In this document: positions 1 to 64,000 of the stretch, one piece after another | Layout of the letters: each line of letters starts with the position of its first letter | How positions within the stretch are numbered: position 1 is the first letter of the stretch | Assembly: GCF_002631185.1 (NCBI RefSeq) | Contig: NZ_PDNU01000003.1 | Location: 62,001-126,000 of the forward strand | Origin: Teichococcus rhizosphaerae | Lineage (GTDB): Bacteria > Pseudomonadota > Alphaproteobacteria > Acetobacterales > Acetobacteraceae | Direction of reading: 5' to 3' | DNA: 64,000 nt | Translations under genes and position numbers: made by a program | The notes under the pieces: model-generated | What the model was told of the DNA's origin: nothing | Seen by the model: only the letters and a program-made list of their open reading frames with translations | Databases searched by the model: none

Positions 1-904
<904 letters not shown>

Positions 905-923
905 GGAGGCAGTCTCCGTCCGT

Positions 924-959
924 GGGGGCCGCGCGCGGGCGGGGAGGATTTCGGCCCCC
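924..959 (-). terminator. GC hairpin in the mtnA leader
   Basis: Perfect 7-bp inverted arms, gggggcc (924-930) and ggccccc (953-959), lie between the UPF0262 stop and the mtnA start. No T-run follows, so it could be a weak terminator, an attenuator or a transcript-stabilising stem. I see no known riboswitch fold. Confidence 0.3.
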
Positions 960-1004
960 GCATATAGGCCCTCCGGCGCCTCCGCGTCATGTGAAGCGGA
1001 CGGG

Positions 1005-1475
1005 TCAGATACGCTGGTGCAGGGCGCAGACCAGGGTGAAGAGCCGGCGGGAGGTCTCGAAGTCCAGCGTCACGCGGCCGTCCAGGCGCTGGCAGAGCAG
1101 CTCGGCGCCCTCGTTATGCAGACCGCGCCGGCCCATGTCGATGGCCTGGATGCGGGCCTCCGAGCCACCCTCCGTCACCGCCTGCTCGTGGCTGGCGACC
1201 ACCAGGTGGTAGTCCTTGATCAGCCGCCGGAACGGGCCGAGGGCGAGCGCGATGATGCGCAGCGGCATGTCCCGCGCATCGTGGATGTCGAACACCAGCC
1301 GGCCGTCGCGCACCTCCAGGTGCAGCACATAGGGGCCGGGCGGCAGGCCGGCGGGGTCGAAGCGGTTGCCGGCCAGCAGGTCGGTCACCGCCTGCGCGCG
1401 GTCGGCCTCCGCATAGGGGTTGGGGAGGGGGGCGGTGTCCGGCAGGCAGATCCGGACCAGCCGCTGGTCAAGCAT
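1005..1475 (-). CDS. UPF0262 family protein
   Basis: A 156-residue soluble protein that I recognise as UPF0262, a family of unknown function largely confined to alphaproteobacteria. No signal peptide or membrane segment is visible; the sequence is rich in Arg and acidic residues with a central [12 protein letters not shown] segment that is typical of the family. Its ATG overlaps the stop of the DUF983 gene (ATGCTTGA, 8 nt), so the two are almost certainly co-transcribed and translationally coupled. No catalytic motif is recognisable and I assign no function. Confidence 0.85.
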
Positions 1476-1962
1476 CGCCGCGCTGCACCGAGGGGTTCAC
1501 CACCACGGGCTTCGCCGTGCCATCTCGCCGGCGCACCACCGGCGCATCGTTCTCGTTGCCGGTCAGGCCGATGCGGAGCATCCAGCCCACCACCGCGCCC
1601 TTGATCGGCCGCAGCGCCAGCATGCAGAGGATGGCGAAGAGCGGCAGCCACACCGCCATGTGCAGCCACATCGGCGGCTCATAGGCCTTCTCCACCCAGA
1701 ACACGACCGGCACGAAGATGTGGCCGACGATGAAGATGGTGAAGTAGGGCGGCGCGTCGTCGGCGCGCAGGCGGCCGAGCTCGGCGCCGCAGTTGCTGCA
1801 TTCCGGCACCACGCTGAGATAGCCGCGGAACACCTTGCCCTCGCCGCAGAAGGGGCAGCGGTTCATCGCGCCCCGCTTCAGCATGGTGGTGAAGGGTGGC
1901 AGGGGCAGGGTGTCGGTCGGGGCTTCGCGATCCGGCGTCCAGCTCTCGGGCGGGCGATCCAT
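1468..1962 (-). CDS. DUF983 family membrane protein
   Basis: A 164-residue protein with two zinc-ribbon-like cysteine pairs, CPFC (residues 36-39) and CSNC (55-58), followed by two hydrophobic segments (about 73-91 and 102-118). This is the architecture of DUF983, small inner-membrane proteins of unknown role found near UPF0262 or cytochrome-related genes in alphaproteobacteria. I start at the ATG giving MDRPPESW rather than 27 codons upstream, because the extra residues are basic, low-complexity and not part of the family. It is the first gene of the DUF983-UPF0262-(mtnA) run. Confidence 0.85.
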   Translation of the reverse strand: MDRPPESWTPDREAPTDTLPLPPFTTMLKRGAMNRCPFCGEGKVFRGYLSVVPECSNCGAELGRLRADDAPPYFTIFIVGHIFVPVVFWVEKAYEPPMWLHMAVWLPLFAILCMLALRPIKGAVVGWMLRIGLTGNENDAPVVRRRDGTAKPVVVNPSVQRGDA

Positions 1963-2149
1963 GGTCCTGGTCCTGGCTTTATCGTTCGTTCGATCGCTTC
2001 GGCCCTGTTGCCGGGCATTCCGTGTGCGCCGCAATATCGGCATGTCCGGAAGCGGCGATCAAGAGAAGCTTGGCAAGGCAAGCCTTGGCGGGAGGAGCCG
2101 GGCAGGCGGGCTCTTGCGCGGCCGCCAGCGGGCGGGGGATACCCCGCAG

Positions 2150-2791
2150 ATGGGCCATCGTATCCTCGTCATCAACCCGAACAGCTCGGAAAGCTGCAAG
2201 CGCGGCATCGCCGAGAGCCTCGCGGGCTACGCCCTGCCGGGGCGCCCACCCTTCGAGGTGGTCTCGCTGCCCGGCGGGCCGCCCGCCATCGCCTCCTGGC
2301 GGGACTGGTACGGCGTGGCCGAGCCGCTCTGCCGCCTGGTGGAGAGCGAGCCGGCCGCGGCCTACATCATCGCCTGCGTCTCGGACCCTGGCCTGGAGGC
2401 GGTGCGCAGCGTCACGCCGCGCCCGGTCTTCGGGCCGTTCCGCGCGGCCGTGGCGGCGGCGCTGGCGCGGGCGGAGCGCTTCGGCGTCATCGCCTTCGTC
2501 GATGCCTCCAAGGCGCGGCAGCGGCGGGCCTTGCAGGCCATGGGGGCGGAGCAGCGCCTCGCCGCCAGCATCGCGCTCAACCTGCCCATGGAGACGCTGA
2601 CCGACCTCCGCGCGGCGCGCGGCGCGCTGTGCGATACCGCCCGCGCCCTCGTCGCGGAAGGGGCGGAGGCCGTCATCCTGGGCTGCGCGGGCATGGCGGG
2701 GCACCGGGCGGCAGTGGAGGACGCGGCCGGCGTGCCGGTGATCGAGCCCTGCCAGGCCGCTGCGGTGCAGGCGCTGCTGGCGACGGGGTAG
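2150..2791 (+). CDS. Asp/Glu/hydantoin racemase family protein
   Basis: Cofactor-independent racemase of the Asp/Glu racemase superfamily, 213 residues, starting MGHRILVINPNSS, the characteristic N-terminus of hydantoin racemases. The two-cysteine acid/base pair is present: Cys76 in IACVSDPGL and Cys179 in ILGCAGM. Family members racemise 5-substituted hydantoins or amino acids, or isomerise maleate. The nearby D-carbamoylase and dihydropyrimidinase-like genes on the opposite strand favour a role with hydantoins or related cyclic ureides; that is inference from context. It stands alone on the plus strand, divergent from DUF983, with an unremarkable upstream purine stretch as ribosome binding site. 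Confidence 0.8.
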   Translation: MGHRILVINPNSSESCKRGIAESLAGYALPGRPPFEVVSLPGGPPAIASWRDWYGVAEPLCRLVESEPAAAYIIACVSDPGLEAVRSVTPRPVFGPFRAAVAAALARAERFGVIAFVDASKARQRRALQAMGAEQRLAASIALNLPMETLTDLRAARGALCDTARALVAEGAEAVILGCAGMAGHRAAVEDAAGVPVIEPCQAAAVQALLATG

Positions 2792-2808
2792 AAGAGGGGC
2801 CGGACACA

Positions 2809-2828
2809 GAGGGCCTTTCGCGGCCCTC
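2809..2828. terminator. Hairpin between convergent genes
   Basis: Seven-bp perfect stem (gagggcc / ggccctc) with a 6-nt loop between the racemase and the Asp-rich protein gene, which converge here. It lacks a T-run; a bidirectional terminator is plausible but unproven. Confidence 0.35.
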
Positions 2829-2871
2829 CCACCGGCCCAGGGACAGTCAGAGGGGCTGAAGGGCGGGCCCC

Positions 2872-3141
2872 TCAGTCATCATCGTCGTCATCCCTTTCGC
2901 GCCGGTTCCAGCCGGGACGGCGGCGGTCATCATCATCATTGTCGTCGTCGTCGTCATCCCGGTCCTCGTCGTCCCGGTCGCGGCGTGATCCGGACAGCCA
3001 GCCGCGGCGCCGCCGGCCTTCGTCATCATCATCATCGTCGTCGTCATCATCGTCATCCGCGCGGGCGGGGGCGAGGGGCAGCAGCAGGGCGCCCAGCAAC
3101 AGCAGCCCGAAGCGGCGTCGGGCGGGGGTTTCTTCGGCCAT
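2872..3141 (-). CDS. Exported aspartate-rich / Arg-Gly-Trp low-complexity protein
   Basis: An 89-residue protein with a clear Sec signal peptide (basic MAEETPARRR, hydrophobic core, APARA cleavage site near residue 28). The mature 61 residues are about half aspartate: a run of 12 Asp, then RRRRGW, a second Asp block with one Asn, RRRPGW, and a terminal run of six Asp. I start at the ATG after a GGAGG eight nt upstream; an upstream GTG would add MIP. Acidic runs of this type can bind divalent cations, but I know no family for it and infer only a periplasmic or extracytoplasmic location. The Asp codons alternate GAT/GAC and form a trinucleotide repeat likely to slip. Confidence 0.65.
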   Translation of the reverse strand: MAEETPARRRFGLLLLGALLLPLAPARADDDDDDDDDDDDEGRRRRGWLSGSRRDRDDEDRDDDDDDNDDDDRRRPGWNRRERDDDDDD

Positions 3142-3228
3142 GGGGATCACCTCCGCCGCCAGAGATGGTGATGGAGGTGGGCGGGGATATGGCCCGCCCC
3201 GCCATCTTTCCGCCGGATTACGGCGTTT

Positions 3229-4233
3229 TTACTCGGCGGCGCGGGCAGCCGCCGGCTGCCACTCGGGCGGTGCCACGCTGCCCGTCTGCTCCACGATGCG
3301 GCCATAAGCCTCGGGCCGGCGATGGGCGGCGAAGTTGAAGATGCTGGTGCGGCCGAGGGTGCACTGGTCGAGGTCGCAATCGGCCACGATCAGCTCGTCG
3401 TCCCAGCTCGTCGCCTGGGCCATGATCTCGCCCTGCGGGTTGACGATGATGGAGTGGCCGAACAGCTCGCAGCCATCCTCCACCCCCGCCTTGGCCACGC
3501 CCACGCCGAAGCAGGCATTCTGGTAGCAGCCCGCCTGGATGGAGAGGTGGGAATGCAGCACCCGCAGGTGGTGCGCCTCGAACCCCTTGGCATCCTGGTT
3601 GATGGAGGGCGTGTTGTAGCCCAGCATCACCAGCTCGACCTGCTGCAGCCCCAGCACGCGCCAGGCCTCGGGCCAGCGGCGGTCGTTGCAGATCAGCATG
3701 CCGATGTTGACCGGCCCGGCCTGGCCGACCGGCGCCCGCACCACGGGGAAGCCCAGGTTGCCCACCTCGAAGTAGCGCTTCTCCAGGTGCTGCACGCGGC
3801 GCTTCGGGTCGAACTCGCGGTGCCCGGGCAGGTGAACCTTGCGGTACTTCAGCACCACCTCGCCGCTGGGGTGGACATAGACGGCGGTGTTGAAGTGGCG
3901 CTTGCGCACCACGCCCGTCTCGTCCGCCTCATGCGCGATCTCGGCATAGCCGAGATGGAAGCCGATGTTGAACTTCCGCGCCGCCTCGAACAGCGGCGCC
4001 GTCTCGTTGGAGGGCAGCGCCTGCTCGTACCAGTGGTCGGCGTTGTTGATGTCCTCCTCGTACCAGCGCGGGAAGAAGGTGGTCAGCGCCAGCTCGGGGA
4101 AGACCACGACCTCGGCGCCGCGCCGGTGCGCGGTCTCCATCAGCCGCACCAGGCGGGCGACGACGGCCGGCCGCGGCTCGGCCTTCTGGATGGGACCGAG
4201 CTGGGCGGCGGCGACGGTCAAGCGGCGGGACAT
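3229..4233 (-). CDS. N-carbamoyl-D-amino-acid hydrolase (nitrilase superfamily)
   Basis: Hydrolyses N-carbamoyl-D-amino acids to D-amino acid, CO2 and ammonia. The 334 residues closely follow known Agrobacterium-type D-carbamoylases through the VVVFPELALTTFFPRW segment, KYRKVHLPGHREF and CNDRRWPEAWRV. The Glu-Lys-Cys catalytic triad is intact: Glu47, Lys132 and Cys182. It is some 20-30 residues longer than usual because of an Ala-rich C-terminal tail. It heads toward the Asp-rich gene on the same strand and lies downstream of two small genes and a dihydropyrimidinase-like amidohydrolase, as expected for a hydantoin or dihydropyrimidine degradation set. The exact ureido substrate cannot be read from sequence. 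Confidence 0.88.
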   Translation of the reverse strand: MSRRLTVAAAQLGPIQKAEPRPAVVARLVRLMETAHRRGAEVVVFPELALTTFFPRWYEEDINNADHWYEQALPSNETAPLFEAARKFNIGFHLGYAEIAHEADETGVVRKRHFNTAVYVHPSGEVVLKYRKVHLPGHREFDPKRRVQHLEKRYFEVGNLGFPVVRAPVGQAGPVNIGMLICNDRRWPEAWRVLGLQQVELVMLGYNTPSINQDAKGFEAHHLRVLHSHLSIQAGCYQNACFGVGVAKAGVEDGCELFGHSIIVNPQGEIMAQATSWDDELIVADCDLDQCTLGRTSIFNFAAHRRPEAYGRIVEQTGSVAPPEWQPAAARAAE

Positions 4234-4265
4234 GAGGCTCTACTCCTCGTCGGGTCGGGAAGCTG

Positions 4266-4478
4266 TCAGTTGGTGGCGGGCGGCAGCGGGTCGATGAAGT
4301 CGGCCGCGTAGTCCTCCTGCACCTCGGCCACGGCCCGCATGAAGGCCTCGTCCCAGGCATCCTCGAAGGCTTCCATCAGCGCCACGGCGGCGGCCTCTGT
4401 CTTCAGCATGGCCAGGCGCTCCCGGCCCGCGATCCAGACCGCGAAGCTGCCGTCCTTCTCCTCGCGCACGTCAAACAT
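4266..4478 (-). CDS. Small acidic protein of unknown function
   Basis: A 70-residue protein starting MFDVREEKDGSFAVWI, acidic, with a predicted helical C-terminal half and no signal peptide or metal-binding motif. I start at the internal ATG because it overlaps the stop of the preceding small membrane gene by 8 nt, fitting the coupling seen across this operon; a longer form would run 14 codons into that gene. It lies between the hydantoinase-like gene and the D-carbamoylase, so it is probably co-expressed with them. I do not recognise the family. Confidence 0.6.
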   Translation of the reverse strand: MFDVREEKDGSFAVWIAGRERLAMLKTEAAAVALMEAFEDAWDEAFMRAVAEVQEDYAADFIDPLPPATN

Positions 4479-4683
4479 CGCGCTCTCCCTTGTTCTGGGC
4501 GCCCTCGGGGGCCGTGTCATGGTCGGTGGACCGCGGCGTCAGAAGCCGGTAGGCGACGCGCCCGGCGAGCAGCGCGAACAGCCCGCCGCCCAGCGCCAGC
4601 GGCAGGCTGGTGCCCGGCCCGGTCAGCCAGATCCAGAGGGCGAAGGCACCCACCGTCGCCGCCGCCACCAGTGCGCCGCGCAT
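4471..4683 (-). CDS. Small two-segment membrane protein
   Basis: A 70-residue protein, MRGALVAAATVGAFALW..., with two hydrophobic segments (about residues 4-20 and 27-48) and a charged cytoplasmic-like tail. The ATG shares its A with the TGA of the upstream amidohydrolase (TGATG), strong evidence of translational coupling and of this start. No family is recognised. It may be a membrane accessory of the ureide-degradation operon, but nothing in the sequence shows a transport function. Confidence 0.6.
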   Translation of the reverse strand: MRGALVAAATVGAFALWIWLTGPGTSLPLALGGGLFALLAGRVAYRLLTPRSTDHDTAPEGAQNKGERDV

Positions 4684-6059
4684 CAGCCGAGCGCGCTCTC
4701 GCGGTGCTGGCGCGGCACGAAGCGGCCCTGGCCGGGCTTCGCCGTCACCGCCGTGCCGTCCCACACCTGCGCGCCGCGCAGGAAGGTGGCGGCGACGCGC
4801 GCCTTCATCGGCCGGCCGTGATAGGGCGACCAGCGGGCATCCGGCCGGTCCTGGATGATGGCCTCGTCGAAGGTGAAGTCGCCTTCCTCCATCACCAGCA
4901 GGTCGGCGTCCGAGCCGAGGCGGATGGCGCCCTTCTTGGGGAACAGCCCGTGGTAGCGGGCGGTGTTCTCGGCGCAGTACTTCGCCATCAGCGTCAGCGG
5001 CAGGCCGCGCTCGCGCAGCATGGAATACATCAGCGGCGCGTAGCTCTGCATGCCCGTGAGGCCGGCGCCGCAGGCGAAGATGTCGTCACCGAGCTTCTTC
5101 TCGCGCTGCCAGGGCGCGTGGTCGGTGGAGACATAGGCCATCTTGCCCGCCACCAGCGCCGCCCACATGCGCTCCACTTCCTCGGCGGTGCGGAAGGGGG
5201 GGTTGCACTTGCCGAAGCCCTTGAGGCGGACGAGGTCCTCCTCCGTCATGCAGAGATACTGGATGCAGGCCTCGCCGCTGGCGCGGCCGCCCATGGCGCG
5301 GAAGCTCTCGGCGATCTCGAAGCCGCGCGCCACGGAGGAATGGGCGATGTGCACATGCGCGCCCGTCTCGAGCCCGATCTCGAAGATCTCGAGATCCGCC
5401 ATGGTCTCGGCCAGCGGCGGGCGGGTTCGGGCGTGCATGATGGGATCGACCCGGCCGCTCGCCTTCGCCTCGGCGGTCAGCCGCTCGACCAGCTCCTGGT
5501 CCTCGTTGTGCACGGCCACCATCAGCCCGGTTTTGGCGATCTCGCGGAAGGCCGCGACCATGGTGGGGTGGTCGATGCGCGGGAAGCGCACCGCGTCGTA
5601 TTCATAGGTGGAGAGCTTGAAGGCGGAGGCGCCGGCCTCGGCCAGCCCCGCGATCTCGTCCACGCCGCCGGTCTTGCGGATGGTGCCGTAGAGCGCGACA
5701 TCGACATGCGAGAGCTGGTGCACCGCCTCCACCTTCTCGCGGAAGATGGCCGCCGAGGTGACGGCGCGCGGGATGTCGTAGGGCATGTCGCACACCGTGG
5801 TCACGCCGCCGGCGGCCGCCGACATGGTGGCGCCCTCGATCCCTGGCCAGCCGATGGCGCTGCCGGTGTGCATGTGGCCATCGACGAGGCCGGGCAGGAT
5901 GGTGCGGCCGGAGAAGTCGTCCACCTGGCGCGCGGGCGGCAACTCGCCCTGGCCGATCGCCGCGATGCTCTCGCCGCGCACCGCGACATAGCCATCCTCC
6001 AGGATGCCGTCGGGGAGCACGAGGTTGCCGCGCAGGACGCGGTCGTAGGGAAGCTGCAT
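4683..6059 (-). CDS. Dihydropyrimidinase/allantoinase-like amidohydrolase
   Basis: Cyclic-amide hydrolase of the binuclear-metal amidohydrolase superfamily, 458 residues from the ATG giving MQLPYDRV. Metal-site residues are in place: DGHMH (His62, His64), the lysine expected to be carboxylated in SAFKLSTYEYD (Lys148), VAVHNED (His184), HIAHSS (His240) and STDHAPW (Asp313). The family opens six-membered or hydantoin rings, giving N-carbamoyl products. Its downstream neighbours include an N-carbamoyl-D-amino-acid hydrolase, so hydantoinase or dihydropyrimidinase activity is the best guess; the sequence also resembles allantoinases and dihydroorotases. A start 15 codons upstream exists but adds no family sequence. 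Confidence 0.8.
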   Translation of the reverse strand: MQLPYDRVLRGNLVLPDGILEDGYVAVRGESIAAIGQGELPPARQVDDFSGRTILPGLVDGHMHTGSAIGWPGIEGATMSAAAGGVTTVCDMPYDIPRAVTSAAIFREKVEAVHQLSHVDVALYGTIRKTGGVDEIAGLAEAGASAFKLSTYEYDAVRFPRIDHPTMVAAFREIAKTGLMVAVHNEDQELVERLTAEAKASGRVDPIMHARTRPPLAETMADLEIFEIGLETGAHVHIAHSSVARGFEIAESFRAMGGRASGEACIQYLCMTEEDLVRLKGFGKCNPPFRTAEEVERMWAALVAGKMAYVSTDHAPWQREKKLGDDIFACGAGLTGMQSYAPLMYSMLRERGLPLTLMAKYCAENTARYHGLFPKKGAIRLGSDADLLVMEEGDFTFDEAIIQDRPDARWSPYHGRPMKARVAATFLRGAQVWDGTAVTAKPGQGRFVPRQHRESALG

Positions 6060-6154
6060 CGTCAGGAGATCCGCCTCGCTCGGGTTGGAGGAACGCGGCG
6101 GCAAGACTAGGCCCGGCCCCGCATCGCCTCAACCGGGTGCGGGGATGATTCGTG

Positions 6155-6219
6155 CGAAGGGGCCGCGCGGAGGAGCCGCCCGGAGGAGCCGCCTGGACGG
6201 GCCGCGCGGACGGGCCGTG
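6155..6219. repeat. Five degenerate 13-bp tandem repeats
   Basis: Five head-to-tail 13-mers lie between the amidohydrolase start and the dacA stop: cgaaggggccgcg, cggaggagccgcc twice (identical, 6168-6193), tggacgggccgcg and cggacgggccgtg. The last abuts a GC hairpin. It is noncoding on both strands as far as I can tell. Confidence 0.8.
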
Positions 6220-6240
6220 GCCGGCGGAGCGCCGCCGGCC
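6219..6240 (-). terminator. Possible dacA terminator hairpin
   Basis: A perfect 9-bp stem (ggccggcgg / ccgccggcc) with the tetraloop agcg lies 10 nt past the dacA stop. It is GC-only with no T-run, so an intrinsic terminator is possible but weakly supported. Confidence 0.35.
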
Positions 6241-6249
6241 GGGCCGGCC

Positions 6250-7488
6250 TCAGGGGGAGATCACCATGCAGGGGCCGCGCATCTGCTGGCAGATGCGGCG
6301 CGCCTGGGCGGCCGAGAGGTTGGTCACCTGCGCCCGCCAGAAGCGCTTGCCATCCACCCGCACCGACTGCACCCGCGCGGTGCCGGGGCCGCGCGCCGCG
6401 CGGTTGGCGGCCTGCCGGGCGATGCCGCTGTCGGCGAAGGCGCCGACCTGCGCCACCCACTTGCCGCCCCCGGAGGCGGCGCGCGGGGCGCGGCTCGCGG
6501 CGGGCGTCACCGGCCTGGCGGGCGGCTTCGCGTTCGGCTCGCGCAGGCGCGCGACGGGAGCCGCCATCGGCGCCGCCTGCGCCGCGCCCACCAGCCGGGC
6601 GCCGCCGCCCAGCGCGCCGCCACGCGCCATCAGCATGTCGGGCGGCAGGCCGCGCCGCCGCTCGGCGAAGCCGCGGTCGAGCAGGGCCATCACATGGTCG
6701 TCGCGCTCGCGGCTGTTGGCGCCGCCGAACACCACCGCCACCAGCCGCGTGCCATGGCGCTCGGCGCTGGCCGCGAGGTTGAAGCCGCTGGCGCGGATGT
6801 AGCCGGTCTTGATGCCGTCGGCGCCGTCATACTCGGTGAGCAGGCGGTTGTGGTTGCCCATGCTCTGGCCGGCGTAGCGGAAGCTGCGGGCGCTGAAATA
6901 GGCGTAGCGCCCGGGGAAGTGCTGGATCAGCGCGCGGCTGAGGATGGCCATGTCGCGCGCCGTGGTCACCTGGTTGGCGTCCGGCAGGCCGGAGGCGTTG
7001 CGGAAGCTGGTGTTGCGCATGCCGAGCGCGTGCGCCTTGCGCGTCATCATGCGGCCGAACTGCACCTCGCTGCCGCCGAGATGCTCGCCGAGCGCCGCGG
7101 CGGCATCGTTGGCCGACTTCGTCACCAGCGCCATGATGGCATCCCGCACCGCGATGCTGCCGCCCGCCTTCAGCCCCAGCTTGGAGGGCTCCTGGCCCGC
7201 CGCGTGGCGGGAAACGGGGATGCGCGTGCCGGCCGAGAGGCGGCCGCGCTCCATCGCGTCGAACACCATGTAGAGGGTCATCATCTTGGTCAGCGAGGCC
7301 GGGTAGCGCGGCTCGTCAGCGTTGATCGCCAGCAGCTCCTCGCCCGTGGCGGCGTCGACGACGATGGCGGCGTAGCGGCTGCCGCCGATCTGCGCCCGGG
7401 CGGGCGCGCATGTCAGGACAAGCAGGACCGCGGCGAGCAGCGCGAAGACGCCCGCGCGGCATCGGTGTGTGATGCCGTTCTCCAGCAT
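6250..7488 (-). CDS. dacA: D-alanyl-D-alanine carboxypeptidase with C-terminal SPOR domain
   Basis: Periplasmic penicillin-binding protein that trims the terminal D-Ala of peptidoglycan stem peptides. The 412 residues comprise a signal peptide (hydrophobic residues about 14-28, APARA site), a peptidase S11 domain with all three active-site motifs (SLTK 65-68, SAN 125-127, KTG 227-229), an Ala/Pro-rich linker and a C-terminal SPOR domain (about 335-412) beginning at KWVAQVGAF. SPOR domains bind denuded glycan strands at the division septum, so septal localisation is likely. I start at ATG after GGGGGAAGG; the codons upstream are not signal-like. It appears monocistronic. Confidence 0.92.
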   Translation of the reverse strand: MLENGITHRCRAGVFALLAAVLLVLTCAPARAQIGGSRYAAIVVDAATGEELLAINADEPRYPASLTKMMTLYMVFDAMERGRLSAGTRIPVSRHAAGQEPSKLGLKAGGSIAVRDAIMALVTKSANDAAAALGEHLGGSEVQFGRMMTRKAHALGMRNTSFRNASGLPDANQVTTARDMAILSRALIQHFPGRYAYFSARSFRYAGQSMGNHNRLLTEYDGADGIKTGYIRASGFNLAASAERHGTRLVAVVFGGANSRERDDHVMALLDRGFAERRRGLPPDMLMARGGALGGGARLVGAAQAAPMAAPVARLREPNAKPPARPVTPAASRAPRAASGGGKWVAQVGAFADSGIARQAANRAARGPGTARVQSVRVDGKRFWRAQVTNLSAAQARRICQQMRGPCMVISP

Positions 7489-7801
7489 GATGGCCTTCCC
7501 CCTCTGCGTGGCCGTGGCGCCGCCCCCGGCGCCCCGACCAGCATCCCCCAGGAGTTCCGCCGGCGAGCGCCCGCGGAACCGAGGCCAGGCCACGCAACCT
7601 GCGTGCCGCACGCGCGGCCCTTGGATGAACGGGCCGCGTGCCGGGCGCGCAGGGTCCCCTGCATGGCCAGGCCGCGCGCACAATGCCGACATGCCGCCTG
7701 AGAAGAAAGCTCTTATGGCCTGATCAAGCAGGAAAATCGGCGTGTGGGGTCATGTTGCGCCGCGGCCTGCGAAGGAATCGCCGCACCAGGGCGGCGGGGG
7801 C

Positions 7802-8725
7802 TCAGCCGCCATGCCTGGGCGTGGCCGGACGGCCGAACACCTGCCGCGCGACACGGACGATATCCGCCGCCGCCTCGCCCTGCCGCTCCTCGTTCCAGGC
7901 CAGCGCGACGCCGACGGCGCGGATGGGCCCGCGCAGCTCGCGGAACACGACGCCCGGCGGATGGATGCGCGCCATGCCGGAAGACACCAGTGCGACGCCG
8001 AGCCCGGAGGCGACGAAGCCGAGCTGCGCCATGGCCGAGCCCACCTCGCGCACGCCGCGCGGCTCGAAGCCGGCGGCGCGGCAGGCGGTGACGAGCGCGT
8101 CGAAATAGGCGGGGCTGATCGAGCGCGGCAGGGTGAGCAGCGGCGCGCCGGCCAGCGCCGAGAGCGGCAACGCGCCGGGATAGGGGGCGAGCAGCGGGTG
8201 GCCCTCGGGCAGCGCCGCCACCAGCATGTCCTCGCCGAGCGGCAGCATGCGCACCGGCGGCCGGTCGCGGTCCAGGCGCAGCAGGGCGATGTCCACCTCG
8301 CCGCGTCGCAGCGCCTCCACCGCGTCGGCCGTGTCCATCTCGCGCACCGCGACGGCCGCCTCGGGGCGCGCCGCGCGCAGGCCCCGCACCAGCGGCGGCA
8401 GGTGATCGAACATGCCGGAGGTGACGCAGGCGATGGCCACGGGCGCGTGCCGCCCCGCGCGCAGCTCGCGCGCCAACGCCTCCAGCGAGGCGGCGTCCTC
8501 CGCCACGCGGCGCGCCAGCGGCAGCAGCGCCTCGCCCTCGCGCGTCGGCCGCGCGCCCTTGCGGGTGCGCTCCAGCAGCCGCACGCCGAGCTCCGCCTCC
8601 AGCGCCTGGATCTGCGCGGTGAGCGGCGGCTGCGACAGGCCAAGCCGCGCGGCGGCGCGGCCGAAATGCCCTTCCTCGGCGACGGCGAGGAAATGCCCGA
8701 GGCGGCGGAGGAGTCGGAAATCCAT
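7802..8725 (-). CDS. LysR family transcriptional regulator
   Basis: A 307-residue LysR-type regulator: N-terminal winged helix-turn-helix (residues 1-60, with [18 protein letters not shown]) and a two-lobed effector-binding domain from about 90 to 300. It is transcribed away from prpD with a 111-bp intergenic space that contains a classic T-N11-A box. LysR regulators usually control the divergent gene and themselves, so I infer that it regulates prpD-prpC in response to a propionate-derived or related acid. The effector cannot be read from the sequence. Many methylcitrate operons use a different regulator class (PrpR/GntR), so this assignment rests on position only. Confidence 0.88.
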
Positions 8726-8728
8726 CGG

Positions 8729-8747
8729 CGATACGGAAAAGCTATCG
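8729..8747. promoter_or_regulatory. Candidate LysR-type operator (T-N11-A)
   Basis: An inverted repeat CGAT-N11-ATCG lies four bases upstream of the LysR start and about 90 bases before prpD. It meets the LysR box definition (T-N11-A within a dyad) and is placed for autorepression plus control of the divergent gene. Confidence 0.5.
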
Positions 8748-8836
8748 TGCCGCGCCGTCAATCGGAATGGACGATGGCGCTGCGGCGGCGCACAACAGCG
8801 CCGCCGTTCTACAGGAATGAGGGAGAGCGCCCGCTC

Positions 8837-10360
8837 ATGAAGAAACACCCCGTCAAGGTCCACCCCTCCAAGGCGCTGCTGCCGCGCGAGGAGCAGCTGG
8901 CCTGGAAGATCGCCGGAGTCGCCGCCGACAAGGTGGCGGTGCAGAAGCCGGTGGCGGAGATGATCATCAACCGCATCATCGACAACGCGGCGGTGGCGAT
9001 CGCGGCGATCAACCGCTCCGCCCCCACCTCGGCGCGCGCCATGGCGATGGGCCACCCGCGCTCGGGCGGCGCCACCATCTTCGGCCTGCCCGGCAGCAAG
9101 GGCTTCTCGCCCGAGTGGGCGGCCTGGGCGAACGGCACGGCGGTGCGCGAGCTCGACATGCACGACACCTTCCTCGCCGCCGACTATTCGCACCCCGGCG
9201 ACAACATCCCGCCCGTGCTGGCCGTGGCGCAGACCATGGGCCGCTCCGGCAAGGACCTGATCCGCGGCCTCGCCACCGGCTATGAGATCCAGGTGGACCT
9301 GGTGCGCGCCATCTGCCTGCACGAGCACAAGGTGGACCACATCGCCCATCTCGGGCCCTCGGCCGCGGCGGGCATCGGCACGCTGCTCGGGCTGAAGCAG
9401 GAGGTGATCTACCAGGCGGTGCAGCAGGCGCTGCACACCTCCATCACCTTCCGCCAGAGCCGCAAGGGCGAGATCTCCTCCTGGAAGGCCTTCGCGCCCG
9501 CCCATGCCGGCAAGCTGGCCGTCGAGGCGGTGGACCGCGCCATGCGCGGCGAGGGCGCGCCGAGCCCGATCTACGAGGGCGAGGATTCGGTCATCGCCTG
9601 GGTCCTCTCCGGCCGCAGCAACCGCGACGACGTCTATGGCCCCACCTATTACGAGGTGCCGCTGCCGGAGAAGGGCGAGCCCAAGCGCGCCATCCTCGAC
9701 ACCTACACCAAGGAGCACTCGGCCGAGTACCAGAGCCAGGCGCTGATCGACCTCGCCTTCAAGCTGCGGGAGCAGATCCCGGACCAGGAGGCGATCGAGA
9801 AGATCATCATCCACACCAGCCACCACACCCACTACGTGATCGGCACCGGCGCCAACGACCCGCAGAAGATGGACCCCAAGGCCAGCCGCGAGACGCTGGA
9901 CCACTCCATCATGTACATCTTCGCGGTCGCCCTGCAGGACGGGCGCTGGCACCATGTGGACAGCTACGCGCCGAAGCGCGCCGGGCGGGCCGACACGGTG
10001 CGGCTGTGGCACAAGATCGAGACGCGCGAGGACCCGGAGTGGACCCGCCGCTACCACTCGACCGATCCGGACGAGAAGGCCTTCGGCGCGCGGGTGGAGA
10101 TCGTCTTCAAGGACGGCACGACGCTGGTGGACGAGATGGCGGTGGCCAATGCCCACCCGCTGGGCGCCAGGCCCTTCGGCCGGGCGGACTACATCCGCAA
10201 GTTCGAGATCCTGACCGAGGGGCTGATCTCGCCGCGCGAGAGCCGCCGCTTCCTCGATGTGGTGCAGGACCTGCCGGCCCTCGGCGCGGGCGAGCTGCAC
10301 CTGCTCAATGTCAGCCTGCCGCGCGGCGCGCTGGCCGAGGGTAGGCCGGGCATCTTCTGA
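8837..10360 (+). CDS. prpD: 2-methylcitrate dehydratase (MmgE/PrpD family)
   Basis: Dehydrates 2-methylcitrate to 2-methyl-cis-aconitate in the methylcitrate cycle, which oxidises propionyl-CoA. The 507-residue length and the sequence from [20 protein letters not shown] through [21 protein letters not shown] and [18 protein letters not shown] match the PrpD subfamily of MmgE/PrpD rather than shorter iminodisuccinate-epimerase-like members. The ATG follows GAGGGAGAG at about 10 nt. The 2-methylcitrate synthase gene lies downstream, separated by an acetyltransferase remnant. prpB and an aconitase (acnD/acnM) are not in the window. Control by the divergent LysR protein is inferred. Confidence 0.92.
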
Positions 10361-10362
10361 GC

Positions 10363-10689
10363 GTGCCGCCGGGCGTCACCCCGCGCCCCGGGCGGCCGGA
10401 GGACGCGCCGCGCCGCGCGGCCATCCACCGCGCCGCGCGGGAGGCGGCGGGCGAGCCGCCCGGCCCGCGCGTCGGCCTGTTCCGCATCGCCCGCAACCAC
10501 GCGGCGCGCGCCTTCTGCGCACGCCACGGCTTCCGCCCCGTTGCCGCCAGCGACGGGGCCGGCACCGAGGAAGGCGAGCCCGGCCTGCTGCTGCGGCGCC
10601 CGGAAGGGCGGCGCCGGCGGCGGAACCGGCCGCCTTTCCAGGCGCCGCCCCCTTGCCAAGAACCACCCAGGAAGGAACGACACCCATGA
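10363..10689 (+). pseudogene. Internally deleted GNAT acetyltransferase remnant
   Basis: A 108-codon reading frame from a GTG two bases past prpD and ending over the prpC start. Its first part (TPRPGRPEDAPRRAAIHRAA) resembles the N-terminus of GNAT acetyltransferases, and it passes directly into FRIARNHAARAFCARHGFRP and a GAGTEEGEPGLLLRR tail, which resemble the C-terminal GNAT signature (N-x-x-A-R-x-F-Y-x-x-x-G-F). The central acetyl-CoA-binding motif A is missing. About 80-90 residues seem to have been lost in one deletion, after which the tail became Arg/Pro-rich. I treat it as a pseudogene between prpD and prpC; a functional micro-protein is less likely. Confidence 0.5.
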
Positions 10690-11822
10690 GCGACACCCAG
10701 CCCGACATCCGCAAGGGCCTGGTCGGCGTCATCGCCGATGTTTCCGCCGTCTCCAAGGTGATGCCGGAAACCAACAGCCTGACCTATCGCGGCTATGCCG
10801 TGCAGGACCTGGCGGAGCAGTGCTCCTTCGAGGAGGTGGCCTACCTGCTGTGGAACGGCGAGCTGCCGAATGCCGAGCAGCTCGCCGGGTTCCGGCGCGA
10901 GGAAGCCTCGCAGCGCGGCATCAGCCCGGCGCTGCACCAGGTGATCCAGGCCTTCCCGCACGACGCGCACCCGATGGACGCGATCCGCACCGCCGTCAGC
11001 TTCCTCGGCATGGAGGACCCGGAGGCGGCGGATGTCTCCGAGCCCGCGACGCGGCGCAAGGCGATGCGCCTGCTGGCCAAGATCCCGACCGCCATCGCCG
11101 CCGCGCACCGCGCCACCAAGGGCCAGGCGCCGGTGGAGCCCGACCCGAAGCTCACCTTCGCCGAGAACTTCTTTCATGTCGTGTTCGGCAAGGTGCCGCA
11201 GCCCGAGGTGGTCAAGGCCTTCGACGTTTCCCTGATCCTCTATGCCGAGCACGGCTTCAACGCCTCCACCTTCACCGCCCGCACCGTCACCAGCACGGGC
11301 GCCGACCTGCACGGCGCCGTCACCGCCGGCATCGCCGCCCTGAAGGGCCCGCTGCATGGCGGCGCCAACGAGGCGGTCATGCACATGCTGGCCGAGATCG
11401 GCGAGCCGTCGAAGGCGGTCGCCTGGCTGGAGGGCAAGTTCGACCACAAGGCGCTGGTGATGGGCTTCGGCCATCGCGTCTACAAGAACGGCGACAGCCG
11501 CGTGCCCACCATGACCAGGTACGCGGAGAAGATGGCCGAGGTGGTGGGCGACCGCCGCTGGATGGAGATGAGCCGCCTGCTGGCCGCCGCCATGCTGGAG
11601 CGCAAGAACATCCATCCCAACCTCGATTTCCCCGCCGGCCCCGCCTACCACCTGATGGGCTTCGACATCCCGCTCTTCACCCCGATCTTCGTGGCCAGCC
11701 GCATCACCGGCTGGGCGGCGCACGTCATCGAGCAGGCGGCCGACAACCGGCTCATCCGCCCGCTCTCGCACTACACCGGCGTGGCGCAGCGCGAGGTTCC
11801 CGCGCTCGGCGCGCGCGGCTGA
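10686..11822 (+). CDS. prpC: 2-methylcitrate synthase / citrate synthase
   Basis: Condenses propionyl-CoA (or acetyl-CoA) with oxaloacetate. The 378-residue length is that of the PrpC/short citrate synthase branch, clearly shorter than the 435-residue GltA found elsewhere in this window. Citrate-synthase catalytic residues are present: His224 in [11 protein letters not shown], His263 in FGHRVYK and Asp314 in NLDFPAG. The ATG has a good AGGAAGGAA site. Context with prpD makes 2-methylcitrate synthase the preferred call. A strong hairpin 30 nt past the stop ends the operon. Confidence 0.92.
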   Translation: MSDTQPDIRKGLVGVIADVSAVSKVMPETNSLTYRGYAVQDLAEQCSFEEVAYLLWNGELPNAEQLAGFRREEASQRGISPALHQVIQAFPHDAHPMDAIRTAVSFLGMEDPEAADVSEPATRRKAMRLLAKIPTAIAAAHRATKGQAPVEPDPKLTFAENFFHVVFGKVPQPEVVKAFDVSLILYAEHGFNASTFTARTVTSTGADLHGAVTAGIAALKGPLHGGANEAVMHMLAEIGEPSKAVAWLEGKFDHKALVMGFGHRVYKNGDSRVPTMTRYAEKMAEVVGDRRWMEMSRLLAAAMLERKNIHPNLDFPAGPAYHLMGFDIPLFTPIFVASRITGWAAHVIEQAADNRLIRPLSHYTGVAQREVPALGARG

Positions 11823-11852
11823 TTTCCTTTCCTTCAAGGACTCCGCAACAGG

Positions 11853-11881
11853 AACGCGGCGCCGGGCAACGGCGCCGCGTT
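11853..11881 (+). terminator. Intrinsic terminator after prpC
   Basis: Perfect 12-bp stem (aacgcggcgccg / cggcgccgcgtt) with the 5-nt loop ggcaa, followed by tgtcgtt. The T-run is short, but stem quality and position make this the probable end of the prpD-prpC transcript. Confidence 0.7.
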
Positions 11882-11943
11882 TGTCGTTCAGGCATGCGGT
11901 GCTTTTCGCGCGGTGGATTTGCAACGGCGAGGGGCGGATTTCG

Positions 11944-11972
11944 TTGACAAGCGGATTGCGCGTGAAGATAGC
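11944..11972 (+). promoter_or_regulatory. Candidate sigma-70 promoter for the H1-like gene
   Basis: A consensus TTGACA is followed after a 17-bp spacer by GATAGC, a poor but correctly spaced -10. It sits in the 430-bp gap between prpC and the H1-like gene, leaving a leader of about 270 nt. Apart from the terminator and this promoter I see no gene in that gap. Confidence 0.35.
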
Positions 11973-12255
11973 GTGTTTCCGTCGCGTACCGGTTCCGCGC
12001 GATTCGCATGGTGAGTGTCAAGAGACCTCGTGCGCATCGGATGCCGGCAAGGGCGGCACGGTTCGGAAGGACAGCTCGCATGGGCGGCCAGGCAGGGCAC
12101 GACACCGCGAAGGGCCACAGGCCAATCGGGTGCGGAGCCTTTCTGTTGCGCCCGTCCGGGCAAGGGCATTTCCGGAGCGGTGCGCAGGCCGGAAACGGCG
12201 CGCATCGCCCCGGCATGCCGGGCGGCGTCGGTTGGCAAGAAAAGGAGACCAGCAC

Positions 12256-13503
12256 ATGAGTGACGACACGACGAGCAGCCCGCCCCGCGCGCTGCCCATG
12301 GCGATGAGCGCCAGCCGCCGCACCGCGGCCACCCGCAAGGCAAGCTCCGCCGGCCGCAAGGCTCCCGCCAAGACCGCGGCCAAGGCCCCCGCGAAGGCAG
12401 CGCCGAAGAAGACGGCCGCGAAGGCCACTCCCGCGAAGGCTGCGGCGAAGTCCACGGCCAGGACGCCGGCCGCGCGCGGCGCCGCCAAGACCGCCACCAA
12501 GGCGCCCGCGCGCAAGGCCGCCGCGCCGAAGGCGAGCGCCGCCCGCAAGGGCACGGCGACGAGCCGCACGGCGACAACGGCGCGCAAGGCCGCCGCGCCG
12601 AAGGCCAGCGCCGCCCGCAAGAGCACGGCGACGAGCCGCACGGCGACGACGGCACGCAAGGCCGCCACGCCGAAGGCGAGCCCCGCCCGCAAGAGCACGG
12701 CAACGACGGCGCGCAAGGCCGCCACGCCGAAGGCGAGCCCCGCGCGCAAGAGCACGGCGACGACGGCGCGCAAGGCCGCCACGCCGAAGGCGAGCACCGC
12801 GCGCAAGAGCACGGCGACGACGGCGCGCAAGGCCGCCACGCCGAAGGCGAGCCCCGCGCGCAAGAGCACGGCGACGAGCCGCACGGCGACGACGGCGCGC
12901 AAGGCCGCCACGCCGAAGGCGAGCGCCGCCCGCAAGAGCACGGCGACGAGCCGCACGGCGACGACGGCGCGCAAGTCCGCCACGCCGAAGGCGAGCGCCG
13001 CCCGCAAGAGCACGGCGACGAGCCGCACGGCGACGACGGCGCGCAAGGCCGCCACGCCGAAGGCGAGCGCCGCCCGCAAGAGCACGGCGACGAGCCGCAC
13101 GGCGACGACGGCGCGCAAGTCCGCCACGCCGAAGGCGAGCGCCGCCCGCAAGAGCACGGCGACGAGCCGCACGGCGACGACGGCACGCAAGGCCACCACG
13201 CCGAAGGCGGCGGCTCCGGCCCGGCGCCGTGCCGCGGCGCCGCGCAAGGCCAGGCAGGCCGCCGTGGCGCTGGGCGAGAGCATGATCGACACGCTGGCGG
13301 AAATGCCGCAGCAGGCGGCGGCGGTGGCCGAGGCGGTGCTCGGCGATGCCGGCCGTGACGACGCGCCGGCGCCCAAGCCCGCGCGCGCGCGCCGCAAGAA
13401 GGCCGCCGAGGCGCCGGCCGCGGAGGCCGAGCCGATGAGCGCGCCCGAGCGCGAGCCCGAGGCGGAAGCGGAGGCCAAGGCCGAGGCCCCCGCCGGCAAC
13501 TGA
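12256..13503 (+). CDS. Histone H1-like Lys/Ala-rich repeat protein
   Basis: A 415-residue, strongly basic protein resembling the C-terminal tail of eukaryotic histone H1 and bacterial AlgP/Hc1-like DNA-binding proteins. Residues 1-84 carry PAKKA-type spacing (KAPAKTAAKAPAKAAPKK). Residues 85-309 are ten tandem units of 24 or 19 residues with consensus ARKAATPKASAARKSTATSRTATT, and a partial eleventh follows. A final segment holds one amphipathic helix (ALGESMIDTLAEMPQQ...) and an acidic Ala/Glu tail. The ATG follows AAAGGAGA at a good distance. It is probably a nucleoid-binding protein, inferred from composition. Repeat number is expected to vary between strains. It is flanked by terminators, so monocistronic. 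Confidence 0.8.
   Translation: MSDDTTSSPPRALPMAMSASRRTAATRKASSAGRKAPAKTAAKAPAKAAPKKTAAKATPAKAAAKSTARTPAARGAAKTATKAPARKAAAPKASAARKGTATSRTATTARKAAAPKASAARKSTATSRTATTARKAATPKASPARKSTATTARKAATPKASPARKSTATTARKAATPKASTARKSTATTARKAATPKASPARKSTATSRTATTARKAATPKASAARKSTATSRTATTARKSATPKASAARKSTATSRTATTARKAATPKASAARKSTATSRTATTARKSATPKASAARKSTATSRTATTARKATTPKAAAPARRRAAAPRKARQAAVALGESMIDTLAEMPQQAAAVAEAVLGDAGRDDAPAPKPARARRKKAAEAPAAEAEPMSAPEREPEAEAEAKAEAPAGN
12508..13206 (+). repeat. In-frame 72/57-bp coding tandem repeat array
   Basis: Ten units run from 12508 to 13182 with lengths 72, 72, 57, 57, 57, 72, 72, 72, 72 and 72 bp, plus a 24-bp partial. The 57-bp units lack a 15-bp block coding TATSR or equivalent. 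Units 7+8 (12895-13038) and 9+10 (13039-13182) form a second-order 144-bp duplication, each pair alternating RKAATPK and RKSATPK. Confidence 0.95.
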
Positions 13504-13534
13504 GCCGCCGGCCGGAGGCACGGCCGGAAGCGAG

Positions 13535-13565
13535 AAAAGGCGCCGTGGCCGCACGGCGCCTTTTT
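13535..13565 (+). terminator. Strong intrinsic terminator of the H1-like gene
   Basis: A 12-bp perfect stem (aaaaggcgccgt / acggcgcctttt) with a 6-nt loop and five Ts. It lies 31 nt after the stop codon and is the best intrinsic terminator in the window. Confidence 0.88.
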
Positions 13566-13704
13566 CTGTGGCCCCTTTCCCGCGGGCCTTTTTCCATGGG
13601 CGGAGCTTCTTGTGGCCGGGCGCGCTTTTCGTGGCGGCACGGCTGGCCTAGCTTCGGCCCGCCGCGCGGCGCTGGCTGCGCGCCCCGTGCCACGAGGAAC
13701 GTCC

Positions 13705-14688
13705 ATGACCGAGAATCTGCACCGCGTCCTGTATCTGAGCCATGCGCCGGAGGCGGTCTACGCCATGTGGCGCAAGGCCCTGCCGGAAGGGTGCGAGCTG
13801 CTGACCCTTTCGGCCAACAGCGACGCGGAGCGGCTGGAGAAGCTCGCCATCGCCGATGCGGTGATCGTGGCGCCCGCCGTGCTGCGGCCGGAATGGGTGG
13901 AGAAGGCGCCCCGGCTGAAGCTGGTGCAGCACCAGGGCGTGGGCTGGCAGGGCGAGACGCCCATCCCGGAGCTGCGCGCGCGGAACATCCGCCTGGCCAT
14001 CAACCCCTCCGGCACCGCCGAGGTGGTGAGCGAGCACGCGCTGGCGCTGATGTTCGCCTGCCTGCGGCACATCCCGCGCACCGACGCGGCCATGCGGCGC
14101 GGCGAATGGCTCGGCACGGCGCTGCGCACCGTCTCGCGCAACCTGCGCGGCCGCACGGTGGGCATCGTCGGCATGGGGCGCATCGGCTCTGCGGTCGCGG
14201 CGCTGCTGCAGCCCTTCAAGGTGCGCGGCCTCTACGCCGATCCCTACCAGAAGCTGCCCGAGGGGCTGGAGCTGGCGCTCGGCTTCCGCCGCGTGGAGCT
14301 GGACGAGCTGCTGCGCGAGTCCGAGGTGGTGACGCTGCACCTGCCGGCCACGCCCGAGACGCACCACCTGTTCAGCGACGACACCCTCGCGCGAATGCGG
14401 CGCGACGCGGTGCTGATCAATTGCGCCCGCGGCGCGGTGGTGGACGAGGCGGCGCTGGCCCGTGCGCTGAAGGCGGGCACCATCCGCGCCGCTGGCATCG
14501 ACGTGTTCGAGCCCGAGCCGCCGCGCCCGGACAACCCGCTTTTCGCGCTCGACAACGTGGTGCTGACGCCGCACGTCGCCGCCGGCACGCTGGACGCCAT
14601 GGAGGCCAAGGTGGCGGGCGCCACGGCCAATATCGGCCGCTTCTTCCGGGGCGAGGCGCTGCAGGACGAGATCGACCTTTCGGCCTGA
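13705..14688 (+). CDS. D-isomer-specific 2-hydroxyacid dehydrogenase
   Basis: NAD(P)-dependent dehydrogenase that interconverts 2-hydroxy and 2-oxo acids. The 327 residues have the two-domain formate/glycerate dehydrogenase fold: Rossmann loop GMGRIG (156-161), substrate Arg242 in NCARGAVVDE, Glu in FEPEPP (269-271) and the catalytic His290 in TPHVAAGT. The ATG follows ACGAGGAA. Substrate is not predictable; phosphoglycerate dehydrogenase itself is unlikely because the regulatory C-terminal domain is absent. It is possibly functionally related to the tetronate genes 1.3 kb downstream, which need a dehydrogenase, but it lies on the opposite strand and that link is weak. Confidence 0.85.
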   Translation: MTENLHRVLYLSHAPEAVYAMWRKALPEGCELLTLSANSDAERLEKLAIADAVIVAPAVLRPEWVEKAPRLKLVQHQGVGWQGETPIPELRARNIRLAINPSGTAEVVSEHALALMFACLRHIPRTDAAMRRGEWLGTALRTVSRNLRGRTVGIVGMGRIGSAVAALLQPFKVRGLYADPYQKLPEGLELALGFRRVELDELLRESEVVTLHLPATPETHHLFSDDTLARMRRDAVLINCARGAVVDEAALARALKAGTIRAAGIDVFEPEPPRPDNPLFALDNVVLTPHVAAGTLDAMEAKVAGATANIGRFFRGEALQDEIDLSA

Positions 14689-14747
14689 GCGGGCGGCCCT
14701 TTCCCGTCCAAGCGGAAACCTGACGGCGGCTGGCGGCTTGATCCGCC

Positions 14748-15686
14748 ATGCGCGTGAAGGTCATCATCAATGCCGGCGGCGGCTCGGTGCGGGGGGAGGA
14801 CCTTTCCCTCCGCATCGCCGCCGCCTTCGCCCGGCACGGCGTCTGCGCCAGCATCGCACAGGTCGGGGGCGGGGAGGTCCTGGAGACCGCCCGGGCGGCC
14901 CTGGAGGAGCCCTGGGACGCCATCGTGGCCGGAGGTGGCGACGGCACCATCGGCACCGTGGCGGGGCTGCTGGCGGGCAGCGGAACGCCGCTCGGCGTGC
15001 TGCCCCTCGGCACCCTCAACCACTTCGCGCGAGACCTCGGCATCCCGGCCGAGCCGGAGGCGGCGGCGGCCATCATCGCCGCCGGTCATCTCCGCAGGGT
15101 GGACGTGGCGGAGGTGAACGGGCGGGTCTTCATCAACAACTCCTCGGTCGGCCTTTACGCCGACATGGTGGCGGAGCGCGACCGACACCGCCGCCGCCGC
15201 GGCTGGCGCAAGGGGCCGGCCATGCTGCTGGCCTCGGCGCGCATCTTCCTCCGCTTCGCGCGGCGGCGCCTGCTGGTGCGGTCAGGGGGGCGGCAGGAGC
15301 GGCTGCGCACGCCGCTCGTCTTCATCGGCAACAACACCTACAAGACCAGCCTGCCGCATGCCGGCACCCGCGCGGCGCTGGACGAGGGCACGCTCTGCCT
15401 TTGCGTCACGCGCCACCGCAGCCGGCTGGGGCTGCTGCGCCTCGGCCTGCGCGCGGCGCTTGGCCGGCTGCGGGCGGAGCGGGACTTCGAGATGCGGTGC
15501 GTGACGGAAGCCGAGATCCGCAGCCGCTCGCCGGTGCTGCGCGTCTCGCTCGATGGCGAGGTGGCCACCATGGCCACCCCGCTGCGCTACAGCATCCGCC
15601 CCGGCGCGCTGCGCGTGCTGGCGCCCGAGGCCGTCAGCGCCGCAGCAGACCGCCCGCCACCAGAAGGTCCGCCGTCGCCGGGCTGA
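14748..15686 (+). CDS. Diacylglycerol/sphingosine kinase-family lipid kinase
   Basis: Lipid kinase of the DAGK catalytic-domain family, 312 residues. The nucleotide-binding GGGDGT is at 62-67, followed by the family hallmark PLGTLNHFARDLG (86-98) and the C-terminal beta-sandwich ending in LRYSIRPGALRVL. YegS/BmrU-type proteins phosphorylate diacylglycerol, phosphatidylglycerol or sphingoid lipids at the inner leaflet; the substrate here is not determinable. Its last 53 nt overlap the 3' end of the convergent mgsA gene, leaving no room for an independent terminator. Confidence 0.85.
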   Translation: MRVKVIINAGGGSVRGEDLSLRIAAAFARHGVCASIAQVGGGEVLETARAALEEPWDAIVAGGGDGTIGTVAGLLAGSGTPLGVLPLGTLNHFARDLGIPAEPEAAAAIIAAGHLRRVDVAEVNGRVFINNSSVGLYADMVAERDRHRRRRGWRKGPAMLLASARIFLRFARRRLLVRSGGRQERLRTPLVFIGNNTYKTSLPHAGTRAALDEGTLCLCVTRHRSRLGLLRLGLRAALGRLRAERDFEMRCVTEAEIRSRSPVLRVSLDGEVATMATPLRYSIRPGALRVLAPEAVSAAADRPPPEGPPSPG

Positions 15687-16014
15687 AGGCGCAGGGCACG
15701 TCATAGACCAGCGCGATGCGCAGCAGCGCCTTGACGTCCACGTCATGCGCCTGCGGCGCCAGCGGGTCGGGGAAGAAGATCAGCGCCTCGATCTCCCCTT
15801 CGGCGATCATGCCGCCAATCTGCTGGTCGCCGCCGAGCGGCCCGCTCTTGACCGTGCGGATGTCGAGATCGGGGTTGCGCTCGCGCAGCACGCCGCCCGT
15901 GGTGGCGGTGCCGATGATGCGGTGCGGCGCCAGCTCCGCCGCGTGCCGCGCCGCCCATTCGGCGAGCGCCGGCTTCATCCGGTCATGCGCGACCAGGGCG
16001 AGGGTGATGGCCAT
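15634..16014 (-). CDS. mgsA: Methylglyoxal synthase
   Basis: Converts dihydroxyacetone phosphate to methylglyoxal plus phosphate. It is compact (126 residues) but complete: VAHDRMK (His10, Lys14), the TATTG phosphate-binding loop (36-40), SGPLGGDQQIG (57-67, with the general-base Asp63), FFPDPL (Asp83) and His90. It is the last gene of an otnK-otnC-mgsA operon, 11 nt after otnC. Since OtnC is expected to produce DHAP, this enzyme may drain that product when phosphate is limiting; this is inference from adjacency. The 3' end overlaps the convergent lipid kinase gene. Confidence 0.93.
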   Translation of the reverse strand: MAITLALVAHDRMKPALAEWAARHAAELAPHRIIGTATTGGVLRERNPDLDIRTVKSGPLGGDQQIGGMIAEGEIEALIFFPDPLAPQAHDVDVKALLRIALVYDVPCAFSPATADLLVAGGLLRR

Positions 16015-16025
16015 GCGCGCGCCGC

Positions 16026-16658
16026 TCAGCCGAAGGTGCTGAGCAGGTCGTCCACCTGCGCAGGCGTCAGCTCGCGCGCCGGCAGGCCGCGCAGCATCAT
16101 CGCCAGCTTGGCGGACTCCTCCAGCTCCTCGGCGGCATAGACGGCATCGACCAGCGTCTTGCCGGACACCACGGGGCCGTGGTTGGCCAGCAGCAGCGCG
16201 CGCGCATCGAGGGCGGCCTGGTGCACCGCCGGCTCCATGGCGGAATCGCCGGGGCGGTAATAGGGCACGATCGGCAGGCGGCGGCCGACGCGCATGACGA
16301 AATAAGGCGTCAGCGGCGGGATGGGCGCATCCTCGCCGGGTGCGGCGAGGCAGCCGATGGCGGTGGCATAAGTGGAGTGCAGGTGCACCACGGCGCCCGC
16401 CTCGGGCCGCGCGGTGAGCACGGCACGGTGCAGGAACACCTCCTTGGAGGGCTTGTCCCCGCCGACATGCGACCAGTCCGGCGCCAGCTTGCTGATGCGC
16501 GAGGGGCTGAGCCGGCCGAGGGAGGAGTTGGTCGGCGTCATCAGGTAGCCATCGGGCAGGCGCACGCTGATGTTGCCGGCGCTGCCGACGCTGTAGCCGC
16601 GGGCGAAGAGGCTGGCGCCGAGTTCGCAGAGCAGGTCGCGCAGTTCGGATTCGGTCAT
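16026..16658 (-). CDS. otnC: 3-oxo-tetronate 4-phosphate decarboxylase (class II aldolase fold)
   Basis: Class II aldolase/adducin-domain protein of 210 residues. It shows the N-terminal SAGNISVRLPDG loop, proposed catalytic Glu73 and zinc ligands His92, His94 (HLHST) and His160 (ANHGPVV). Coupling to otnK by an ATGA overlap and the shared length identify it as the OtnC type, which decarboxylates 3-oxo-tetronate 4-phosphate to DHAP and CO2 in tetronate catabolism. Fuculose- or ribulose-phosphate aldolase activity is the main alternative from fold alone. The upstream dehydrogenase and isomerase steps are not in this operon. Confidence 0.88.
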   Translation of the reverse strand: MTESELRDLLCELGASLFARGYSVGSAGNISVRLPDGYLMTPTNSSLGRLSPSRISKLAPDWSHVGGDKPSKEVFLHRAVLTARPEAGAVVHLHSTYATAIGCLAAPGEDAPIPPLTPYFVMRVGRRLPIVPYYRPGDSAMEPAVHQAALDARALLLANHGPVVSGKTLVDAVYAAEELEESAKLAMMLRGLPARELTPAQVDDLLSTFG

Positions 16659-17908
16659 GCCATGAACGCTTTCAGGAAAAAATCGCGGGCGCCGAAATTG
16701 CCCGATTTGAGCGCCAGGTGCAGCCCGCCCGGCTCCGCATGGGTCCAGGGCACACCGGGGTCGATCTGATGGCCGATGCGGAGCGTGGCGATGCCGAGCC
16801 GCTGCACCACGGCGCCGGAGGTCTCGCCCCCCGCCACCACCAGCCGGCCCACGCCGCGCGCGACGAGCGCGGCCGCGATGCCGGCCACCGCCCGCTCCAC
16901 CAGCGCGCCGGCCTCTTCCCGCCCGAGGCGCCGCTGCAGCGCGGCCACCTTCTCGGGCGGCGCCGAGGCGGCGATGACGACGGGGCGGCTGTCCGACAGC
17001 TTCCCCTCCATCCACGCCTCCGCCTCGGCCACCAGCGCGGCGGCGTCCGGCGTGACGAGCGGGTCCAGCTCCAGCACCGGCACATGGCCGCGCGCCAGCC
17101 CGATCTGCCCGAGCGTGGCGCGCGAGCAGGAGCCGGCGACCACCGCCATGGCGCCGCGCGGCGGGGGCAGCGCGTCGGCGTCGTCGCGGTCGGGCAACAG
17201 GCCCTGGTCGCGGAAGTTCTGCGGCAGGCCCATGGCGATGCCGGAGCCGCCGGTGACCAGCGCGTGCTCCGCGCAGGCGCGGCCGATGGCGTGCAGATGC
17301 GCCTCCGTCACCGCGTCGGTGATGGCGTAGCGGCGGCCGCCGTCGCGCAGCCGGGTGAAGGCCTGGCGGATGGCGGTCTCGCCCTGCTCCACCACGGCGA
17401 AGGGCACCAGGCCAACGCCGCCATCCGTCTGGCGGGAGAGCACGCGCACCAGGTTGGCGTCGCGCATCGGCGTCAGCGGGTGGCTCTCCATGCCGCTCTC
17501 GCTCAGCAGCGCGCCGCCCACGAAGAGATGGCCCTGGAACACGCTGCGGCCATTGGCCGGAAAGGCCGGGCAGGCGATGGCGAAGCCCGATTGCAGGCGC
17601 TTCAGCAGCGCATCCGCCACCGGCCCGATATTGCCCTCGTCCGTGCTGTCGAAGGTGGAGCAGTACTTGAAGAGGATCTGCCGCGCGCCGCCGGCCAGCA
17701 GCGCGTCGCAGGCGGCGAGGCTCGCGGCCACCGCCTCCGCCACCGGCGCGGTGCGCGACTTCAGCGCGACGACGACGGCATCCGCCTCCGGCAGCGGGCC
17801 GCGCGGCACGCCGATCACCTGCACCGTCGTCATGCCATGGGCGACGAGCATGGCGGCGAGGTCGGTGGCGCCCGTGAAATCGTCCGCGATGCAGCCGAGC
17901 AACGGCAT
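16655..17908 (-). CDS. otnK: 3-oxo-tetronate kinase (four-carbon acid sugar kinase)
   Basis: ATP-dependent kinase of the DUF1537 four-carbon acid sugar kinase family, 417 residues. The N-terminal motif GCIADDFTGATDLA (5-18) and the C-terminal nucleotide-binding segment VVAGGETSGAV are characteristic. It phosphorylates 3-oxo-tetronate (from D-threonate, erythronate or similar) for the downstream decarboxylase OtnC, whose ATG overlaps its stop. It is first in the otnK-otnC-mgsA operon. The ATG at MPLLGCIADD matches the family start. Confidence 0.9.
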   Translation of the reverse strand: MPLLGCIADDFTGATDLAAMLVAHGMTTVQVIGVPRGPLPEADAVVVALKSRTAPVAEAVAASLAACDALLAGGARQILFKYCSTFDSTDEGNIGPVADALLKRLQSGFAIACPAFPANGRSVFQGHLFVGGALLSESGMESHPLTPMRDANLVRVLSRQTDGGVGLVPFAVVEQGETAIRQAFTRLRDGGRRYAITDAVTEAHLHAIGRACAEHALVTGGSGIAMGLPQNFRDQGLLPDRDDADALPPPRGAMAVVAGSCSRATLGQIGLARGHVPVLELDPLVTPDAAALVAEAEAWMEGKLSDSRPVVIAASAPPEKVAALQRRLGREEAGALVERAVAGIAAALVARGVGRLVVAGGETSGAVVQRLGIATLRIGHQIDPGVPWTHAEPGGLHLALKSGNFGARDFFLKAFMA

Positions 17909-17981
17909 CGGTGCCAGTCTCCTCGATCCTTGTTCCGGCGGCAGGGTTAGCACGCCCGGCGGCGGAGGGAAAAACCGCGCT

Positions 17982-18875
17982 TCAGCGCCGCTTCGCCCCG
18001 GGTGGCGGCAGGGCCAGCAGGTCGGTGTGGCCGATGCGGGCGGAAAGCCGGCCGCGCATCGCCTGGGCGCGGCGGGCCTCGGCCCAGGCGCGGATGGCGG
18101 GGGCGTGGCCGCGCGGCAGGGCGGCGAGCGCGGCGCGGGCATGGCCCTCGGCCAGGCTGTCGGCCATCACCGGCGTGTTGGCGCCGATCCGCCACGGGCT
18201 CGGCGCCGTGCGCACGGAGAAGCCGCGGGCGCGGAACGCCTCGGCCAGCGCGCGCGGCGCCGCCGGGCCCAGGGCCGCGCCGCCGAAGCCCTTGTCCCGC
18301 CCCTGGTCGCGGCGGAAGCCGCGCGCCACCAGGCGGTCGGCGGCATGAGGCGGGGAGAACGCTTCCCGCCCGTCCACGTTCAGCGCCGCGTAGAAGGGGA
18401 TGGCGAGCGCCTCCGCCATGCGCCGCACCCAGCGGCGCGAGACGAGGTCGCACAGCGCGGTGCTGACCACGCCATCGGCCTTGTCGAGCGGCAGGGCGCG
18501 CGGCCCGGCGGCGAGGTCGGCCACCAGCGCCTCGACGCGCCAGACGCCCTGCGGCGTGTGGACGAGAAGGGTGGTGTCGCGCGGCCAGGTGGTGGTCCAG
18601 CCGGCGAGGATGGCGCGCTCCTCGATCGTGGCGAAGGCGCGCTGCAGGAGCGCGGGGTCGGAATCCACCAGCGTCCAGAACTGCGAGCGGCCGAGGAGGG
18701 GCGCCAGCCAGCGCAGCAGCGCCCCGGTGCCGGCGCCGAGGTCGAGCAGATGCGGGCGCGGCGGCAGCGCCCCGGCCAGGGCGAGGGCCAGCTCCGCGCT
18801 GCGGGCGCGGGCGTCGAAGGGCTCGCGCAGCGCCAGCCAGTCGCCGTCGAAGCCCTCGGTCGGGGAAGGGGTCAT
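17982..18875 (-). CDS. Class I SAM-dependent methyltransferase
   Basis: A 297-residue methyltransferase with motif I LDLGAGTG (44-51), then an acidic post-I strand (LVDSDPAL). The C-terminal half is Arg-rich and not recognisably tied to a substrate class. Its ATG overlaps the stop of the glycosyltransferase gene (ATGA), and it is the last of five tightly packed genes that begin with a RibD-type reductase. I infer that it methylates a small molecule produced by that cluster, not DNA or RNA, but the sequence gives no direct proof. Confidence 0.82.
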   Translation of the reverse strand: MTPSPTEGFDGDWLALREPFDARARSAELALALAGALPPRPHLLDLGAGTGALLRWLAPLLGRSQFWTLVDSDPALLQRAFATIEERAILAGWTTTWPRDTTLLVHTPQGVWRVEALVADLAAGPRALPLDKADGVVSTALCDLVSRRWVRRMAEALAIPFYAALNVDGREAFSPPHAADRLVARGFRRDQGRDKGFGGAALGPAAPRALAEAFRARGFSVRTAPSPWRIGANTPVMADSLAEGHARAALAALPRGHAPAIRAWAEARRAQAMRGRLSARIGHTDLLALPPPGAKRR

Positions 18876-19915
18876 CGGGCGGCCTGCTCCAGCTCGGCGG
18901 CGAAGGCGGTGGCGCGGTCGGCCCAGCGCGGCAGCTTCTGCCCGGCGCGCCACGCGGCCTCCGCCATCTCGGCGCGGAGGGCGCGGTCGAAGATGGGGCG
19001 GCGCATGGCGCGGGACAGCGAGACCACATCGCCCGGTGCCGCGATCACGCCCGCCTCCTTCGGCACCACGTCGGCGATGGCGCCGCCGGCGGTGATGGCC
19101 ACCGGCAGGCCGTGCGCCAGCGCCTCGGCCGCCGTCATGCCATAGCCTTCCCAGTGGGTGGCGAGGGCAAAGAGGTCGGCGCGGGCATAGAGATCCTCCA
19201 GCGCCTCCTGCGCCACCTCGCCGGCGAAGGTGACACGCTGCCCGATGCCCAGCTCCCCCGCCAGCGAGACCAGCCCCTGGGCGTGCACGGGATCGCGCGC
19301 GCCGCCGGCGATGGTCAGCGTCCAGTCGAGGTCGGGCAGCTTCGCCAGGGCGCGCAGCAGCACGTCGTGCCCCTTGCGCGGCACCAGCACGGCGACCGAG
19401 AGGATGGCGCAGCCCGGGCCGCCCGAGCCCCTGGAGCGCGCCGCCGGGTCGGTGCCCGGCTCCACCACGCCGATGCGCGCCGGGTCCGCGCCGAATTCCA
19501 GCGGCAGCCGGCCGGCGGTGAGGCGGGAGGTGGCGACGAGGCGCGACAGGCGCGGGAACAGCAGCGTCTCTCGCCGCTTCAGCTCATCCCGCTCCGCGTC
19601 GGAGAAGCCGGGCTCGATGGCGGTGGGGTGGTGGATCAGCCCGACCGCGCCGCGCGCCTCCAGCTCGCCCGCGAAGGGCGCGAAGGCCGGCAGGCCCAGC
19701 CCGTCGATGATCAGCCGGGTGCCGGCGGGAACGGCGTCCAGCGCGGCGCGGGCCGAGGCCTCGGCGGCTTCGTCGGGCAGCGGGTGGCGGCCTTCCAGCT
19801 CGACCACGCGCACCGCGTGGCCGGCCGCGCGAAAGCCTTCCACCAGCCGGCGGTCATAGCCATAGCCACCGGAGATGGCGCTGAACGGGCCGGGGACGAG
19901 AAGCGCGATCTCCAT
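18872..19915 (-). CDS. Glycosyltransferase family 4 protein
   Basis: A 347-residue GT-B glycosyltransferase. The N-terminal Rossmann domain begins MEIALLVPGPFSAISGGYGYDRR. The C-terminal domain has the donor-binding RK pair at 180-181 and the EX7E motif (Glu256 in HWEGYGM to Glu264), both typical of GT4 enzymes that transfer a sugar from a nucleotide donor with retention. It begins 3 nt after the PTPS-like gene and overlaps the methyltransferase. There are no capsule or LPS genes around it, so a soluble metabolite acceptor made by the cluster is more likely than a polysaccharide. Confidence 0.85.
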   Translation of the reverse strand: MEIALLVPGPFSAISGGYGYDRRLVEGFRAAGHAVRVVELEGRHPLPDEAAEASARAALDAVPAGTRLIIDGLGLPAFAPFAGELEARGAVGLIHHPTAIEPGFSDAERDELKRRETLLFPRLSRLVATSRLTAGRLPLEFGADPARIGVVEPGTDPAARSRGSGGPGCAILSVAVLVPRKGHDVLLRALAKLPDLDWTLTIAGGARDPVHAQGLVSLAGELGIGQRVTFAGEVAQEALEDLYARADLFALATHWEGYGMTAAEALAHGLPVAITAGGAIADVVPKEAGVIAAPGDVVSLSRAMRRPIFDRALRAEMAEAAWRAGQKLPRWADRATAFAAELEQAAR

Positions 19916-19918
19916 CCC

Positions 19919-20332
19919 TCAGCCCGCCCCGCCCGTGACCGGCGCCTCATAGGCGGCCCAGGCGAGGGGGCTCTCGCGCAGCAGCACCTTCACCGCTTCC
20001 ACCATGTGCCCGCTCTCGCGCAGCCTGCCGCCGCGCAGCGCGGCGCAGAGCCGGCCATGGATGTGCCGGCAAAGGAACTCCGTGCTGGTGTTCTGCCCGG
20101 CGAATTCCGGCACCGTGTCGAGGTTGCGGTAGTCGATCTCGTCCAGGATGGCGCGCAGCTCGACGCGGGCGGCGGCGATGTCCACCAGCAGGTTCGCCGC
20201 GTCCAGCCGCGGCGCGCGGAACTCGGCCTCCACCACGAAGGTGGCGCCGTGGACGCGCTGCGCCGGGCCGAACGCCTCGCCGCGGAAGCTGTGGGCGACC
20301 ATGATGTGGTCGGCGACCGTCAGGCTGAACAT
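19919..20332 (-). CDS. Divergent 6-pyruvoyl-tetrahydropterin synthase / QueD-family protein
   Basis: A 137-residue T-fold protein of the PTPS/QueD family. The zinc-site His14 (VAHS) and His28 (VHGA) remain, but the second histidine of the usual HGH is Ala30, the catalytic Cys preceding it is absent, and the LDHHYLN catalytic segment reads IDYRNLD (66-72). NTSTEF (81-86) and Glu120 are family-like. It is therefore a special subfamily that may bind a pterin-like substrate without canonical QueD chemistry. Its start overlaps the dehydrogenase gene by 13 nt. queC is 2.6 kb away, so substitution for QueD is the main alternative. Confidence 0.75.
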   Translation of the reverse strand: MFSLTVADHIMVAHSFRGEAFGPAQRVHGATFVVEAEFRAPRLDAANLLVDIAAARVELRAILDEIDYRNLDTVPEFAGQNTSTEFLCRHIHGRLCAALRGGRLRESGHMVEAVKVLLRESPLAWAAYEAPVTGGAG

Positions 20333-21363
20333 GCGCGGTGCATTCCTCGTTCGGTGGTTCCGGCGGCGGCGCCGTAGGTGATGACGGGACAGAGCGGCGC
20401 CGGCTCGCCAGAGGCTTGTTCCCCGGCCGGCGGTGGCGCCAGCAGCGCGGCCATGCGCGCCGGCAGGGCCTCGAACGGCACCTCGGGCCCGACCAGCGCG
20501 TCCAGCACCGGGTCGGCCAGCAGGGAAAGGGCCAGGGCCATCCGCTCGGCATGGCTGCGGCGGCCGCGCATGGCGGGCGAGACGCTGCCCACCTGGCTGG
20601 AGCGCAGCGTCAGGCGGCGCGCGTGGAAGGCCTCGCCGAGGGGGAGGGAAACGCTGCGGTCGCCATACCAGGAGGCCTCGACGATGCGCGCCTCCATGGC
20701 GGCGAGGCCGAGGGCGGCGCGCAGCCCCTCCGGGCTCGCGGAGGCGTGCAGGATCAGCTCCTGCTCGGCCGGCGCCTCCCCGGGTGCCGCGAAGCGGGCG
20801 CCCAGCGCCTCGGCCACGGCGCGGCGCGTGGGGTCGGTGTCCTGCACCGTGACATTGGTGCCGGGAAAGCGGGCGACGAGATAGGCGCAGAGCAGCCCGA
20901 CCACGCCGCCGCCGATCACCAGCACGCGCTCGCCGGGGATGGGCGCCGCGTCCCAGACGATGTTCAGCGCCGTTTCCATGTTGGCGGCCAGCACGGCGCG
21001 GCGGTCCGGCACCGCCTCCGGCACGGGCGCACACATGGCGGCGGGCGCCAGGAAGCGGTCCTGGTGCGGGTGCAGGCAGAAGGCGCGGCGGCCGAGCAGG
21101 TCCGGCGGGCCTTCCTCCACCACGCCCACGGCGGCGTAGCCGTATTTCACGGGAAAGGGGAAGTCGCCTTCCTGCAGGGGCGCGCGCATGGCCTGCCACT
21201 GGCTTTCCGGCACATGGCCGTGCAGCACCAGACGCTCCGTGCCGCGCGAGACGCCGCTGGCCAGCGTTCGCAGCAGCGCCTCCTCCGGCGCGCGGGGCGG
21301 CAGCGCCTCCTCGCGGATCTCGCCCTGGCCGGGAGCCGTGGCCCAGAAGGCGCGGGCCATCAT
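20320..21363 (-). CDS. MDR-family dehydrogenase lacking the catalytic zinc site
   Basis: A 347-residue medium-chain dehydrogenase/reductase with an N-terminal GroES-like domain and a Rossmann loop VIGGGVVGL (GGGVVG 151-156). The cysteine of the classical GVCHTD motif is Ser39 (GVSRGTE), and the GHE region reads KYGYAAVG (73-80), so a catalytic zinc is not expected. Family hallmarks outside the zinc site (EGDFPFPVKYGY, AANMETALN, EASWYGD, RRLTLRSSQVG) resemble bacterial oxidoreductases of unknown substrate. It overlaps both neighbours (ATGATG with the reductase gene), so it belongs to the five-gene cluster. Confidence 0.82.
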   Translation of the reverse strand: MMARAFWATAPGQGEIREEALPPRAPEEALLRTLASGVSRGTERLVLHGHVPESQWQAMRAPLQEGDFPFPVKYGYAAVGVVEEGPPDLLGRRAFCLHPHQDRFLAPAAMCAPVPEAVPDRRAVLAANMETALNIVWDAAPIPGERVLVIGGGVVGLLCAYLVARFPGTNVTVQDTDPTRRAVAEALGARFAAPGEAPAEQELILHASASPEGLRAALGLAAMEARIVEASWYGDRSVSLPLGEAFHARRLTLRSSQVGSVSPAMRGRRSHAERMALALSLLADPVLDALVGPEVPFEALPARMAALLAPPPAGEQASGEPAPLCPVITYGAAAGTTERGMHRACSA

Positions 21364-22208
21364 GGCGCCGCCTCCTCCGGAGGCGCGCAGACGGCGGGGC
21401 GGGCGCGGCCGAGGGCGATGTCGAACAGCACGTCCTCCCCCAGCGGATGCACCGCCCAGGCGAAGCGCAGCCCGTCGGCGATGCGGGCCGCCTCGGGCAG
21501 GGTGAAGGCGGGGATGCCGGAGCCCAGCAGCACCGGCGCCACCGTCATGTGCAGCCGGTCCAGGCAGCCGGCGGCGAGGAAGCGCGAAACGGTCAGCCCG
21601 CCGCCCTCCACGAAGATGCGCCGCAGCCCGCGCGCCGCCAGCATCGGCAGCAGGGCGCAAAGGTCGAGCCCGCCGATCGGCGCGCGGGGTGCGCGCAGCA
21701 CCTCGGCCGCGCCATGGGTGGCGGTGCCCCCGGCATCCTCGGCGCAGACCAGCAGGGTGGGCGGCCCGCCCGGGGCGAACAGGCCGTATCCGGTGCCGAG
21801 CCGCCGGTTGGTGTCGAGCACCACGCGCACCGGGCTCGGGCCGGGCACGGCGCGGGTGGTCAGGCGGGGGTCGTCGTGCCGCACCGTGCCGGCGCCGATC
21901 ACCACCGCGTCGCACAGGGCGCGCAGCCGGTGGGTGTGGGTGATGTCGCCCGCGCCGCCGATCCACTGGCTGGAGCCGGAGGCGGTGGCGATGCGCCCGT
22001 CCAGCGTCTGCGCCAGCCGGCCGAGCACGATGCAGCCATCGGGCGCCGTGGGGGGCGCCAGCAGCGGCGCGAACAGGGCGGCGTAGGGGCTTCCCTCGGG
22101 CGCCGCGCCGCCGGCCGCGCGCTGGCGCAGCAGGGCGTCCCAGTCCGGGTCCGGCAGGGGCGGGTCCGGCGGTGGGGCAATGGGCGTCGTGTTCGGTGCG
22201 GAGGCCAT
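21360..22208 (-). CDS. RibD C-terminal-type (dihydrofolate-reductase-fold) reductase
   Basis: A 282-residue protein with only the reductase half of RibD: RLAQTLDGRIA (64-74), GAGTVRHDDPRLT (106-118) and the FVEGGG substrate loop. The N-terminal deaminase domain with its HAE and PCxxC zinc motifs is absent and replaced by about 50 Pro/Ala-rich residues. Such stand-alone enzymes reduce the ribose of pyrimidine or pterin-like intermediates with NADPH. As first gene of a five-gene cluster it is unlikely to be the housekeeping riboflavin enzyme. It is preceded by an 86-bp gap with a hairpin that separates it from the queuosine genes. Confidence 0.85.
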   Translation of the reverse strand: MASAPNTTPIAPPPDPPLPDPDWDALLRQRAAGGAAPEGSPYAALFAPLLAPPTAPDGCIVLGRLAQTLDGRIATASGSSQWIGGAGDITHTHRLRALCDAVVIGAGTVRHDDPRLTTRAVPGPSPVRVVLDTNRRLGTGYGLFAPGGPPTLLVCAEDAGGTATHGAAEVLRAPRAPIGGLDLCALLPMLAARGLRRIFVEGGGLTVSRFLAAGCLDRLHMTVAPVLLGSGIPAFTLPEAARIADGLRFAWAVHPLGEDVLFDIALGRARPAVCAPPEEAAP

Positions 22209-22250
22209 CTGCCGGCTTCTATGCCGCAGCCCCGCCTTGGTTGCCAGAGC

Positions 22251-22268
22251 GGGGCGGGAAACCGCCCC
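22251..22268 (-). terminator. Hairpin between the VUT transporter and the RibD-like gene
   Basis: Seven-bp GC stem (ggggcgg / ccgcccc) with a 4-nt loop, between two same-strand genes 86 bp apart. No T-run follows. It may partly separate the queuosine transcript from the five-gene cluster. Confidence 0.35.
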
Positions 22269-22294
22269 CCACCGGCGAGGGCGGCGGGGCCGCC

Positions 22295-22867
22295 TCAGGC
22301 GGGCAGGATGCCGCGGCGGGCATCGGCGCGGCGCAGCCAGGCGGCCAGCGGCAGGGCCAGCAGCACCATCCACAGCTTGCCCAGCACCTGGCCCGGCAGA
22401 TAGGCGAGGTCGCCAAAGGCGATGCCGAGGAAGAACACGCTGTCCACCACCAGCCCGACCGCGCCGGAGGCGAGCACCGCCAGCACCAGGTTGCGCCGCT
22501 GCAACGGCGTGTAGACCAGCAGGTCCGCCGTCTCGCTGAGCAGGAAGGCGGCGGCCGAGGCCAGCACCAGGGCGGGCGGCGCCAGCAGGGCGGAAAGCGC
22601 CGCGCCCGCCAGGATGGCGGCCCAGGCATAGCCGAGGCCGAGGCGGCGCTGCACCAGGTCCCGCAGCACCAGGGCGAGGCCGATCATCAGCACGCCGGAA
22701 GGCGCCATGACCCCCGGCGCCACGGGGATCAGGCAGGGCCCCTGCGGCGCGCAGACGGTGCCGGCATGGCCGATCAGCCAGTTGGCGGCGGGAATGGTGA
22801 GGCCGAAGGCGAGAAGGGCCAGGAAGCCCTCGAGGCGGCGGGTGCCGGTCATCTGCGAGTTTTCCAT
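22295..22867 (-). CDS. VUT family (YhhQ-like) queuosine precursor transporter
   Basis: A 190-residue inner-membrane protein with about six hydrophobic segments, matching the DUF165/VUT family, whose E. coli member YhhQ imports the queuosine precursors preQ0/preQ1. It lies 34 nt downstream of queC on the same strand, which supports the same role here: salvage of 7-deazaguanine precursors. Two in-frame ATGs five codons apart exist (MENSQM); I use the first, though neither has a strong ribosome binding site. Confidence 0.8.
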   Translation of the reverse strand: MENSQMTGTRRLEGFLALLAFGLTIPAANWLIGHAGTVCAPQGPCLIPVAPGVMAPSGVLMIGLALVLRDLVQRRLGLGYAWAAILAGAALSALLAPPALVLASAAAFLLSETADLLVYTPLQRRNLVLAVLASGAVGLVVDSVFFLGIAFGDLAYLPGQVLGKLWMVLLALPLAAWLRRADARRGILPA

Positions 22868-22901
22868 TGCTGGGCGGGAGCATCCGCACTGACGGAAAGC
22901 G

Positions 22902-23591
22902 TCAGCGGCGGGACTGGTACTCCGCCCAGCCCTTCGCGCGCAACTCGCAGGCCGGGCACGCGGCGCAGCCATGCCCCCAGGGGTGGCGCGCGCCGCGCTC
23001 GCCGCGGTAGCAGGTGTGGGTTTGCTCGACGATCTCGGCCACCAGCTTCCGGCCGCCCAGCCGCTCGGCCAGCTCCCAGGTCTGCGCCTTGTCTAGCCAC
23101 ATCAGCGGCGTGTGCAGCACGAAGCGCCGCTCCATGCCGAGGTTCAGCGCCACCTGCAGCGCCTTGATGGTGTCGTCGCGGCAATCGGGGTAGCCGGAGA
23201 AATCCGTCTCGCACATGCCGCCCACGATGTGGCGCAGCCCGCGCCGGTAGGCCAGCGCCGCGGCGAAGGTGAGGAAGACGATGTTGCGGCCGGGGACGAA
23301 GGTGTTGGGCAGCCCGTCCTCCCGCATGGCGATCTCCGTCTCGCGCGTCAGGGCGGTGTCGGACACGGCGCCGAGGGCGTCGAGCGCCAGGGTGTGGTCG
23401 GGGCCGAGGCGCGCCTGCCATGCCGCCGGCAGGGTGGCGCGGAAGGCGGCGCGGCATTCCAGCTCCACCCGGTGGCGCTGGCCGTAGTCGAAGCCCAGCG
23501 TTTCCACATGGGGAAAGCGGTCCAGCGCCCAGGCCAGGCAGGTGGCGGAATCCTGCCCGCCGCTGAACAACACCAGCGCGCCTTCGTCCAT
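22902..23591 (-). CDS. queC: 7-cyano-7-deazaguanine synthase
   Basis: Converts 7-carboxy-7-deazaguanine to preQ0 with ATP and ammonia in queuosine biosynthesis. The 229 residues show the PP-loop SGGQDS (10-15) and a C-terminal zinc site of four cysteines (Cys194, 209, 212, 215). QueC is the step after QueE; queE and a canonical queD are not in this window. It clusters with queA, tgt, queF, queG and a VUT transporter. Confidence 0.95.
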
Positions 23592-23660
23592 CGCCCGGTC
23601 CCTTTCCTCGTTGCGCGCCGGGATTGCGGCGGGCGGGGGAGGGCGTCAAGCGCGGCGGGG

Positions 23661-23975
23661 TCAGAACAGGCCGAACAGGCCCTTCTCCTGCCGCTCGGCC
23701 CGCACCAGAAGCCGCGCCTGCTCGGCGGCGAAGGCGCGCCGCGCCGCGAGGCCCGGCATGGTGACGTTGCGCCGCCTGCACCACTCCATGAAAGGCTCGG
23801 GCCGCACGGCGATGCGGATGACGCGGTAGCCCTCGCTGAGCGCCCGCGTCACGTCCCGCTGCGCGCCGGAAAGCCAGTCGTCATAGTGCTCGCTCATGTC
23901 CGGCATGATGCCGCGCAGCGCGTCGAAGGATTTCTCGTCGTACCAGGCATAGCCCATGATCGGCTTGTCGCTCAT
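23661..23975 (-). CDS. Hypothetical protein within the queuosine cluster
   Basis: A 104-residue soluble protein starting MSDKPIMGYAWYDEKSFDALRGIMPD, with conserved-looking aromatic and Arg-rich stretches and no motif I can name. It ends 69 nt before queC. A 125-bp gap containing an 18-bp palindrome separates it from queG. It resembles uncharacterised short proteins that start 'M..Y.WYd...f..lr', but I assign no function. Expression with the queuosine genes is likely from position only. Confidence 0.65.
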   Translation of the reverse strand: MSDKPIMGYAWYDEKSFDALRGIMPDMSEHYDDWLSGAQRDVTRALSEGYRVIRIAVRPEPFMEWCRRRNVTMPGLAARRAFAAEQARLLVRAERQEKGLFGLF

Positions 23976-24059
23976 CGCGGTCCCTCTCGCGTCCAGGGCC
24001 AGGCTGCGCCGGCCATGCGGAGGGTTTTACAAAAAATGAGACGGCACGGCAGGCCCTTC

Positions 24060-24077
24060 TGCGCCTCCGGAGGCGCA
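24060..24077. other. Perfect 18-bp palindrome
   Basis: The sequence tgcgcctccggaggcgca reads identically on both strands and lies in the gap between queG and the small hypothetical gene, next to A/T-rich stretches. It could be a protein-binding dyad or a partial terminator; it has no loop and no adjoining T-run in the transcribed direction. Confidence 0.45.
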
Positions 24078-24099
24078 TTTGATAAGAGCGAACAAGAGG

Positions 24100-25186
<1,087 letters not shown>

Positions 25187-25200
<14 letters not shown>

Positions 25201-25663
25201 GGTAGTTCGGCACGTCCTGGGCGGGCACCCAGACGCCCGCCGGCGCATCGCCCGTCTGCCAGAACACGTCGATCGGGATGCCGCCGCGCGGATACCAGTA
25301 GCCGCCGATCCGCAGCCAGACCGGGGAAAGCGTTTCCGCCAGCCGCTGGCCGATGCCCACGGTGCAGGCCTCGTGGAAGGCGCCGTGGTTGCGGAAGGCG
25401 GTGAGGAAGAGCTTGAGGCTCTTGCTTTCCACCAGCCAGTCGCCCGGCACGTAGTCGATCATCAGATGCGCGAAATCGGGCTGGCCGGTGATGGGGCAGA
25501 GCGAGGTGAACTCGGGCGCCGTGAAGCGCACGCAGTAGCAGCTGCCCGGATGCGGGTTGGGCACGCGCTCCAGCACAGCCTCCTCGGGCGAGGCGGGCTG
25601 CCGCGTGTTCTGGCCCAGCATGGTCAGGCCAGAGACATCATGTGTTCCCATGGGGCTGCTCAT
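25187..25663 (-). CDS. queF: NADPH-dependent preQ0 reductase
   Basis: Reduces the nitrile of preQ0 to the aminomethyl of preQ1. It is the short unimodular (YkvM-like) T-fold form, 158 residues, with catalytic Cys56 and Asp63 in [11 protein letters not shown] and the NADPH-binding QueF motif ESKSLK (79-84). The ATG overlaps the tgt stop (ATGA). Confidence 0.95.
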
Positions 25664-26784
25664 GCGGCGGTCTCCTGCGCGGTGGTCCAGCCGGCCTGGA
25701 TGATCTCCGCTTCCTGGGCGAAGCGGCCGGCGACGATGGCGGCACGGATGCGCGCCATCAGGTTCTGGTAGTAGCGGATATTGTGCCAGGTCAGCAGCAT
25801 GGGCCCGAGCATCTCGCCCGCCTTGAACAGGTGCAGCAGATAGCCCCGCGAATGCCGGGTGCAAGCGGGGCAGTCGCATTCCGGGTCCAGCGGGCCGGTG
25901 TCCTCGGCGTGGCGGGCGTTGCGGATGTTCAGCACGCCCCGGCTGGTATAGGCGCGGCCGGTGCGGCCGGAGCGCGTCGGGATGACGCAATCGAACATGT
26001 CCACGCCGCGCGCCACGGCGCCGAGCAGGTCGGACGGCGTGCCGACGCCCATCAGGTAGCGGGGGTGGGTTTCCGGCAGCATGTCGGCGCAGAAGTCGAG
26101 GGTGCGGAACATCTCCTCCTGCCCCTCGCCAACCGCCAGGCCGCCGATGGCATAGCCCTCGAAGCCGATCCCGGTCAGCGCCTTGCTGCTTTCGGCGCGC
26201 AGGTCCTCGAAGGTGCTGCCCTGCTGGATGCCGAACAGGCCATAGCCCTCGCGCGGCGTGAAGGCGGCGCGGGAACGCGCGGCCCAGTCCATGGAGAGCC
26301 GCATGGCGCGCGCGGCTTCCGCATGCGCCGCCGGGTATTCGATGCATTCGTCGAAGCACATGGTGATGTCGGAATCCAGCAGGTGCTGGATCTCGATGCT
26401 GCGCTCCGGCGTCACGCGGAAGCGCTCGCCATTGATGTGGCTCTGGAAGGTGACGCCGTCCTTGTCCAGCTTCCGCAGCTTGGACAGCGACATCACCTGG
26501 AAGCCGCCGGAATCCGTCAGGATCGGGCCGTGCCAGTCCATCATCCGGTGCAGCCCGCCCAGCCGCCCGACGCGCTCCGCGCCCGGGCGCAGCATCAGGT
26601 GGTAGGTGTTGCCCAGCACGATGCGGGCGCCGGTGGCGCGCACGGCATCGGCCGTCATGCCCTTCACGGTTCCGGCGGTGCCGACGGGCATGAAGACCGG
26701 CGTGGGCACGTCACCATGGGCCGTGCGCAGCATGCCGGCGCGCGCCTTGCCGTCATGGCACTGGCAGCTCCAGGAGAGTGTCAC
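25660..26784 (-). CDS. tgt: tRNA-guanine transglycosylase
   Basis: Exchanges guanine-34 for preQ1 in tRNAs with GUN anticodons. The 374-residue protein has Asp91 in [18 protein letters not shown] (186-191), the nucleophile Asp265 in [19 protein letters not shown], and the zinc ligands Cys303, Cys305 and Cys308 with His334. The GTG start overlaps the queA stop (GTGA), which fixes the N-terminus at VTLSWSCQ. It is second gene of the queA-tgt-queF-queG operon. Confidence 0.97.
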
Positions 26785-27857
26785 GGTGCGGGATCCTCCC
26801 GGAACAGCAGGCTGGCATCGCCATAGGAGTAGAAGCGGTAGCCGGCCGCGATGGCATGGGCATAGGCCTCGCGCATCCGCGCGGTGCCGGAGAAGGCCGA
26901 GACGAGCATGAAGAGGCTCGACTTCGGCAGGTGGAAATTGGTCAGCAGCACATCCGCCGAATGGAAGCGGTGGCCGGGCAGCAGGAAGATGTCGGTGAGG
27001 CCCCGGAAGGGATGGACGATGCCCTTCTCGTCCACCGCGCTTTCCAGCAGCCGCAGCGCCGTGGTGCCGATGGCGACGATGCGCCCGCCCTTCGCCCGCG
27101 CCGCGTTGATGGCGGCCGCCGCCCCGGGGGAGATCTCGCCCCATTCGGAGTGCAGCCTGTGCTCGCGCGGGTTGTCGGCGCGGATGGGCAGGAAGGTGCC
27201 GGCGCCGACATGCAGGGTGAGCGAGACCTGCCCCACGCCACGCGCCGCCAGCGCCTCCAGCAGCGCGGGCGTGAAGTGCAGGCTGGCGGTGGGCGCGGCC
27301 ACCGCGCCGGGCTGGCGGGCGAAGATCGGCTGGTAGTCCTCCCGGTCCTCCGGGCGCGGCCCCCCGGGGCGGGCGATGTAGGGCGGCAGCGGGATCTCGC
27401 CCGCCTTTTCCAGCGCGGCGGCGAGCAGCCCCTGGTCGGGGCCGAAATCGATCAGCGCCGCGCCGCCCTCCTGCCGCTCCACCACGCGCGGCGCCAGCTC
27501 CGGCGCGCCCTCGATGGAGAGGATGTCGCCCGGCCGCAGCTTCTTCGCGCCACGCACCAGCGCGTGCCAGATGCCGCCCGTCTCGGCCCGGTTGAGCATG
27601 ATCTCGACCCGCGCCTCGCCGCGCCGCGCGCGCAGCCGGGCGGGAATGACGCGCGTGTCGTTCACCACCATCACGTCGCCCGGGCGCAGCCAGCCGGGCA
27701 GGTCGGAGACGCCGGCATCCTGCGTGCCCCCGGGTGCCGCCACCAGCATCCGCGCCGCGTCGCGCGGGCGGGCGGGGGACTGGGCGATCAGGGCCTCGGG
27801 CAGGGCGAAGTCGAAATCCTCGGCCCGCAGGTCGGGAAGGGGGCTGGGCTGGGTCAT
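26781..27857 (-). CDS. queA: S-adenosylmethionine:tRNA ribosyltransferase-isomerase
   Basis: Transfers and isomerises the ribosyl moiety of SAM onto preQ1-tRNA to make epoxyqueuosine. The 358 residues carry the family segments [30 protein letters not shown], and [14 protein letters not shown]. The ATG at [17 protein letters not shown] fits the family. It is the first gene of the queuosine operon and diverges from a TPP-enzyme operon across 156 bp of intergenic DNA that contains a GC hairpin. Confidence 0.97.
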
Positions 27858-27943
27858 GGGATGGCGGGGCGGTAGCGGAGGGGGGCGGGGAAGGCAAGCG
27901 CCGGCTGCGCAGGGCAGGAACCGGCACGGGGAAAGGCGGCGCC

Positions 27944-27957
27944 GGGGGCTTGCCCCC
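27944..27957. other. Short GC hairpin in the queA/TPP-gene intergenic region
   Basis: The stem gggggc / gccccc with a 2-nt loop lies between the divergent genes. It resembles the hairpin after purA (ccaggggc/gcccctgg) in composition, and both may belong to an extragenic GC-palindrome class. Support is weak. Confidence 0.3.
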
Positions 27958-28013
27958 GCCGCCCCCCGGGGGCAGGCTGCCGGGCACGAGGAAACGGGAA
28001 GAAAGCGGGACCC

Positions 28014-29687
28014 ATGAGCCTGAAGGGGTGGGAGTGGCTGGCGCGGAGCATCGCGCGCTCCGGGCAGAGCCATGTCTTCTTCATCGACGCCGTGCTGCGG
28101 CCGACGCTGATGGCGCTGGAGGCGCAGGGGGTGGTGCCGGTGCTGGCGCATTCCGAGAAGGGCGCCGCCTACATGGCCGATGGCTATGCGCGCGTGGCCG
28201 GCCGCCCCGGCATCGTCGCGGCGCAGTCGGTGGGCGCGGCCAACCTCGCCGCCGCGCTGCAGGATGCCTGGCTGGGCCGCGTGCCGATGCTGGCGCTGAC
28301 CGGCCGCAAGCCGCACCACGCCCAGCACCGCAACGCCTACCAGGAGGTGGCGCACGCGCCGCTCTTCGCGCCCGTCACCAAGGCGGGCATGGCGGTGGAG
28401 GCGGCCTCCGACCTGCCGCGCCTGTTCCGCCAGGGCTGGTCCGCCGCCGTCGCCGCCCCGCCCCGCCCCATGCATCTCGACCTGAACGGGCTGATGGCCG
28501 AGATCGTCGAGCAGGGCGACACCGGCGCCACGGAACCCGCCGACCTGTCCGCCTGGACCGCCCCGCGCCACCGCCCGGCGGGCGATGCCGGCGACGTGGC
28601 GCGCCTCGCCCGCCGCCTGCTGGAGGAGCCGCGCATCGCCATCGTGGCCGGCGACGGCGCCGCGCTTTCGGGCTGCGGCGCGGAGCTGCTGGAACTGGCG
28701 GCACGGCTGCGCGCGCCCATCGCCACCAGCCTCGGCGCGCGCGGGCTGGTGCCGACGCGCCACAGGCTGCATGTCGGCGTCGTCGGCAGCTACTCGGCGC
28801 CGCCGGCCAACCGGGTGGTGCATGGCGCCGGGCTGGTGCTGATGATCGGCTGCGATGGCGGCGACCAGGTGACGCATGCCTGGCGCGTGCCCGCGCCCGG
28901 CACGCCCGTCGTGCAGATCGACGCCGACGCGCTGGAGCTGGACCGCTGCCCGGCCGAGATCTCCGTCTGCGGCGACCCGCGCGCGACGCTGGAGGCGCTG
29001 CTGGAGGCGCTTGGCACGCCGGAGCGGGACAGCGCCTTCCTCGACCACGCCGCCGGGCTGGTGGCTGAGTGGCGGCAATCCATGGCGGCGCGCCTGGCCA
29101 GCGACGAGGCGCCGATCGACCCGGCCCGGCTCTGCGCCGAGATCTCTGGCGCCCTGCCGGAGGACGGCATCCTGGTGGCCGATACCGGCTATTCGGGCAT
29201 CTGGACGGGCACGCTGGTGGAGTTCAACGGCGCGGGGCAGCAATACCTGCGCGCCGCCGGCTCGCTGGGCTGGGCCTTTCCGGCGGCGCTCGGCGCGAAA
29301 TGCGCGGCCGGCGCGCGCAAGGTCGTCTGCTACAGCGGCGACGGCGCGCTCTACTACCACCTCACCGAGCTGGAAACGGCCAAGCGCCGGGGCATCGCGG
29401 TGACGCTGGTGGTGAACAACAACAAGGGCTTCGGCCAGGGCTGGCCCAACCTGGTGCGCGCCGCCGGCAACCGGCCGGAGGTGGCGGGCACGCTGCTGCG
29501 CTTCGGCGAGCACACCGATTTCTGCGCCCTCGCCGCCGGCTTCGGCCTGCGCGGCATCCGCGTCGAGCGGCCGGACCAGATCGGCCCGGCGCTGCGCGAG
29601 GCCATGGCGTCGGACGAGACGGTGGTGGTGGAGGTGATGACCGGCATCGACCACCGCGCGCCCGAGCCCTGGACCCCCGAAGCGTGA
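28014..29687 (+). CDS. Thiamine-diphosphate-dependent enzyme, acetolactate-synthase-like
   Basis: A 557-residue TPP enzyme with the three-domain layout of acetolactate synthase, oxalyl-CoA decarboxylase and similar enzymes: N-terminal pyrimidine domain with catalytic Glu48 ([15 protein letters not shown]), a central domain, and a C-terminal PP domain with the GDGALYYHL...NNN cofactor motif (about 440-470). True acetolactate synthases normally pair with a small subunit, which is absent. It heads an operon with a 3-hydroxyacyl-CoA-dehydrogenase-like protein, an SDR and an M20 amidohydrolase, so it is probably a catabolic C-C lyase or carboligase. Substrate unknown. Confidence 0.82.
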
Positions 29688-29706
29688 ACCGGAAGGGTTG
29701 AACCGC

Positions 29707-30672
29707 ATGAACATCGCCATCATCGGCGCCGGGCTGATGGGCCACGCCCTGGCGCTGGTCTTCGCCATCGGCGGCCACCGCGTCACGCTGACGGACAACA
29801 GCGCCGAGGCGCTGGCCCGCGCGCCCGGGCTGATGGAGAAGGCCCGCGGCACGCTGGAAGGCGCGGGCGAGGCGGGCGGCCTTTCCGCCGCGGCGCTGCG
29901 CGAGCGCGTCACGCTGCATCCCACCCTGGCCGGGGCGGTGGCCGAGGCGGGGATGGTGATCGAGGCCATCATCGAGAAGCCCGAGCCGAAGCGCGCCCTC
30001 TACGCCGAGCTGGACGGGCTGATGCGCCCCGACGCCATCCTGGCCAGCAACACCTCCTATCTCGACGTGTTCCCGCTGATGCCGCCCGCGCGCCTGCCAC
30101 GCGCCATCATCATGCACTGGTACACGCCGCCCTATCTCGTCGATCTGGTCGATCTCGTCGGCAGCCCGGAATGCCCGGAGGCGCTGCTGGAGGAGGTGCG
30201 CGCCATGCTCGCCGCCATGGGCAAGGTGCCGCTGGTGATGCGCCGCTTCCTGCCCGGCTACATCGCCAACCGGCTGCAATCGGCGCTCAGCCTGGAATGC
30301 TACCGGCTGATGGACGAGGGCTACGCCACGCCGCAGGAGATCGACGAGGCGATCATCCACGGCCTCGGCCTGCGGATGCTGCTGCTGGGGCAGATGGCCA
30401 AGAGCGACCTGACCGGCCTGCCGCTTTCCGCCCAGGCGCTGGCCAACCGGATGTACGAGCCGCCGAAGCCGCGCGGCCACAGCGACACGCTGGACCGGGC
30501 GCTCGCCGAGGGCCGCACCGGCGTGATGGCGGGCCGTGGCCTGTATGACTGGGGCGGCGAGGACCCCGCCACCCTGCTGGCCGAGCGTGACCGCCGGCTG
30601 CTGGCGCTGAAGCGCGCATTCCGCGAGATCGGCCCGATGGCCGGCCACGCCCAAACCCCGCAGAAGGCATAG
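29707..30672 (+). CDS. 3-hydroxyacyl-CoA-dehydrogenase-family protein
   Basis: NAD-dependent dehydrogenase, 321 residues, with the N-terminal Rossmann GAGLMG (7-12), the SNTS and MHWYTPPYLVDLVDLVG segments, and the C-terminal helical domain (FLPGYIANRLQSALSLECY... and VMAGRGLYDW). It resembles stand-alone enzymes such as 3-hydroxybutyryl-CoA or L-gulonate/carnitine dehydrogenases. I start at the ATG preceded by GGAAGGG, 9 nt downstream of a possible TTG. It lies 19 nt after the TPP gene and 2 nt before an SDR, thus one operon. Confidence 0.85.
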   Translation: MNIAIIGAGLMGHALALVFAIGGHRVTLTDNSAEALARAPGLMEKARGTLEGAGEAGGLSAAALRERVTLHPTLAGAVAEAGMVIEAIIEKPEPKRALYAELDGLMRPDAILASNTSYLDVFPLMPPARLPRAIIMHWYTPPYLVDLVDLVGSPECPEALLEEVRAMLAAMGKVPLVMRRFLPGYIANRLQSALSLECYRLMDEGYATPQEIDEAIIHGLGLRMLLLGQMAKSDLTGLPLSAQALANRMYEPPKPRGHSDTLDRALAEGRTGVMAGRGLYDWGGEDPATLLAERDRRLLALKRAFREIGPMAGHAQTPQKA

Positions 30673-30674
30673 AG

Positions 30675-31448
30675 ATGATCCGCTACGAACTCTCCGGCAA
30701 GACGGCGCTGGTGACCGGGGGCGCCTCCGGCATCGGCCTCGCCACGGTGAAGCGCCTGGCGGGCGGCGGCTGCCGCGTCGCCATCAACCACCTGGCCGAC
30801 GACCCGCGCGGCGCCCAGGTGGTGGCCGAACTGCGCGCCGCCGGCCACGACGTCATCTCCGCCCCCGGCAATGTGGGCGACGCCGCCGACGGCCCGCGCA
30901 TGGTGGAGCAGGCGGTGGCCGATCTCGGCGGCCGCCTCGACTACCTCGTGAACAATGCCGGCACCCCCGGCACCAGCAGTCTGATCCCGCCCACGGCGCT
31001 GGAGCGGCTGACCGAGGAGCTGTGGCAGACTGTGCTGCAGGTGAACCTGCTCGGCGTGTTCCGCTGCGCCAAGGCGGCGGCGCCGGCGCTGAAGGCGGCG
31101 CGCGGCGCGGTGGTGAACGTGGCCTCCATCGCCGGCATGGACAGCCCTGGCAGCTCGATGGCCTATGGCGCCACCAAGGCCGGCGTCATCAGCCTCACCA
31201 AGAACCTGGCGCGCGGCCTCTCGCCCGAGGTGCGGGTGAACGCGGTGGCGCCGGGCGCCGTCGATTCCTCCTGGATGGTGGAATGGACCGAGGAGCGCCG
31301 CGCCGCCTCGGCCAGCAAGGCGCTGCTCAAGCGCCGCTGCCAGCCCGAGGACCTCGCGGAGGTCATCACCTTCCTGCTCGTCGGCGCCGGCATGGTGACG
31401 GGGCAGACCGTGGTGGTCGATGGCGGGCTGACGCTGGAATCCCGCTGA
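30675..31448 (+). CDS. Short-chain dehydrogenase/reductase
   Basis: A 257-residue classical SDR: cofactor loop TGGASGIG (14-21), NNAG (93-96), and the catalytic Ser151, Tyr164 and Lys168 (SMAYGATKAG). The acidic or basic residue that would settle NAD versus NADP preference is ambiguous (Asn38-His39 after the second strand). It begins 2 nt after the stop of the preceding dehydrogenase and is in the TPP-enzyme operon; the substrate is not predictable. Confidence 0.88.
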   Translation: MIRYELSGKTALVTGGASGIGLATVKRLAGGGCRVAINHLADDPRGAQVVAELRAAGHDVISAPGNVGDAADGPRMVEQAVADLGGRLDYLVNNAGTPGTSSLIPPTALERLTEELWQTVLQVNLLGVFRCAKAAAPALKAARGAVVNVASIAGMDSPGSSMAYGATKAGVISLTKNLARGLSPEVRVNAVAPGAVDSSWMVEWTEERRAASASKALLKRRCQPEDLAEVITFLLVGAGMVTGQTVVVDGGLTLESR

Positions 31449-31572
31449 TCCGGCGGCCGGGAGGCGCGGCCCTTGCCGAGGGCCGCGCCTCCTCGCGGGG
31501 CGGGAGCGCGCGGGCTTGCCGGCACAGGCCTTGCATAGCAGCATCCCCGCCAACAGCACCGGATGCACAGAC

Positions 31573-32781
31573 ATGGCCAAGGCCGACTCCGCCCGCTTCC
31601 TCCAGGACCTGCACGAGCTGCGCCGCATCGGCGCCTTCAAGACCGGCGTGCACCGCCCGACCTATTCGCCGCAGGACATGGAAAGCCGCCGCTGGCTGAT
31701 GCAGCGGATGGAGGAGGTGGGGCTGGAAGCCTCCATCGACGGCATCGGCAACGTGTTCGGCCGGCACAAGGGCGCGGGGCCGCACCTCCTGGTGGGCAGC
31801 CACATCGAGAGCCAGAACGAGGCCGGCTGGCTGGACGGCGCGCTCGGCGTGGTGGCGGGCCTCGCCCTGGCCCGCGCCGGCCTGCCCGTCGATGTCTGCG
31901 CCTTCGCCGACGAGGAAGGGCATTTCGAGGGCGGCTTCCTCGGCAGCCGCTCCATCATCGGCGAGCTGTCCGACGAGGAGATCGACCGCAGCCGCAACCG
32001 CACCGACGGCACGCCGCTGCGCGACGCGCTGAAGGCGGCCGGGCTGGAGGGCCTGCCGCGCATGCGGATCGACCCCGCGCGCTACCGCGGCTTCTTCGAG
32101 ATGCATATCGAGCAGGGCACGCAGCTGGAGCGGACCGGGCTGCGCATCGGCGTGGTCAGCGGCATCGTCGCCATCTGGCAGTGGCGGCTGCTGGTCGAGG
32201 GGCAGCAGGACCATGCGGGCGGCACCACCATGGCCGAGCGGCGCGACGCCGGGCTCACCGCCGTGCGCCTGCTCGCCGCCATCGACGCCGAGTTCCCCCG
32301 CTTCTGCGGCGAGCGCAGCACCTGGACCACCGGCCGCATCGCGCTGGAGCCCGGCGCGCCCAGCATCATCCCCGGCCGCGCCGACGTTTTGTTCCAGTTC
32401 CGCGACGTGTCGATGGACAGGCTGCGGGAGATGGAGGCGGGGCTGCGCCGGCTGGTGCAGGAAAGCAACCGCCGCGAGCGCTGCGAGACGACGCTGATCA
32501 GCGTGGCCAAGGCGACGCCCGCGCTGTGCGACGAGGGCATGATGCGCGCCCTGTCCGCCGCCGCCGAGGCGCTGGCCCCCGGCGCCTGGCAGGTGATGCC
32601 GAGCGGCGCCGGGCATGACGCGCAGTACCTGGCCAAGGTGATGCCGGCGGCCATGCTGTTCGTTCCCTCCATCGGCGGCGTCAGCCACCACTGGGCGGAG
32701 GACACCAAGGAGGAGGACCTGGCGCTCGGCATCGAGGTGCTGGTGGAGGGCGCCGCGCGCTTCCTGGCCGGCTCCAACTGA
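31573..32781 (+). CDS. M20 family Zn-dependent amidohydrolase (N-carbamoyl-L-amino acid hydrolase / allantoate amidohydrolase type)
   Basis: Binuclear-zinc amidohydrolase, 402 residues, of the ArgE/DapE/AllC group. Metal ligands are His77 (VGSHIES), Asp88 (LDGALGV), the Glu114-Glu115 pair (FADEEGHFEGGFLGSRS), His178 (MHIEQG) and the C-terminal His in GVSHHWAE. The EEG...GSRS spacing and MHIEQG are typical of N-carbamoyl-L-amino-acid hydrolases, allantoate amidohydrolases and beta-ureidopropionases. It follows the SDR by 124 nt and may be part of the same operon or have its own promoter. A link to the hydantoin genes in the first 6 kb is possible but distant. Confidence 0.85.
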   Translation: MAKADSARFLQDLHELRRIGAFKTGVHRPTYSPQDMESRRWLMQRMEEVGLEASIDGIGNVFGRHKGAGPHLLVGSHIESQNEAGWLDGALGVVAGLALARAGLPVDVCAFADEEGHFEGGFLGSRSIIGELSDEEIDRSRNRTDGTPLRDALKAAGLEGLPRMRIDPARYRGFFEMHIEQGTQLERTGLRIGVVSGIVAIWQWRLLVEGQQDHAGGTTMAERRDAGLTAVRLLAAIDAEFPRFCGERSTWTTGRIALEPGAPSIIPGRADVLFQFRDVSMDRLREMEAGLRRLVQESNRRERCETTLISVAKATPALCDEGMMRALSAAAEALAPGAWQVMPSGAGHDAQYLAKVMPAAMLFVPSIGGVSHHWAEDTKEEDLALGIEVLVEGAARFLAGSN

Positions 32782-32811
32782 GGCCGCGCGGGGAGAAGGG
32801 CGCGGGCCGGC

Positions 32812-33603
32812 TCACTCCGTGCCGGAGACGCGGCGGGCGATGCCGCCCGCCAGCACCTCGGCCATGCAGTGGTAGCCAAGGTCGTTCATGTGCAGCCCAT
32901 CGGGCGAGAGCATCGGCACCGGCTGGGGCAGGGCCTGCCAGAAGCGCATGATGGCGTAGCGCCGCATCAGCGGCAGCCCCTTCTCCTCCGCCACCGCCGC
33001 GATGCTTCCCACCACATCCTCGTAGAGTGCGGCGTCGGGGATGCGGGGGAAGAACTGCGGGTCGATCAGCACCAGGTCGAGCCGCCGCTCGCGCACCAGC
33101 GCCACCCCCTCGCGCAGCACCTGCGCGAAGGCCTGCGGCGTGATGCCGCGCAGCGCGTCATTGGTGCCGAGCTGCCACAGCACCACGTCGGGCTTCCACT
33201 CCTCGACCGAGGCGCGCATGCGGGCAAGGGTGGTGGAGGCGATCTCGCCGCCCACGCCGTCATTGCGGACCACGACGCCAATGCCGGGCAGCAGCCGCTC
33301 CAGCGCCGCCTTCAGCCGGGGGGGATAGGCCCGGCCGGGCGCCGAGGCGCCGGCCCCCGCCGTGGTGGAGGAGCCGATGGCCAGGATGCGCACCGGCCTC
33401 TTCTCCTTCAGCAGCGATGCCATGCGCGGCATCGGCCCGGCGAGGTCGCGCAGCGCGTCCGGCACGGTGCAGGCGGCGGGGACGTTGTCGGTGCTGACGG
33501 GAGGCGGCGCCTGGCCCCGGGCCGGGGAGGGCGGGAGATGGGCCGCGAGGCCCGCCAGCAGCGCGGCGCCGAGCAGCGCGGGGAGCCTCCGCCCGCCCCG
33601 CAT
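32812..33603 (-). CDS. Exported SGNH/GDSL hydrolase
   Basis: A 263-residue esterase/acyl hydrolase with an N-terminal signal peptide (basic MRGGRR, hydrophobic 8-21, ARG-QA cleavage near residue 31). SGNH blocks are IGSSTTAG (nucleophile Ser79), NDGVGGE, GTNDA and the C-terminal DGLHMND with the Asp-His pair. Its ATG shares a base with the stop of the OpgC-like acyltransferase gene (TGATG). Such hydrolases can remove or transfer acyl groups on periplasmic glycans, so pairing with an acyltransferase is meaningful. It is last of the operon that begins with the DUF2126 gene. Confidence 0.82.
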   Translation of the reverse strand: MRGGRRLPALLGAALLAGLAAHLPPSPARGQAPPPVSTDNVPAACTVPDALRDLAGPMPRMASLLKEKRPVRILAIGSSTTAGAGASAPGRAYPPRLKAALERLLPGIGVVVRNDGVGGEIASTTLARMRASVEEWKPDVVLWQLGTNDALRGITPQAFAQVLREGVALVRERRLDLVLIDPQFFPRIPDAALYEDVVGSIAAVAEEKGLPLMRRYAIMRFWQALPQPVPMLSPDGLHMNDLGYHCMAEVLAGGIARRVSGTE

Positions 33604-34688
33604 CAGGAGGGCTGCGCCGCGGCCGGCAGGGTGGAAGGGCCGGCGCCGCGCCGCTTCTCGGCCAGGCTCAGCATGGACGCCACCAGCATCTGGGTGGCGA
33701 TGCCGGCGGTGACATAGGCGATGTCGAAGACGGGGCCGCCAAAGCCCGTCTGCTTCAGCGCCACGCCGGTGATGCTGACCACAAGGCCCGTGCAGAACAC
33801 CGGCAGCGAGTGCCGCCCCATCATCGACAGCGGATGGTGCCGGGGCAGGCCGCGCGCCCAGCCCTGCAGCGGGGAATGCGCCACCACATAGCACAGCGCC
33901 AGGACGTGCAGCAGGCGCGGCACCGACAGGAACTGCTTCTCCGGCACCGTGAGCAGGTCGGGCAGGAAGGGGATCCAGCCGGCCGGCGGCAGGCCGGGGC
34001 CGCGCATCACCACCAGCGCCAGCAGCAGATAGGCCAGCGCGGCGTACCAGGCGCCGCGATGGCAGGGCATGGCGGCGCCCCGCCGGTTGCGCCGCGCGCC
34101 GAGCGCAAAGCCGATGACGAACAGGAACTGCCAGGAGAGCGGGTTGAAGAACCAGCCGCCCGGCATCGGGTAAGCGGGCAGGTTGGTGCCGGTCAGCCCC
34201 GCCGCCGTGTAGAGCGCGGCCGACAGCGCCACGGCCACGGACAGGCTGCGCGAGGCCAGGTGAAGCAGCAGCGGCAGCATGCCGATCAGCACGAAGTAGA
34301 GCGGCAGGATGTTCAGGAAGCCCGGCTGGTAGCTGAGGGTGACGGCCGAGACCAGCGCCTCCGCCGGGTCCATCATCAGCGGCTCCAGCGCGATCACCGA
34401 GAACAGCCCGAAATCGCCCGTGCGGATGACGCCGAGGGCGAACACCGCGCCACCCAGCACCACCAGCGCCAGATGCGTCGTGTAGAGCTTCACCGCCCGG
34501 CTCGCCACCTTGAGCGAGACGGCGAGCCGCTGGCCGATCTCGTAGCGGCTGAAATAGGCCGCCGCGGCGGCATAGCCCGCGAACATCACGAACAGGTCGG
34601 CCGCGTCGGAGAAGCCGAAGTTCTTGTGCGTCACCTGCTCCAGCACGTTGCCGGAGACGTGGTTGATGAAGATCGTGATCAGCGCCAC
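33603..34688 (-). CDS. opgC: OpgC family membrane acyltransferase, 5' end uncertain
   Basis: An integral-membrane protein with about ten hydrophobic segments, matching OpgC, which succinylates osmoregulated periplasmic glucans. The given GTG start yields 361 residues, but conserved N-terminal sequence (RDTALDAWRG) continues upstream in the same frame, where I find no ATG, GTG or TTG back to the preceding gene. An ATG at 34900 is in another frame; a 14-bp tandem duplication at 34782-34809 accounts exactly for the shift. The gene may therefore be frameshifted, phase-variable, or use a non-standard start. It lies between a transglutaminase and an SGNH hydrolase gene on the same strand. Confidence 0.75.
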   Translation of the reverse strand: MALITIFINHVSGNVLEQVTHKNFGFSDAADLFVMFAGYAAAAAYFSRYEIGQRLAVSLKVASRAVKLYTTHLALVVLGGAVFALGVIRTGDFGLFSVIALEPLMMDPAEALVSAVTLSYQPGFLNILPLYFVLIGMLPLLLHLASRSLSVAVALSAALYTAAGLTGTNLPAYPMPGGWFFNPLSWQFLFVIGFALGARRNRRGAAMPCHRGAWYAALAYLLLALVVMRGPGLPPAGWIPFLPDLLTVPEKQFLSVPRLLHVLALCYVVAHSPLQGWARGLPRHHPLSMMGRHSLPVFCTGLVVSITGVALKQTGFGGPVFDIAYVTAGIATQMLVASMLSLAEKRRGAGPSTLPAAAQPS

Positions 34689-34781
34689 GCCGCGCCAGGC
34701 ATCGAGCGCCGTGTCCCGCCCGGGGGAGGGGAAGGTCTCGGCGGGGCTCGGCCCCTGCGGGCTGGGCGGGGTGGATCGGGC

Positions 34782-34809
34782 GCGATGGAGCGGGTGCGAT
34801 GGAGCGGGT
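34782..34809 (-). repeat. 14-bp tandem duplication in the opgC 5' region
   Basis: The unit gcgatggagcgggt occurs twice head to tail, with two further matching bases after it and a degenerate copy (10 of 14) on its other side. Fourteen is not a multiple of three, so gaining or losing a copy changes frame between the upstream ATG and the OpgC reading frame. Confidence 0.9.
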
Positions 34810-34917
34810 GCCCTTGGCCGGAAAGAACGGAAGCGGAGCGGCGCGGTTGCAGGAGTGCCGCGCTCAAGAGCCGGTGTGGCGCCCGCCCGTTCCGGCCCAT
34901 CAGCCCGCCGGTTCCGC

Positions 34918-35781
34918 TCAGGCGGGGATGAGGTCCACCGCCACGTTCAGGCTGTGCCGCCCGCCGCCCAGGATGATCCCGCGCAGCGGCGAGATGTCCT
35001 GGAAGTCCCGGCCCCAGCCCAGCACCACATGCTCGTCCCGCACCACCAGGTCGTTGGTGGGGTCGAGGTCCACCCAGCCCGCCTGGGCGCCGAGCCAGGC
35101 GCCCACCCAGGCATGGGACTGATCGGCGCCGAGATGCACCACGCCCCCCGGCGGCGGCAGGGTGCGGATGTAGCCGGACACGTAGCGCGCCGGCAGGCCG
35201 AGCCCGCGCAGCCCGCAGAGCATGAGGTGGGTGAAGTCCTGGCAGACCCCCATGCGCTGCGCCAGCACCTGCCCGACGGGCGTCGCGATGCCGGTGACGC
35301 CGGCGCGGAAGGTGAAGTCGCGGCGGATGCGGCCGTTCAGCTCCAGCAGCGCCGCCAGCACCGGCCGCCCCGGCGTGAAGGACTGCGCCGCGTAGTCCCG
35401 CGCGCCGGCATGCTCGGGCAGCAGGGGGGAGGGGAAGGTGAACTCCGCCACCGCCGCGTCGCGTGCCGCCTCGGCCGCCACCTGCTCCCAGGGCGGCGTC
35501 TGGTCGGCGGGCGGCGGGGCGGGGAAGGCCACCTCGATCTCCGCCTCCGCCACCACCTCGAAGCGGGCATGCGGGCGGTCGAGGAACAGCCAGGTGACGC
35601 GGTTGCCGAAATGGTCCACCGAGGAGGAAACGCGGGCCGGCTCCGGCGCGCAGGCCATCTTCTCCCAGCGCACCCGCTGGTGCGGCAGCGGGCGGGGCGA
35701 GAGGTGCAGCATGTGGCTGGCCATGTCCACCGGCTCGGCATAGCGGTAGGTCGTGGCGTGGCGGATGCGCCAGAGCGTCAC
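34918..35781 (-). CDS. Transglutaminase-like family protein (stand-alone)
   Basis: A 287-residue cytosolic-looking protein with a bacterial transglutaminase N-terminal beta domain (VTLWRIRHATTYRYAEPV) and a transglutaminase-like cysteine-protease core: Cys180 (GVCQDFTHL), His223 (SHAWVGAWL) and Asp240 (WVDLDPTND). No signal peptide. The GTG start overlaps the stop of the ATP-grasp/alpha-E gene (GTGA). Comparative genomics has associated this trio with peptide or amide bond formation and cleavage; the substrate is unknown. Confidence 0.88.
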   Translation of the reverse strand: MTLWRIRHATTYRYAEPVDMASHMLHLSPRPLPHQRVRWEKMACAPEPARVSSSVDHFGNRVTWLFLDRPHARFEVVAEAEIEVAFPAPPPADQTPPWEQVAAEAARDAAVAEFTFPSPLLPEHAGARDYAAQSFTPGRPVLAALLELNGRIRRDFTFRAGVTGIATPVGQVLAQRMGVCQDFTHLMLCGLRGLGLPARYVSGYIRTLPPPGGVVHLGADQSHAWVGAWLGAQAGWVDLDPTNDLVVRDEHVVLGWGRDFQDISPLRGIILGGGRHSLNVAVDLIPA

Positions 35782-38297
35782 GCGGCCCCCCAGAACAGCA
35801 CCGAGGGCTCCTTGGCCATCTCCTGGCCCAGCGACTGCGCGGGCGGCAGCAGCGCGAAGTAGCGGCGGCTGACATGGTCCGACAGTGCGGCGACCTCGCC
35901 CTCCAGCGCGGCCAGGCGCGGGGCGAGCTGCACCGCGGCCAGCGCCGGGTCGTGCGCCGCCTGCACGGCCAGCGGCATCTCCTCCACGGCGGCCAGCAGC
36001 GCCTCGGCCTGCGGCAGCAGGTCCTGCTCCGGGCCGCCGCCGATATCCGCCAGCAGCCGGCCTATGGCGCGAAGCTGGAAGGCGAGCCCGCGCGGGTTGC
36101 CGGGGTCGGCCAGCACCAGGTCCAGCGCCGGCGCGGGCTGCAGCACGCCGAGATAGCGGCTCCGGTAGGTGATGACGCTGTCGCACAACTCCAGCGCCAG
36201 GCGCAGCCCGCCCTCGACGCGGCTGGCCGGCTGGTCCAGCGCGAAGCGGAGCTGGGCGGCGATGCTCTGGGCGCGCTCCACCCGGCGGCCGAGGTCGAGG
36301 AAGGCATGGCCGCCGGCGCGCACCATGTTCTCGGCCGCGGCGCCCGCCACGCCGGCGCAATAGCGCAGCACCCCGGCCAGCGCTTCCTCCAGCCCCTGCG
36401 CGCCACGGTGCTGCGCCGCCGCCTGCACCTGCACGGCGCGCAGCGGCAGGGTGAAGAGGGTGTGGATGTCGCCCGTCAGCCGGTCCCGCACCGCCCCCAC
36501 GAGGCGGGCGATCTCGGCCATCTGCCGGCCCACCGCGCCACCCTCGCGCAGCGAGCGCCACAGCGCGGCCTGCAACGCCGCGCTGGCGGCGCCCCCGGGC
36601 GTTTCCTCGGCCGGCACCAGCCCGGCATGGCGCAGCGCGGCCGAGAGCGCCGCCAGCTCGGCGAACTCGCGCGGCAGCAGCGGGTCGCGCTCCAGCCGGG
36701 CCAGCGCCGCGCGCATCAGCCGCGCCGCGCCTTCCAGCCGCTCCACATGGCGGCCCAGCCAGAACATGTTGTCGGCCACGCGGGAGGGCAGCTCGCCCGC
36801 GGCGCGGCGGATCGGCAGGGGCTGGCGGGGCAGAGCGGCGGGGCCCAGGATCTCGGCGCCCTCCTCGGCCAGCACCCACACATCCTTGGCCAACCCATCC
36901 TGCGGCAGGCGGCCGGTCAGTTCCCCCGGGCCGCCCGGCACGCGCGCCAGGCCACCGGGCATCGCCTGCCACTCCGCCCCGTCCTGCGCCAGGAACAGGC
37001 GCAGGATCACCGGGCGGGGGGAGAGCCGCTCGCCATCGGCGCAGGGGGCCACGGAGGGCGGCATGTCGCGCGTCGCGGCCCAGTCCTGCGGGCGCTCGGC
37101 CAGGCGGCGCAGCAGCGCCTCCCGCGCCGCCTCCGGCATGAGCGCCGGGTGCTGGGCGGGGGCGCCGCCGTCGAAGGCGGGGCGCAGCAGCCATTCCCCG
37201 GGCGCGCGCAGCACCATCTCCAGCGTGCCGGGGCTGGCGAGCCAGTGCGTCTCCACCGAGGGCAGCAGCAGCGCCTCGCCCAGCAGGCGGCGGCAAAGCT
37301 CCGGCAGCAGGGCGGCCAGCGCCGGCGCCTCCACCATGCCGCAGCCGGGGGCGTTGACGATGCGCACCGCGCCGTTGCGCGCCGCGTCCATCAGCCCCGG
37401 CACGCCGCCATGGCCGCCGAACTCCAGCGGGTCGAGCTGGCGCCCGTCCATCCGGCGCAGCAGCACGTCCACCGGCTGCAGGCCGCGCAGCGTCTTGAGG
37501 AACAGGGCGCCGTTGCGCGCCGTCAGGTCGCCCGGCTCCACCAGCGCGCAGGACAGCTCGCCCGCCAGCAGCACATGCTCGAACCAGAGCGGGTGGTGAA
37601 CCCCCGGCGTCAGCAGGGCAAGGGCGGCATTGCCCGGCCCGCGCGGCGAAAGGCGCTGCAGCGCGTCCTGCCAGCGGTCGAAGAAGGGGCGCAGCGGGCG
37701 CACCTGCTGGCCGCGGAACAGCCCGGGCACCACCCGCGCCAGTATGCGCCGGTTCTCCTGCGCGTGGCCGATGCCGGCGGCGCGGCTGGTGCGGTCGGCC
37801 AGCACGCGCCAGCCGCCATCCGCCGCGCGCAGCAGGTCGGCGGCGTAGGTGGTCAGCAGCGGGCCGGCGGGGGGGCGGTCCGCGGCGCGGCAGGGGCGCA
37901 GAAAGGCCGGGTTGGCGAAGACCAGCGCCGGCGGCACCAGCCCCTCGGCGAGCAGCGATTGCGGGCCGTAGAAATCGAGCAGCAGCCGCTCCAGCAGCCG
38001 GGCGCGCTGCGCCAGCCCCTCGGCCAGGGCGGCGAACTCGCGCGCCGGCAGCGGCAGCGGCACCGGGTCGCAGCGCCAGGCGCGGCCGGGCCGCGCGGCG
38101 CCGGGCAGCAGCGAGACGACCCCCTCATCCTCGAAGGCGCGGTCCAGCCGCCGCACCGCCTCGCCGATGCCGCGGCCGGCATAGTCCTGCGGCAGGTCGG
38201 AGAACGCGGCCAGCACCCGCCGCCAATGCGGGCGCACATGGCCATGGCCGTCCACCATCTCGTCGGGCGCGGAAGGGTGGGGGAGGGGGGCGTTCAC
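35778..38297 (-). CDS. Circularly permuted ATP-grasp (type 2) – alpha-E domain fusion
   Basis: An 839-residue fusion. Residues 1 to about 485 match the DUF404/DUF407 circularly permuted ATP-grasp domain (YGPQSLLAEGLVPPALVFANPAFLRPC, NAPGCGMVEAPAL, LRPAFDGG), and about 505-839 match the all-helical alpha-E (DUF403) domain (RVADNMFWLGRHVERLE, FLDLGRRVERA, RSRYLG). Many bacteria encode the two parts as separate neighbours. The ATP-grasp fold predicts ATP-dependent amide ligation. It sits 13 nt after the DUF2126 gene and overlaps the transglutaminase gene, so the three act together; the product of the ligation is unknown. Confidence 0.9.
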   Translation of the reverse strand: MNAPLPHPSAPDEMVDGHGHVRPHWRRVLAAFSDLPQDYAGRGIGEAVRRLDRAFEDEGVVSLLPGAARPGRAWRCDPVPLPLPAREFAALAEGLAQRARLLERLLLDFYGPQSLLAEGLVPPALVFANPAFLRPCRAADRPPAGPLLTTYAADLLRAADGGWRVLADRTSRAAGIGHAQENRRILARVVPGLFRGQQVRPLRPFFDRWQDALQRLSPRGPGNAALALLTPGVHHPLWFEHVLLAGELSCALVEPGDLTARNGALFLKTLRGLQPVDVLLRRMDGRQLDPLEFGGHGGVPGLMDAARNGAVRIVNAPGCGMVEAPALAALLPELCRRLLGEALLLPSVETHWLASPGTLEMVLRAPGEWLLRPAFDGGAPAQHPALMPEAAREALLRRLAERPQDWAATRDMPPSVAPCADGERLSPRPVILRLFLAQDGAEWQAMPGGLARVPGGPGELTGRLPQDGLAKDVWVLAEEGAEILGPAALPRQPLPIRRAAGELPSRVADNMFWLGRHVERLEGAARLMRAALARLERDPLLPREFAELAALSAALRHAGLVPAEETPGGAASAALQAALWRSLREGGAVGRQMAEIARLVGAVRDRLTGDIHTLFTLPLRAVQVQAAAQHRGAQGLEEALAGVLRYCAGVAGAAAENMVRAGGHAFLDLGRRVERAQSIAAQLRFALDQPASRVEGGLRLALELCDSVITYRSRYLGVLQPAPALDLVLADPGNPRGLAFQLRAIGRLLADIGGGPEQDLLPQAEALLAAVEEMPLAVQAAHDPALAAVQLAPRLAALEGEVAALSDHVSRRYFALLPPAQSLGQEMAKEPSVLFWGAA

Positions 38298-38310
38298 CCC
38301 GCTCCCGGTA

Positions 38311-41300
38311 TCACGCGAGGCGCCGCAGGTCGAGCGTCCGCCGCAGCTCCGGCGCGTCCACCCGCAGCGGCGCCGCGCCCGCCCCCTCGCCGCCGGCGCT
38401 GTGGCCGAAGGGGAAGAAGCGGGCGCGCCGCCGCGCCTCTGCCTCGTTGGCGTTGACGGGGAAGCGCTCGTAGTTGCGCCCGCCCGGATGCGCCACGTGG
38501 TGGCTGAAGCCGCCGAGGGAGCGGCCCGTCCAGCTGTCCCACAGGTCGAAGGTGAGCGGCGCCTGGGAGCGGATGGCGGGGTGCAGGGCGGAGGGCGGCG
38601 ACCAGGCCTTGAAGCGGACGCCGCCCACGAACTCGGCGGCGCGGCCGGTGGGGGCCATGGGCAGGGCGTGGCCGTTCACCGCCAGGATGAATCGCTCGGG
38701 CGCGAAGCCGGTGGCGCGCAATTGCAGGCGCTCGGTGCTGCTGTCCACATAGCGGGCGGTGCCGGAGGCGGTGCTTTCCTCGCCCAGCACGTGCCAGGGC
38801 TCCAGCGCGTGGCGCAGCTCCAGCGCCACCCCGTGCATGGAAACCTCGCCCACCAGCGGGAAGCGGAACGCGAAGTGCGGGTCGAACCACGCCTTCTCCA
38901 GCGGCGCGCCGAGGCCGCGGAGCTCCTCGATGGCGTCGGCGAAGTCCTGCTCCGCGTAGTGCGGCAGCATGAAGTCGTCATGCAGGCGGCTGCCCCAGCG
39001 CACCAGCCGCCGCTCATAGGGGGTGCGCCAGAAGGCGGCTACGGCCGCGCGCATCAGCAGCATCTGCGCCGCCGACATGCGCGGGCTGGGCGGCATCTCG
39101 AAGGCGCGGAACTCCACCAGGCCGCGCCGGCCGGCGCTGCTGTCCGGCGAGTACATCTTGTCGATGCAGAACTCGGTGCGGTGGGTGTTGCCGGTCATGT
39201 CCGCCAGGATGTTGCGGAACAGCCGGTCGGTCAGCCAGGGCGGCACCTCCTGGAAGGGCCTCACCTGCTGGAAGGCGATCTCCAGCTCGTTCAGCGCGTC
39301 CTGCCGCGCCTCGTCGATGCGCGGGTGCTGGCTGGTGGGGCCGATGAACAGGCCGGAGAACAGGAAGGAGAGGCTCGGATGGTTGTGCCAGAAGCCGAGC
39401 AGCGACTTCAGCAGGTCGGGGCGGCGCAGGAAGGGGCTTTCCTCCACCGAGGCGCCGCCCATCACCACATGGTTGCCGCCCCCCGTGCCGACATGCCGCC
39501 CGTCCAGCATGAACTTCTCGGCCGCCAGCCCTTCCTCGCGCGCCAGGGCGTAGAGCTGCTCGGTGCGCTCCACATGCTCGGCCCAGGAATGGGAGGGATG
39601 GATGTTCACCTCGATCACGCCCGGATCGGGGGTGACGGAGAAGTGCAGCAGCCGCGGGTCGGAGGGCGGGCCGTAGCCTTCCAGCACCACCTTCCGCCCC
39701 TGCGCGGCGGCGGTGTCCTCGATGGCGGCGGTCAGCTCCAGCCAGTCCTCCACCATCTGGAGCGGCGGGTAGAACACATGGATCTTGCCTTCCCGCGCCT
39801 CGACGGTCAGCGCGGTGCGGACGAGGTCCGGCTCCTGCCGCCCGACCGCCGGCGCTTCCCGCCGGGGCGGCGTCCGCCGCAGCGCGGCGGCGGAAGGCAG
39901 CGGGCCTTCCGGCGTGGGGGCGGGGCCGGGATGGGGGCCGGGAAAGGGCTGGTGGCGCAGCGGGTGGCCGGGCGCCCCTTCGGCGGGTTCCGGCGCGCCG
40001 GGCAGGGAAGGCTGGGCGTGCAGCGCCCGGGCGGGCGGCAGGGGGCCGCGCGGGGCGAAGGGGTCGCGCTCGAACCCGGCGGGGATGCTGGCGGGATCGG
40101 CCCAGGGCAGGCTTTCCAGCGGCAGGCGGAAGCCGATCGGCGAATCGCCGGGGATCAGGAAGATCGGGTCGTCCTGGCGGAACAACCACAGCCCGCTTTC
40201 CCAGCCCTGCCCGCCGGAGGCGCGGCGCAGCGGCAGCACATGGCCCGCCGCGGCCGCCAGCCCCTGGCCGAACACCCTGGCAAGCCGCGCGCGCTCCAGC
40301 GGGTCCCGCAGCTTCGAATCCTCGGCGACGACATTGGCGGGGAGGCGCTTCTCCCTCCACAGGTAGTGGTGGATGTCCTCATGCGCCGGCTGGACGTAGT
40401 CCCCGGACAGGCCCAGCCGGGCGGCCAGCGCGCGGGCGAAGGCGCCGGCATCCTGCGCCGTGGCGTCGTCCGTGTCGTCGTCGGAGGCGAGGCGGGCGGG
40501 GTCGAGCCAGACCGGCTCGCCATCCGCGCGCCAATAGGCGTTCAGCGCCCAGCGGGGCAGCTGCTCGCCGGGGTAGTGCTTGCCCATGGCGTGCTGCACG
40601 GCCGCGCCCGGCGCCCAGAGCGGCAGCAGCCGGTTCAGCAGCCGGTTGGCGTGGCGCCGCTTGGTGGGGCCGAGCGCGGCGGTGTTCCATTCCGGCGCCT
40701 CCTGGTCCGTGGCGCTGACGAAGGTGGGCTCGCCGCCCATGGTCAGCCGCACGCCGCCCTCCGCGAGCTGCGCGTCCACCGCCTCGCCCGCCGCCTGGAT
40801 GGCGGCCCAGGCCGCCTCCGAATAGGGCTTGGTGACGCGCGGCGTCTCGCGGATGCGGCGCACGCCCATGCCGAAGTCGAAGGTCACCTCCGCCTTGCTC
40901 ATCAGCCCGGAGATCGGGGCGGCGGATTGCGGCTCCGGCGTCGCCGCCAGCGGGATGTGGCCCTCGCCCGCCATCAGGCCGGAGGTGGCGTCGAGCCCCA
41001 CCCAGCCGGCGCCGGGGAGATAGACCTCGGCCCAGGCGTGCAGGTCGGTGAAGTCGGCCGCCGGGCCCTCGGGGCCGTCCAGCGGCTTCTGGTCGGCGAC
41101 GAGCTGGATCAGGTAGCCCGACACGAAGCGCGCGGCGTAGCCCAGGTTGCGCAGGATCTGCACCAGCAGCCAGGCGCTGTCGCGGCAGGAGCCGCGGGCC
41201 TCCTCCAGCGTCTGCTCCGGGGTCCAGACGCCCGGCTCCATGCGCACCACATAGGAGACGCGCTGGCCGACGAGCTGGTTCAGCCGCATCAGCATGTCCA

Positions 41301-41724
41301 CCGTGCCCTGGCGCTCGCGCGGCACCTCGTCCAGCAGCGCCCGCAGCAGCGGCCCCGGCGCCTCCGTCCGGCGGAAGGGCGCCAGCTCCTGCTCCAGCAC
41401 CGGGTCGTAGGCGAAGGGCCACTGCTCCGCCTCGGGCTCCAGGAAGAAGTCGAAGGGGTTGATGGTGGCCATGTCGGCCACGAGGTCCACCGTCACCTCG
41501 AAGTGCCGCACCGCCTCGAGGAACACCACGCGGGCGAGGAAATTGCCCTGCGGGTCCTGCTGCCAGTTCAGGAAGTGCGGCCTGGGCGAGACCTGCAGGG
41601 CATAGGACAGGATCGGCGTGCGCGCATGGGGCGCGGGCCGCAGCCGGATGGTCTGGGGCCCCAGGGTGACGGGGCGGTCATAGACGTAGCGGGTGCGGTG
41701 CGTCAGCGCGACATGTATGGACAT
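38311..41724 (-). CDS. DUF2126 domain protein with N-terminal transglutaminase
   Basis: A 1137-residue protein. Residues 1-290 are a transglutaminase module with Cys180 (GSCRDSAW), His229 (LHAWAEVYL) and Asp245 (GLDATSG); the remaining 800 or so residues are DUF2126, including MGGEPTFVSATD, WRADGEPVWLDP, VEVNIHPSHSW, FMLDGRHVGTGGGNHVVMGG and an RAFEMPPSPRM segment that resembles a glutamine-synthetase/COOH-NH2-ligase-like fold. The linker around residues 600-660 is Pro/Ala-rich. The ATG MSIHVALTHRTRY fits homologues. It heads the operon with the ATP-grasp/alpha-E fusion and a second transglutaminase. Its biochemical role is not established. Confidence 0.9.
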   Translation of the reverse strand: MSIHVALTHRTRYVYDRPVTLGPQTIRLRPAPHARTPILSYALQVSPRPHFLNWQQDPQGNFLARVVFLEAVRHFEVTVDLVADMATINPFDFFLEPEAEQWPFAYDPVLEQELAPFRRTEAPGPLLRALLDEVPRERQGTVDMLMRLNQLVGQRVSYVVRMEPGVWTPEQTLEEARGSCRDSAWLLVQILRNLGYAARFVSGYLIQLVADQKPLDGPEGPAADFTDLHAWAEVYLPGAGWVGLDATSGLMAGEGHIPLAATPEPQSAAPISGLMSKAEVTFDFGMGVRRIRETPRVTKPYSEAAWAAIQAAGEAVDAQLAEGGVRLTMGGEPTFVSATDQEAPEWNTAALGPTKRRHANRLLNRLLPLWAPGAAVQHAMGKHYPGEQLPRWALNAYWRADGEPVWLDPARLASDDDTDDATAQDAGAFARALAARLGLSGDYVQPAHEDIHHYLWREKRLPANVVAEDSKLRDPLERARLARVFGQGLAAAAGHVLPLRRASGGQGWESGLWLFRQDDPIFLIPGDSPIGFRLPLESLPWADPASIPAGFERDPFAPRGPLPPARALHAQPSLPGAPEPAEGAPGHPLRHQPFPGPHPGPAPTPEGPLPSAAALRRTPPRREAPAVGRQEPDLVRTALTVEAREGKIHVFYPPLQMVEDWLELTAAIEDTAAAQGRKVVLEGYGPPSDPRLLHFSVTPDPGVIEVNIHPSHSWAEHVERTEQLYALAREEGLAAEKFMLDGRHVGTGGGNHVVMGGASVEESPFLRRPDLLKSLLGFWHNHPSLSFLFSGLFIGPTSQHPRIDEARQDALNELEIAFQQVRPFQEVPPWLTDRLFRNILADMTGNTHRTEFCIDKMYSPDSSAGRRGLVEFRAFEMPPSPRMSAAQMLLMRAAVAAFWRTPYERRLVRWGSRLHDDFMLPHYAEQDFADAIEELRGLGAPLEKAWFDPHFAFRFPLVGEVSMHGVALELRHALEPWHVLGEESTASGTARYVDSSTERLQLRATGFAPERFILAVNGHALPMAPTGRAAEFVGGVRFKAWSPPSALHPAIRSQAPLTFDLWDSWTGRSLGGFSHHVAHPGGRNYERFPVNANEAEARRRARFFPFGHSAGGEGAGAAPLRVDAPELRRTLDLRRLA

Positions 41725-41857
41725 GCGAGATCCCGGCAATCGTTCCTGCGGCGCAGCATAGACCGCGCTTGCCACCGCTTGGAACGGCCAGCATCGCCCG
41801 GGCGCCCGCCTGTGACGGCCTGCCCCCGGTTGTGCGCCCCGGTCTGCCCGGCCCGGC

Positions 41858-42412
41858 TCAATCGGTGCCGCCAGCGCGCCGGGCGATCTCGGCGGCCGCG
41901 GCATTGGCGGCGGTGGAGGTTTCGGGCAGCCGGGGCAGGCTGGCCAGCAGGCCCAGCGTGCCGGGCCCGTCCTGGCGGAAGCCCGGCTGCTCCAGCGCCC
42001 GCGGCGCCAGGGAGGCGCGGCCGGTTTCCAGCGCGTCCGCCGCCTGCAGCAGTGCCGCCACCACCAGGGCGGGCGGCGCGCCCTGCTCGATGCCGAGCCG
42101 TGCCCGCACCGCCGCGCGCGCCCGGCCGAGCAGGGCCACCACGTCGGGCGGGGTCTCTGGCGACCAGTAGGGATCCCGCGCCAGGCCGTCGGTCAGGATC
42201 TCGAGATCGGCGACGGCCAGGGCGGCACGGCCGGGCTGCCCCTGCCAGCGCGACAGGTCGCCGAACTCCCAGGGCGCGCGCAGCGCCGCGCTGTGGATAC
42301 GGTCGCCGAAGCCGACCTCGTAGCCGCCGATGCGGTAGTCCGTGCCTTGGCCACCCGCGCAGGCGGCGAGCAGGGGAAGGGCGAGGAGGGCGAGGGCGTG
42401 GCGGCGTTGCAT
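41858..42412 (-). CDS. Putative lipoprotein
   Basis: A 184-residue protein with a lipoprotein signal peptide (MQRRHALALLALPLLAAC, lipidated Cys18). The mature part is mostly helical with Trp-rich segments (RAPWEFGDLSRWQGQP, YWSPETPPDVV) and no motif I recognise. It is transcribed toward the DUF2126 gene but with a 133-bp gap, and away from hisZ. Outer-membrane attachment is probable from the Ala-Gly after the Cys; function unknown. Confidence 0.7.
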   Translation of the reverse strand: MQRRHALALLALPLLAACAGGQGTDYRIGGYEVGFGDRIHSAALRAPWEFGDLSRWQGQPGRAALAVADLEILTDGLARDPYWSPETPPDVVALLGRARAAVRARLGIEQGAPPALVVAALLQAADALETGRASLAPRALEQPGFRQDGPGTLGLLASLPRLPETSTAANAAAAEIARRAGGTD

Positions 42413-42612
42413 GCCCCGGCAGATAAGGCGCCGCTCCCGCCGGGCCAGGGGCGGCGCGGAGAAGGGCGCTTCACGCTGCCGCGCGCCGCCCGGATTTCGC
42501 CCGCCACGCCCCGGCGCGACGATCCGCCCTTGCCGCCGCCGCCTTGCGCTGCCACACAGCCGCCGTTTGCCTCTGACCCCGCGCCACGCCCGGCGCCCCG
42601 GCCTCCGGAACC

Positions 42613-43758
42613 ATGACCGAAGACCTGCCCAGCCCCGCCCTGCTGCCCTCTGGCCTTTCCGACCTGCTGCCCCCCGAGGCGGCACGGGAGGCCGCGTTGG
42701 TGGAGGCCATGCTCGCGGTCTTCGCCGGTCATGGCTATGAGCGGGTGAAGCCGCCGCTCCTGGAATTCGAGGACAGCCTGCTGGCCGGCTCGGGCGCCGC
42801 CGTGGCCGAGCAGACCTTTCGGCTGATGGACCCGGGCAGCCACCGCATGATGGGGCTGCGCGCCGACACCACGCCGCAGGTGGCGCGCATCGCCGCCACC
42901 CGCCTGGCCGACGTGCCGCGCCCGCTGCGCCTGTCCTATTCCGGGCAGGTGCTGCGCGTGCAGGGCAACCAGCTGGCACCCGAGCGGCAGATCCCGCAGG
43001 CCGGCATCGAGCTGATCGGCGCCGACAGCGCCGAGGCGGATGCGGAGGTGGCGCTGCTCGGCGTCGAGGCGCTGGCGGCGGTGGGCATCGGCTCGCCGAG
43101 CCTCGACATCACGCTTCCCACCATGGCGCCCGCCCTGCTGGACGCCGCCGGCGTGCAGGGCGACCTCCGCCGCCGCCTCGCCCGCGCGCTGGACCGCAAG
43201 GATGCCGCCGCGGTGGCCGAGCTCGCCGCCATCGCCGGGCCGCCCGCCATCGGGCTGGCCGCGCTGCTCACCGCCGCCGGGCCCGCCGACCGCGCGCTGG
43301 AGGCCCTGCGCGAGGCGGAGCTGCCCCCCGAGGCGCGCGCCATCGCCGACAATGCCGCGGCCATCGTCGCCGCCATCCGCGCCCGTGCGCCGGCCTTGCG
43401 CATCACGCTGGACCCGGTGGAGTTCCGCGGGCTGCAGTACCATGTGGGCGTGGCCTTCACCCTGTATGGCCCCGGCAACACGGGGGAGCTGGCGCGCGGC
43501 GGCCGCTACCGCAGCGGCGAGGAGCCGGCCACCGGCATGACGCTCTACCCCGATGCCGTGCGCCGCGCGGCGCCCGCCACGCCGGCCGCGCCGCGGGTCT
43601 TCATTCCGCTGGGGGCCGACCCGGCGGCGGCCGCGCGGCTGCGCGCCCAAGGTTTCATCACGGTGGCGGCGCTTTCGGCCGCCGACACGCCGCGGCAGCT
43701 CCGCTGCGGCCACATCCTGCGCGGCCACGACGCCGCGCCGATCGAGGAGATTGCTTGA
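42613..43758 (+). CDS. hisZ: ATP phosphoribosyltransferase regulatory subunit
   Basis: HisRS-like paralogue that forms a hetero-octamer with the short HisG and regulates the first step of histidine biosynthesis. The 381 residues keep the class II aaRS core shape ([57 protein letters not shown]), but lack the anticodon-binding domain. Its stop overlaps a TTG just ahead of purA; hisZ-purA adjacency is common in alphaproteobacteria. hisG is not in this window. Confidence 0.93.
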
Positions 43759-43760
43759 CC

Positions 43761-45050
43761 ATGGCCAATGTCGCCGTGATCGGCGCCCAGTGGGGCGACG
43801 AAGGCAAGGGCAAGGTTGTCGACTGGCTGGCCAGCCGGGCCGACGTGGTCGTCCGCTTCCAGGGCGGGCACAATGCCGGCCACACGCTGGTGGTGGGCAA
43901 CCAGACCTACAAGCTGAGCCTGCTGCCCTCGGGCGTGGTGCGCGGCAAGCTGGGCGTCATCGGCAACGGCGTGGTGCTGGACCCGGACGCGCTGCTCTCC
44001 GAGATCTCCCGCGTGCGGGGGCAGGGGCTGGATGTCGGCCCGCACAATTTGCGCATCGCCGAGAACGTGCCGCTGATCCTGCCGCTGCACCCGGCGATCG
44101 ACAAGGCGCGCGAGGAAGCCCGCGGCGAGGCCAAGATCGGCACCACCGGGCGCGGCATCGGCCCCGCCTATGAGGACAAGGTGGCGCGCCGCGCCATCCG
44201 GCTCTGCGACCTGGCCGAGCCGGAGACGCTCTCGGCCAAGCTCGACGAGCTGCTGCTGCACCACAACACGCTGCTCAAGGGCCTGGGCGCTGCCACCTTC
44301 GAGAAGCAGGAGCTGCTGGACAAGCTGGTGGCGCTGGCGCCGAAGCTGCTGCCCTATGCCGAGGCGGTGTGGGAGCGGCTGGACGAGGCCCGCCACGGCA
44401 ACAAGCGCGTGCTGTTCGAGGGCGCGCAGGCGGTGATGCTGGACGTGGACCACGGCACCTATCCGTTCGTCACCTCCTCCAACACGGTGGCGGGCAACGC
44501 GGCGGCGGGCGCGGGCATCGGGCCGCACGGCATCGGCACCGTGCTCGGCATCGCCAAGGCCTACACCACCCGCGTGGGCTCCGGGCCCTTCCCGACCGAG
44601 CTGTTCGACGATGTGGGCAAGCGCCTGGGCGAGCGGGGCCGCGAGTTCGGCACCGTCACCGGCCGCCCGCGCCGCTGTGGCTGGTTCGATGCCTGCCTGG
44701 TGCGCCAGGCGGTGAAGGTGGGCGGCATCCAGGGCCTGGCGCTGACCAAGCTCGACGTGCTGGACGGGCTGGAAGAGCTCAAGATCTGCACCGGCTACCG
44801 GATCGAGGGCGAGGTGGTGAAGCGCCTGCCCGCCGCGCTGGGCGCCCAGGCCAAGGCCGAGCCGATCTACGAGACGCTGGAAGGCTGGACCCAGTCCACC
44901 CAGGGCGCGCGTTCCTGGGCCGAGCTGCCGGCGACCGCCATCAAGTACGTCAAGCGCATCGAGGAGCTGGTGGAGGCGCCGGTGACGCTGCTCTCCACCT
45001 CGCCGGAGCGCGACGACACCATCCTGGTGAGCGACCCGTTCGCGGGGTGA
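43761..45050 (+). CDS. purA: Adenylosuccinate synthetase
   Basis: Joins IMP and aspartate with GTP to form adenylosuccinate in AMP synthesis. The 429 residues contain the GTP-binding QWGDEGKGK near the N-terminus, [44 protein letters not shown] and the C-terminal [10 protein letters not shown]. The ATG two bases after the hisZ stop is preferred over an overlapping TTG. It is in one operon with hisZ. Confidence 0.97.
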
Positions 45051-45062
45051 CGCGGTAGAAGG

Positions 45063-45081
45063 CCAGGGGCGCTGCCCCTGG
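45063..45081 (+). terminator. Hairpin after purA
   Basis: Perfect 8-bp stem (ccaggggc / gcccctgg) with a 3-nt loop, 12 nt past the purA stop. No T-run, so either a weak terminator or an extragenic palindrome. Confidence 0.45.
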
Positions 45082-45153
45082 ACCTCGCCTTCGGCTTGGG
45101 CAACCCCGCGGGGCACGCGGCCGTTTTCCTGTCATCCCTCCGAGGAGGCAGGC

Positions 45154-45660
45154 ATGGCCAGCACAGCGGAGAAGACCGACCCCAAACTGTGGGAGAAGGT
45201 CAAGGCCAAGGTCACGCGCGAGAACAAGGGCGGCAAGCCCGGGCAATGGTCCGCCCGCAAGGCGCAGCGCGCCGTCAGCGCGTACAAGGAAGAAGGCGGC
45301 GGCTACAAGGGCCGCAAGAGTGCCGACAACCACCTGCAAAAATGGCAGGACGAGGACTGGGGCACCCGCTCCGGCGAGAAGAGCGGCGAGACGGGCGAGC
45401 GCTACCTGCCCCGCAAGGCCCGCGAATCCCTCAGCAAGGAGGAGTACGACCGCAGCACGGCCAAGAAGCGGGCCGACACGCGCAAGGGCCGCCAGTTCAG
45501 CGCCCAGCCGCCGGACGTCGCGCGCAAATCCGCCCGCGCCCGCAAGGATGGCACCCCCACGCGCGAGGCGCTGACGGCCGAGGCGCGCAGGCGCGACATT
45601 CGCGGCCGCTCCCGCATGACCAAGGCCGAGCTGCAGAAGGCCCTGGAGCAGCGCGCATGA
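45154..45660 (+). CDS. DUF5872-type basic protein
   Basis: A 168-residue, highly charged, Lys/Arg-rich protein. The first half contains the tryptophan-spaced pattern (LWEKVKAKVT, GQWSARKAQ, LQKWQDEDWGTR) that I associate with DUF5872; the C-terminal 35 residues (TREALTAEARRRDIRGRSRMTKAELQKAL) look like a Rho-N/SAP-type helical nucleic-acid-binding motif. The ATG has a strong GAGGAGG site. Its stop overlaps the start of a DUF3140 gene. DNA association or a stress role is inferred from charge and motif only. Confidence 0.75.
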   Translation: MASTAEKTDPKLWEKVKAKVTRENKGGKPGQWSARKAQRAVSAYKEEGGGYKGRKSADNHLQKWQDEDWGTRSGEKSGETGERYLPRKARESLSKEEYDRSTAKKRADTRKGRQFSAQPPDVARKSARARKDGTPTREALTAEARRRDIRGRSRMTKAELQKALEQRA

Positions 45661-46010
45661 GCCTCGACCGCGACGAGACCATCGCCGAGTTCGGCAGGGT
45701 GGTGAACATGACGCCCGCCGCCCTGCGGAAGTGGCTGGCCACCAACGAGAGCCAGAGCGTCGGCATGACCAGCGAAGGGGAGAAGGTCACCGCCAAGGGG
45801 CAGGGCGAGGCGGTCGGCCACCAGATGGGCGGGCGCATCCTGGAGATCAAAGCCCGCAAGCAGGCGGAGCTGACGGATAACGACCTGGCCGACATGCGCA
45901 AGGTGATCGGCTACGTCCACCGCCCCGGCAAGCAGCGGCCGGGCGGCGACGTCACCGACACGCGCTGGCGCCATTCCCTGATGAACTGGGGCCACGACCC
46001 GCTGCTCTGA
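45657..46010 (+). CDS. DUF3140 family protein
   Basis: A 117-residue protein matching DUF3140 (FGRVVNMTPAALRKWLATNESQSVG, MRKVIGYVHRP, WRHSLMNWGHDP). Members are short, soluble, and of unknown function. The ATGA overlap with the DUF5872 gene indicates a two-gene operon. The N-terminal AALRKWL segment resembles a helix-turn-helix, but that is only suggestive. Confidence 0.85.
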   Translation: MSLDRDETIAEFGRVVNMTPAALRKWLATNESQSVGMTSEGEKVTAKGQGEAVGHQMGGRILEIKARKQAELTDNDLADMRKVIGYVHRPGKQRPGGDVTDTRWRHSLMNWGHDPLL

Positions 46011-46059
46011 AAACGCTTCCGGGCGCCAGCGGCGGCCGGTGCGTGCGGGAGGCAAAGGG

Positions 46060-46087
46060 GGCCGGGGAAGCGGAACTTCCCCTGGCC
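46060..46087 (-). terminator. rpoH terminator hairpin
   Basis: Stem ggccggggaag / cttcccctggcc with one bulge and a 5-nt loop, immediately past the rpoH stop; on the transcribed strand it is followed by a C-run then TTT. It also separates rpoH from the convergent DUF3140 gene. Confidence 0.55.
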
Positions 46088-46091
46088 GTCG

Positions 46092-46985
46092 TCACTCGGC
46101 GGTGAGCCGCCGCTCCATGATCTGGGTCTTCATGCTCTTCTGGAGCTTCTCGAAGGCCCGCACCTCGATCTGTCGCACCCGCTCGCGCGAGATGTTGTAC
46201 TGCTGCGACAGCTCCTCCAACGTGGTCGGCTCGTCCTTCAGCCGCCGCTCGATCAGGATGTGGCGCTCGCGCTCGTTGAGCGTCTTGAGCGCCTCGCCGA
46301 GAAGCTGCCGGCGGTTGGACATGTCCTGCCGCTCGGCGATCTCGGTTTCCTGGCTCTCGCTGTCATCCACCAGCCAGTCCTGCCACTCGCCCTCGCTGTC
46401 GGCGCGGACGGGCGCGTTCAGCGAGTTGTCGGGCGAGGCGAGGCGGCGGTTCATCGACACCACGTCCTGCTCGGGCACCTGCAGCACGCGGGCGATCTTC
46501 TCGACCTGCTCGGGCTGCAAGTCGCCCTCCTCCAGCGCGGCCATCTGGCCCTTCAGCCGGCGCAGGTTGAAGAACAGCTTCTTCTGCGCGGCCGTGGTGC
46601 CCATCTTCACCAGCGACCAGGAATGCAGGATGTACTCTTGGATCGCGGCGCGGATCCACCACATGGCATAGGTGGCCAGGCGGAAGCCCCGGTCGGGATC
46701 GAAGCGGCGGACGGCCTGCATCATGCCGACATTGCCCTCGCTGATCAGCTCACCGACGGGCAGGCCGTAGCCGCGATAGCCCATGGCGATCTTCGCCACG
46801 AGGCGCAGATGCGAGGTGACGAGACGGTGGGCGGCCTGCTGGTCGCCATTGTCCTTCCATTCCTTCGCCAGGCGGAACTCCTCCTCCGGCGAAAGCATGG
46901 GAAACTTGCGGATCTCCTGGAGGTAGCGGGAAAGATTGCCCTCCGGGGCGATCGGAATCATCGAAGTGGAAGCCATGGTCAGCAT
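46092..46985 (-). CDS. rpoH: RNA polymerase sigma factor RpoH (sigma-32)
   Basis: Directs transcription of heat-shock genes. The 297 residues show sigma region 2 (NLSRYLQEIRKFPMLSPEEE, YRGYGLPVGELISEGNVGMMQAVRRFDPDRGFRLATYAMWWIRAAI), the RpoH-specific box QKKLFFNLRR and region 4.2 helix-turn-helix (LEELSQQYNISRERVRQIEV). Two ATGs are possible, MLTMAST or MAST; the first has AGGAGG only a few nt upstream, the second has it 12 nt upstream, so the start is unsettled. An inverted repeat with an internal AGGTCA direct repeat lies roughly 90-120 bp upstream. Confidence 0.95.
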   Translation of the reverse strand: MLTMASTSMIPIAPEGNLSRYLQEIRKFPMLSPEEEFRLAKEWKDNGDQQAAHRLVTSHLRLVAKIAMGYRGYGLPVGELISEGNVGMMQAVRRFDPDRGFRLATYAMWWIRAAIQEYILHSWSLVKMGTTAAQKKLFFNLRRLKGQMAALEEGDLQPEQVEKIARVLQVPEQDVVSMNRRLASPDNSLNAPVRADSEGEWQDWLVDDSESQETEIAERQDMSNRRQLLGEALKTLNERERHILIERRLKDEPTTLEELSQQYNISRERVRQIEVRAFEKLQKSMKTQIMERRLTAE

Positions 46986-47073
46986 CTGCCTCCTGCACCG
47001 GCCGGGAGCCCCTGTGACGGCGAGCCCCGGCGCCTGGTCCGGTCGCCTTGCACGCGGGCCCTGACGCGCCGAC

Positions 47074-47103
47074 CCATTCCAAGGTCACATAGGTCAGGAA
47101 TGG
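47074..47103. promoter_or_regulatory. Dyad with internal direct repeat upstream of rpoH
   Basis: Perfect 7-bp arms ccattcc / ggaatgg flank a 16-bp core that contains two direct copies of aggtca three bases apart. It lies about 90-118 bp before the rpoH start. The layout suggests a protein-binding site, but I know no matching regulator. Confidence 0.35.
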
Positions 47104-47181
47104 TTCCGACGGCCGCGCCATGGTGTTGGCACCCGGCGTTGGCGACAGGTGAACGCTACCCTTATTGGCCGGGTTGCGCAA

Positions 47182-47206
47182 GAAAATCCCGACTGTAATA
47201 GTCGGG
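47182..47206 (-). terminator. Intrinsic terminator of the pseudouridine synthase gene
   Basis: On the minus strand a perfect 7-bp stem (cccgact / agtcggg, 5-nt loop) directly follows the stop codon and is followed by ATTTTC. Position and T-run support intrinsic termination. Confidence 0.72.
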
Positions 47207-48265
47207 TTACGCCGGGTTACCATCCAGCAATGTGAGCAAAGCCTTCATGTCGCTCGGCATTGGCGCCGAGAAGCGCAGCGGCGCACCGGTCACGGGATGG
47301 TTGAAGCCCAGCGTTTCCGCATGCAAGGCCTGCCGGGGAAAGGCCAGCAATGCGTCGCGCGCGGCCTCCGGCAGCGCTTTTGCCGCAGCCGGGATGCGCC
47401 GCAGGTAGACCGGATCCCCCACCAGCGGATGGTCGATATGCGCCAGATGCACGCGGATCTGATGGGTCCGTCCGGTGGCGAGTCGGCAGCGCAGCAGGGC
47501 ACAGGCGGTCCCCCAGGCCCGCTCCGTGGCGAAGCGCGTCAGCGCCGCCTTGCCGCCGCGCGACACGACGGCCATGCGCTTGCGGTCCGCCGGGTGGCGG
47601 CCGATGGGCGCCTCGACCTCGCCCCTGGCGGGGGAGGGGACGCCCCAGGCGAGCGCCAGATAGGAGCGCTCCAGGTCGCGGCTGGCGAAGGCTTCCGAGA
47701 GCGCCTGATGCGCCACCGCGCTCTTGGCCACCACCATCACGCCCGAGGTGTCCTTGTCGAGCCGGTGGACGATGCCGGGGCGCCTCTCGCCGCCGATGCC
47801 GGTCAGCTCGTCCCCCGCATGGGCCAGCAGCGCGTTCACCAGCGTGCCGTCCTGGTTGCCGGGAGCCGGGTGCACCACCAGCCCCGCCGGCTTGTCCAGC
47901 ACGATCAGGTGGGCATCCTCGAACAGGATGGTCAGCGGCATGGCCTGTGCCTGCGGCGTGGCCGGCAACGGGGCGGGCGGCGCCACGCGGTAGAGCGCGC
48001 CCGGCCGCACCGGCTCGGAGGGGTCGGTCAGCGGCACGCCGTCGCGCGTCACGTGCCCCGCCTCCATCAGCGCCTTGACGCGGGAGCGGGACAACGTGCC
48101 TATCGCCCCGGCCAGGAACCGGTCGGCGCGGCTGCCCGCATCGCCGGGGCCGGCGAGGACGTCATGGGGGCCATCCGGCGTGGCGCCGGGCTCGGCCGTT
48201 TCGGTGCGGGGAGTGTTGATGCGCGGACTCAAGATTCTGGTGGTCGTGATGGGGGTGATGATCAT
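47207..48265 (-). CDS. RluA-family 23S rRNA pseudouridine synthase (RluD-like)
   Basis: Pseudouridine synthase with an S4 RNA-binding domain (about residues 44-95, ADRFLAGAIGTLSRSRVKALMEAG) and an RluA catalytic core. The catalytic Asp170 is in GIVHRLDKDTSGVMVV, and GRTHQIRVHL follows. Domain order matches RluD/RluC-type enzymes. The start is uncertain: the ATG used gives a 40-residue Thr/Pro-rich lead, and no other start codon except a TTG at 48232 precedes the S4 domain. It overlaps the 5' end of a divergent small membrane gene by 47 nt. Confidence 0.9.
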   Translation of the reverse strand: MIITPITTTRILSPRINTPRTETAEPGATPDGPHDVLAGPGDAGSRADRFLAGAIGTLSRSRVKALMEAGHVTRDGVPLTDPSEPVRPGALYRVAPPAPLPATPQAQAMPLTILFEDAHLIVLDKPAGLVVHPAPGNQDGTLVNALLAHAGDELTGIGGERRPGIVHRLDKDTSGVMVVAKSAVAHQALSEAFASRDLERSYLALAWGVPSPARGEVEAPIGRHPADRKRMAVVSRGGKAALTRFATERAWGTACALLRCRLATGRTHQIRVHLAHIDHPLVGDPVYLRRIPAAAKALPEAARDALLAFPRQALHAETLGFNHPVTGAPLRFSAPMPSDMKALLTLLDGNPA

Positions 48266-48506
48266 CGTCGCCACCGTGGCGCTGGTGGTCGCGCTGGTTC
48301 AGCAGATGAACAGCGCCGCGAGCGGCATCTCCAGCGGGGTTAGCACGGATCTCGCCCTGCGCCAGCCGCCCGGCACGCGGATCGGCCAGATCGCCGCGCT
48401 GGACGGGCGGCTGGCGGTGTGGGTGGAGCGGCCCGATGGCGCGCGCATCCTGCTGGTGGACCCCCGCAATGGCCGCGTGGCCGGCGAGATCCGCCTGGGC
48501 GAGTGA
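48219..48506 (+). CDS. Small single-pass membrane protein (DUF6476-like)
   Basis: A 95-residue protein with one strong N-terminal transmembrane helix ([24 protein letters not shown], residues about 4-28) and a short periplasmic beta-rich domain ending with [15 protein letters not shown]. It resembles the small alphaproteobacterial DUF6476 family, of unknown function. It diverges from the rluD-like gene with overlapping 5' ends. Confidence 0.65.
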
Positions 48507-48579
48507 CCATGGCGCGTCACCGTGGCGCGTCACCTTGGCGGGCGGCCGCGCCGGTGGAGGGGGAAGGAGAGGGGACGCC

Positions 48580-48753
48580 ATGGCCCACCGGAAGCCGAAC
48601 CTGCCGCAAAAGCCCTGCGCCGCCTGCGGCCGGCCCTTCGCCTGGCGGCGGAAATGGGCCCGGGTGTGGGAGGAGGTCCGCTTCTGCAGCGATGCCTGCC
48701 GCACGGGGCGCCACCCGATGGCCGACAAAAAGCGTTCCGCTGGCGGAAAATAG
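48580..48753 (+). CDS. DUF2256 zinc-ribbon protein
   Basis: A 57-residue protein with [14 protein letters not shown] and [11 protein letters not shown], the treble-clef-like Cys pattern (CxxC...CxxxC) of DUF2256. In many bacteria DUF2256 genes neighbour cryptochrome/photolyase genes; a photolyase gene is in this window 9 kb away. The ribosome binding site GGAAGGAGAGGGG is strong. Function unknown. Confidence 0.85.
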
Positions 48754-48814
48754 CGCATCGCCTCTTGCCTGGGGGCGCCCCACCCGATAGAAGCCCCCTC
48801 ACACGACGCCTCCA

Positions 48815-48890
48815 GTCCCCTTCGTCTAGAGGCCTAGGACACCGCCCTCTCACGGCGGCAACAGGGGTTCGAATCCCCTAGGGGACGCCA
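48815..48890 (+). tRNA. tRNA-Glu (anticodon CTC)
   Basis: Full cloverleaf: 7-bp acceptor stem GTCCCCT/AGGGGAC, D arm, anticodon stem CCGCC/GGCGG with loop CTCTCAC giving anticodon CTC, T arm AGGGG-TTCGAAT-CCCCT, and discriminator G followed by an encoded CCA. There is no variable-arm extension. It decodes GAG. Confidence 0.96.
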
Positions 48891-49211
48891 AGGCTTTTCA
48901 GCCGGGCTTATTCCGAGGCGTCGTTTCCTTCCATATCAATGATGAATAGCAGACCAGGCCGGGATTGTTCTCCCGATCTGCGTGCCGTTGCGGCCTGTTC
49001 GGCAATTGCCCGGCTGCCGCCGCATTGCCGACGCTTAACCGGATAACCCTCATCACAATATCCGGCAGCTTGACGTTGGCAAGGTCATGGGTGCGAACCA
49101 TTGACGCGAATTAACCAAAGTTGGGGATTTGTCGAAAAAATGCGATGATATGCTGTGCCTGAACCTGTCGCTCCGGCAGGAGCACCTCAAGAACACGGCA
49201 GCTTCTCTCCC
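48891..49211 (+). other. AT-richer intergenic region after tRNA-Glu
   Basis: About 320 bp between the tRNA and the next gene, noticeably richer in A/T than the rest of the window, particularly from 49030 to 49155. Two TTGACG hexamers (49070-49075 and 49101-49106) could be -35 elements, but no good -10 is spaced correctly. A 67-codon frame on the minus strand shows no family or ribosome-binding evidence and I do not call it. Confidence 0.5.
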
Positions 49212-50282
49212 ATGTCGACAACCCTCGTCATCTCCGACTGCGCTGCGGGCGCCGCGGAATGGGACTGCTTCGCGCAGCGTTGCGGGGCATCGTTCCGTTG
49301 CGCGCACAAGGCCCTGGCCCTCTGGCAGCTCGACCATCACCTTCCCTACCGGCTCCGCCTGCTCGAGATCCACGCCCTGCGCGGCGGAGAGCGGCGGAAG
49401 GTCGGCCAATGCGCCGTCGGCATCGGGCTGCGCCAGCGCGTCTTCGCCGACAGCCTGCAATTGCTGCCCGAGGAGCGGGGGCTCTGGCCGCAGGCGATGC
49501 AGGCGGTGCTGGGCCGGCTCGGGCCGGGAGAGTATCGCTACGGCTCGCAATGGAGCCTCGAAGCGCCGCGCGAGGCGGAGCTCGCGGACATCCCGGGCAT
49601 CAGCGTCACCGCCGTGGAGCCGATCACGGTACACGCGGTCCCGTTCCGCGAATGGGGGAGCTGGGAGGATTACCTGCGCGGCCTCAGCAACAATGCCCGC
49701 CGCAACGCCCGGCGCGCGCAGGAGCAGTTCGCCGACCTGTCGGTGGAAACGCGGCGGGGCTGGGAAACGCTGCGCCGCTGGGGCGCCCTGCAGGGGCTGA
49801 AATCCATGCTGGCGGAGCGCAAGCAACTCGACTTCCGCCTGCCCCGGCAGTTCCTGCGCTTCGCCATGCGGCTGGTGGCGATGCGGGAAAACAACTTCAT
49901 CGCCGTGGCGCGCGGCGGCGGGCAGGACATGGCCGCCTTCGCGGGCATCGATTTCGGACCCAACACCTATTTCCTGGACTCCGGCGCGCGCGACACCCGC
50001 AACGGAACCGCCTGGCACCTGATGCTGGCCATGCTGCGGCGCGCCTATGGCCGCGCGCCGGAGGGCCATTTCGTGATGGGCGCGCAATACGCCCGAGACC
50101 CGGTCGATGAGGGGCTGCACTTCTCGCGCCGCCAGTGCCGCGCGGCCTTCCTGCCGACCAGCGAGGTCTCCTTCCGCTACGACGGCACCCCGCCCGGGCG
50201 CGTGGTGCCGCTGCAGCCGCAGCGCGCCGCGCCCGCCCTGCCGGTGGCGGCGGAGGAGCTCGTCGCCGCCCGCGCCGGCTGA
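49212..50282 (+). CDS. GNAT/FemAB-like acyltransferase
   Basis: A 356-residue protein with a central SNNARRNARRAQEQF segment, the signature-like stretch of the BioF2/CelD-type (Acetyltransf_6) and FemAB-like GNAT-fold families, which move acyl or aminoacyl groups to glycans, peptides or lipids. The surrounding FLRFAMRLVAMRENNFIAVA and TAWHLMLAMLRRAYG stretches fit the second GNAT domain. The ATG at MSTTLVISD is chosen; an upstream GTG would add 19 residues with no ribosome binding site. It sits alone downstream of tRNA-Glu. Substrate unknown. Confidence 0.6.
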   Translation: MSTTLVISDCAAGAAEWDCFAQRCGASFRCAHKALALWQLDHHLPYRLRLLEIHALRGGERRKVGQCAVGIGLRQRVFADSLQLLPEERGLWPQAMQAVLGRLGPGEYRYGSQWSLEAPREAELADIPGISVTAVEPITVHAVPFREWGSWEDYLRGLSNNARRNARRAQEQFADLSVETRRGWETLRRWGALQGLKSMLAERKQLDFRLPRQFLRFAMRLVAMRENNFIAVARGGGQDMAAFAGIDFGPNTYFLDSGARDTRNGTAWHLMLAMLRRAYGRAPEGHFVMGAQYARDPVDEGLHFSRRQCRAAFLPTSEVSFRYDGTPPGRVVPLQPQRAAPALPVAAEELVAARAG

Positions 50283-50288
50283 AACGCG

Positions 50289-50320
50289 ACGCCCCGCCGC
50301 GGCGAGGCCGGGCGGGGCGT
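50289..50320. terminator. Hairpin between convergent acyltransferase and gltA
   Basis: Ten-bp perfect arms (acgccccgcc / ggcggggcgt) with a 12-nt loop in the 105-bp convergent gap. It is GC-only without a T-run; a bidirectional terminator is plausible. Confidence 0.4.
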
Positions 50321-50387
50321 GGACCGGTGCGGGGCGCATGGCGCGGCGCTGCCGGGCCGGGGCCCGGAAACGCCGCGCGCAGGCCGG

Positions 50388-51695
50388 TCAGCCGCGGCTT
50401 TCGAGCGGCGTGACGTCGCGCCGGGTGGCGCCGGTGTAGATCTGGCGCGGACGGCCGATGCGCTGGCCCGGCTCCTCGATCATCTCCTTCCACTGGCTCA
50501 CCCAGCCCACGGTGCGCGCCACCGCGAACAGCACGGTGAACATGTGGGTGGGGATGCCCATCGCCTTCAGGATGATGCCCGAATAGAAGTCCACGTTCGG
50601 GTAGAGCTTGCGGGACACGAAGTAGTCGTCCGACAGCGCGATGCGCTCCAGCTCCATGGCGAGGTCGAGCAGCGGCTCGTCCTTGATGCCGAGCTCCTTC
50701 AGCACCTCGTGGCAGGTCGCCTGCATGATCTTCGCGCGCGGGTCGAAGTTCTTGTAGACGCGGTGGCCGAAGCCCATCAGCTTCACGCCGGAGTTCTTGT
50801 CCTTCACCTTCTCGATGAAGGCGGGGATGTTCTCGACGCTGCCGATCTCGTCCAGCATCTTGAGCACCGCCTCGTTGGCGCCGCCATGGGCGGGGCCCCA
50901 CAGCGCCGCGATGCCGGCGGCGATGCAGGCGAAGGGGTTGGCGCCCGTCGAGCCCGCCAGGCGCACCGTGGAGGTGGAGGCGTTCTGCTCATGGTCGGCG
51001 TGCAGGACCAGGATGCGGTCCATGGCGCGCGACAGGACCGGGTTCGGCTTCCACTCCTCGGCCGGCACCGCGTTCAGCATGTAGAGGAAGTTCTCGGCAT
51101 AGCTGAGGTCGTTGCGCGGGTACACGAAGGGCTGGCCGATCGAGTACTTGTAGGCCCAGGCCGCGATGGTCGGCACCTTGGCGATCAGGCGGAAGGCCGC
51201 GATCTCGCGCTGCTTGGCGTCCGAGATGTCGAGGCTGTCGTGGTAGAAGGCGGAAAGCGCGCCCACCACGCCGCACAGGATCGCCATCGGGTGCGCGTCG
51301 CGGCGGAAGCCGTTGTAGAAGGTGCGCAGCTGCTCGTGCAGCATGGTGTGCAGCGTCACGCCGCGGTCGAACTTCGCCAGCTGCTCCTTGGTCGGCAGCT
51401 CGCCATAGAGCAGCAGGTAGGAAACCTCGAGGAAGTTCGACTTCTCGGCCAGCTGCTCGATCGGGTAGCCGCGATAGAGCAGCACGCCCTCGTCGCCATC
51501 GATATAGGTGATGGCGCTCTCGCACGCCGCCGTGCCACCATACCCGGGGTCGAAGGTGAAGACGCCGAGTTCACCGTACAGCTTGCGGATGTCGAACACG
51601 TCCGGCCCGATCGAGCCCTGGATCAACGGCAGTGTGGCGGACTTGTTGGATCCGTCGAGCGAGACGGTGACGGACCCTTTGGCCGTGCTGCTCAT
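50388..51695 (-). CDS. gltA: Citrate synthase (TCA cycle)
   Basis: Condenses acetyl-CoA with oxaloacetate. It is the long hexameric type (435 residues) with an N-terminal beta domain ([39 protein letters not shown]). Catalytic residues are His270 ([10 protein letters not shown]), His311 (FGHRVYK) and Asp369 (NVDFYSG). It is preceded by AAGAGGA. It is distinct from the 378-residue PrpC at about 11 kb, so this genome has both a housekeeping and a methylcitrate enzyme. Confidence 0.97.
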
Positions 51696-51848
51696 GGCGT
51701 CGTCCTCTTATTCGGGGGGCGGCGCCGATCGTGCCGGCGCCGTCAATGATGCAGCGCAAGATTAGGCGTCGGCCCGCGGACTTGTCCATCCGGGGGGGCG
51801 CATGACTGGTGCCGTCGCGGCGGGACGAAACCGGCCGGCCAGGGCCCT

Positions 51849-52412
51849 TCAGGGGCGCCCACGCCAGCTCTCCGGCGCGCCCGCGGGGTAGGACCAGAGG
51901 CCGCGCCCGGCACCGCGCGCCGCGGCCTCGGCGGCCAGCAGGCCCCCCTCTTCGCTCGCCGCCAGCGCCCAGCCGGCCGCGACGAGGGCGGTGTTGGTTT
52001 CCACGCCGCCCGCCTCGCATACGCCGAGCGCGCGCCCGAAGCGGTCCCGCCCCCGCACCCGGCAGGCGAGGTCGCTCCGCTGCACCAGCCGCGCCAGCGC
52101 CTCGGCCGCCGCGCCGCCGCAGTCGAAGCCGGCGCCCCCCGGCGTTGTGCAGGTCTGCCCGCGCGGAGGGGAGACCAGGCCGGCCAGGCGCAGCGTCCGC
52201 TCGCCGAGGCGCAGCGTGTCGCCGTCCACCACGCGCACGCTCCCGGCCTCCGCCGTCCAGCTCTGCTCATGCGGCACGAAGCCGAGAAGGCTCCCCGGCA
52301 GGCCGAGCCCGGCCAGGGCCAGGAGCGGCATGGCCAGGGCGGCGCCAAGCAGGAGGCCACGCCAGCGGCGCGGCGCGGGAGAGGGGCGGAAGATGCGGCG
52401 GCGGGTCAACAC
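51849..52412 (-). CDS. Thermonuclease-fold protein with altered active site
   Basis: A 187-residue protein with an N-terminal membrane anchor or signal segment (about 18-44) and a staphylococcal-nuclease-like OB domain: VRVVDGDTLRLGERTLRLAGL, then QTC and the C-terminal ALVAAGWA. In active homologues the strand after RLAG reads I-D-A-P-E, supplying a calcium ligand and the general-base Glu; here it reads LVSPP (79-83), so both acidic residues are missing while the DRFGR arginine remains. It may be an inactive, binding-only member. It is located between gltA and the CHAD gene on the same strand, about 150 nt from gltA. Confidence 0.75.
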   Translation of the reverse strand: MLTRRRIFRPSPAPRRWRGLLLGAALAMPLLALAGLGLPGSLLGFVPHEQSWTAEAGSVRVVDGDTLRLGERTLRLAGLVSPPRGQTCTTPGGAGFDCGGAAAEALARLVQRSDLACRVRGRDRFGRALGVCEAGGVETNTALVAAGWALAASEEGGLLAAEAAARGAGRGLWSYPAGAPESWRGRP

Positions 52413-52499
52413 GCGGCGGAGCGTTAGCCCATCTGGCCGGGCCGGTTCAAGCGGAGGTTAAGTTACGGCCGCACCCATGCGCGCGGCCGGAGGCGCCGC

Positions 52500-54041
52500 T
52501 CAGGCATCCGCCCAGAACGGGCCGGCGCGCAGGAAGCGGCGCCAGGCGCGCAGCACGGTGGGCCGCGTGTCGCGTCCCGCGAAGAGCGACCAGCCTTCCG
52601 CCAGCCCGATCGCCCATTCCGGCGCCACGGGCTCGGGGGCAACGGGGCCGGTCTCTTTGGGGCGGGTCGCTTTGGGGCCGGTCGCTTCGGGGCTGGATGC
52701 TGCGGTGCCCGGCGGGGCAGGGTCGTGCCGCGCCCCGCCGCCCAGGCTGGCGACCAGGGCACGTGCCGTCACCGCGTCGTTGGAAAGGCCCAGCGCCTCC
52801 TGCAAGGCCGAAAGCCGCCGCAGGAAGCGCCGCGCCGGCTTGCCCGGCCAGAGCGGCGCGAACAGCTCCGCCACATAGCGCAGGCGCTTGGCGTCCAGCC
52901 GCAGCTCGTGCAGGGCATCGTCGTCCAGCGTCTCGATGGCGCGGCCGCGCCGGAGCAGCTTGCGGCGCCGGCGTGCCAGCAGGGCCGCCGCCTGGGCGTG
53001 CAGCGGCGCCTCGGCGGCGGCCGCATCCGGCGCCTGCCATTCCCGCAGCGCGGCAAGCCGCGCCGCCCGCCAAGCCAGCGCGTGGAACGCCTCGCCTTCC
53101 AGCACGCCGCGCAGGCGCCCATAGGCTTCCAGCCGGCGCCGTGCGGCGGCGCGCAGCAACTGCTCCCAGCGCTGGTCCGGCCCCAGCCTGGCCGCCAGCT
53201 CGGCTCCCAGCCCGCCCAGGAACACATCCCATTCGCGCGCCTCGCCCAGGGCGCGCGCCAGGTCCCGCAGTCCCGAATCGAGCTCGCGCAGCGCCTGGCC
53301 GTCGCGCATCGGGCGAAAGGTCCTCAGGCAGGAGCGCAGGCGGCGGGCGGCGACGCGCAGCTGGTGCACCCCCTCCGGCCCCGCCCCCTCCCGGGCCAGC
53401 GGCGCCTGCACCAGGAGCACCGTGGCCAGGTGGGCGATGGCCAGCGCCAGCGCGTCGTCCGGCGTGGCGGCGGCGCCGAGGTCGGGCGCGCCCTTGCGGC
53501 GCGGGCGGGGCGGGGCGTCGCGCGCCAGGGCCAGCGCCAGCTCGTCCAGCCCGGCCGTGGCGGGCAGCCCCGGCAGCGCGGCGGCCAGCGCCAGCACCGC
53601 CGCCTCGGGTCCTTCCAGGCGCAGCAGCGCCACCGCGCATTCCCGGTCCGCCGCCCGCAGCGTGCCGCTGTGCCAGCGGAGGGCGACGCCGGTGGCGTCG
53701 GGCGGCGATTGCGCCACCCGGCCCGTGAAATGGGCGAGCGGGACCAGCGCCGCCTCGCCCGCCTCCTGCGGCACGGAATCGGCCGGCAGGACGCTGCCTT
53801 CCGGCAGGGCGGCGCCGGGAAGGGCGAAGCCCTCGGGCGGGCGGAGCGGGCAAAGGCGGCGCTCCCCCCGCGCATTGGCGCGGAGCGCCAGCCCGGCCTT
53901 GGCCAGCGATCCCTCGGCGCTGTCCAGCCAGTCCCAGGCCTCGGCGGCGCCGCGCGGCCGCTTGCGCGCCGCCAGCGCCGGATGGCGCCAGAGCCGGGGC
54001 GCGGCCGCCGGCGGAATGGCAAGATCGAGGCGCAGAGTCAT
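52500..54041 (-). CDS. CYTH-CHAD domain protein
   Basis: A 513-residue protein. The N-terminal part (1-190) has CYTH-like strands, but the triphosphate tunnel signature ExExK is missing (it reads LRLDLAIPP). Residues about 195-440 form a CHAD domain with the conserved histidine helices (EGVHQLRVAARRLRSCLRTF, ALHELRLDAKRLRYVAELF), which in other CHAD proteins bind inorganic polyphosphate. A Pro/Thr-rich linker near residues 465-485 is encoded by 15-bp repeats. It lies 4 nt downstream of sixA. A polyphosphate-binding role is inferred from the domain. Confidence 0.85.
   Translation of the reverse strand: MTLRLDLAIPPAAAPRLWRHPALAARKRPRGAAEAWDWLDSAEGSLAKAGLALRANARGERRLCPLRPPEGFALPGAALPEGSVLPADSVPQEAGEAALVPLAHFTGRVAQSPPDATGVALRWHSGTLRAADRECAVALLRLEGPEAAVLALAAALPGLPATAGLDELALALARDAPPRPRRKGAPDLGAAATPDDALALAIAHLATVLLVQAPLAREGAGPEGVHQLRVAARRLRSCLRTFRPMRDGQALRELDSGLRDLARALGEAREWDVFLGGLGAELAARLGPDQRWEQLLRAAARRRLEAYGRLRGVLEGEAFHALAWRAARLAALREWQAPDAAAAEAPLHAQAAALLARRRRKLLRRGRAIETLDDDALHELRLDAKRLRYVAELFAPLWPGKPARRFLRRLSALQEALGLSNDAVTARALVASLGGGARHDPAPPGTAASSPEATGPKATRPKETGPVAPEPVAPEWAIGLAEGWSLFAGRDTRPTVLRAWRRFLRAGPFWADA
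52644..52690 (-). repeat. 15-bp coding tandem repeats in the CHAD gene
   Basis: Three in-frame 15-bp units (ggggccggtctcttt, ggggcgggtcgcttt, ggggccggtcgcttc) plus a partial fourth encode a Pro/Thr/Lys linker. The multiple of three allows copy-number change without frameshift. Confidence 0.8.
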
Positions 54042-54045
54042 CGGG

Positions 54046-54579
54046 TCAGATGGCCATTTCCGGCAGGTCGTTCGGCGCGACGAAGCGGACCAGCCGCCCG
54101 CCCCCCGCTTCCAGCAGCCGCCAGGGCGCGGCGATGGCGAACTCGGCCAGCGCCCCCGTGGGGTAGCCACCCGCCAGGCGCTGGGTGCCCGGTGCCTTGC
54201 CCGCCATGCCGGCCGGCCCCGCCAGCGCCAGGGCCAGGTCGTGCAGGCCGGGGTTGTGGCCGATCAGCAGCACGCTGCGCGCCGTTTCCGGCGCCTCGCG
54301 CAGGGTTTCCAGCAGGCGGTGCCAGGAGGCCAGGTAGAGGTCGTCCATCGGCTCCACCATGGGGCTGTCCGGCAGCGGCGCCAGCGCCTCCAGCGTCTGC
54401 AGCGTGCGCCGCGCCGAGGAGACCAGCACGATGTCCGGCGCCAGGCCAAGGCCGTGCATCACCCCCGCGATGGCGGCGGCGGCGCGTTTGCCGCGCGCGT
54501 TCAGCGGGCGGGCATGGTCCGGCAGGCTGGGGTCGTCCCAGGACGATTTGGCGTGCCTTAGCAGGAGCAGTTGCCGCAT
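54046..54579 (-). CDS. sixA: SixA-type phosphohistidine phosphatase
   Basis: A 177-residue histidine phosphatase. The RHG-type motif LLLRHAKSSW has the phosphorylated His9, followed by the Arg of SSARRT and the C-terminal LIGHNPGLHDLA with the second catalytic His. SixA-like proteins dephosphorylate histidine-phosphorylated proteins such as NPr. The compact size fits SixA rather than phosphoglycerate mutases. It precedes the CYTH-CHAD gene by 4 nt, a pairing also seen in other proteobacteria. Confidence 0.88.
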   Translation of the reverse strand: MRQLLLLRHAKSSWDDPSLPDHARPLNARGKRAAAAIAGVMHGLGLAPDIVLVSSARRTLQTLEALAPLPDSPMVEPMDDLYLASWHRLLETLREAPETARSVLLIGHNPGLHDLALALAGPAGMAGKAPGTQRLAGGYPTGALAEFAIAAPWRLLEAGGGRLVRFVAPNDLPEMAI

Positions 54580-54691
54580 GGGCGCAGTCTGGCACGCGGC
54601 GCGGCATCTGTCGCGGGGTGAGGAGGCGGGGTTACGCTTCCGCCCCGGCCCGCCCATCTGACGGGGGATGCAACGGAGCAAGGAGCGGCGC

Positions 54692-55441
54692 ATGGGCGGA
54701 CGGATGGCGGTGGCCGGTGCCGGCGGAGGAGCGGGCGCTGCGGCTCCGGGGCAGGCAGGCGGCGTGGCGAGGCCGGCCTTGATGCGCCGCCGCGCGTTGC
54801 TCGCCGCGTCCTGGCTGCCGGCTGTCGCGCCACGGATGGCGTCCGCGGCCGCGCCGCCGCCAGGCTCGGCGGCTGCGCCATCATCGGTTCTCGCGGCTTC
54901 GCCGCTGGGCGCCATGCCGGCCGCCGGCTACAGCTTCCGCGTGCTGCGGGAGGGGCGGGAGATCGGCACCCACAGCGTCCGCAGGGAGGCGGGCGGCGTC
55001 GTGCGCACCGTGGTGGCGCTCGAGGTGAAGCTGCTCTCCTTCACCGTGTTCCGCTACCATCACGACTATGCCGAGCGCTGGGAGGGCGGGCGGCTCGCGG
55101 GCTTCGCCTCCCGCCTGGAGAAGGACGGCAAGGCGGCGCGCCTGGAATTGCTGGCGGGGCCGGAGGGTCTCCGCGGCACCGGGCCGGAGGGGACGGTGAC
55201 GCTGCCTGCCACGGCGGCGCCGCTGTCCTGGTGGGCGCCGGAGCACCTGGACCGCCCGCTGTTCGACGCCGGCACCGGCCTGCCCCTGGCCGAGCCGCCC
55301 TCGCGCGACTGGCAGGGAGCGCTGACCCGCTGGCGCTGGCCGGCACGCGACATGGTGGCGCTCTACGACTCCGCCGGCCGCTGGGTCGGCTTCACCATGC
55401 GCGGCGACGATGGCAGCGCCGTGCGCTACGAGCCGGGCTGA
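54692..55441 (+). CDS. DUF6134 family exported protein
   Basis: A protein of up to 249 residues. The hydrophobic signal segment with an RRR start (MRRRALLAASWLPAVAPRMASA) begins 30 codons after my start; the chosen ATG has the best ribosome binding site (AAGGAG, 6 nt), but the true start could be the ATG at 54782. The mature domain (YSFRVLREGREIGTHSV, FRYHHDYAERWEGGRL, PLSWWAPEHLDRPL) matches DUF6134, predicted beta-barrel-like periplasmic proteins of unknown function. The arginines may indicate Tat export. It converges with the lldD-like gene. Confidence 0.72.
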   Translation: MGGRMAVAGAGGGAGAAAPGQAGGVARPALMRRRALLAASWLPAVAPRMASAAAPPPGSAAAPSSVLAASPLGAMPAAGYSFRVLREGREIGTHSVRREAGGVVRTVVALEVKLLSFTVFRYHHDYAERWEGGRLAGFASRLEKDGKAARLELLAGPEGLRGTGPEGTVTLPATAAPLSWWAPEHLDRPLFDAGTGLPLAEPPSRDWQGALTRWRWPARDMVALYDSAGRWVGFTMRGDDGSAVRYEPG

Positions 55442-55468
55442 CGCCGCCCACGCGCCTTCCCGCCGGCC

Positions 55469-55501
55469 ACGCCGCCAGGGGGGAGGGCCCGCTGGCGGCG
55501 T
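55469..55501. terminator. Hairpin between convergent DUF6134 and oxidase genes
   Basis: Perfect 10-bp arms (acgccgccag / ctggcggcgt) with a 13-nt G-rich loop. No T-run; position between converging genes supports a terminator role. Confidence 0.4.
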
Positions 55502-55527
55502 TGCGCGCCGCCTGAGCCGGAAGCGGC

Positions 55528-56718
55528 CTACTCGGCCGCCTCCAGCCGCGAGCCGCCGGAGCGCAGCACGTCGCCCCGGCGCGGTGCGTGCAGGATCTCG
55601 GGCGTGATGCCGGGGATGTCCTTCACGCCGGTCAGCGCCATGGAAACGTCCAGCTCCTTGCGGATGATCTCCAGCGCCTGGGTGACGCCCGGCCCACCAC
55701 CGGCCGCCAGGCCATAGAGCCAGGACTTGCCGATCATGCAGCCCCGGGCGCCGAGGGCCAGCGCCTTCATCACGTCCTGGCCGGAGCGGATGCCGCCGTC
55801 GAACATCACCTCGATCCGGTCGCCCACCGCCTCGGCGATGGCGGGCAGCACGGAGATGGAGGAGGGCGCGCCATCGAGCTGCCGCCCGCCATGGTTGGAG
55901 ACGACCAGCGCGTCCGCCCCCGTGTCGGCGGCGATGCGGGCGTCGTCCACGTCGAGCACGCCCTTCAGGATCAGCTTGCCCGGCCAGAGGGAGCGGATCC
56001 AGGCGACGTCCTTCCACGAGAGCGAAGGATCGAACTGGCCGGCGATCCAGTGCGAGAGGGTGTTCAGCCCCTCCTTCGCCCCCGGCGCTTCGGTCAGGTT
56101 GCCGAAGGTCTTGCGCCGGCCGCGCAGCACCTCCAGCGCCCAGCGCGGCTTGGTTGCCACGTCGAGCATGTTCCGCAGCGTCAGCCTGGGCGGCACGGCG
56201 AGGCCGTTCTTGATGTCGTTGTGCCGCTGCCCCTGGATCTGCAGGTCGAGCGTCAGCACCAGCGCCGAGCACCGGGCGGCGATGGCGCGCTCCACCAGCG
56301 AGCGGGCGAAGCCGCGGTCGCGCATCACGTAGAGCTGGAACCAGAAGGGCTTGTCCACCGCGCCCGCCACGTCCTCGATGGAGCAGATGGACATGGTGGA
56401 GAGCGTAAAGGGGATGCCGAAGGCATGCGCCGCGCGGCAGCCATGGATCTCGCCATCCGCGTGGAACAGCCCGGTCAGGCCGGTGGGGGCGATGGCCACC
56501 GGCATCGACACGGCCTTCCCCAGCATGGTGCTGCCGGTGCTGCGGTCGGACACGTCGATCATCACCCGCTGGCGCAGCTTCAGGGCGGAAAGGTCGTCGC
56601 GGTTGGCGCGCAGCGTGGCCTCGTCATAGGAGCCGCGGTCGGCGTAGTCGAAGATGGCGCGGGGGATGCGCCGCCGGGCGATGCGGCGGAGGTCCTCGAT
56701 GTTGGTCACGGGCGGCAT
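55528..56718 (-). CDS. lldD: FMN-dependent alpha-hydroxy-acid oxidase/dehydrogenase (LldD-like)
   Basis: Oxidises L-2-hydroxy acids such as L-lactate, passing electrons to the quinone pool or oxygen. The 396-residue FMN TIM barrel has FDYADRGSYDE near the N-terminus, PVAIAPTGLTG, QLYVMRDR (Tyr130), Lys252, the catalytic SNHGGRQLDG (His276, Arg279) and DGGIRSGQDV. GGAGGGAA precedes the ATG. Lactate is the commonest substrate, but glycolate or mandelate cannot be excluded. No lldP permease or lldR regulator neighbours it. Confidence 0.88.
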   Translation of the reverse strand: MPPVTNIEDLRRIARRRIPRAIFDYADRGSYDEATLRANRDDLSALKLRQRVMIDVSDRSTGSTMLGKAVSMPVAIAPTGLTGLFHADGEIHGCRAAHAFGIPFTLSTMSICSIEDVAGAVDKPFWFQLYVMRDRGFARSLVERAIAARCSALVLTLDLQIQGQRHNDIKNGLAVPPRLTLRNMLDVATKPRWALEVLRGRRKTFGNLTEAPGAKEGLNTLSHWIAGQFDPSLSWKDVAWIRSLWPGKLILKGVLDVDDARIAADTGADALVVSNHGGRQLDGAPSSISVLPAIAEAVGDRIEVMFDGGIRSGQDVMKALALGARGCMIGKSWLYGLAAGGGPGVTQALEIIRKELDVSMALTGVKDIPGITPEILHAPRRGDVLRSGGSRLEAAE

Positions 56719-56844
56719 GGCGTTCCCTCCGGGGTAGAGCCGGCATTGTCCCGCCCGTCGCGGCTTTGGCAAAGGGTTTCGGCGGCAGATCCCGTTGCGC
56801 CGGCGGCGGCGGGGATGCCCGCCGGCCACGCCCACGCCGCCCGC

Positions 56845-57582
56845 CTACCAGGGCAGGTCGATCCAGGAAAGATGGCCGCCCTTGCCCGCGCCCGTGTCCA
56901 GGAACACCGCCCGCCCGCCGGCGGCGGCCACCGCCACATAGGGGCGGCCATCCACGCTGCGCATCTCGTGCCCGCAATAGACGGTGATGCCGGAGGGGAT
57001 GCGGTGCACCCAGTTGTGCAGCCGCTCCGGGTAGCCGTCGGCGCGGGTGCGGCTGGTCACCTGGCCGAACAGGGCGCGCGGCACCAGCCCCTCCGGCTTG
57101 CCCACGCCCGCGTCGCAGGGCGAGGGCTCGCGCAGCATGCGCGGGTGGAAGCCGCCATGCACGAACAGCCAGGGCCCGAAGCGCAGCCAGGCCGGCGCCT
57201 CGGCGATGGCGGCCAGGGCGCGGGCCTTCAGCTCGGCCCCGTCCGGCGCGGCGTCGAGCTGGGCGAGGGTGACGCCGAGCCCCTCGGGGTCGGGCCGCAC
57301 CAGGGCGCCGGCCAGGGCGCGGCGCAGCTTGTGGTCGTGGTTGCCCAGGATGAACAGGCCGCGCCCGGAATCGAGCAGGTCGAAGGCCATGCGCAGCGTG
57401 GCGGGGCTGTCGGGGCCGCGGTCGGTCAGGTCGCCGAGCTGGAGCACGAAGAGGCGCTTCGCCGCCGCGCCCTCGATGGCGGCGGCGAAGGCGCGGGCAT
57501 CGCCATGCACGTCGCCCACCACGCGCAATCCCGCGAAGTCCTGCTTGATCCGGAGCAGCAAGGGGGTGGCGGAGAGCGTCAT
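56845..57582 (-). CDS. Metallophosphoesterase (PPP-like phosphatase)
   Basis: A 245-residue calcineurin-like phosphoesterase: VVGDVHGD, LQLGDLTDRGPDS, LGNHDHK, VHGGFHP and VYCGHE make up the complete binuclear metal site. The GDxHG/GDxxDRG/GNHD spacing resembles serine/threonine protein phosphatases or diadenosine tetraphosphatase (ApaH). Its ATG overlaps the photolyase stop (ATGA), so it belongs to the lhr-pdeM-phr operon. Substrate undetermined. Confidence 0.83.
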   Translation of the reverse strand: MTLSATPLLLRIKQDFAGLRVVGDVHGDARAFAAAIEGAAAKRLFVLQLGDLTDRGPDSPATLRMAFDLLDSGRGLFILGNHDHKLRRALAGALVRPDPEGLGVTLAQLDAAPDGAELKARALAAIAEAPAWLRFGPWLFVHGGFHPRMLREPSPCDAGVGKPEGLVPRALFGQVTSRTRADGYPERLHNWVHRIPSGITVYCGHEMRSVDGRPYVAVAAAGGRAVFLDTGAGKGGHLSWIDLPW

Positions 57583-59009
57583 TCCGCCTCTTTCAACGAT
57601 TTCAGGGCGGCCAGGGCACGGGCGCGCCCGGTCTCGTGATCGACCACGGGGCGGGGATAGGTCCGGCCCAGCGCCACGCCGGCCTCGCGCAGCACGGCCT
57701 CCGGCGCCTGCCAGGGGCGGTGAAGCCATTTGCGGGGCAGCTTCGCCAGCTCCGGCACGAAGGCGCGGACATAGTGGCCGTCGGGGTCGAACTTCTCGCC
57801 CTGGAGGACCGGGTTGTAGATGCGGAAATAGGGCGCCGCGTCCACCCCGCAGCCGGCGATCCACTGCCAGTTCATGCTGTTGTTGGCGAGGTCGCCATCC
57901 ACCAGCGTGTCCCAGAACCAGGCGGCACCGTCCCACCAGGGCTGCAGCAGGTGCTTCACCAGCAGGCTGCCGGTGATCATGCGCACCCGGTTGTGCATCC
58001 ATCCGTGCCGCCAGAGCTGCCGCATGCCGGCATCGACGATGGGATAGCCCGTCCGGCCGCGCTGCCAGGCGCGCAGCAGCGCCGCGTCCGGCTGGTAGGG
58101 GAAGTCCGCGTAGGCGGCGCGCAATGGCCGCTCGGGCAGGTCGGGGCGGTGCCACAGCGCATGGTGGGCGAAGTCCCGCCAGATCAGCTGCCGGCGGAAG
58201 GCCTGGCGCGCCGTGGCGTCGCCGATGCCGGCGGCCATGTGCCAGGCCTGGCGCGGCGAGATCTCGCCCCAGTGCAGGTGGGGCGAAAGGCGGGAGGTGC
58301 CGTCCTGGCCGGGGATGTTCCGCGCATGCTCGTAGCCGCCGGCGATGTCCTCGATGAAGGCGCGCAGGCGGGCGGTGGCGCTGTGCTCGCCGGGCGTCCA
58401 GTATTCCGGGAAGGCGGCCGCCCAGTCGGGCGCGCGGGGCAGCAGGCCGAGCGCGTCCAGCGCCTCGCCCTGCACCGGGTGCGCCACGCCCCGCAGCCGG
58501 GCAGGGGCGGGAATGGGCGGCGGCGGGTCGCCCAGCGCCATCACCGCGCGGGCGAAGGGGGTGAAGACCGAATAGGGGTTGCCCTGCCCGGTGCGGATGC
58601 GGTCCGGCTCCACCAGCAGGGCGGAATTGTGCAGCTCGAGGCCACGCCCCTCGGCCGCCAGCGCCTTGGCCACCGCTGCGTCCCGCTGCCGCGCCCAGGG
58701 CGCGTGGAGCCGGCCGGCATGCACTGTCGCGGCCCCGATCCGGGCGGCGAGGCGGGGGATCAGGGCCGTGGCCTCACCGCGCAGCACCAGCAGCGGCGCC
58801 CCCGCCTTCTCCAGCGCGGCCGAAAGCGCGGCGAGGCTGTGGTGCAGCCACCAGCGATGCGCGCCGCCCGGCGCCCAGCGCCCGGCCGCCGCGTCGTCCA
58901 GCACATAGACCGGCAGCACCGGCCCATCCGATGCGGCGTGCAGCGCGGGGTTGTCGGCCAGGCGCAGGTCGTGGCGCAGCCAGAGCAAGGAAGGAGCCGC
59001 CCCGCTCAT
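57579..59009 (-). CDS. phrB: Deoxyribodipyrimidine photolyase
   Basis: Repairs cyclobutane pyrimidine dimers using blue light. The 476-residue class I protein has an N-terminal antenna domain (WLRHDLRLADNPAL) and a C-terminal FAD domain: FRRQLIWRDFAHH, GRTGYPIVDAGMRQLWRHGWMHNRVRM, and WDTLVDGDLANNSMNWQWIAGCG. It overlaps its neighbours on both sides (ATGA), placing a light-driven repair enzyme within a ligase-associated repair operon. It is a CPD photolyase rather than a cryptochrome-DASH by length and motifs. Confidence 0.93.
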   Translation of the reverse strand: MSGAAPSLLWLRHDLRLADNPALHAASDGPVLPVYVLDDAAAGRWAPGGAHRWWLHHSLAALSAALEKAGAPLLVLRGEATALIPRLAARIGAATVHAGRLHAPWARQRDAAVAKALAAEGRGLELHNSALLVEPDRIRTGQGNPYSVFTPFARAVMALGDPPPPIPAPARLRGVAHPVQGEALDALGLLPRAPDWAAAFPEYWTPGEHSATARLRAFIEDIAGGYEHARNIPGQDGTSRLSPHLHWGEISPRQAWHMAAGIGDATARQAFRRQLIWRDFAHHALWHRPDLPERPLRAAYADFPYQPDAALLRAWQRGRTGYPIVDAGMRQLWRHGWMHNRVRMITGSLLVKHLLQPWWDGAAWFWDTLVDGDLANNSMNWQWIAGCGVDAAPYFRIYNPVLQGEKFDPDGHYVRAFVPELAKLPRKWLHRPWQAPEAVLREAGVALGRTYPRPVVDHETGRARALAALKSLKEAE

Positions 59010-59728
59010 GGCGCCGCGCCGGACCCGGCCTCGGCCCTGGAACGGGCGGCCAGATGCTTCATCGGCCCCACCGCGAAGCTGAACAGGCGTTCCCGGCCCA
59101 GCAGGAAGGCCCGCCCGCCGCGCGGGAACAGCGCCGCCACGGGGGGCGCGGTGATGGAAAGGCCGCCCGTATAGGCGCCAAAGGCCGGCATCAGCAGGCG
59201 CTGGCCATCGGCCAGAAAGCAGGCGCGCTCCACCGGGCCGCAGCGCGTGGGCATGGCGGCGCGGGGGTGGAAATGGCCGCTGACCTCGCCGGGCCGGGCG
59301 CCGGGCTGCCCCTCGTGCCGGAACAGCAGCGGGCCGAGGGAAAGCTCCTCCACCGACTCGCCGGGCAGCGCCTCGGGCGCCACGGGATCGTGGTTGCCGA
59401 GCACCCAGCTCACCTGCCGGCCGGAGAGCAGGTGCAGCAGCGTGGCGCGGTCGGTGGCGTGGAGGCGGGCGGCGCCGGCGGCGTCGTGGAAACTGTCGCC
59501 CAGGAACACCAGCTGCGAGGGGCCGTAGCGCCGCAGCAGCGCCGCCAGCCGCGCCAGCGTCTCGCGGGTGTCATAGGGCGGCACGAGCTGGCCGCGCGCG
59601 GCGAAGTGGCTGCCCTTCTCCAGATGCAGGTCCGAAAGCACGAGCATCTGCCGCGCGGGCCAGAACAGCGCACCGGCCGGATCGAGGGCCAGGCGTTCGC
59701 CAGCCAGATGCAAGGGAGCGGAAATCAT
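59006..59728 (-). CDS. pdeM: Ligase-associated DNA damage response endonuclease PdeM
   Basis: A 240-residue calcineurin-like phosphoesterase with VLSDLHLEKGSHFAARG, FLGDSFHDAAG, LGNHDP and VSGHFHPRA, the signature of the PdeM family encoded with Lhr-like helicase, ATP-dependent ligase and an exonuclease in many bacteria. It follows the helicase gene by 72 nt and overlaps the photolyase gene. The expected ligase and exonuclease genes are not adjacent here. Confidence 0.9.
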   Translation of the reverse strand: MISAPLHLAGERLALDPAGALFWPARQMLVLSDLHLEKGSHFAARGQLVPPYDTRETLARLAALLRRYGPSQLVFLGDSFHDAAGAARLHATDRATLLHLLSGRQVSWVLGNHDPVAPEALPGESVEELSLGPLLFRHEGQPGARPGEVSGHFHPRAAMPTRCGPVERACFLADGQRLLMPAFGAYTGGLSITAPPVAALFPRGGRAFLLGRERLFSFAVGPMKHLAARSRAEAGSGAAP

Positions 59729-59800
59729 TGCTTCGAACTGCGTTACCGGACGGAAGGCGGGGCGGGAAGGGGCTTTTGGCGCGGGTGGCCCGCCCGGCGC

Positions 59801-62362
59801 TCAATGCACGCCATGGCGGAGGCGCTGCCGGGCATGGCGCGGCGCGCGGCCGGGGCCACGCGGGCGGCCTTGCTCGCCGGGGGAGCGTGGGGGCGGATGC
59901 GGGTTCAGCATCTCCAGCCCGAGCGTGCCGGTGAAGTGCTCGGCGCCTTCCGTGGCCTCCTCCACCAGCGCCTCGGCCTCGGCCAGCAGCGCGTCCTCGG
60001 CGGTGCCGGAAACCCATTCCCGCCCTTCCTCGATCAGCGCCGGCACGGCGAGGGGCGAGACGCGCTCCAGCACGAGGTGGCGGATGCGCCCCTGGATGCG
60101 CGCCAGCAGCGCGCCGATGCGGCCGACATCGGTGAGGCCGGCGGCGGCCTCGGCGCGGGTCGCGCGCAGCAGGATGTGGTCCGGCTGGTGGCGGCGCAGC
60201 ACGTCGTAGATCAGGTCGGCGCCCATGGTCATCTGCCGGCCGGACTTCTCGCGGCCCGGATGGTTCTTCTCCAGCAGCCCGGCGATGGTGGCGATGTTGC
60301 GGAAGGTGCGGCGCAGCATGGAGCTGTCGGCGATCCATTCCTCCAGCTCCTCGCCCAGCAGGTCCTCGGTGAAGAGGGCCGCCGCGTCCTCCACCGGAAA
60401 GGCGGACCAGGCGGCCACCACGTAGTCGGTGGCGAGGAAGCCCAGCGGCCCGAGGCCCAGGCGCTCCATCCGCTTGGTGACCAGCATCCCCAGCGTCTGG
60501 TGCGCGAGCCGCCCCTCGAAGCAATAGGCCACGGTGAACCAGCGCCCGCCGCGCGGGAACGTCTCCACCAGCAGCCCCTCGGCGGAGGGCAGCTCGGAGG
60601 CGTGGCCCTGCAGCCGCAGCCAGTCCCGCACCGGGCCGGGCAGGGCGCGCCACTGGCGCGGATCGGCGATGATGCCGCGCACCCGGCGGGCGAGGTGGGT
60701 GGAAAGCGGCAGCTTGGAGCCGGCATAGGCGGGCACGCGCGGCTCGCCCTCGCCGCCGCGGCTGACGATGACGGCGCTCACGTCCAGCGCCTCGTAGCGC
60801 AGCACCTGCCCGCCGAAGATGAAGGTGTGCCCCGGCTCCAGGGTGGAGACGAACCATTCCTCCACCTCGCCCAGCACCGGGCCGCCGCGCAGCCGCACCT
60901 TCATCAGCGGCGTCTCGACGATGGTGCCGAGGTTCATCCGCAGCTGCCGCGCCACCTGGGGGCCGCGCACATGGATCATCCCCTCGGCGTCGCGGAACAG
61001 CTTGCGGAAGCGCTCATAGCCGGAAAGGGCGTAGCCCCCATCCTCGACGAAGCGCAGCACGTCGTCGAAGTCGCCCCGGGCAAGGGCGGCATAGGGGGCG
61101 GCGCGGGTCACCTCGGCGTAGAGCGCGTCCGGGTGGAAGGGGGCGTGGCAGGCCATGGCCAGGATGTGCTGCGCCAGCACGTCGAGCCCGCCCGGGCGGG
61201 GCGGCTCGCCATCCATCTCGCCCGAGGCCACCGCCTGGATGGCGGCGCGGCACTCGATCACCTCGAAGCGGTTGGCGGGCACCAGGGCGGCGCGGCTGGC
61301 CTCGTCCATGCGGTGGTTGGCGCGGCCCACGCGCTGCAGCAGCCGCGCGACGCCCTTGGGCGCGCCCACCTGGATCACCTGGTCCACCGCGCCCCAGTCG
61401 ATGCCGAGGTCGAGCGAGGCGGTGGCGACCACGGCGCGCAGCCGGCCCTCCGCCATCGCCGCCTCCACGCGGCGCCTCTGCTCGACGGTGAGCGAGCCGT
61501 GATGCAGGGCGATGGGCAGGTTGTCGTCGTTCAGCCGCCACAGCGCCTGGAAGGCCAGCTCCGCCTGGGCGCGGGTGTTGACGAAGACGATGCTCACCGC
61601 CGCCGCCCGCAGCCGCGCATAGACCTCCGGCATGGAGGCGAGCCCCATATGCCCGCCCCAGGGCAGCCGTCCCTCGGGCAGGATGACGTCGAGCGCCGGC
61701 GCCGCGCCGCCGGTGGCGCGCACCAGCGCCACCGAGTCCGGCCGCGCATCCGGCGCCACCCAGGCGGCGATCGCCTCCGGATGCGCCACGGTGGCGGACA
61801 GGCCGACGCGGCGCAGCCGGGGCGCCAGCCGGGAAAGCCGGGCGAGGCAGAGGGCGAGCTGGTCGCCGCGCTTGGTGCCGGCCAGCGCGTGCACCTCGTC
61901 CACCACCGCGCAGGCGAGGTTGCCGAACATCTCCCCCGCTTCCGGCAGGGACAGCAGCAGGGACAGGCTTTCCGGCGTGGTGAGCAGGATGTGCGGCGGC
62001 GCCGCGCGCTGGCGGGCGCGGCGGTTGGCCGGCGTGTCCCCCGTGCGGGTCTCGATGCGGATGTCGAGGCCCATCTCCCCGACCGGCGCCAGCAGGTTGC
62101 GGGCGATGTCCACCGCCAGCGCCTTGAGCGGCGAGATGTAGAGGGTGTGCAGCCCCTCGCGCGGCGCCCCATCGCTTCCCGCCCGGTGCAGGTCGATCAG
62201 GCTGGGCAGGAAGCCAGCCAGCGTCTTGCCGCCGCCGGTGGGGGCCACCAGCAGCGCGGAGCGCCCCGCCCCGGCCGCCGCCAGCATGGCGAGCTGGTGG
62301 GGGCGGGGGCGCCAGCCGCGCGCGGCGAACCAGCTTTGAAACGGTTCCGGCAATGTTCCCAT
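59801..62362 (-). CDS. Ligase-associated DEXH-box helicase (Lhr-like)
   Basis: An 853-residue superfamily 2 DNA helicase: Walker A APTGGGKT (40-47), DEVH (155-158), LSATVAHPE, and helicase C motifs (QRVGRANHR), followed by the Lhr winged-helix and core domains. The length and C-terminus fit the Lhr2 type of the ligase-associated damage response set rather than the full-length 1500-residue Lhr. The tail is Pro/Arg-rich and variable. It is first gene of the lhr-pdeM-phr-phosphatase operon. Confidence 0.92.
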   Translation of the reverse strand: MGTLPEPFQSWFAARGWRPRPHQLAMLAAAGAGRSALLVAPTGGGKTLAGFLPSLIDLHRAGSDGAPREGLHTLYISPLKALAVDIARNLLAPVGEMGLDIRIETRTGDTPANRRARQRAAPPHILLTTPESLSLLLSLPEAGEMFGNLACAVVDEVHALAGTKRGDQLALCLARLSRLAPRLRRVGLSATVAHPEAIAAWVAPDARPDSVALVRATGGAAPALDVILPEGRLPWGGHMGLASMPEVYARLRAAAVSIVFVNTRAQAELAFQALWRLNDDNLPIALHHGSLTVEQRRRVEAAMAEGRLRAVVATASLDLGIDWGAVDQVIQVGAPKGVARLLQRVGRANHRMDEASRAALVPANRFEVIECRAAIQAVASGEMDGEPPRPGGLDVLAQHILAMACHAPFHPDALYAEVTRAAPYAALARGDFDDVLRFVEDGGYALSGYERFRKLFRDAEGMIHVRGPQVARQLRMNLGTIVETPLMKVRLRGGPVLGEVEEWFVSTLEPGHTFIFGGQVLRYEALDVSAVIVSRGGEGEPRVPAYAGSKLPLSTHLARRVRGIIADPRQWRALPGPVRDWLRLQGHASELPSAEGLLVETFPRGGRWFTVAYCFEGRLAHQTLGMLVTKRMERLGLGPLGFLATDYVVAAWSAFPVEDAAALFTEDLLGEELEEWIADSSMLRRTFRNIATIAGLLEKNHPGREKSGRQMTMGADLIYDVLRRHQPDHILLRATRAEAAAGLTDVGRIGALLARIQGRIRHLVLERVSPLAVPALIEEGREWVSGTAEDALLAEAEALVEEATEGAEHFTGTLGLEMLNPHPPPRSPGEQGRPRGPGRAPRHARQRLRHGVH

Positions 62363-62426
62363 CGGTGGGAGCGGATATGGCGGTGAAACCGCCCCCTGCC
62401 AAGCCGGGCTGTTTTATCGGGCCGCT

Positions 62427-62927
62427 TTACTGGAGCGCGCCCCAGCGATCGACCGCCGGCTCGGCGCTGGCCCATTTCCACCCTTCCGCCTGGCGGCAGG
62501 CGGTGGCGACGAACAGCCCCTCGGGCGGCGCTTCCGGCTTGCCGCCTGCCACCGAGAACAGCACCTCGCGGCAACTGGCCAGCGGCGTGTCGATCACCCG
62601 CGTCACCTGGAGCTGGCCATCGGCGTCGCTGTAGCCGAAGGGCAGGCCATGGGCGATCCGCCAGGGGCGGCTCTCGCCCGGCGCCATCTCGCCGGCGGCG
62701 CGGGCGATGGCGTCCTGCTCGTCCCGCTTCAGGCCGCGCATCCAGCCGCCGATGGCGGCGTTGGTGGCCGAGCGGACGCCGAGGCCCACCGCGTAGCCCA
62801 CCGCCGGATTGGCGGTGACGGCGCCGGTGGTGGCGCCCGAGACGGCGCCGCTGATGCCGCCGATCAGGTCGCAGCCGCCCAGCAGGAGGGCGCCCAGCGG
62901 CAGCGCCGCCAGGGCCAGGCGCCTCAC
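62427..62927 (-). CDS. Lipoprotein, paralogue of the upstream gene
   Basis: A 166-residue putative lipoprotein with a lipobox at LLLGGC (Cys19). The mature part has Gly/Ala-rich helices (SGAVSGATTGAVTANPAVGYAVGLG) of the type seen in glycine-zipper proteins, then a domain ending in WKWASAEPAVDRWGALQ. This C-terminus nearly repeats that of the neighbouring lipoprotein. The GTG start overlaps its stop (GTGA). Envelope location is likely; function unknown. Confidence 0.75.
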   Translation of the reverse strand: MRRLALAALPLGALLLGGCDLIGGISGAVSGATTGAVTANPAVGYAVGLGVRSATNAAIGGWMRGLKRDEQDAIARAAGEMAPGESRPWRIAHGLPFGYSDADGQLQVTRVIDTPLASCREVLFSVAGGKPEAPPEGLFVATACRQAEGWKWASAEPAVDRWGALQ

Positions 62928-63418
62928 TGCAACGCCCCCCAGCGCTCGGTGGCCGGCTCGGCGCTGGCCCATTTCCAGCGATTGCCGTTCTGGCAGATGA
63001 TGGCGGTGTAGAAATCGGCGGCCTTCTTCTCGGCCTCCACCGAGAAGACGATCTCGCGGCAGCGGAGCGACAGGGCGCCGATCTCGCGGCTGACCGTCAC
63101 CTGCCCGGCGCGGTCCTCGGCGATGGGCAGGCTGTGGGCGATGGACCAGCGCGCCACCGCGCCGGGCGCCAGCGGCCCGGCGGTGAGGGCGATGCGGTCC
63201 TGCTCGGCGCGCTGCAGGCGGCGCTGGGTGTATTGCAGCCCGGCCCGCGCCGCCGACTGCACGCCGATGCCGATGCCGGCGGCCACCGCGCCATTGTCAG
63301 TCACCGCATCGGCCAGGGCCGCGCCGCCGATGCCCGCGAGGTCGGCGGAACCCTCGGAGAGCACGGCGTTGCAGCCCGGCAGGGCCGCCAGAAGGGCGAG
63401 GAGGAACACGGGCTTCAT
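62924..63418 (-). CDS. Lipoprotein, first of a tandem paralogous pair
   Basis: A 164-residue putative lipoprotein (MKPVFLLALLAALPGC, Cys16) with GGAGGGA upstream. The N-terminal half is Gly/Ala-rich with a helical zipper-like segment, and the last 17 residues (WKWASAEPATERWGALQ) match the next gene. At DNA level the pair share 26 identical consecutive bases near their 3' ends (62455-62480 and 62952-62977). A local duplication is evident. Function unknown. Confidence 0.75.
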   Translation of the reverse strand: MKPVFLLALLAALPGCNAVLSEGSADLAGIGGAALADAVTDNGAVAAGIGIGVQSAARAGLQYTQRRLQRAEQDRIALTAGPLAPGAVARWSIAHSLPIAEDRAGQVTVSREIGALSLRCREIVFSVEAEKKAADFYTAIICQNGNRWKWASAEPATERWGALQ

Positions 63419-63563
63419 CGTTGGGCATCCCTCCTGGGCCATGTGTCCTGCACCCGGATAGCTCGGTTTTCCCTTCGGGGCCAAGTCCGGGCCGGCGGGC
63501 CGCCGGGGAACGCCGGCGCGCCGGGCCGGTTACGCCCCCATCGCCACCGGCCGGGAGAACGCC

Positions 63564-64000
63564 ATGAACCGCCTGAAATCCCTAACGGGCCGCCGCGCCT
63601 TCGGCGCCAGCCTGGCCGCCGGAGCCGGGGCCCTGTTCTGCGCCTGCGGCCAGGCGCGGGCGCAGCACGCGCCGCACGGCCAGGCGGGCGCGCCGGAGGT
63701 GCCGGGCGGGCCGCCCTCCACCCGCAACCGGGCGCTCGGCGCGGGGGCCGCGCTGCTGCAGACCAAGGCGCCGCTCAACGCCATGGATCTCTACCTGAAC
63801 GGCTTCCACTTCTACGCCGACGAGCTGGGCCGCGCCGTGGAGGCGCACCACTACTGCACCCACCTGACCGAGGAGATGCACCAGTGCGTCATCTTCGACG
63901 GCAACGAGGCGGGGGCGCGGCTGATCGGCATCGAGTACATCATCTCCGAGCGGCTGTTCCGCGAGCTGCCGGAGGAGGAGAAGCCGCTCTGGCACAGCCA
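63564..64000 (+). CDS. DUF1264 family exported protein, 3' end outside window
   Basis: The visible 145 residues start MNRLKSLTGRRAFGASLAAG, a twin-arginine-like signal followed by LFCAC, which could be a lipobox. The mature part (LYLNGFHFYADELGRAVEAHHYCTHLTEEMHQCVIFDG, GIEYIISERLF, WHSH) is typical of DUF1264, the family of plant oil-body-associated proteins and bacterial homologues of unknown function. GGAG precedes the ATG. It is cut by the window end. Confidence 0.85.
   Translation, partial: MNRLKSLTGRRAFGASLAAGAGALFCACGQARAQHAPHGQAGAPEVPGGPPSTRNRALGAGAALLQTKAPLNAMDLYLNGFHFYADELGRAVEAHHYCTHLTEEMHQCVIFDGNEAGARLIGIEYIISERLFRELPEEEKPLWHS

Follow-up and report, generated by a model that had tools for sequence, protein, structure and literature searches.

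The window, a 64,000-nucleotide stretch of DNA from the alphaproteobacterium Teichococcus rhizosphaerae, contains a real five-gene operon that is no chance assembly. We lean, with moderate confidence, towards reading this operon as the core of a dispersed, conserved pathway that diverts an early intermediate of the riboflavin branch into a dedicated small molecule. The pathway probably leads from a GTP-derived intermediate of riboflavin synthesis to a sugar-bearing, methylated product, and it is widespread among soil and water bacteria and salt-loving archaea. The cluster provides a genomic context for PTPS-IV/SCO6650, a protein with a solved structure and no assigned function. If the lipid-type partners described below act on the same molecule, the cluster would make a novel membrane component derived from GTP and common to bacteria and archaea. 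Pieces of the cluster are in print; our literature search found no description of the whole and no published product. We offer the name PTPS-IV, or SCO6650-type, cluster.

Architecture of the cluster

The five genes lie on the minus strand and overlap or are 3 nt apart, and their coordinates are confirmed as described in the first-pass annotation. The first (21360..22208) encodes a RibD_C-type reductase of 282 aa without a deaminase domain (PF01872, 3e-37, the sole family match). It overlaps by 4 nt the gene for a zinc-less dehydrogenase of the MDR superfamily (20320..21363; 347 aa), assigned from weak Pfam/NCBIfam matches and an AlphaFold model, which in turn overlaps by 13 nt the gene for a T-fold protein of the PTPS-IV (FGPAQ) type (19919..20332; 137 aa; PF01242, 1e-21; nearest solved structure SCO6650, 3d7j). 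A gap of 3 nt precedes the gene for a GT4 glycosyltransferase (18872..19915; 347 aa; PF00534, 2.5e-29; EX7E-type motif EGYGMTAAE), which overlaps by 4 nt (ATGA) that for a class I SAM methyltransferase-like protein (17982..18875; 297 aa; AlphaFold model and PF13649 at 2e-5, below the cut-off). The cluster is located directly downstream of a queuosine block comprising VUT, QueC, QueG, and QueF. No linked GTP cyclohydrolase II (GCH II), creatininase, CDP-alcohol phosphotransferase, or flippase gene was found beside the window's own cluster.

Conservation and linkage across genomes

A PTPS match (E<=0.001) was detected in 16 of 142 Alphaproteobacteria, 14 of these matches being strong, and the MDR protein (E<=1e-10) is present in exactly the same 14 genomes, adjoining the PTPS gene in 13. 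When G063 and G097, whose PTPS matches are weak, are left out, the Fisher p of this co-occurrence, which ignores relatedness, is ~1e-19. We further compared the best 80 of 593 matching stretches, all of them named loci, scoring linkage by tblastn at E<=1e-8. Among these best 80, linked copies were found for PTPS in 79, GT4 in 76, methyltransferase in 71, RibD_C in 55, CDP-alcohol phosphotransferase in 43, flippase-like protein in 38, creatininase in 34, and GCH II in 33. All five genes fall within ~9 kb in 49 of the best 80 loci, with the same order and strand in 30 (46 and 28, respectively, without three loci with weak RibD_C matches), and MDR, PTPS, GT4, and methyltransferase are collinear in 69 of the 70 that have all four. 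This joint occurrence and conserved order argue for grouping beyond chance. The co-conservation on which the first-pass annotation had staked its proposal holds, both in the 142 Alphaproteobacteria and in the best 80 of 593 stretches.

These best 80 loci come from Alpha-, Beta-, and Gammaproteobacteria, Actinomycetota, and one acidobacterial metagenome-assembled genome; the cluster also occurs in haloarchaea. In 18 of 31 plasmid matches, examined by annotation, the neighbourhood includes PTPS in 16, GT4 in 15, CDP-alcohol phosphotransferase in 10, GCH II/IIa in 8, RibD in 7, and creatininase in 1. GT4, methyltransferase, and RibD_C are not universal in the cluster.

The RibD_C and PTPS-IV proteins

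In sequence comparison, the window RibD_C protein is similar to solved ribosylaminopyrimidinone-phosphate reductases: its best PDB relatives, 6p8c (1.5e-26) and 2azn (7e-18), are ribosylaminopyrimidinone-phosphate/uracil reductases, and it contains the motif DDPRLT. Contrary to the earlier statement that no step corresponds to known riboflavin biosynthesis, this protein resembles a known step. An ordinary riboflavin RibD it is not, an identity rejected because the genome encodes another RibD_C protein, ~1.4 kb from RibBA on contig C92, beside the riboflavin operon (RibE, RibBA, and RibH of the riboflavin operon were identified by eye in locus L027). A motif scan of the 55 linked RibD_C reading frames among the best 80 of 593 stretches found no deaminase, and 32 of the 55 fit a strict DDPxLT pattern. 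The three weak matches (L076, L087, and L099; 29-36% identity) could represent reductases of another kind, and in many Streptomyces loci RibD_C is unlinked.

The PTPS-like protein matches SCO6650 (3d7j) with an E of 2.8e-41 and carries the FGPAQ signature ascribed to PTPS-IV (COG0720) in a passage of PMC5445326 that cites PMC5041015. A pattern of this type, F[GS]PA[QH]xxHG, is present in 78 of the best 80 of 593 loci (absent from L049 and L086). The alignment with QueD shows that the window protein retains H14, H28, and E120, with Ala in place of the QueD Cys and the third zinc His; it reads PAQRVHGA where QueD has CxxxHGH. The E120 column, aligned with the QueD Glu, is kept in 61 of 61 rows of a family that lacks the Cys and HGH. 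We assume for these columns the functional roles of the matching QueD residues, the conserved Glu presumably being the pterin anchor of the T-fold family. Against TIGR03367, the window protein scores 41.1 bits (cut-off 89.25), and the idea that it is an ordinary queuosine enzyme fails on motif and score alike. Because E. coli QueD was itself a member of one of our profiles, the QueD matches of that profile arise partly by construction. The single haloarchaeal PTPS in the alignment has diverged (27% identity, HSH, no FGPAQ).

The MDR protein, the glycosyltransferase, and the methyltransferase

The MDR protein has weak Pfam/NCBIfam matches to AlaDh_PNT_C/ADH_zinc_N, BchC, and HpnZ; its AlphaFold model (mean pLDDT 84.8) best matches MDR dehydrogenases in the PDB, with RspB (4ilk) at the top. 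A zinc-dependent MDR was rejected: in what we take to be the zinc-ligand motif (catalytic Cys, His-Glu), the conserved residues are not in place, and S36, S39, and K-Y-G-Y76 are invariant (alignments A1 and A6). The best PDB match of the GT4 protein is 6kih, with a weak match (E 5e-4) to the tetrahydrobiopterin glucosyltransferase structures 5zer/5ze7. A strict EX7E pattern fits 43 of the 76 linked GT4 proteins among the best 80 of 593 stretches; some copies (L025, L173) have no GT4 beside them, and it is lacking in 4 of these best 80 loci, some cut by a contig end. The methyltransferase has no NCBIfam match and falls under every Pfam cut-off, and its AlphaFold model (pLDDT 95.5) best matches the class I SAM methyltransferases 3mgg, 3gu3, and RebM by Foldseek. 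For both modelled proteins, this comparison resolves the superfamily, not the substrate. The MDR protein and the methyltransferase are compatible with other substrates.

Source of the substrate

The first-pass annotation had envisaged a linked GTP cyclohydrolase. One is present in many lineages, but it is of type II or archaeal IIa, linked in 33 of the best 80 of 593 loci, 8 of 18 plasmid regions, and, as type IIa, 4 of 9 haloarchaeal loci. The residue at the switch position, where Tyr, we assume, separates formamide- from diamine-producing enzymes, is Met in 25, His in 5, and Tyr in 5 of 35 linked GCH II proteins. All 30 Met/His proteins in this set are actinobacterial, each with a linked creatininase; a weaker creatininase match accompanies 3 of the 5 Tyr-type enzymes. 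For the Streptomyces creatininase, the top-scoring model is mycofactocin MftE, at a score below the cut-off. In Sinorhizobium, according to a passage of PMC9478397, a creatininase-family protein deformylates FAPy. These findings suggest that FAPy-type GCH II and creatininase serve the PTPS-IV cluster pathway in actinobacteria. The type I query, FolE, matched only one of the best 80 of 593 loci (L083), and FolE (PF01227) and FolE2 (PF02649) gave no match in the window genome at E<=0.001.

Taken with the GCH II/IIa linkage, the Met/His residue and the linked creatininase point to a substrate drawn from the riboflavin branch (GCH II) rather than from the pterin pathway of GCH I. The dihydroneopterin triphosphate premise of the first-pass annotation is thereby disfavoured. 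Its "pterin or deazaguanine" product finds partial support; nothing specific was found for deazaguanine. The idea that the cluster generally takes the place of FolE is not supported, because FolE-type matches occur in at least 5 of the 14 alphaproteobacterial genomes with the cluster (G053, G064, G128, G131, and G135).

A proposed pathway and its alternatives

In the pathway that we favour, GCH II or archaeal IIa would open GTP to yield a ribosylamino-pyrimidinone phosphate, a step presumably supplied in trans in the window genome by a stand-alone RibA (contig C44, Tyr at the switch position); in actinobacteria, a putative creatininase-family formamidase would complete the reaction of the FAPy-type GCH II. 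By homology, RibD_C would then turn ribosyl into ribityl by reduction, with no deamination step. More speculatively, the MDR protein might oxidise one hydroxyl on this ribityl side chain, and PTPS-IV might grip the 2-amino-4-oxopyrimidine edge via its invariant Glu and perform a condensation or ring closure by chemistry unlike that of QueD. To judge by their families, GT4 and the methyltransferase would add a sugar and a methyl group, giving the reduced, glycosylated, and methylated product that had been proposed. In many other lineages, the CDP-alcohol phosphotransferase and flippase-like protein could attach the product to the membrane or carry it across, a stage not visible in the window, and some lineages would join it to lipid.

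Several other readings draw on the same genes. PTPS-IV is the sole PF01242 match in the genome and is encoded near VUT, QueC, QueG, and QueF, as would be expected if it were the QueD of this genome and the cluster belonged to queuosine synthesis. Yet it lacks the CxxxHGH motif, the genome yielded no QueE (TIGR03365) or FolE, which would leave QueD without substrate and successor, QueC or VUT lies near the cluster in only one of the best 80 of 593 loci, and some genomes of the family have an HGH-type PTPS alongside PTPS-IV; on motif, missing partners, and unconserved linkage, we reject queuosine membership as extremely improbable. A pterin route, in which the GCH I product dihydroneopterin triphosphate passes to PTPS and then to a DHFR-like RibD_C, a tetrahydrobiopterin-type GT4, and methylation, would fit the retained Glu column, the DHFR fold of RibD_C, the weak similarity of GT4 to 5zer/5ze7, and the FolE matches in cluster-bearing genomes. 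The type II/IIa identity of the linked cyclohydrolases, the near absence of FolE from the best 80 of 593 loci and the lack of FolE/FolE2 matches in the window genome, together with the loss of the PTPS Cys and one zinc His, make it distinctly unlikely.

F420 and riboflavin have a common precursor type. An F420 role for the cluster would follow a remark of Zallot et al., who in a passage of PMC5041015 mention, as an unpublished result, that PTPS-IV belongs to F420 synthesis. By eye, no F420-specific gene, neither CofG/CofH nor CofC/D/E, was recognised among the neighbour families that recur in 88 loci. GT4, methyltransferase, and CDP-alcohol phosphotransferase are, to our knowledge, not the partner set of F420, and we consider this role very unlikely. 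Less improbable, though still doubtful, is synthesis of a membrane lipid, in which the CDP-alcohol phosphotransferase would join a ribityl-type alcohol phosphate to CDP-diacylglycerol, followed by glycosylation by GT4 and flipping by LPG_synthase_TM. The linkage of the phosphotransferase (43) and flippase-like protein (38) in the best 80 of 593 loci speaks for it, as do the phosphotransferase signature, intact in 48 of 48 linked copies that were tested, NCBIfam resemblance below the cut-off to phosphatidyl/archaetidyl-inositol phosphate synthases and PgsA, and MdoH or "sulfatase" annotations beside some clusters; against it, none of these lipid-type genes was found to adjoin the window cluster or other compact Acetobacteraceae clusters, and they could be a lineage-specific add-on. 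The three CDP-alcohol phosphotransferases of the window genome do not match the cluster-type copies at E<=1e-8. Lipid-type partners in other lineages had not been foreseen in the first-pass annotation.

Beyond the riboflavin-branch pathway that we favour, we entertain, at low probability, a membrane pteridine glycolipid of a new class. The cluster would then make a pteridine, or a bicyclic compound akin to one, without GCH I; a sugar and a methyl group would be added, and many bacteria and haloarchaea would link the product to phospholipid. RibD_C would act on the GCH II product by reducing its ribose, the MDR protein would re-oxidise C2', and PTPS-IV would close the ring, RibD_C and MDR together forming a two-step substitute for the GCH I Amadori rearrangement. 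The product might even feed FolP in the window genome, where FolE was not found.

Comparison with known systems

The window RibD_C protein shares its domain, DDPRLT motif, and best PDB match with the RibD/archaeal-type ribosylaminopyrimidinone-phosphate reductases; it differs from riboflavin RibD in lacking the deaminase, in its linked genes, and in being distinct from the operon-side RibD. With QueD (PTPS-I, 6-carboxytetrahydropterin synthase), PTPS-IV has in common the T-fold family and three aligned columns, but not the CxxxHGH motif or a TIGR03367 score above the cut-off. The GT4-type match links the cluster to UDP-glucose:tetrahydrobiopterin glucosyltransferase and the pterin glycosides, although the similarity is weak; the pterin glycoside pathway starts from GCH I. 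PTPS-IV/SCO6650 itself is like the window protein in signature and sequence, and passages of PMC5445326 already record a PTPS-IV neighbourhood with PF00925 and RibD_C. PF00925 is there taken as FolE2/GTP cyclohydrolase I, and those passages contain no MDR, GT4, methyltransferase, CDP-alcohol phosphotransferase, creatininase, or archaeal version. The BrbF/ArfB and GCH III route of Sinorhizobium and archaea, as described in PMC9478397, would share with the actinobacterial version FAPy-type chemistry and a creatininase-family formamidase. That route feeds riboflavin, whereas the actinobacterial GCH II and creatininase, a putative formamidase, are clustered with MDR, PTPS-IV, GT4, and methyltransferase.

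Conservation and linkage of the five-gene cluster

Recovered coordinates confirmed that 17982-22208 holds five tightly coupled minus-strand genes, as the first-pass annotation had described. The RibD_C reductase (21360-22208), PTPS-like (19919-20332) and GT4 (18872-19915) genes pass the Pfam cut-offs, and the zinc-less dehydrogenase (MDR; 20320-21363) and methyltransferase (17982-18875) genes encode remote superfamily members with supportive AlphaFold models and Foldseek searches. The cluster is flanked upstream by a queuosine block and downstream by an SBD_N/NBD_C kinase-type gene, which occupies 16026-17911 together with an aldolase-like gene (by eye). Elsewhere in the window, a plus-strand open reading frame (11881-13503) encodes many near-identical repeats rich in Ala, Lys, Thr and Arg and appears histone H1-like by eye.

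Co-conservation of the five families, anticipated in the same annotation, was borne out. Among 142 alphaproteobacterial genomes, the PTPS was matched in 16, strongly (E below 1e-34) in 14, and the MDR in exactly the 14 with a strong PTPS match; the two genes are adjacent in 13 of these and on different contigs in the other (G035). An MDR scan of named genomes gave at least 593 confirmed stretches, some possibly within one gene, of which the best 80 loci were retained; being picked by similarity to the window MDR, these are biased towards Acetobacteraceae and Streptomyces. Within about 9 kb of the MDR (less at contig ends), PTPS was linked at 79 of these loci, GT4 at 76, methyltransferase at 71, RibD_C at 55, CDP-alcohol phosphotransferase at 43, the flippase-like LPG_TM protein at 38, creatininase at 34, GTP cyclohydrolase II (GCH II) at 33, the downstream kinase at 26, and QueC, VUT and cytochrome b at one each. 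All five families occur at 49 of the 80 loci, in the order and strand of the window at 30 (46 and 28, respectively, if three weak RibD_C matches are dropped), and the four core genes (MDR, PTPS, GT4 and methyltransferase) are collinear at 69 of the 70 loci that hold them all. When open reading frames from 88 loci were clustered, these families emerged again, and the other neighbours were mostly lineage-specific. Among 31 MDR-bearing plasmid records, the 18 that were read carry annotated PTPS (16), GT4 (15), CDP-alcohol phosphotransferase (10), GCH II or IIa (8), RibD (7) and creatininase (1).

An MdoH-type membrane glucosyltransferase lies near the cluster at six loci, by annotation in L020 and L177 and by membership of the L020 family in L064, L073, L075 and L107. 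A membrane protein annotated as sulfatase accompanies the phosphotransferase and flippase genes (L024, L175; family present in 7 loci); the L024 copy matched no Pfam or NCBIfam model.

The PTPS-IV protein

The window PTPS contains FGPAQ, the PTPS-IV signature according to PMC5445326; PMC5041015 names PTPS-IV and ascribes F420 synthesis to it as an unpublished result. The closest solved structure is 3d7j, "uncharacterized protein SCO6650". Spoonamore and co-workers (2008) reportedly found that SCO6650 has neither zinc nor a catalytic triad and lacks PTPS activity, but offers a site suited to a pterin-like ligand. The window alignment fits that account: H14 and H28 are retained, Ala stands at the positions of the QueD Cys and third His, and E120 is invariant. 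H14, H28 and E120 are kept in all 61 aligned rows (the window plus 60 gene-picker PTPS frames from 88 loci, 28 of which gave no row). At L008, FGPAR replaces FGPAQ.

The window PTPS is the sole PF01242 match in its genome. PF01242 was matched in 65 of 80 Acetobacteraceae genomes, some having two; ten other copies fetched from this family all carry HGH, and none an FGPAQ-type motif.

The linked cyclohydrolase

A linked GTP cyclohydrolase, the search for which had been suggested, was found as type II in bacteria or IIa in haloarchaea, where IIa immediately precedes the MDR in four of nine plasmid regions and does not in the other five. A FolE (GCH I) query against the 80 best loci matched at L083 only. 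In 35 linked GCH II copies (33 named loci and two plasmids), the column of the own-genome RibA Tyr holds Met in 25, His in five and Tyr in five. The 30 Met/His copies are all from Actinomycetota, each with a linked creatininase; the five Tyr copies are proteobacterial or acidobacterial, three with a weaker creatininase match (32-35% identity). Met at the same position in SCO6655 is said (Spoonamore, 2006) to stop the enzyme at the formamide product, FAPy. PMC9478397 describes BrbF, a creatininase-family protein, as removing the formyl group from FAPy. The Streptomyces creatininase is only a candidate formamidase, since it scores best against mycofactocin MftE, below the cut-off, and matches ArfB weakly.

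Riboflavin, folate and queuosine genes of the same genome

RibE, RibBA and RibH lie on one contig (C92, L027; by eye), close to a RibD_C protein. C44 carries a stand-alone RibA, which has the Tyr, and C42 a third GCH II-like protein that by eye resembles the uracil-degradation type. Two creatininase-family proteins are unlinked to the cluster, and three CDP-alcohol phosphotransferases did not match the cluster-type copies. FolP is present (C1, 7474-8256, L167; between FtsH and GlmM by eye), yet neither GCH I family, FolE or FolE2, matched at E<=0.001, nor did QueE, in this assembly of 113 contigs, where a missing gene may sit in a gap; folate synthesis thus has an apparent hole at its first step. 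A joined folate query gave one match besides FolP. The queuosine block (22295-25660) comprises QueC, QueG, QueF and a VUT-type transporter, followed by Tgt and QueA (by eye). QueD-type PTPS, too, had no match in the genome despite QueC, and QueC without its usual supplier suggests precursor import.

A proposed pathway

Because GCH II is linked in relatives, and from the closest solved relatives of the reductase, we propose that the pathway would start from the GCH II product, whose ribosyl chain would then be reduced. We propose an MDR oxidation next, followed by T-fold-assisted condensation: the proteins that the MDR matches in sequence or fold include RspB and dehydrogenases acting on sorbitol, idonate, xylitol and threonine. 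Oxidation at C2' of the ribityl chain would yield the same ketose that arises in the GCH I reaction through an Amadori rearrangement. GT4 and the methyltransferase, assigned from family, would decorate the product. Among the best 80 loci, strict EX7E occurs in 43 of 76 linked GT4 and strict DDPxLT in 32 of 55 linked RibD_C proteins. The CDP-alcohol phosphotransferase signature is present in all 48 linked copies tested, and the protein resembles inositol-phosphate and glycerol-phosphate enzymes at scores below the cut-off; with the flippase-like protein, this enzyme suggests that the product may be lipid-linked in other lineages.

In the literature searched, which included little subscription content, we found no account of the whole cluster as one pathway, of an archaeal version, of the phosphotransferase/flippase module or of the association between switch residue and creatininase. 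FAPy-type GCH II has been described previously. Also already known are the PTPS-IV subfamily, the SCO6650 structure and, from PMC5445326, a PTPS-IV neighbourhood with PF00925 and RibD_C.
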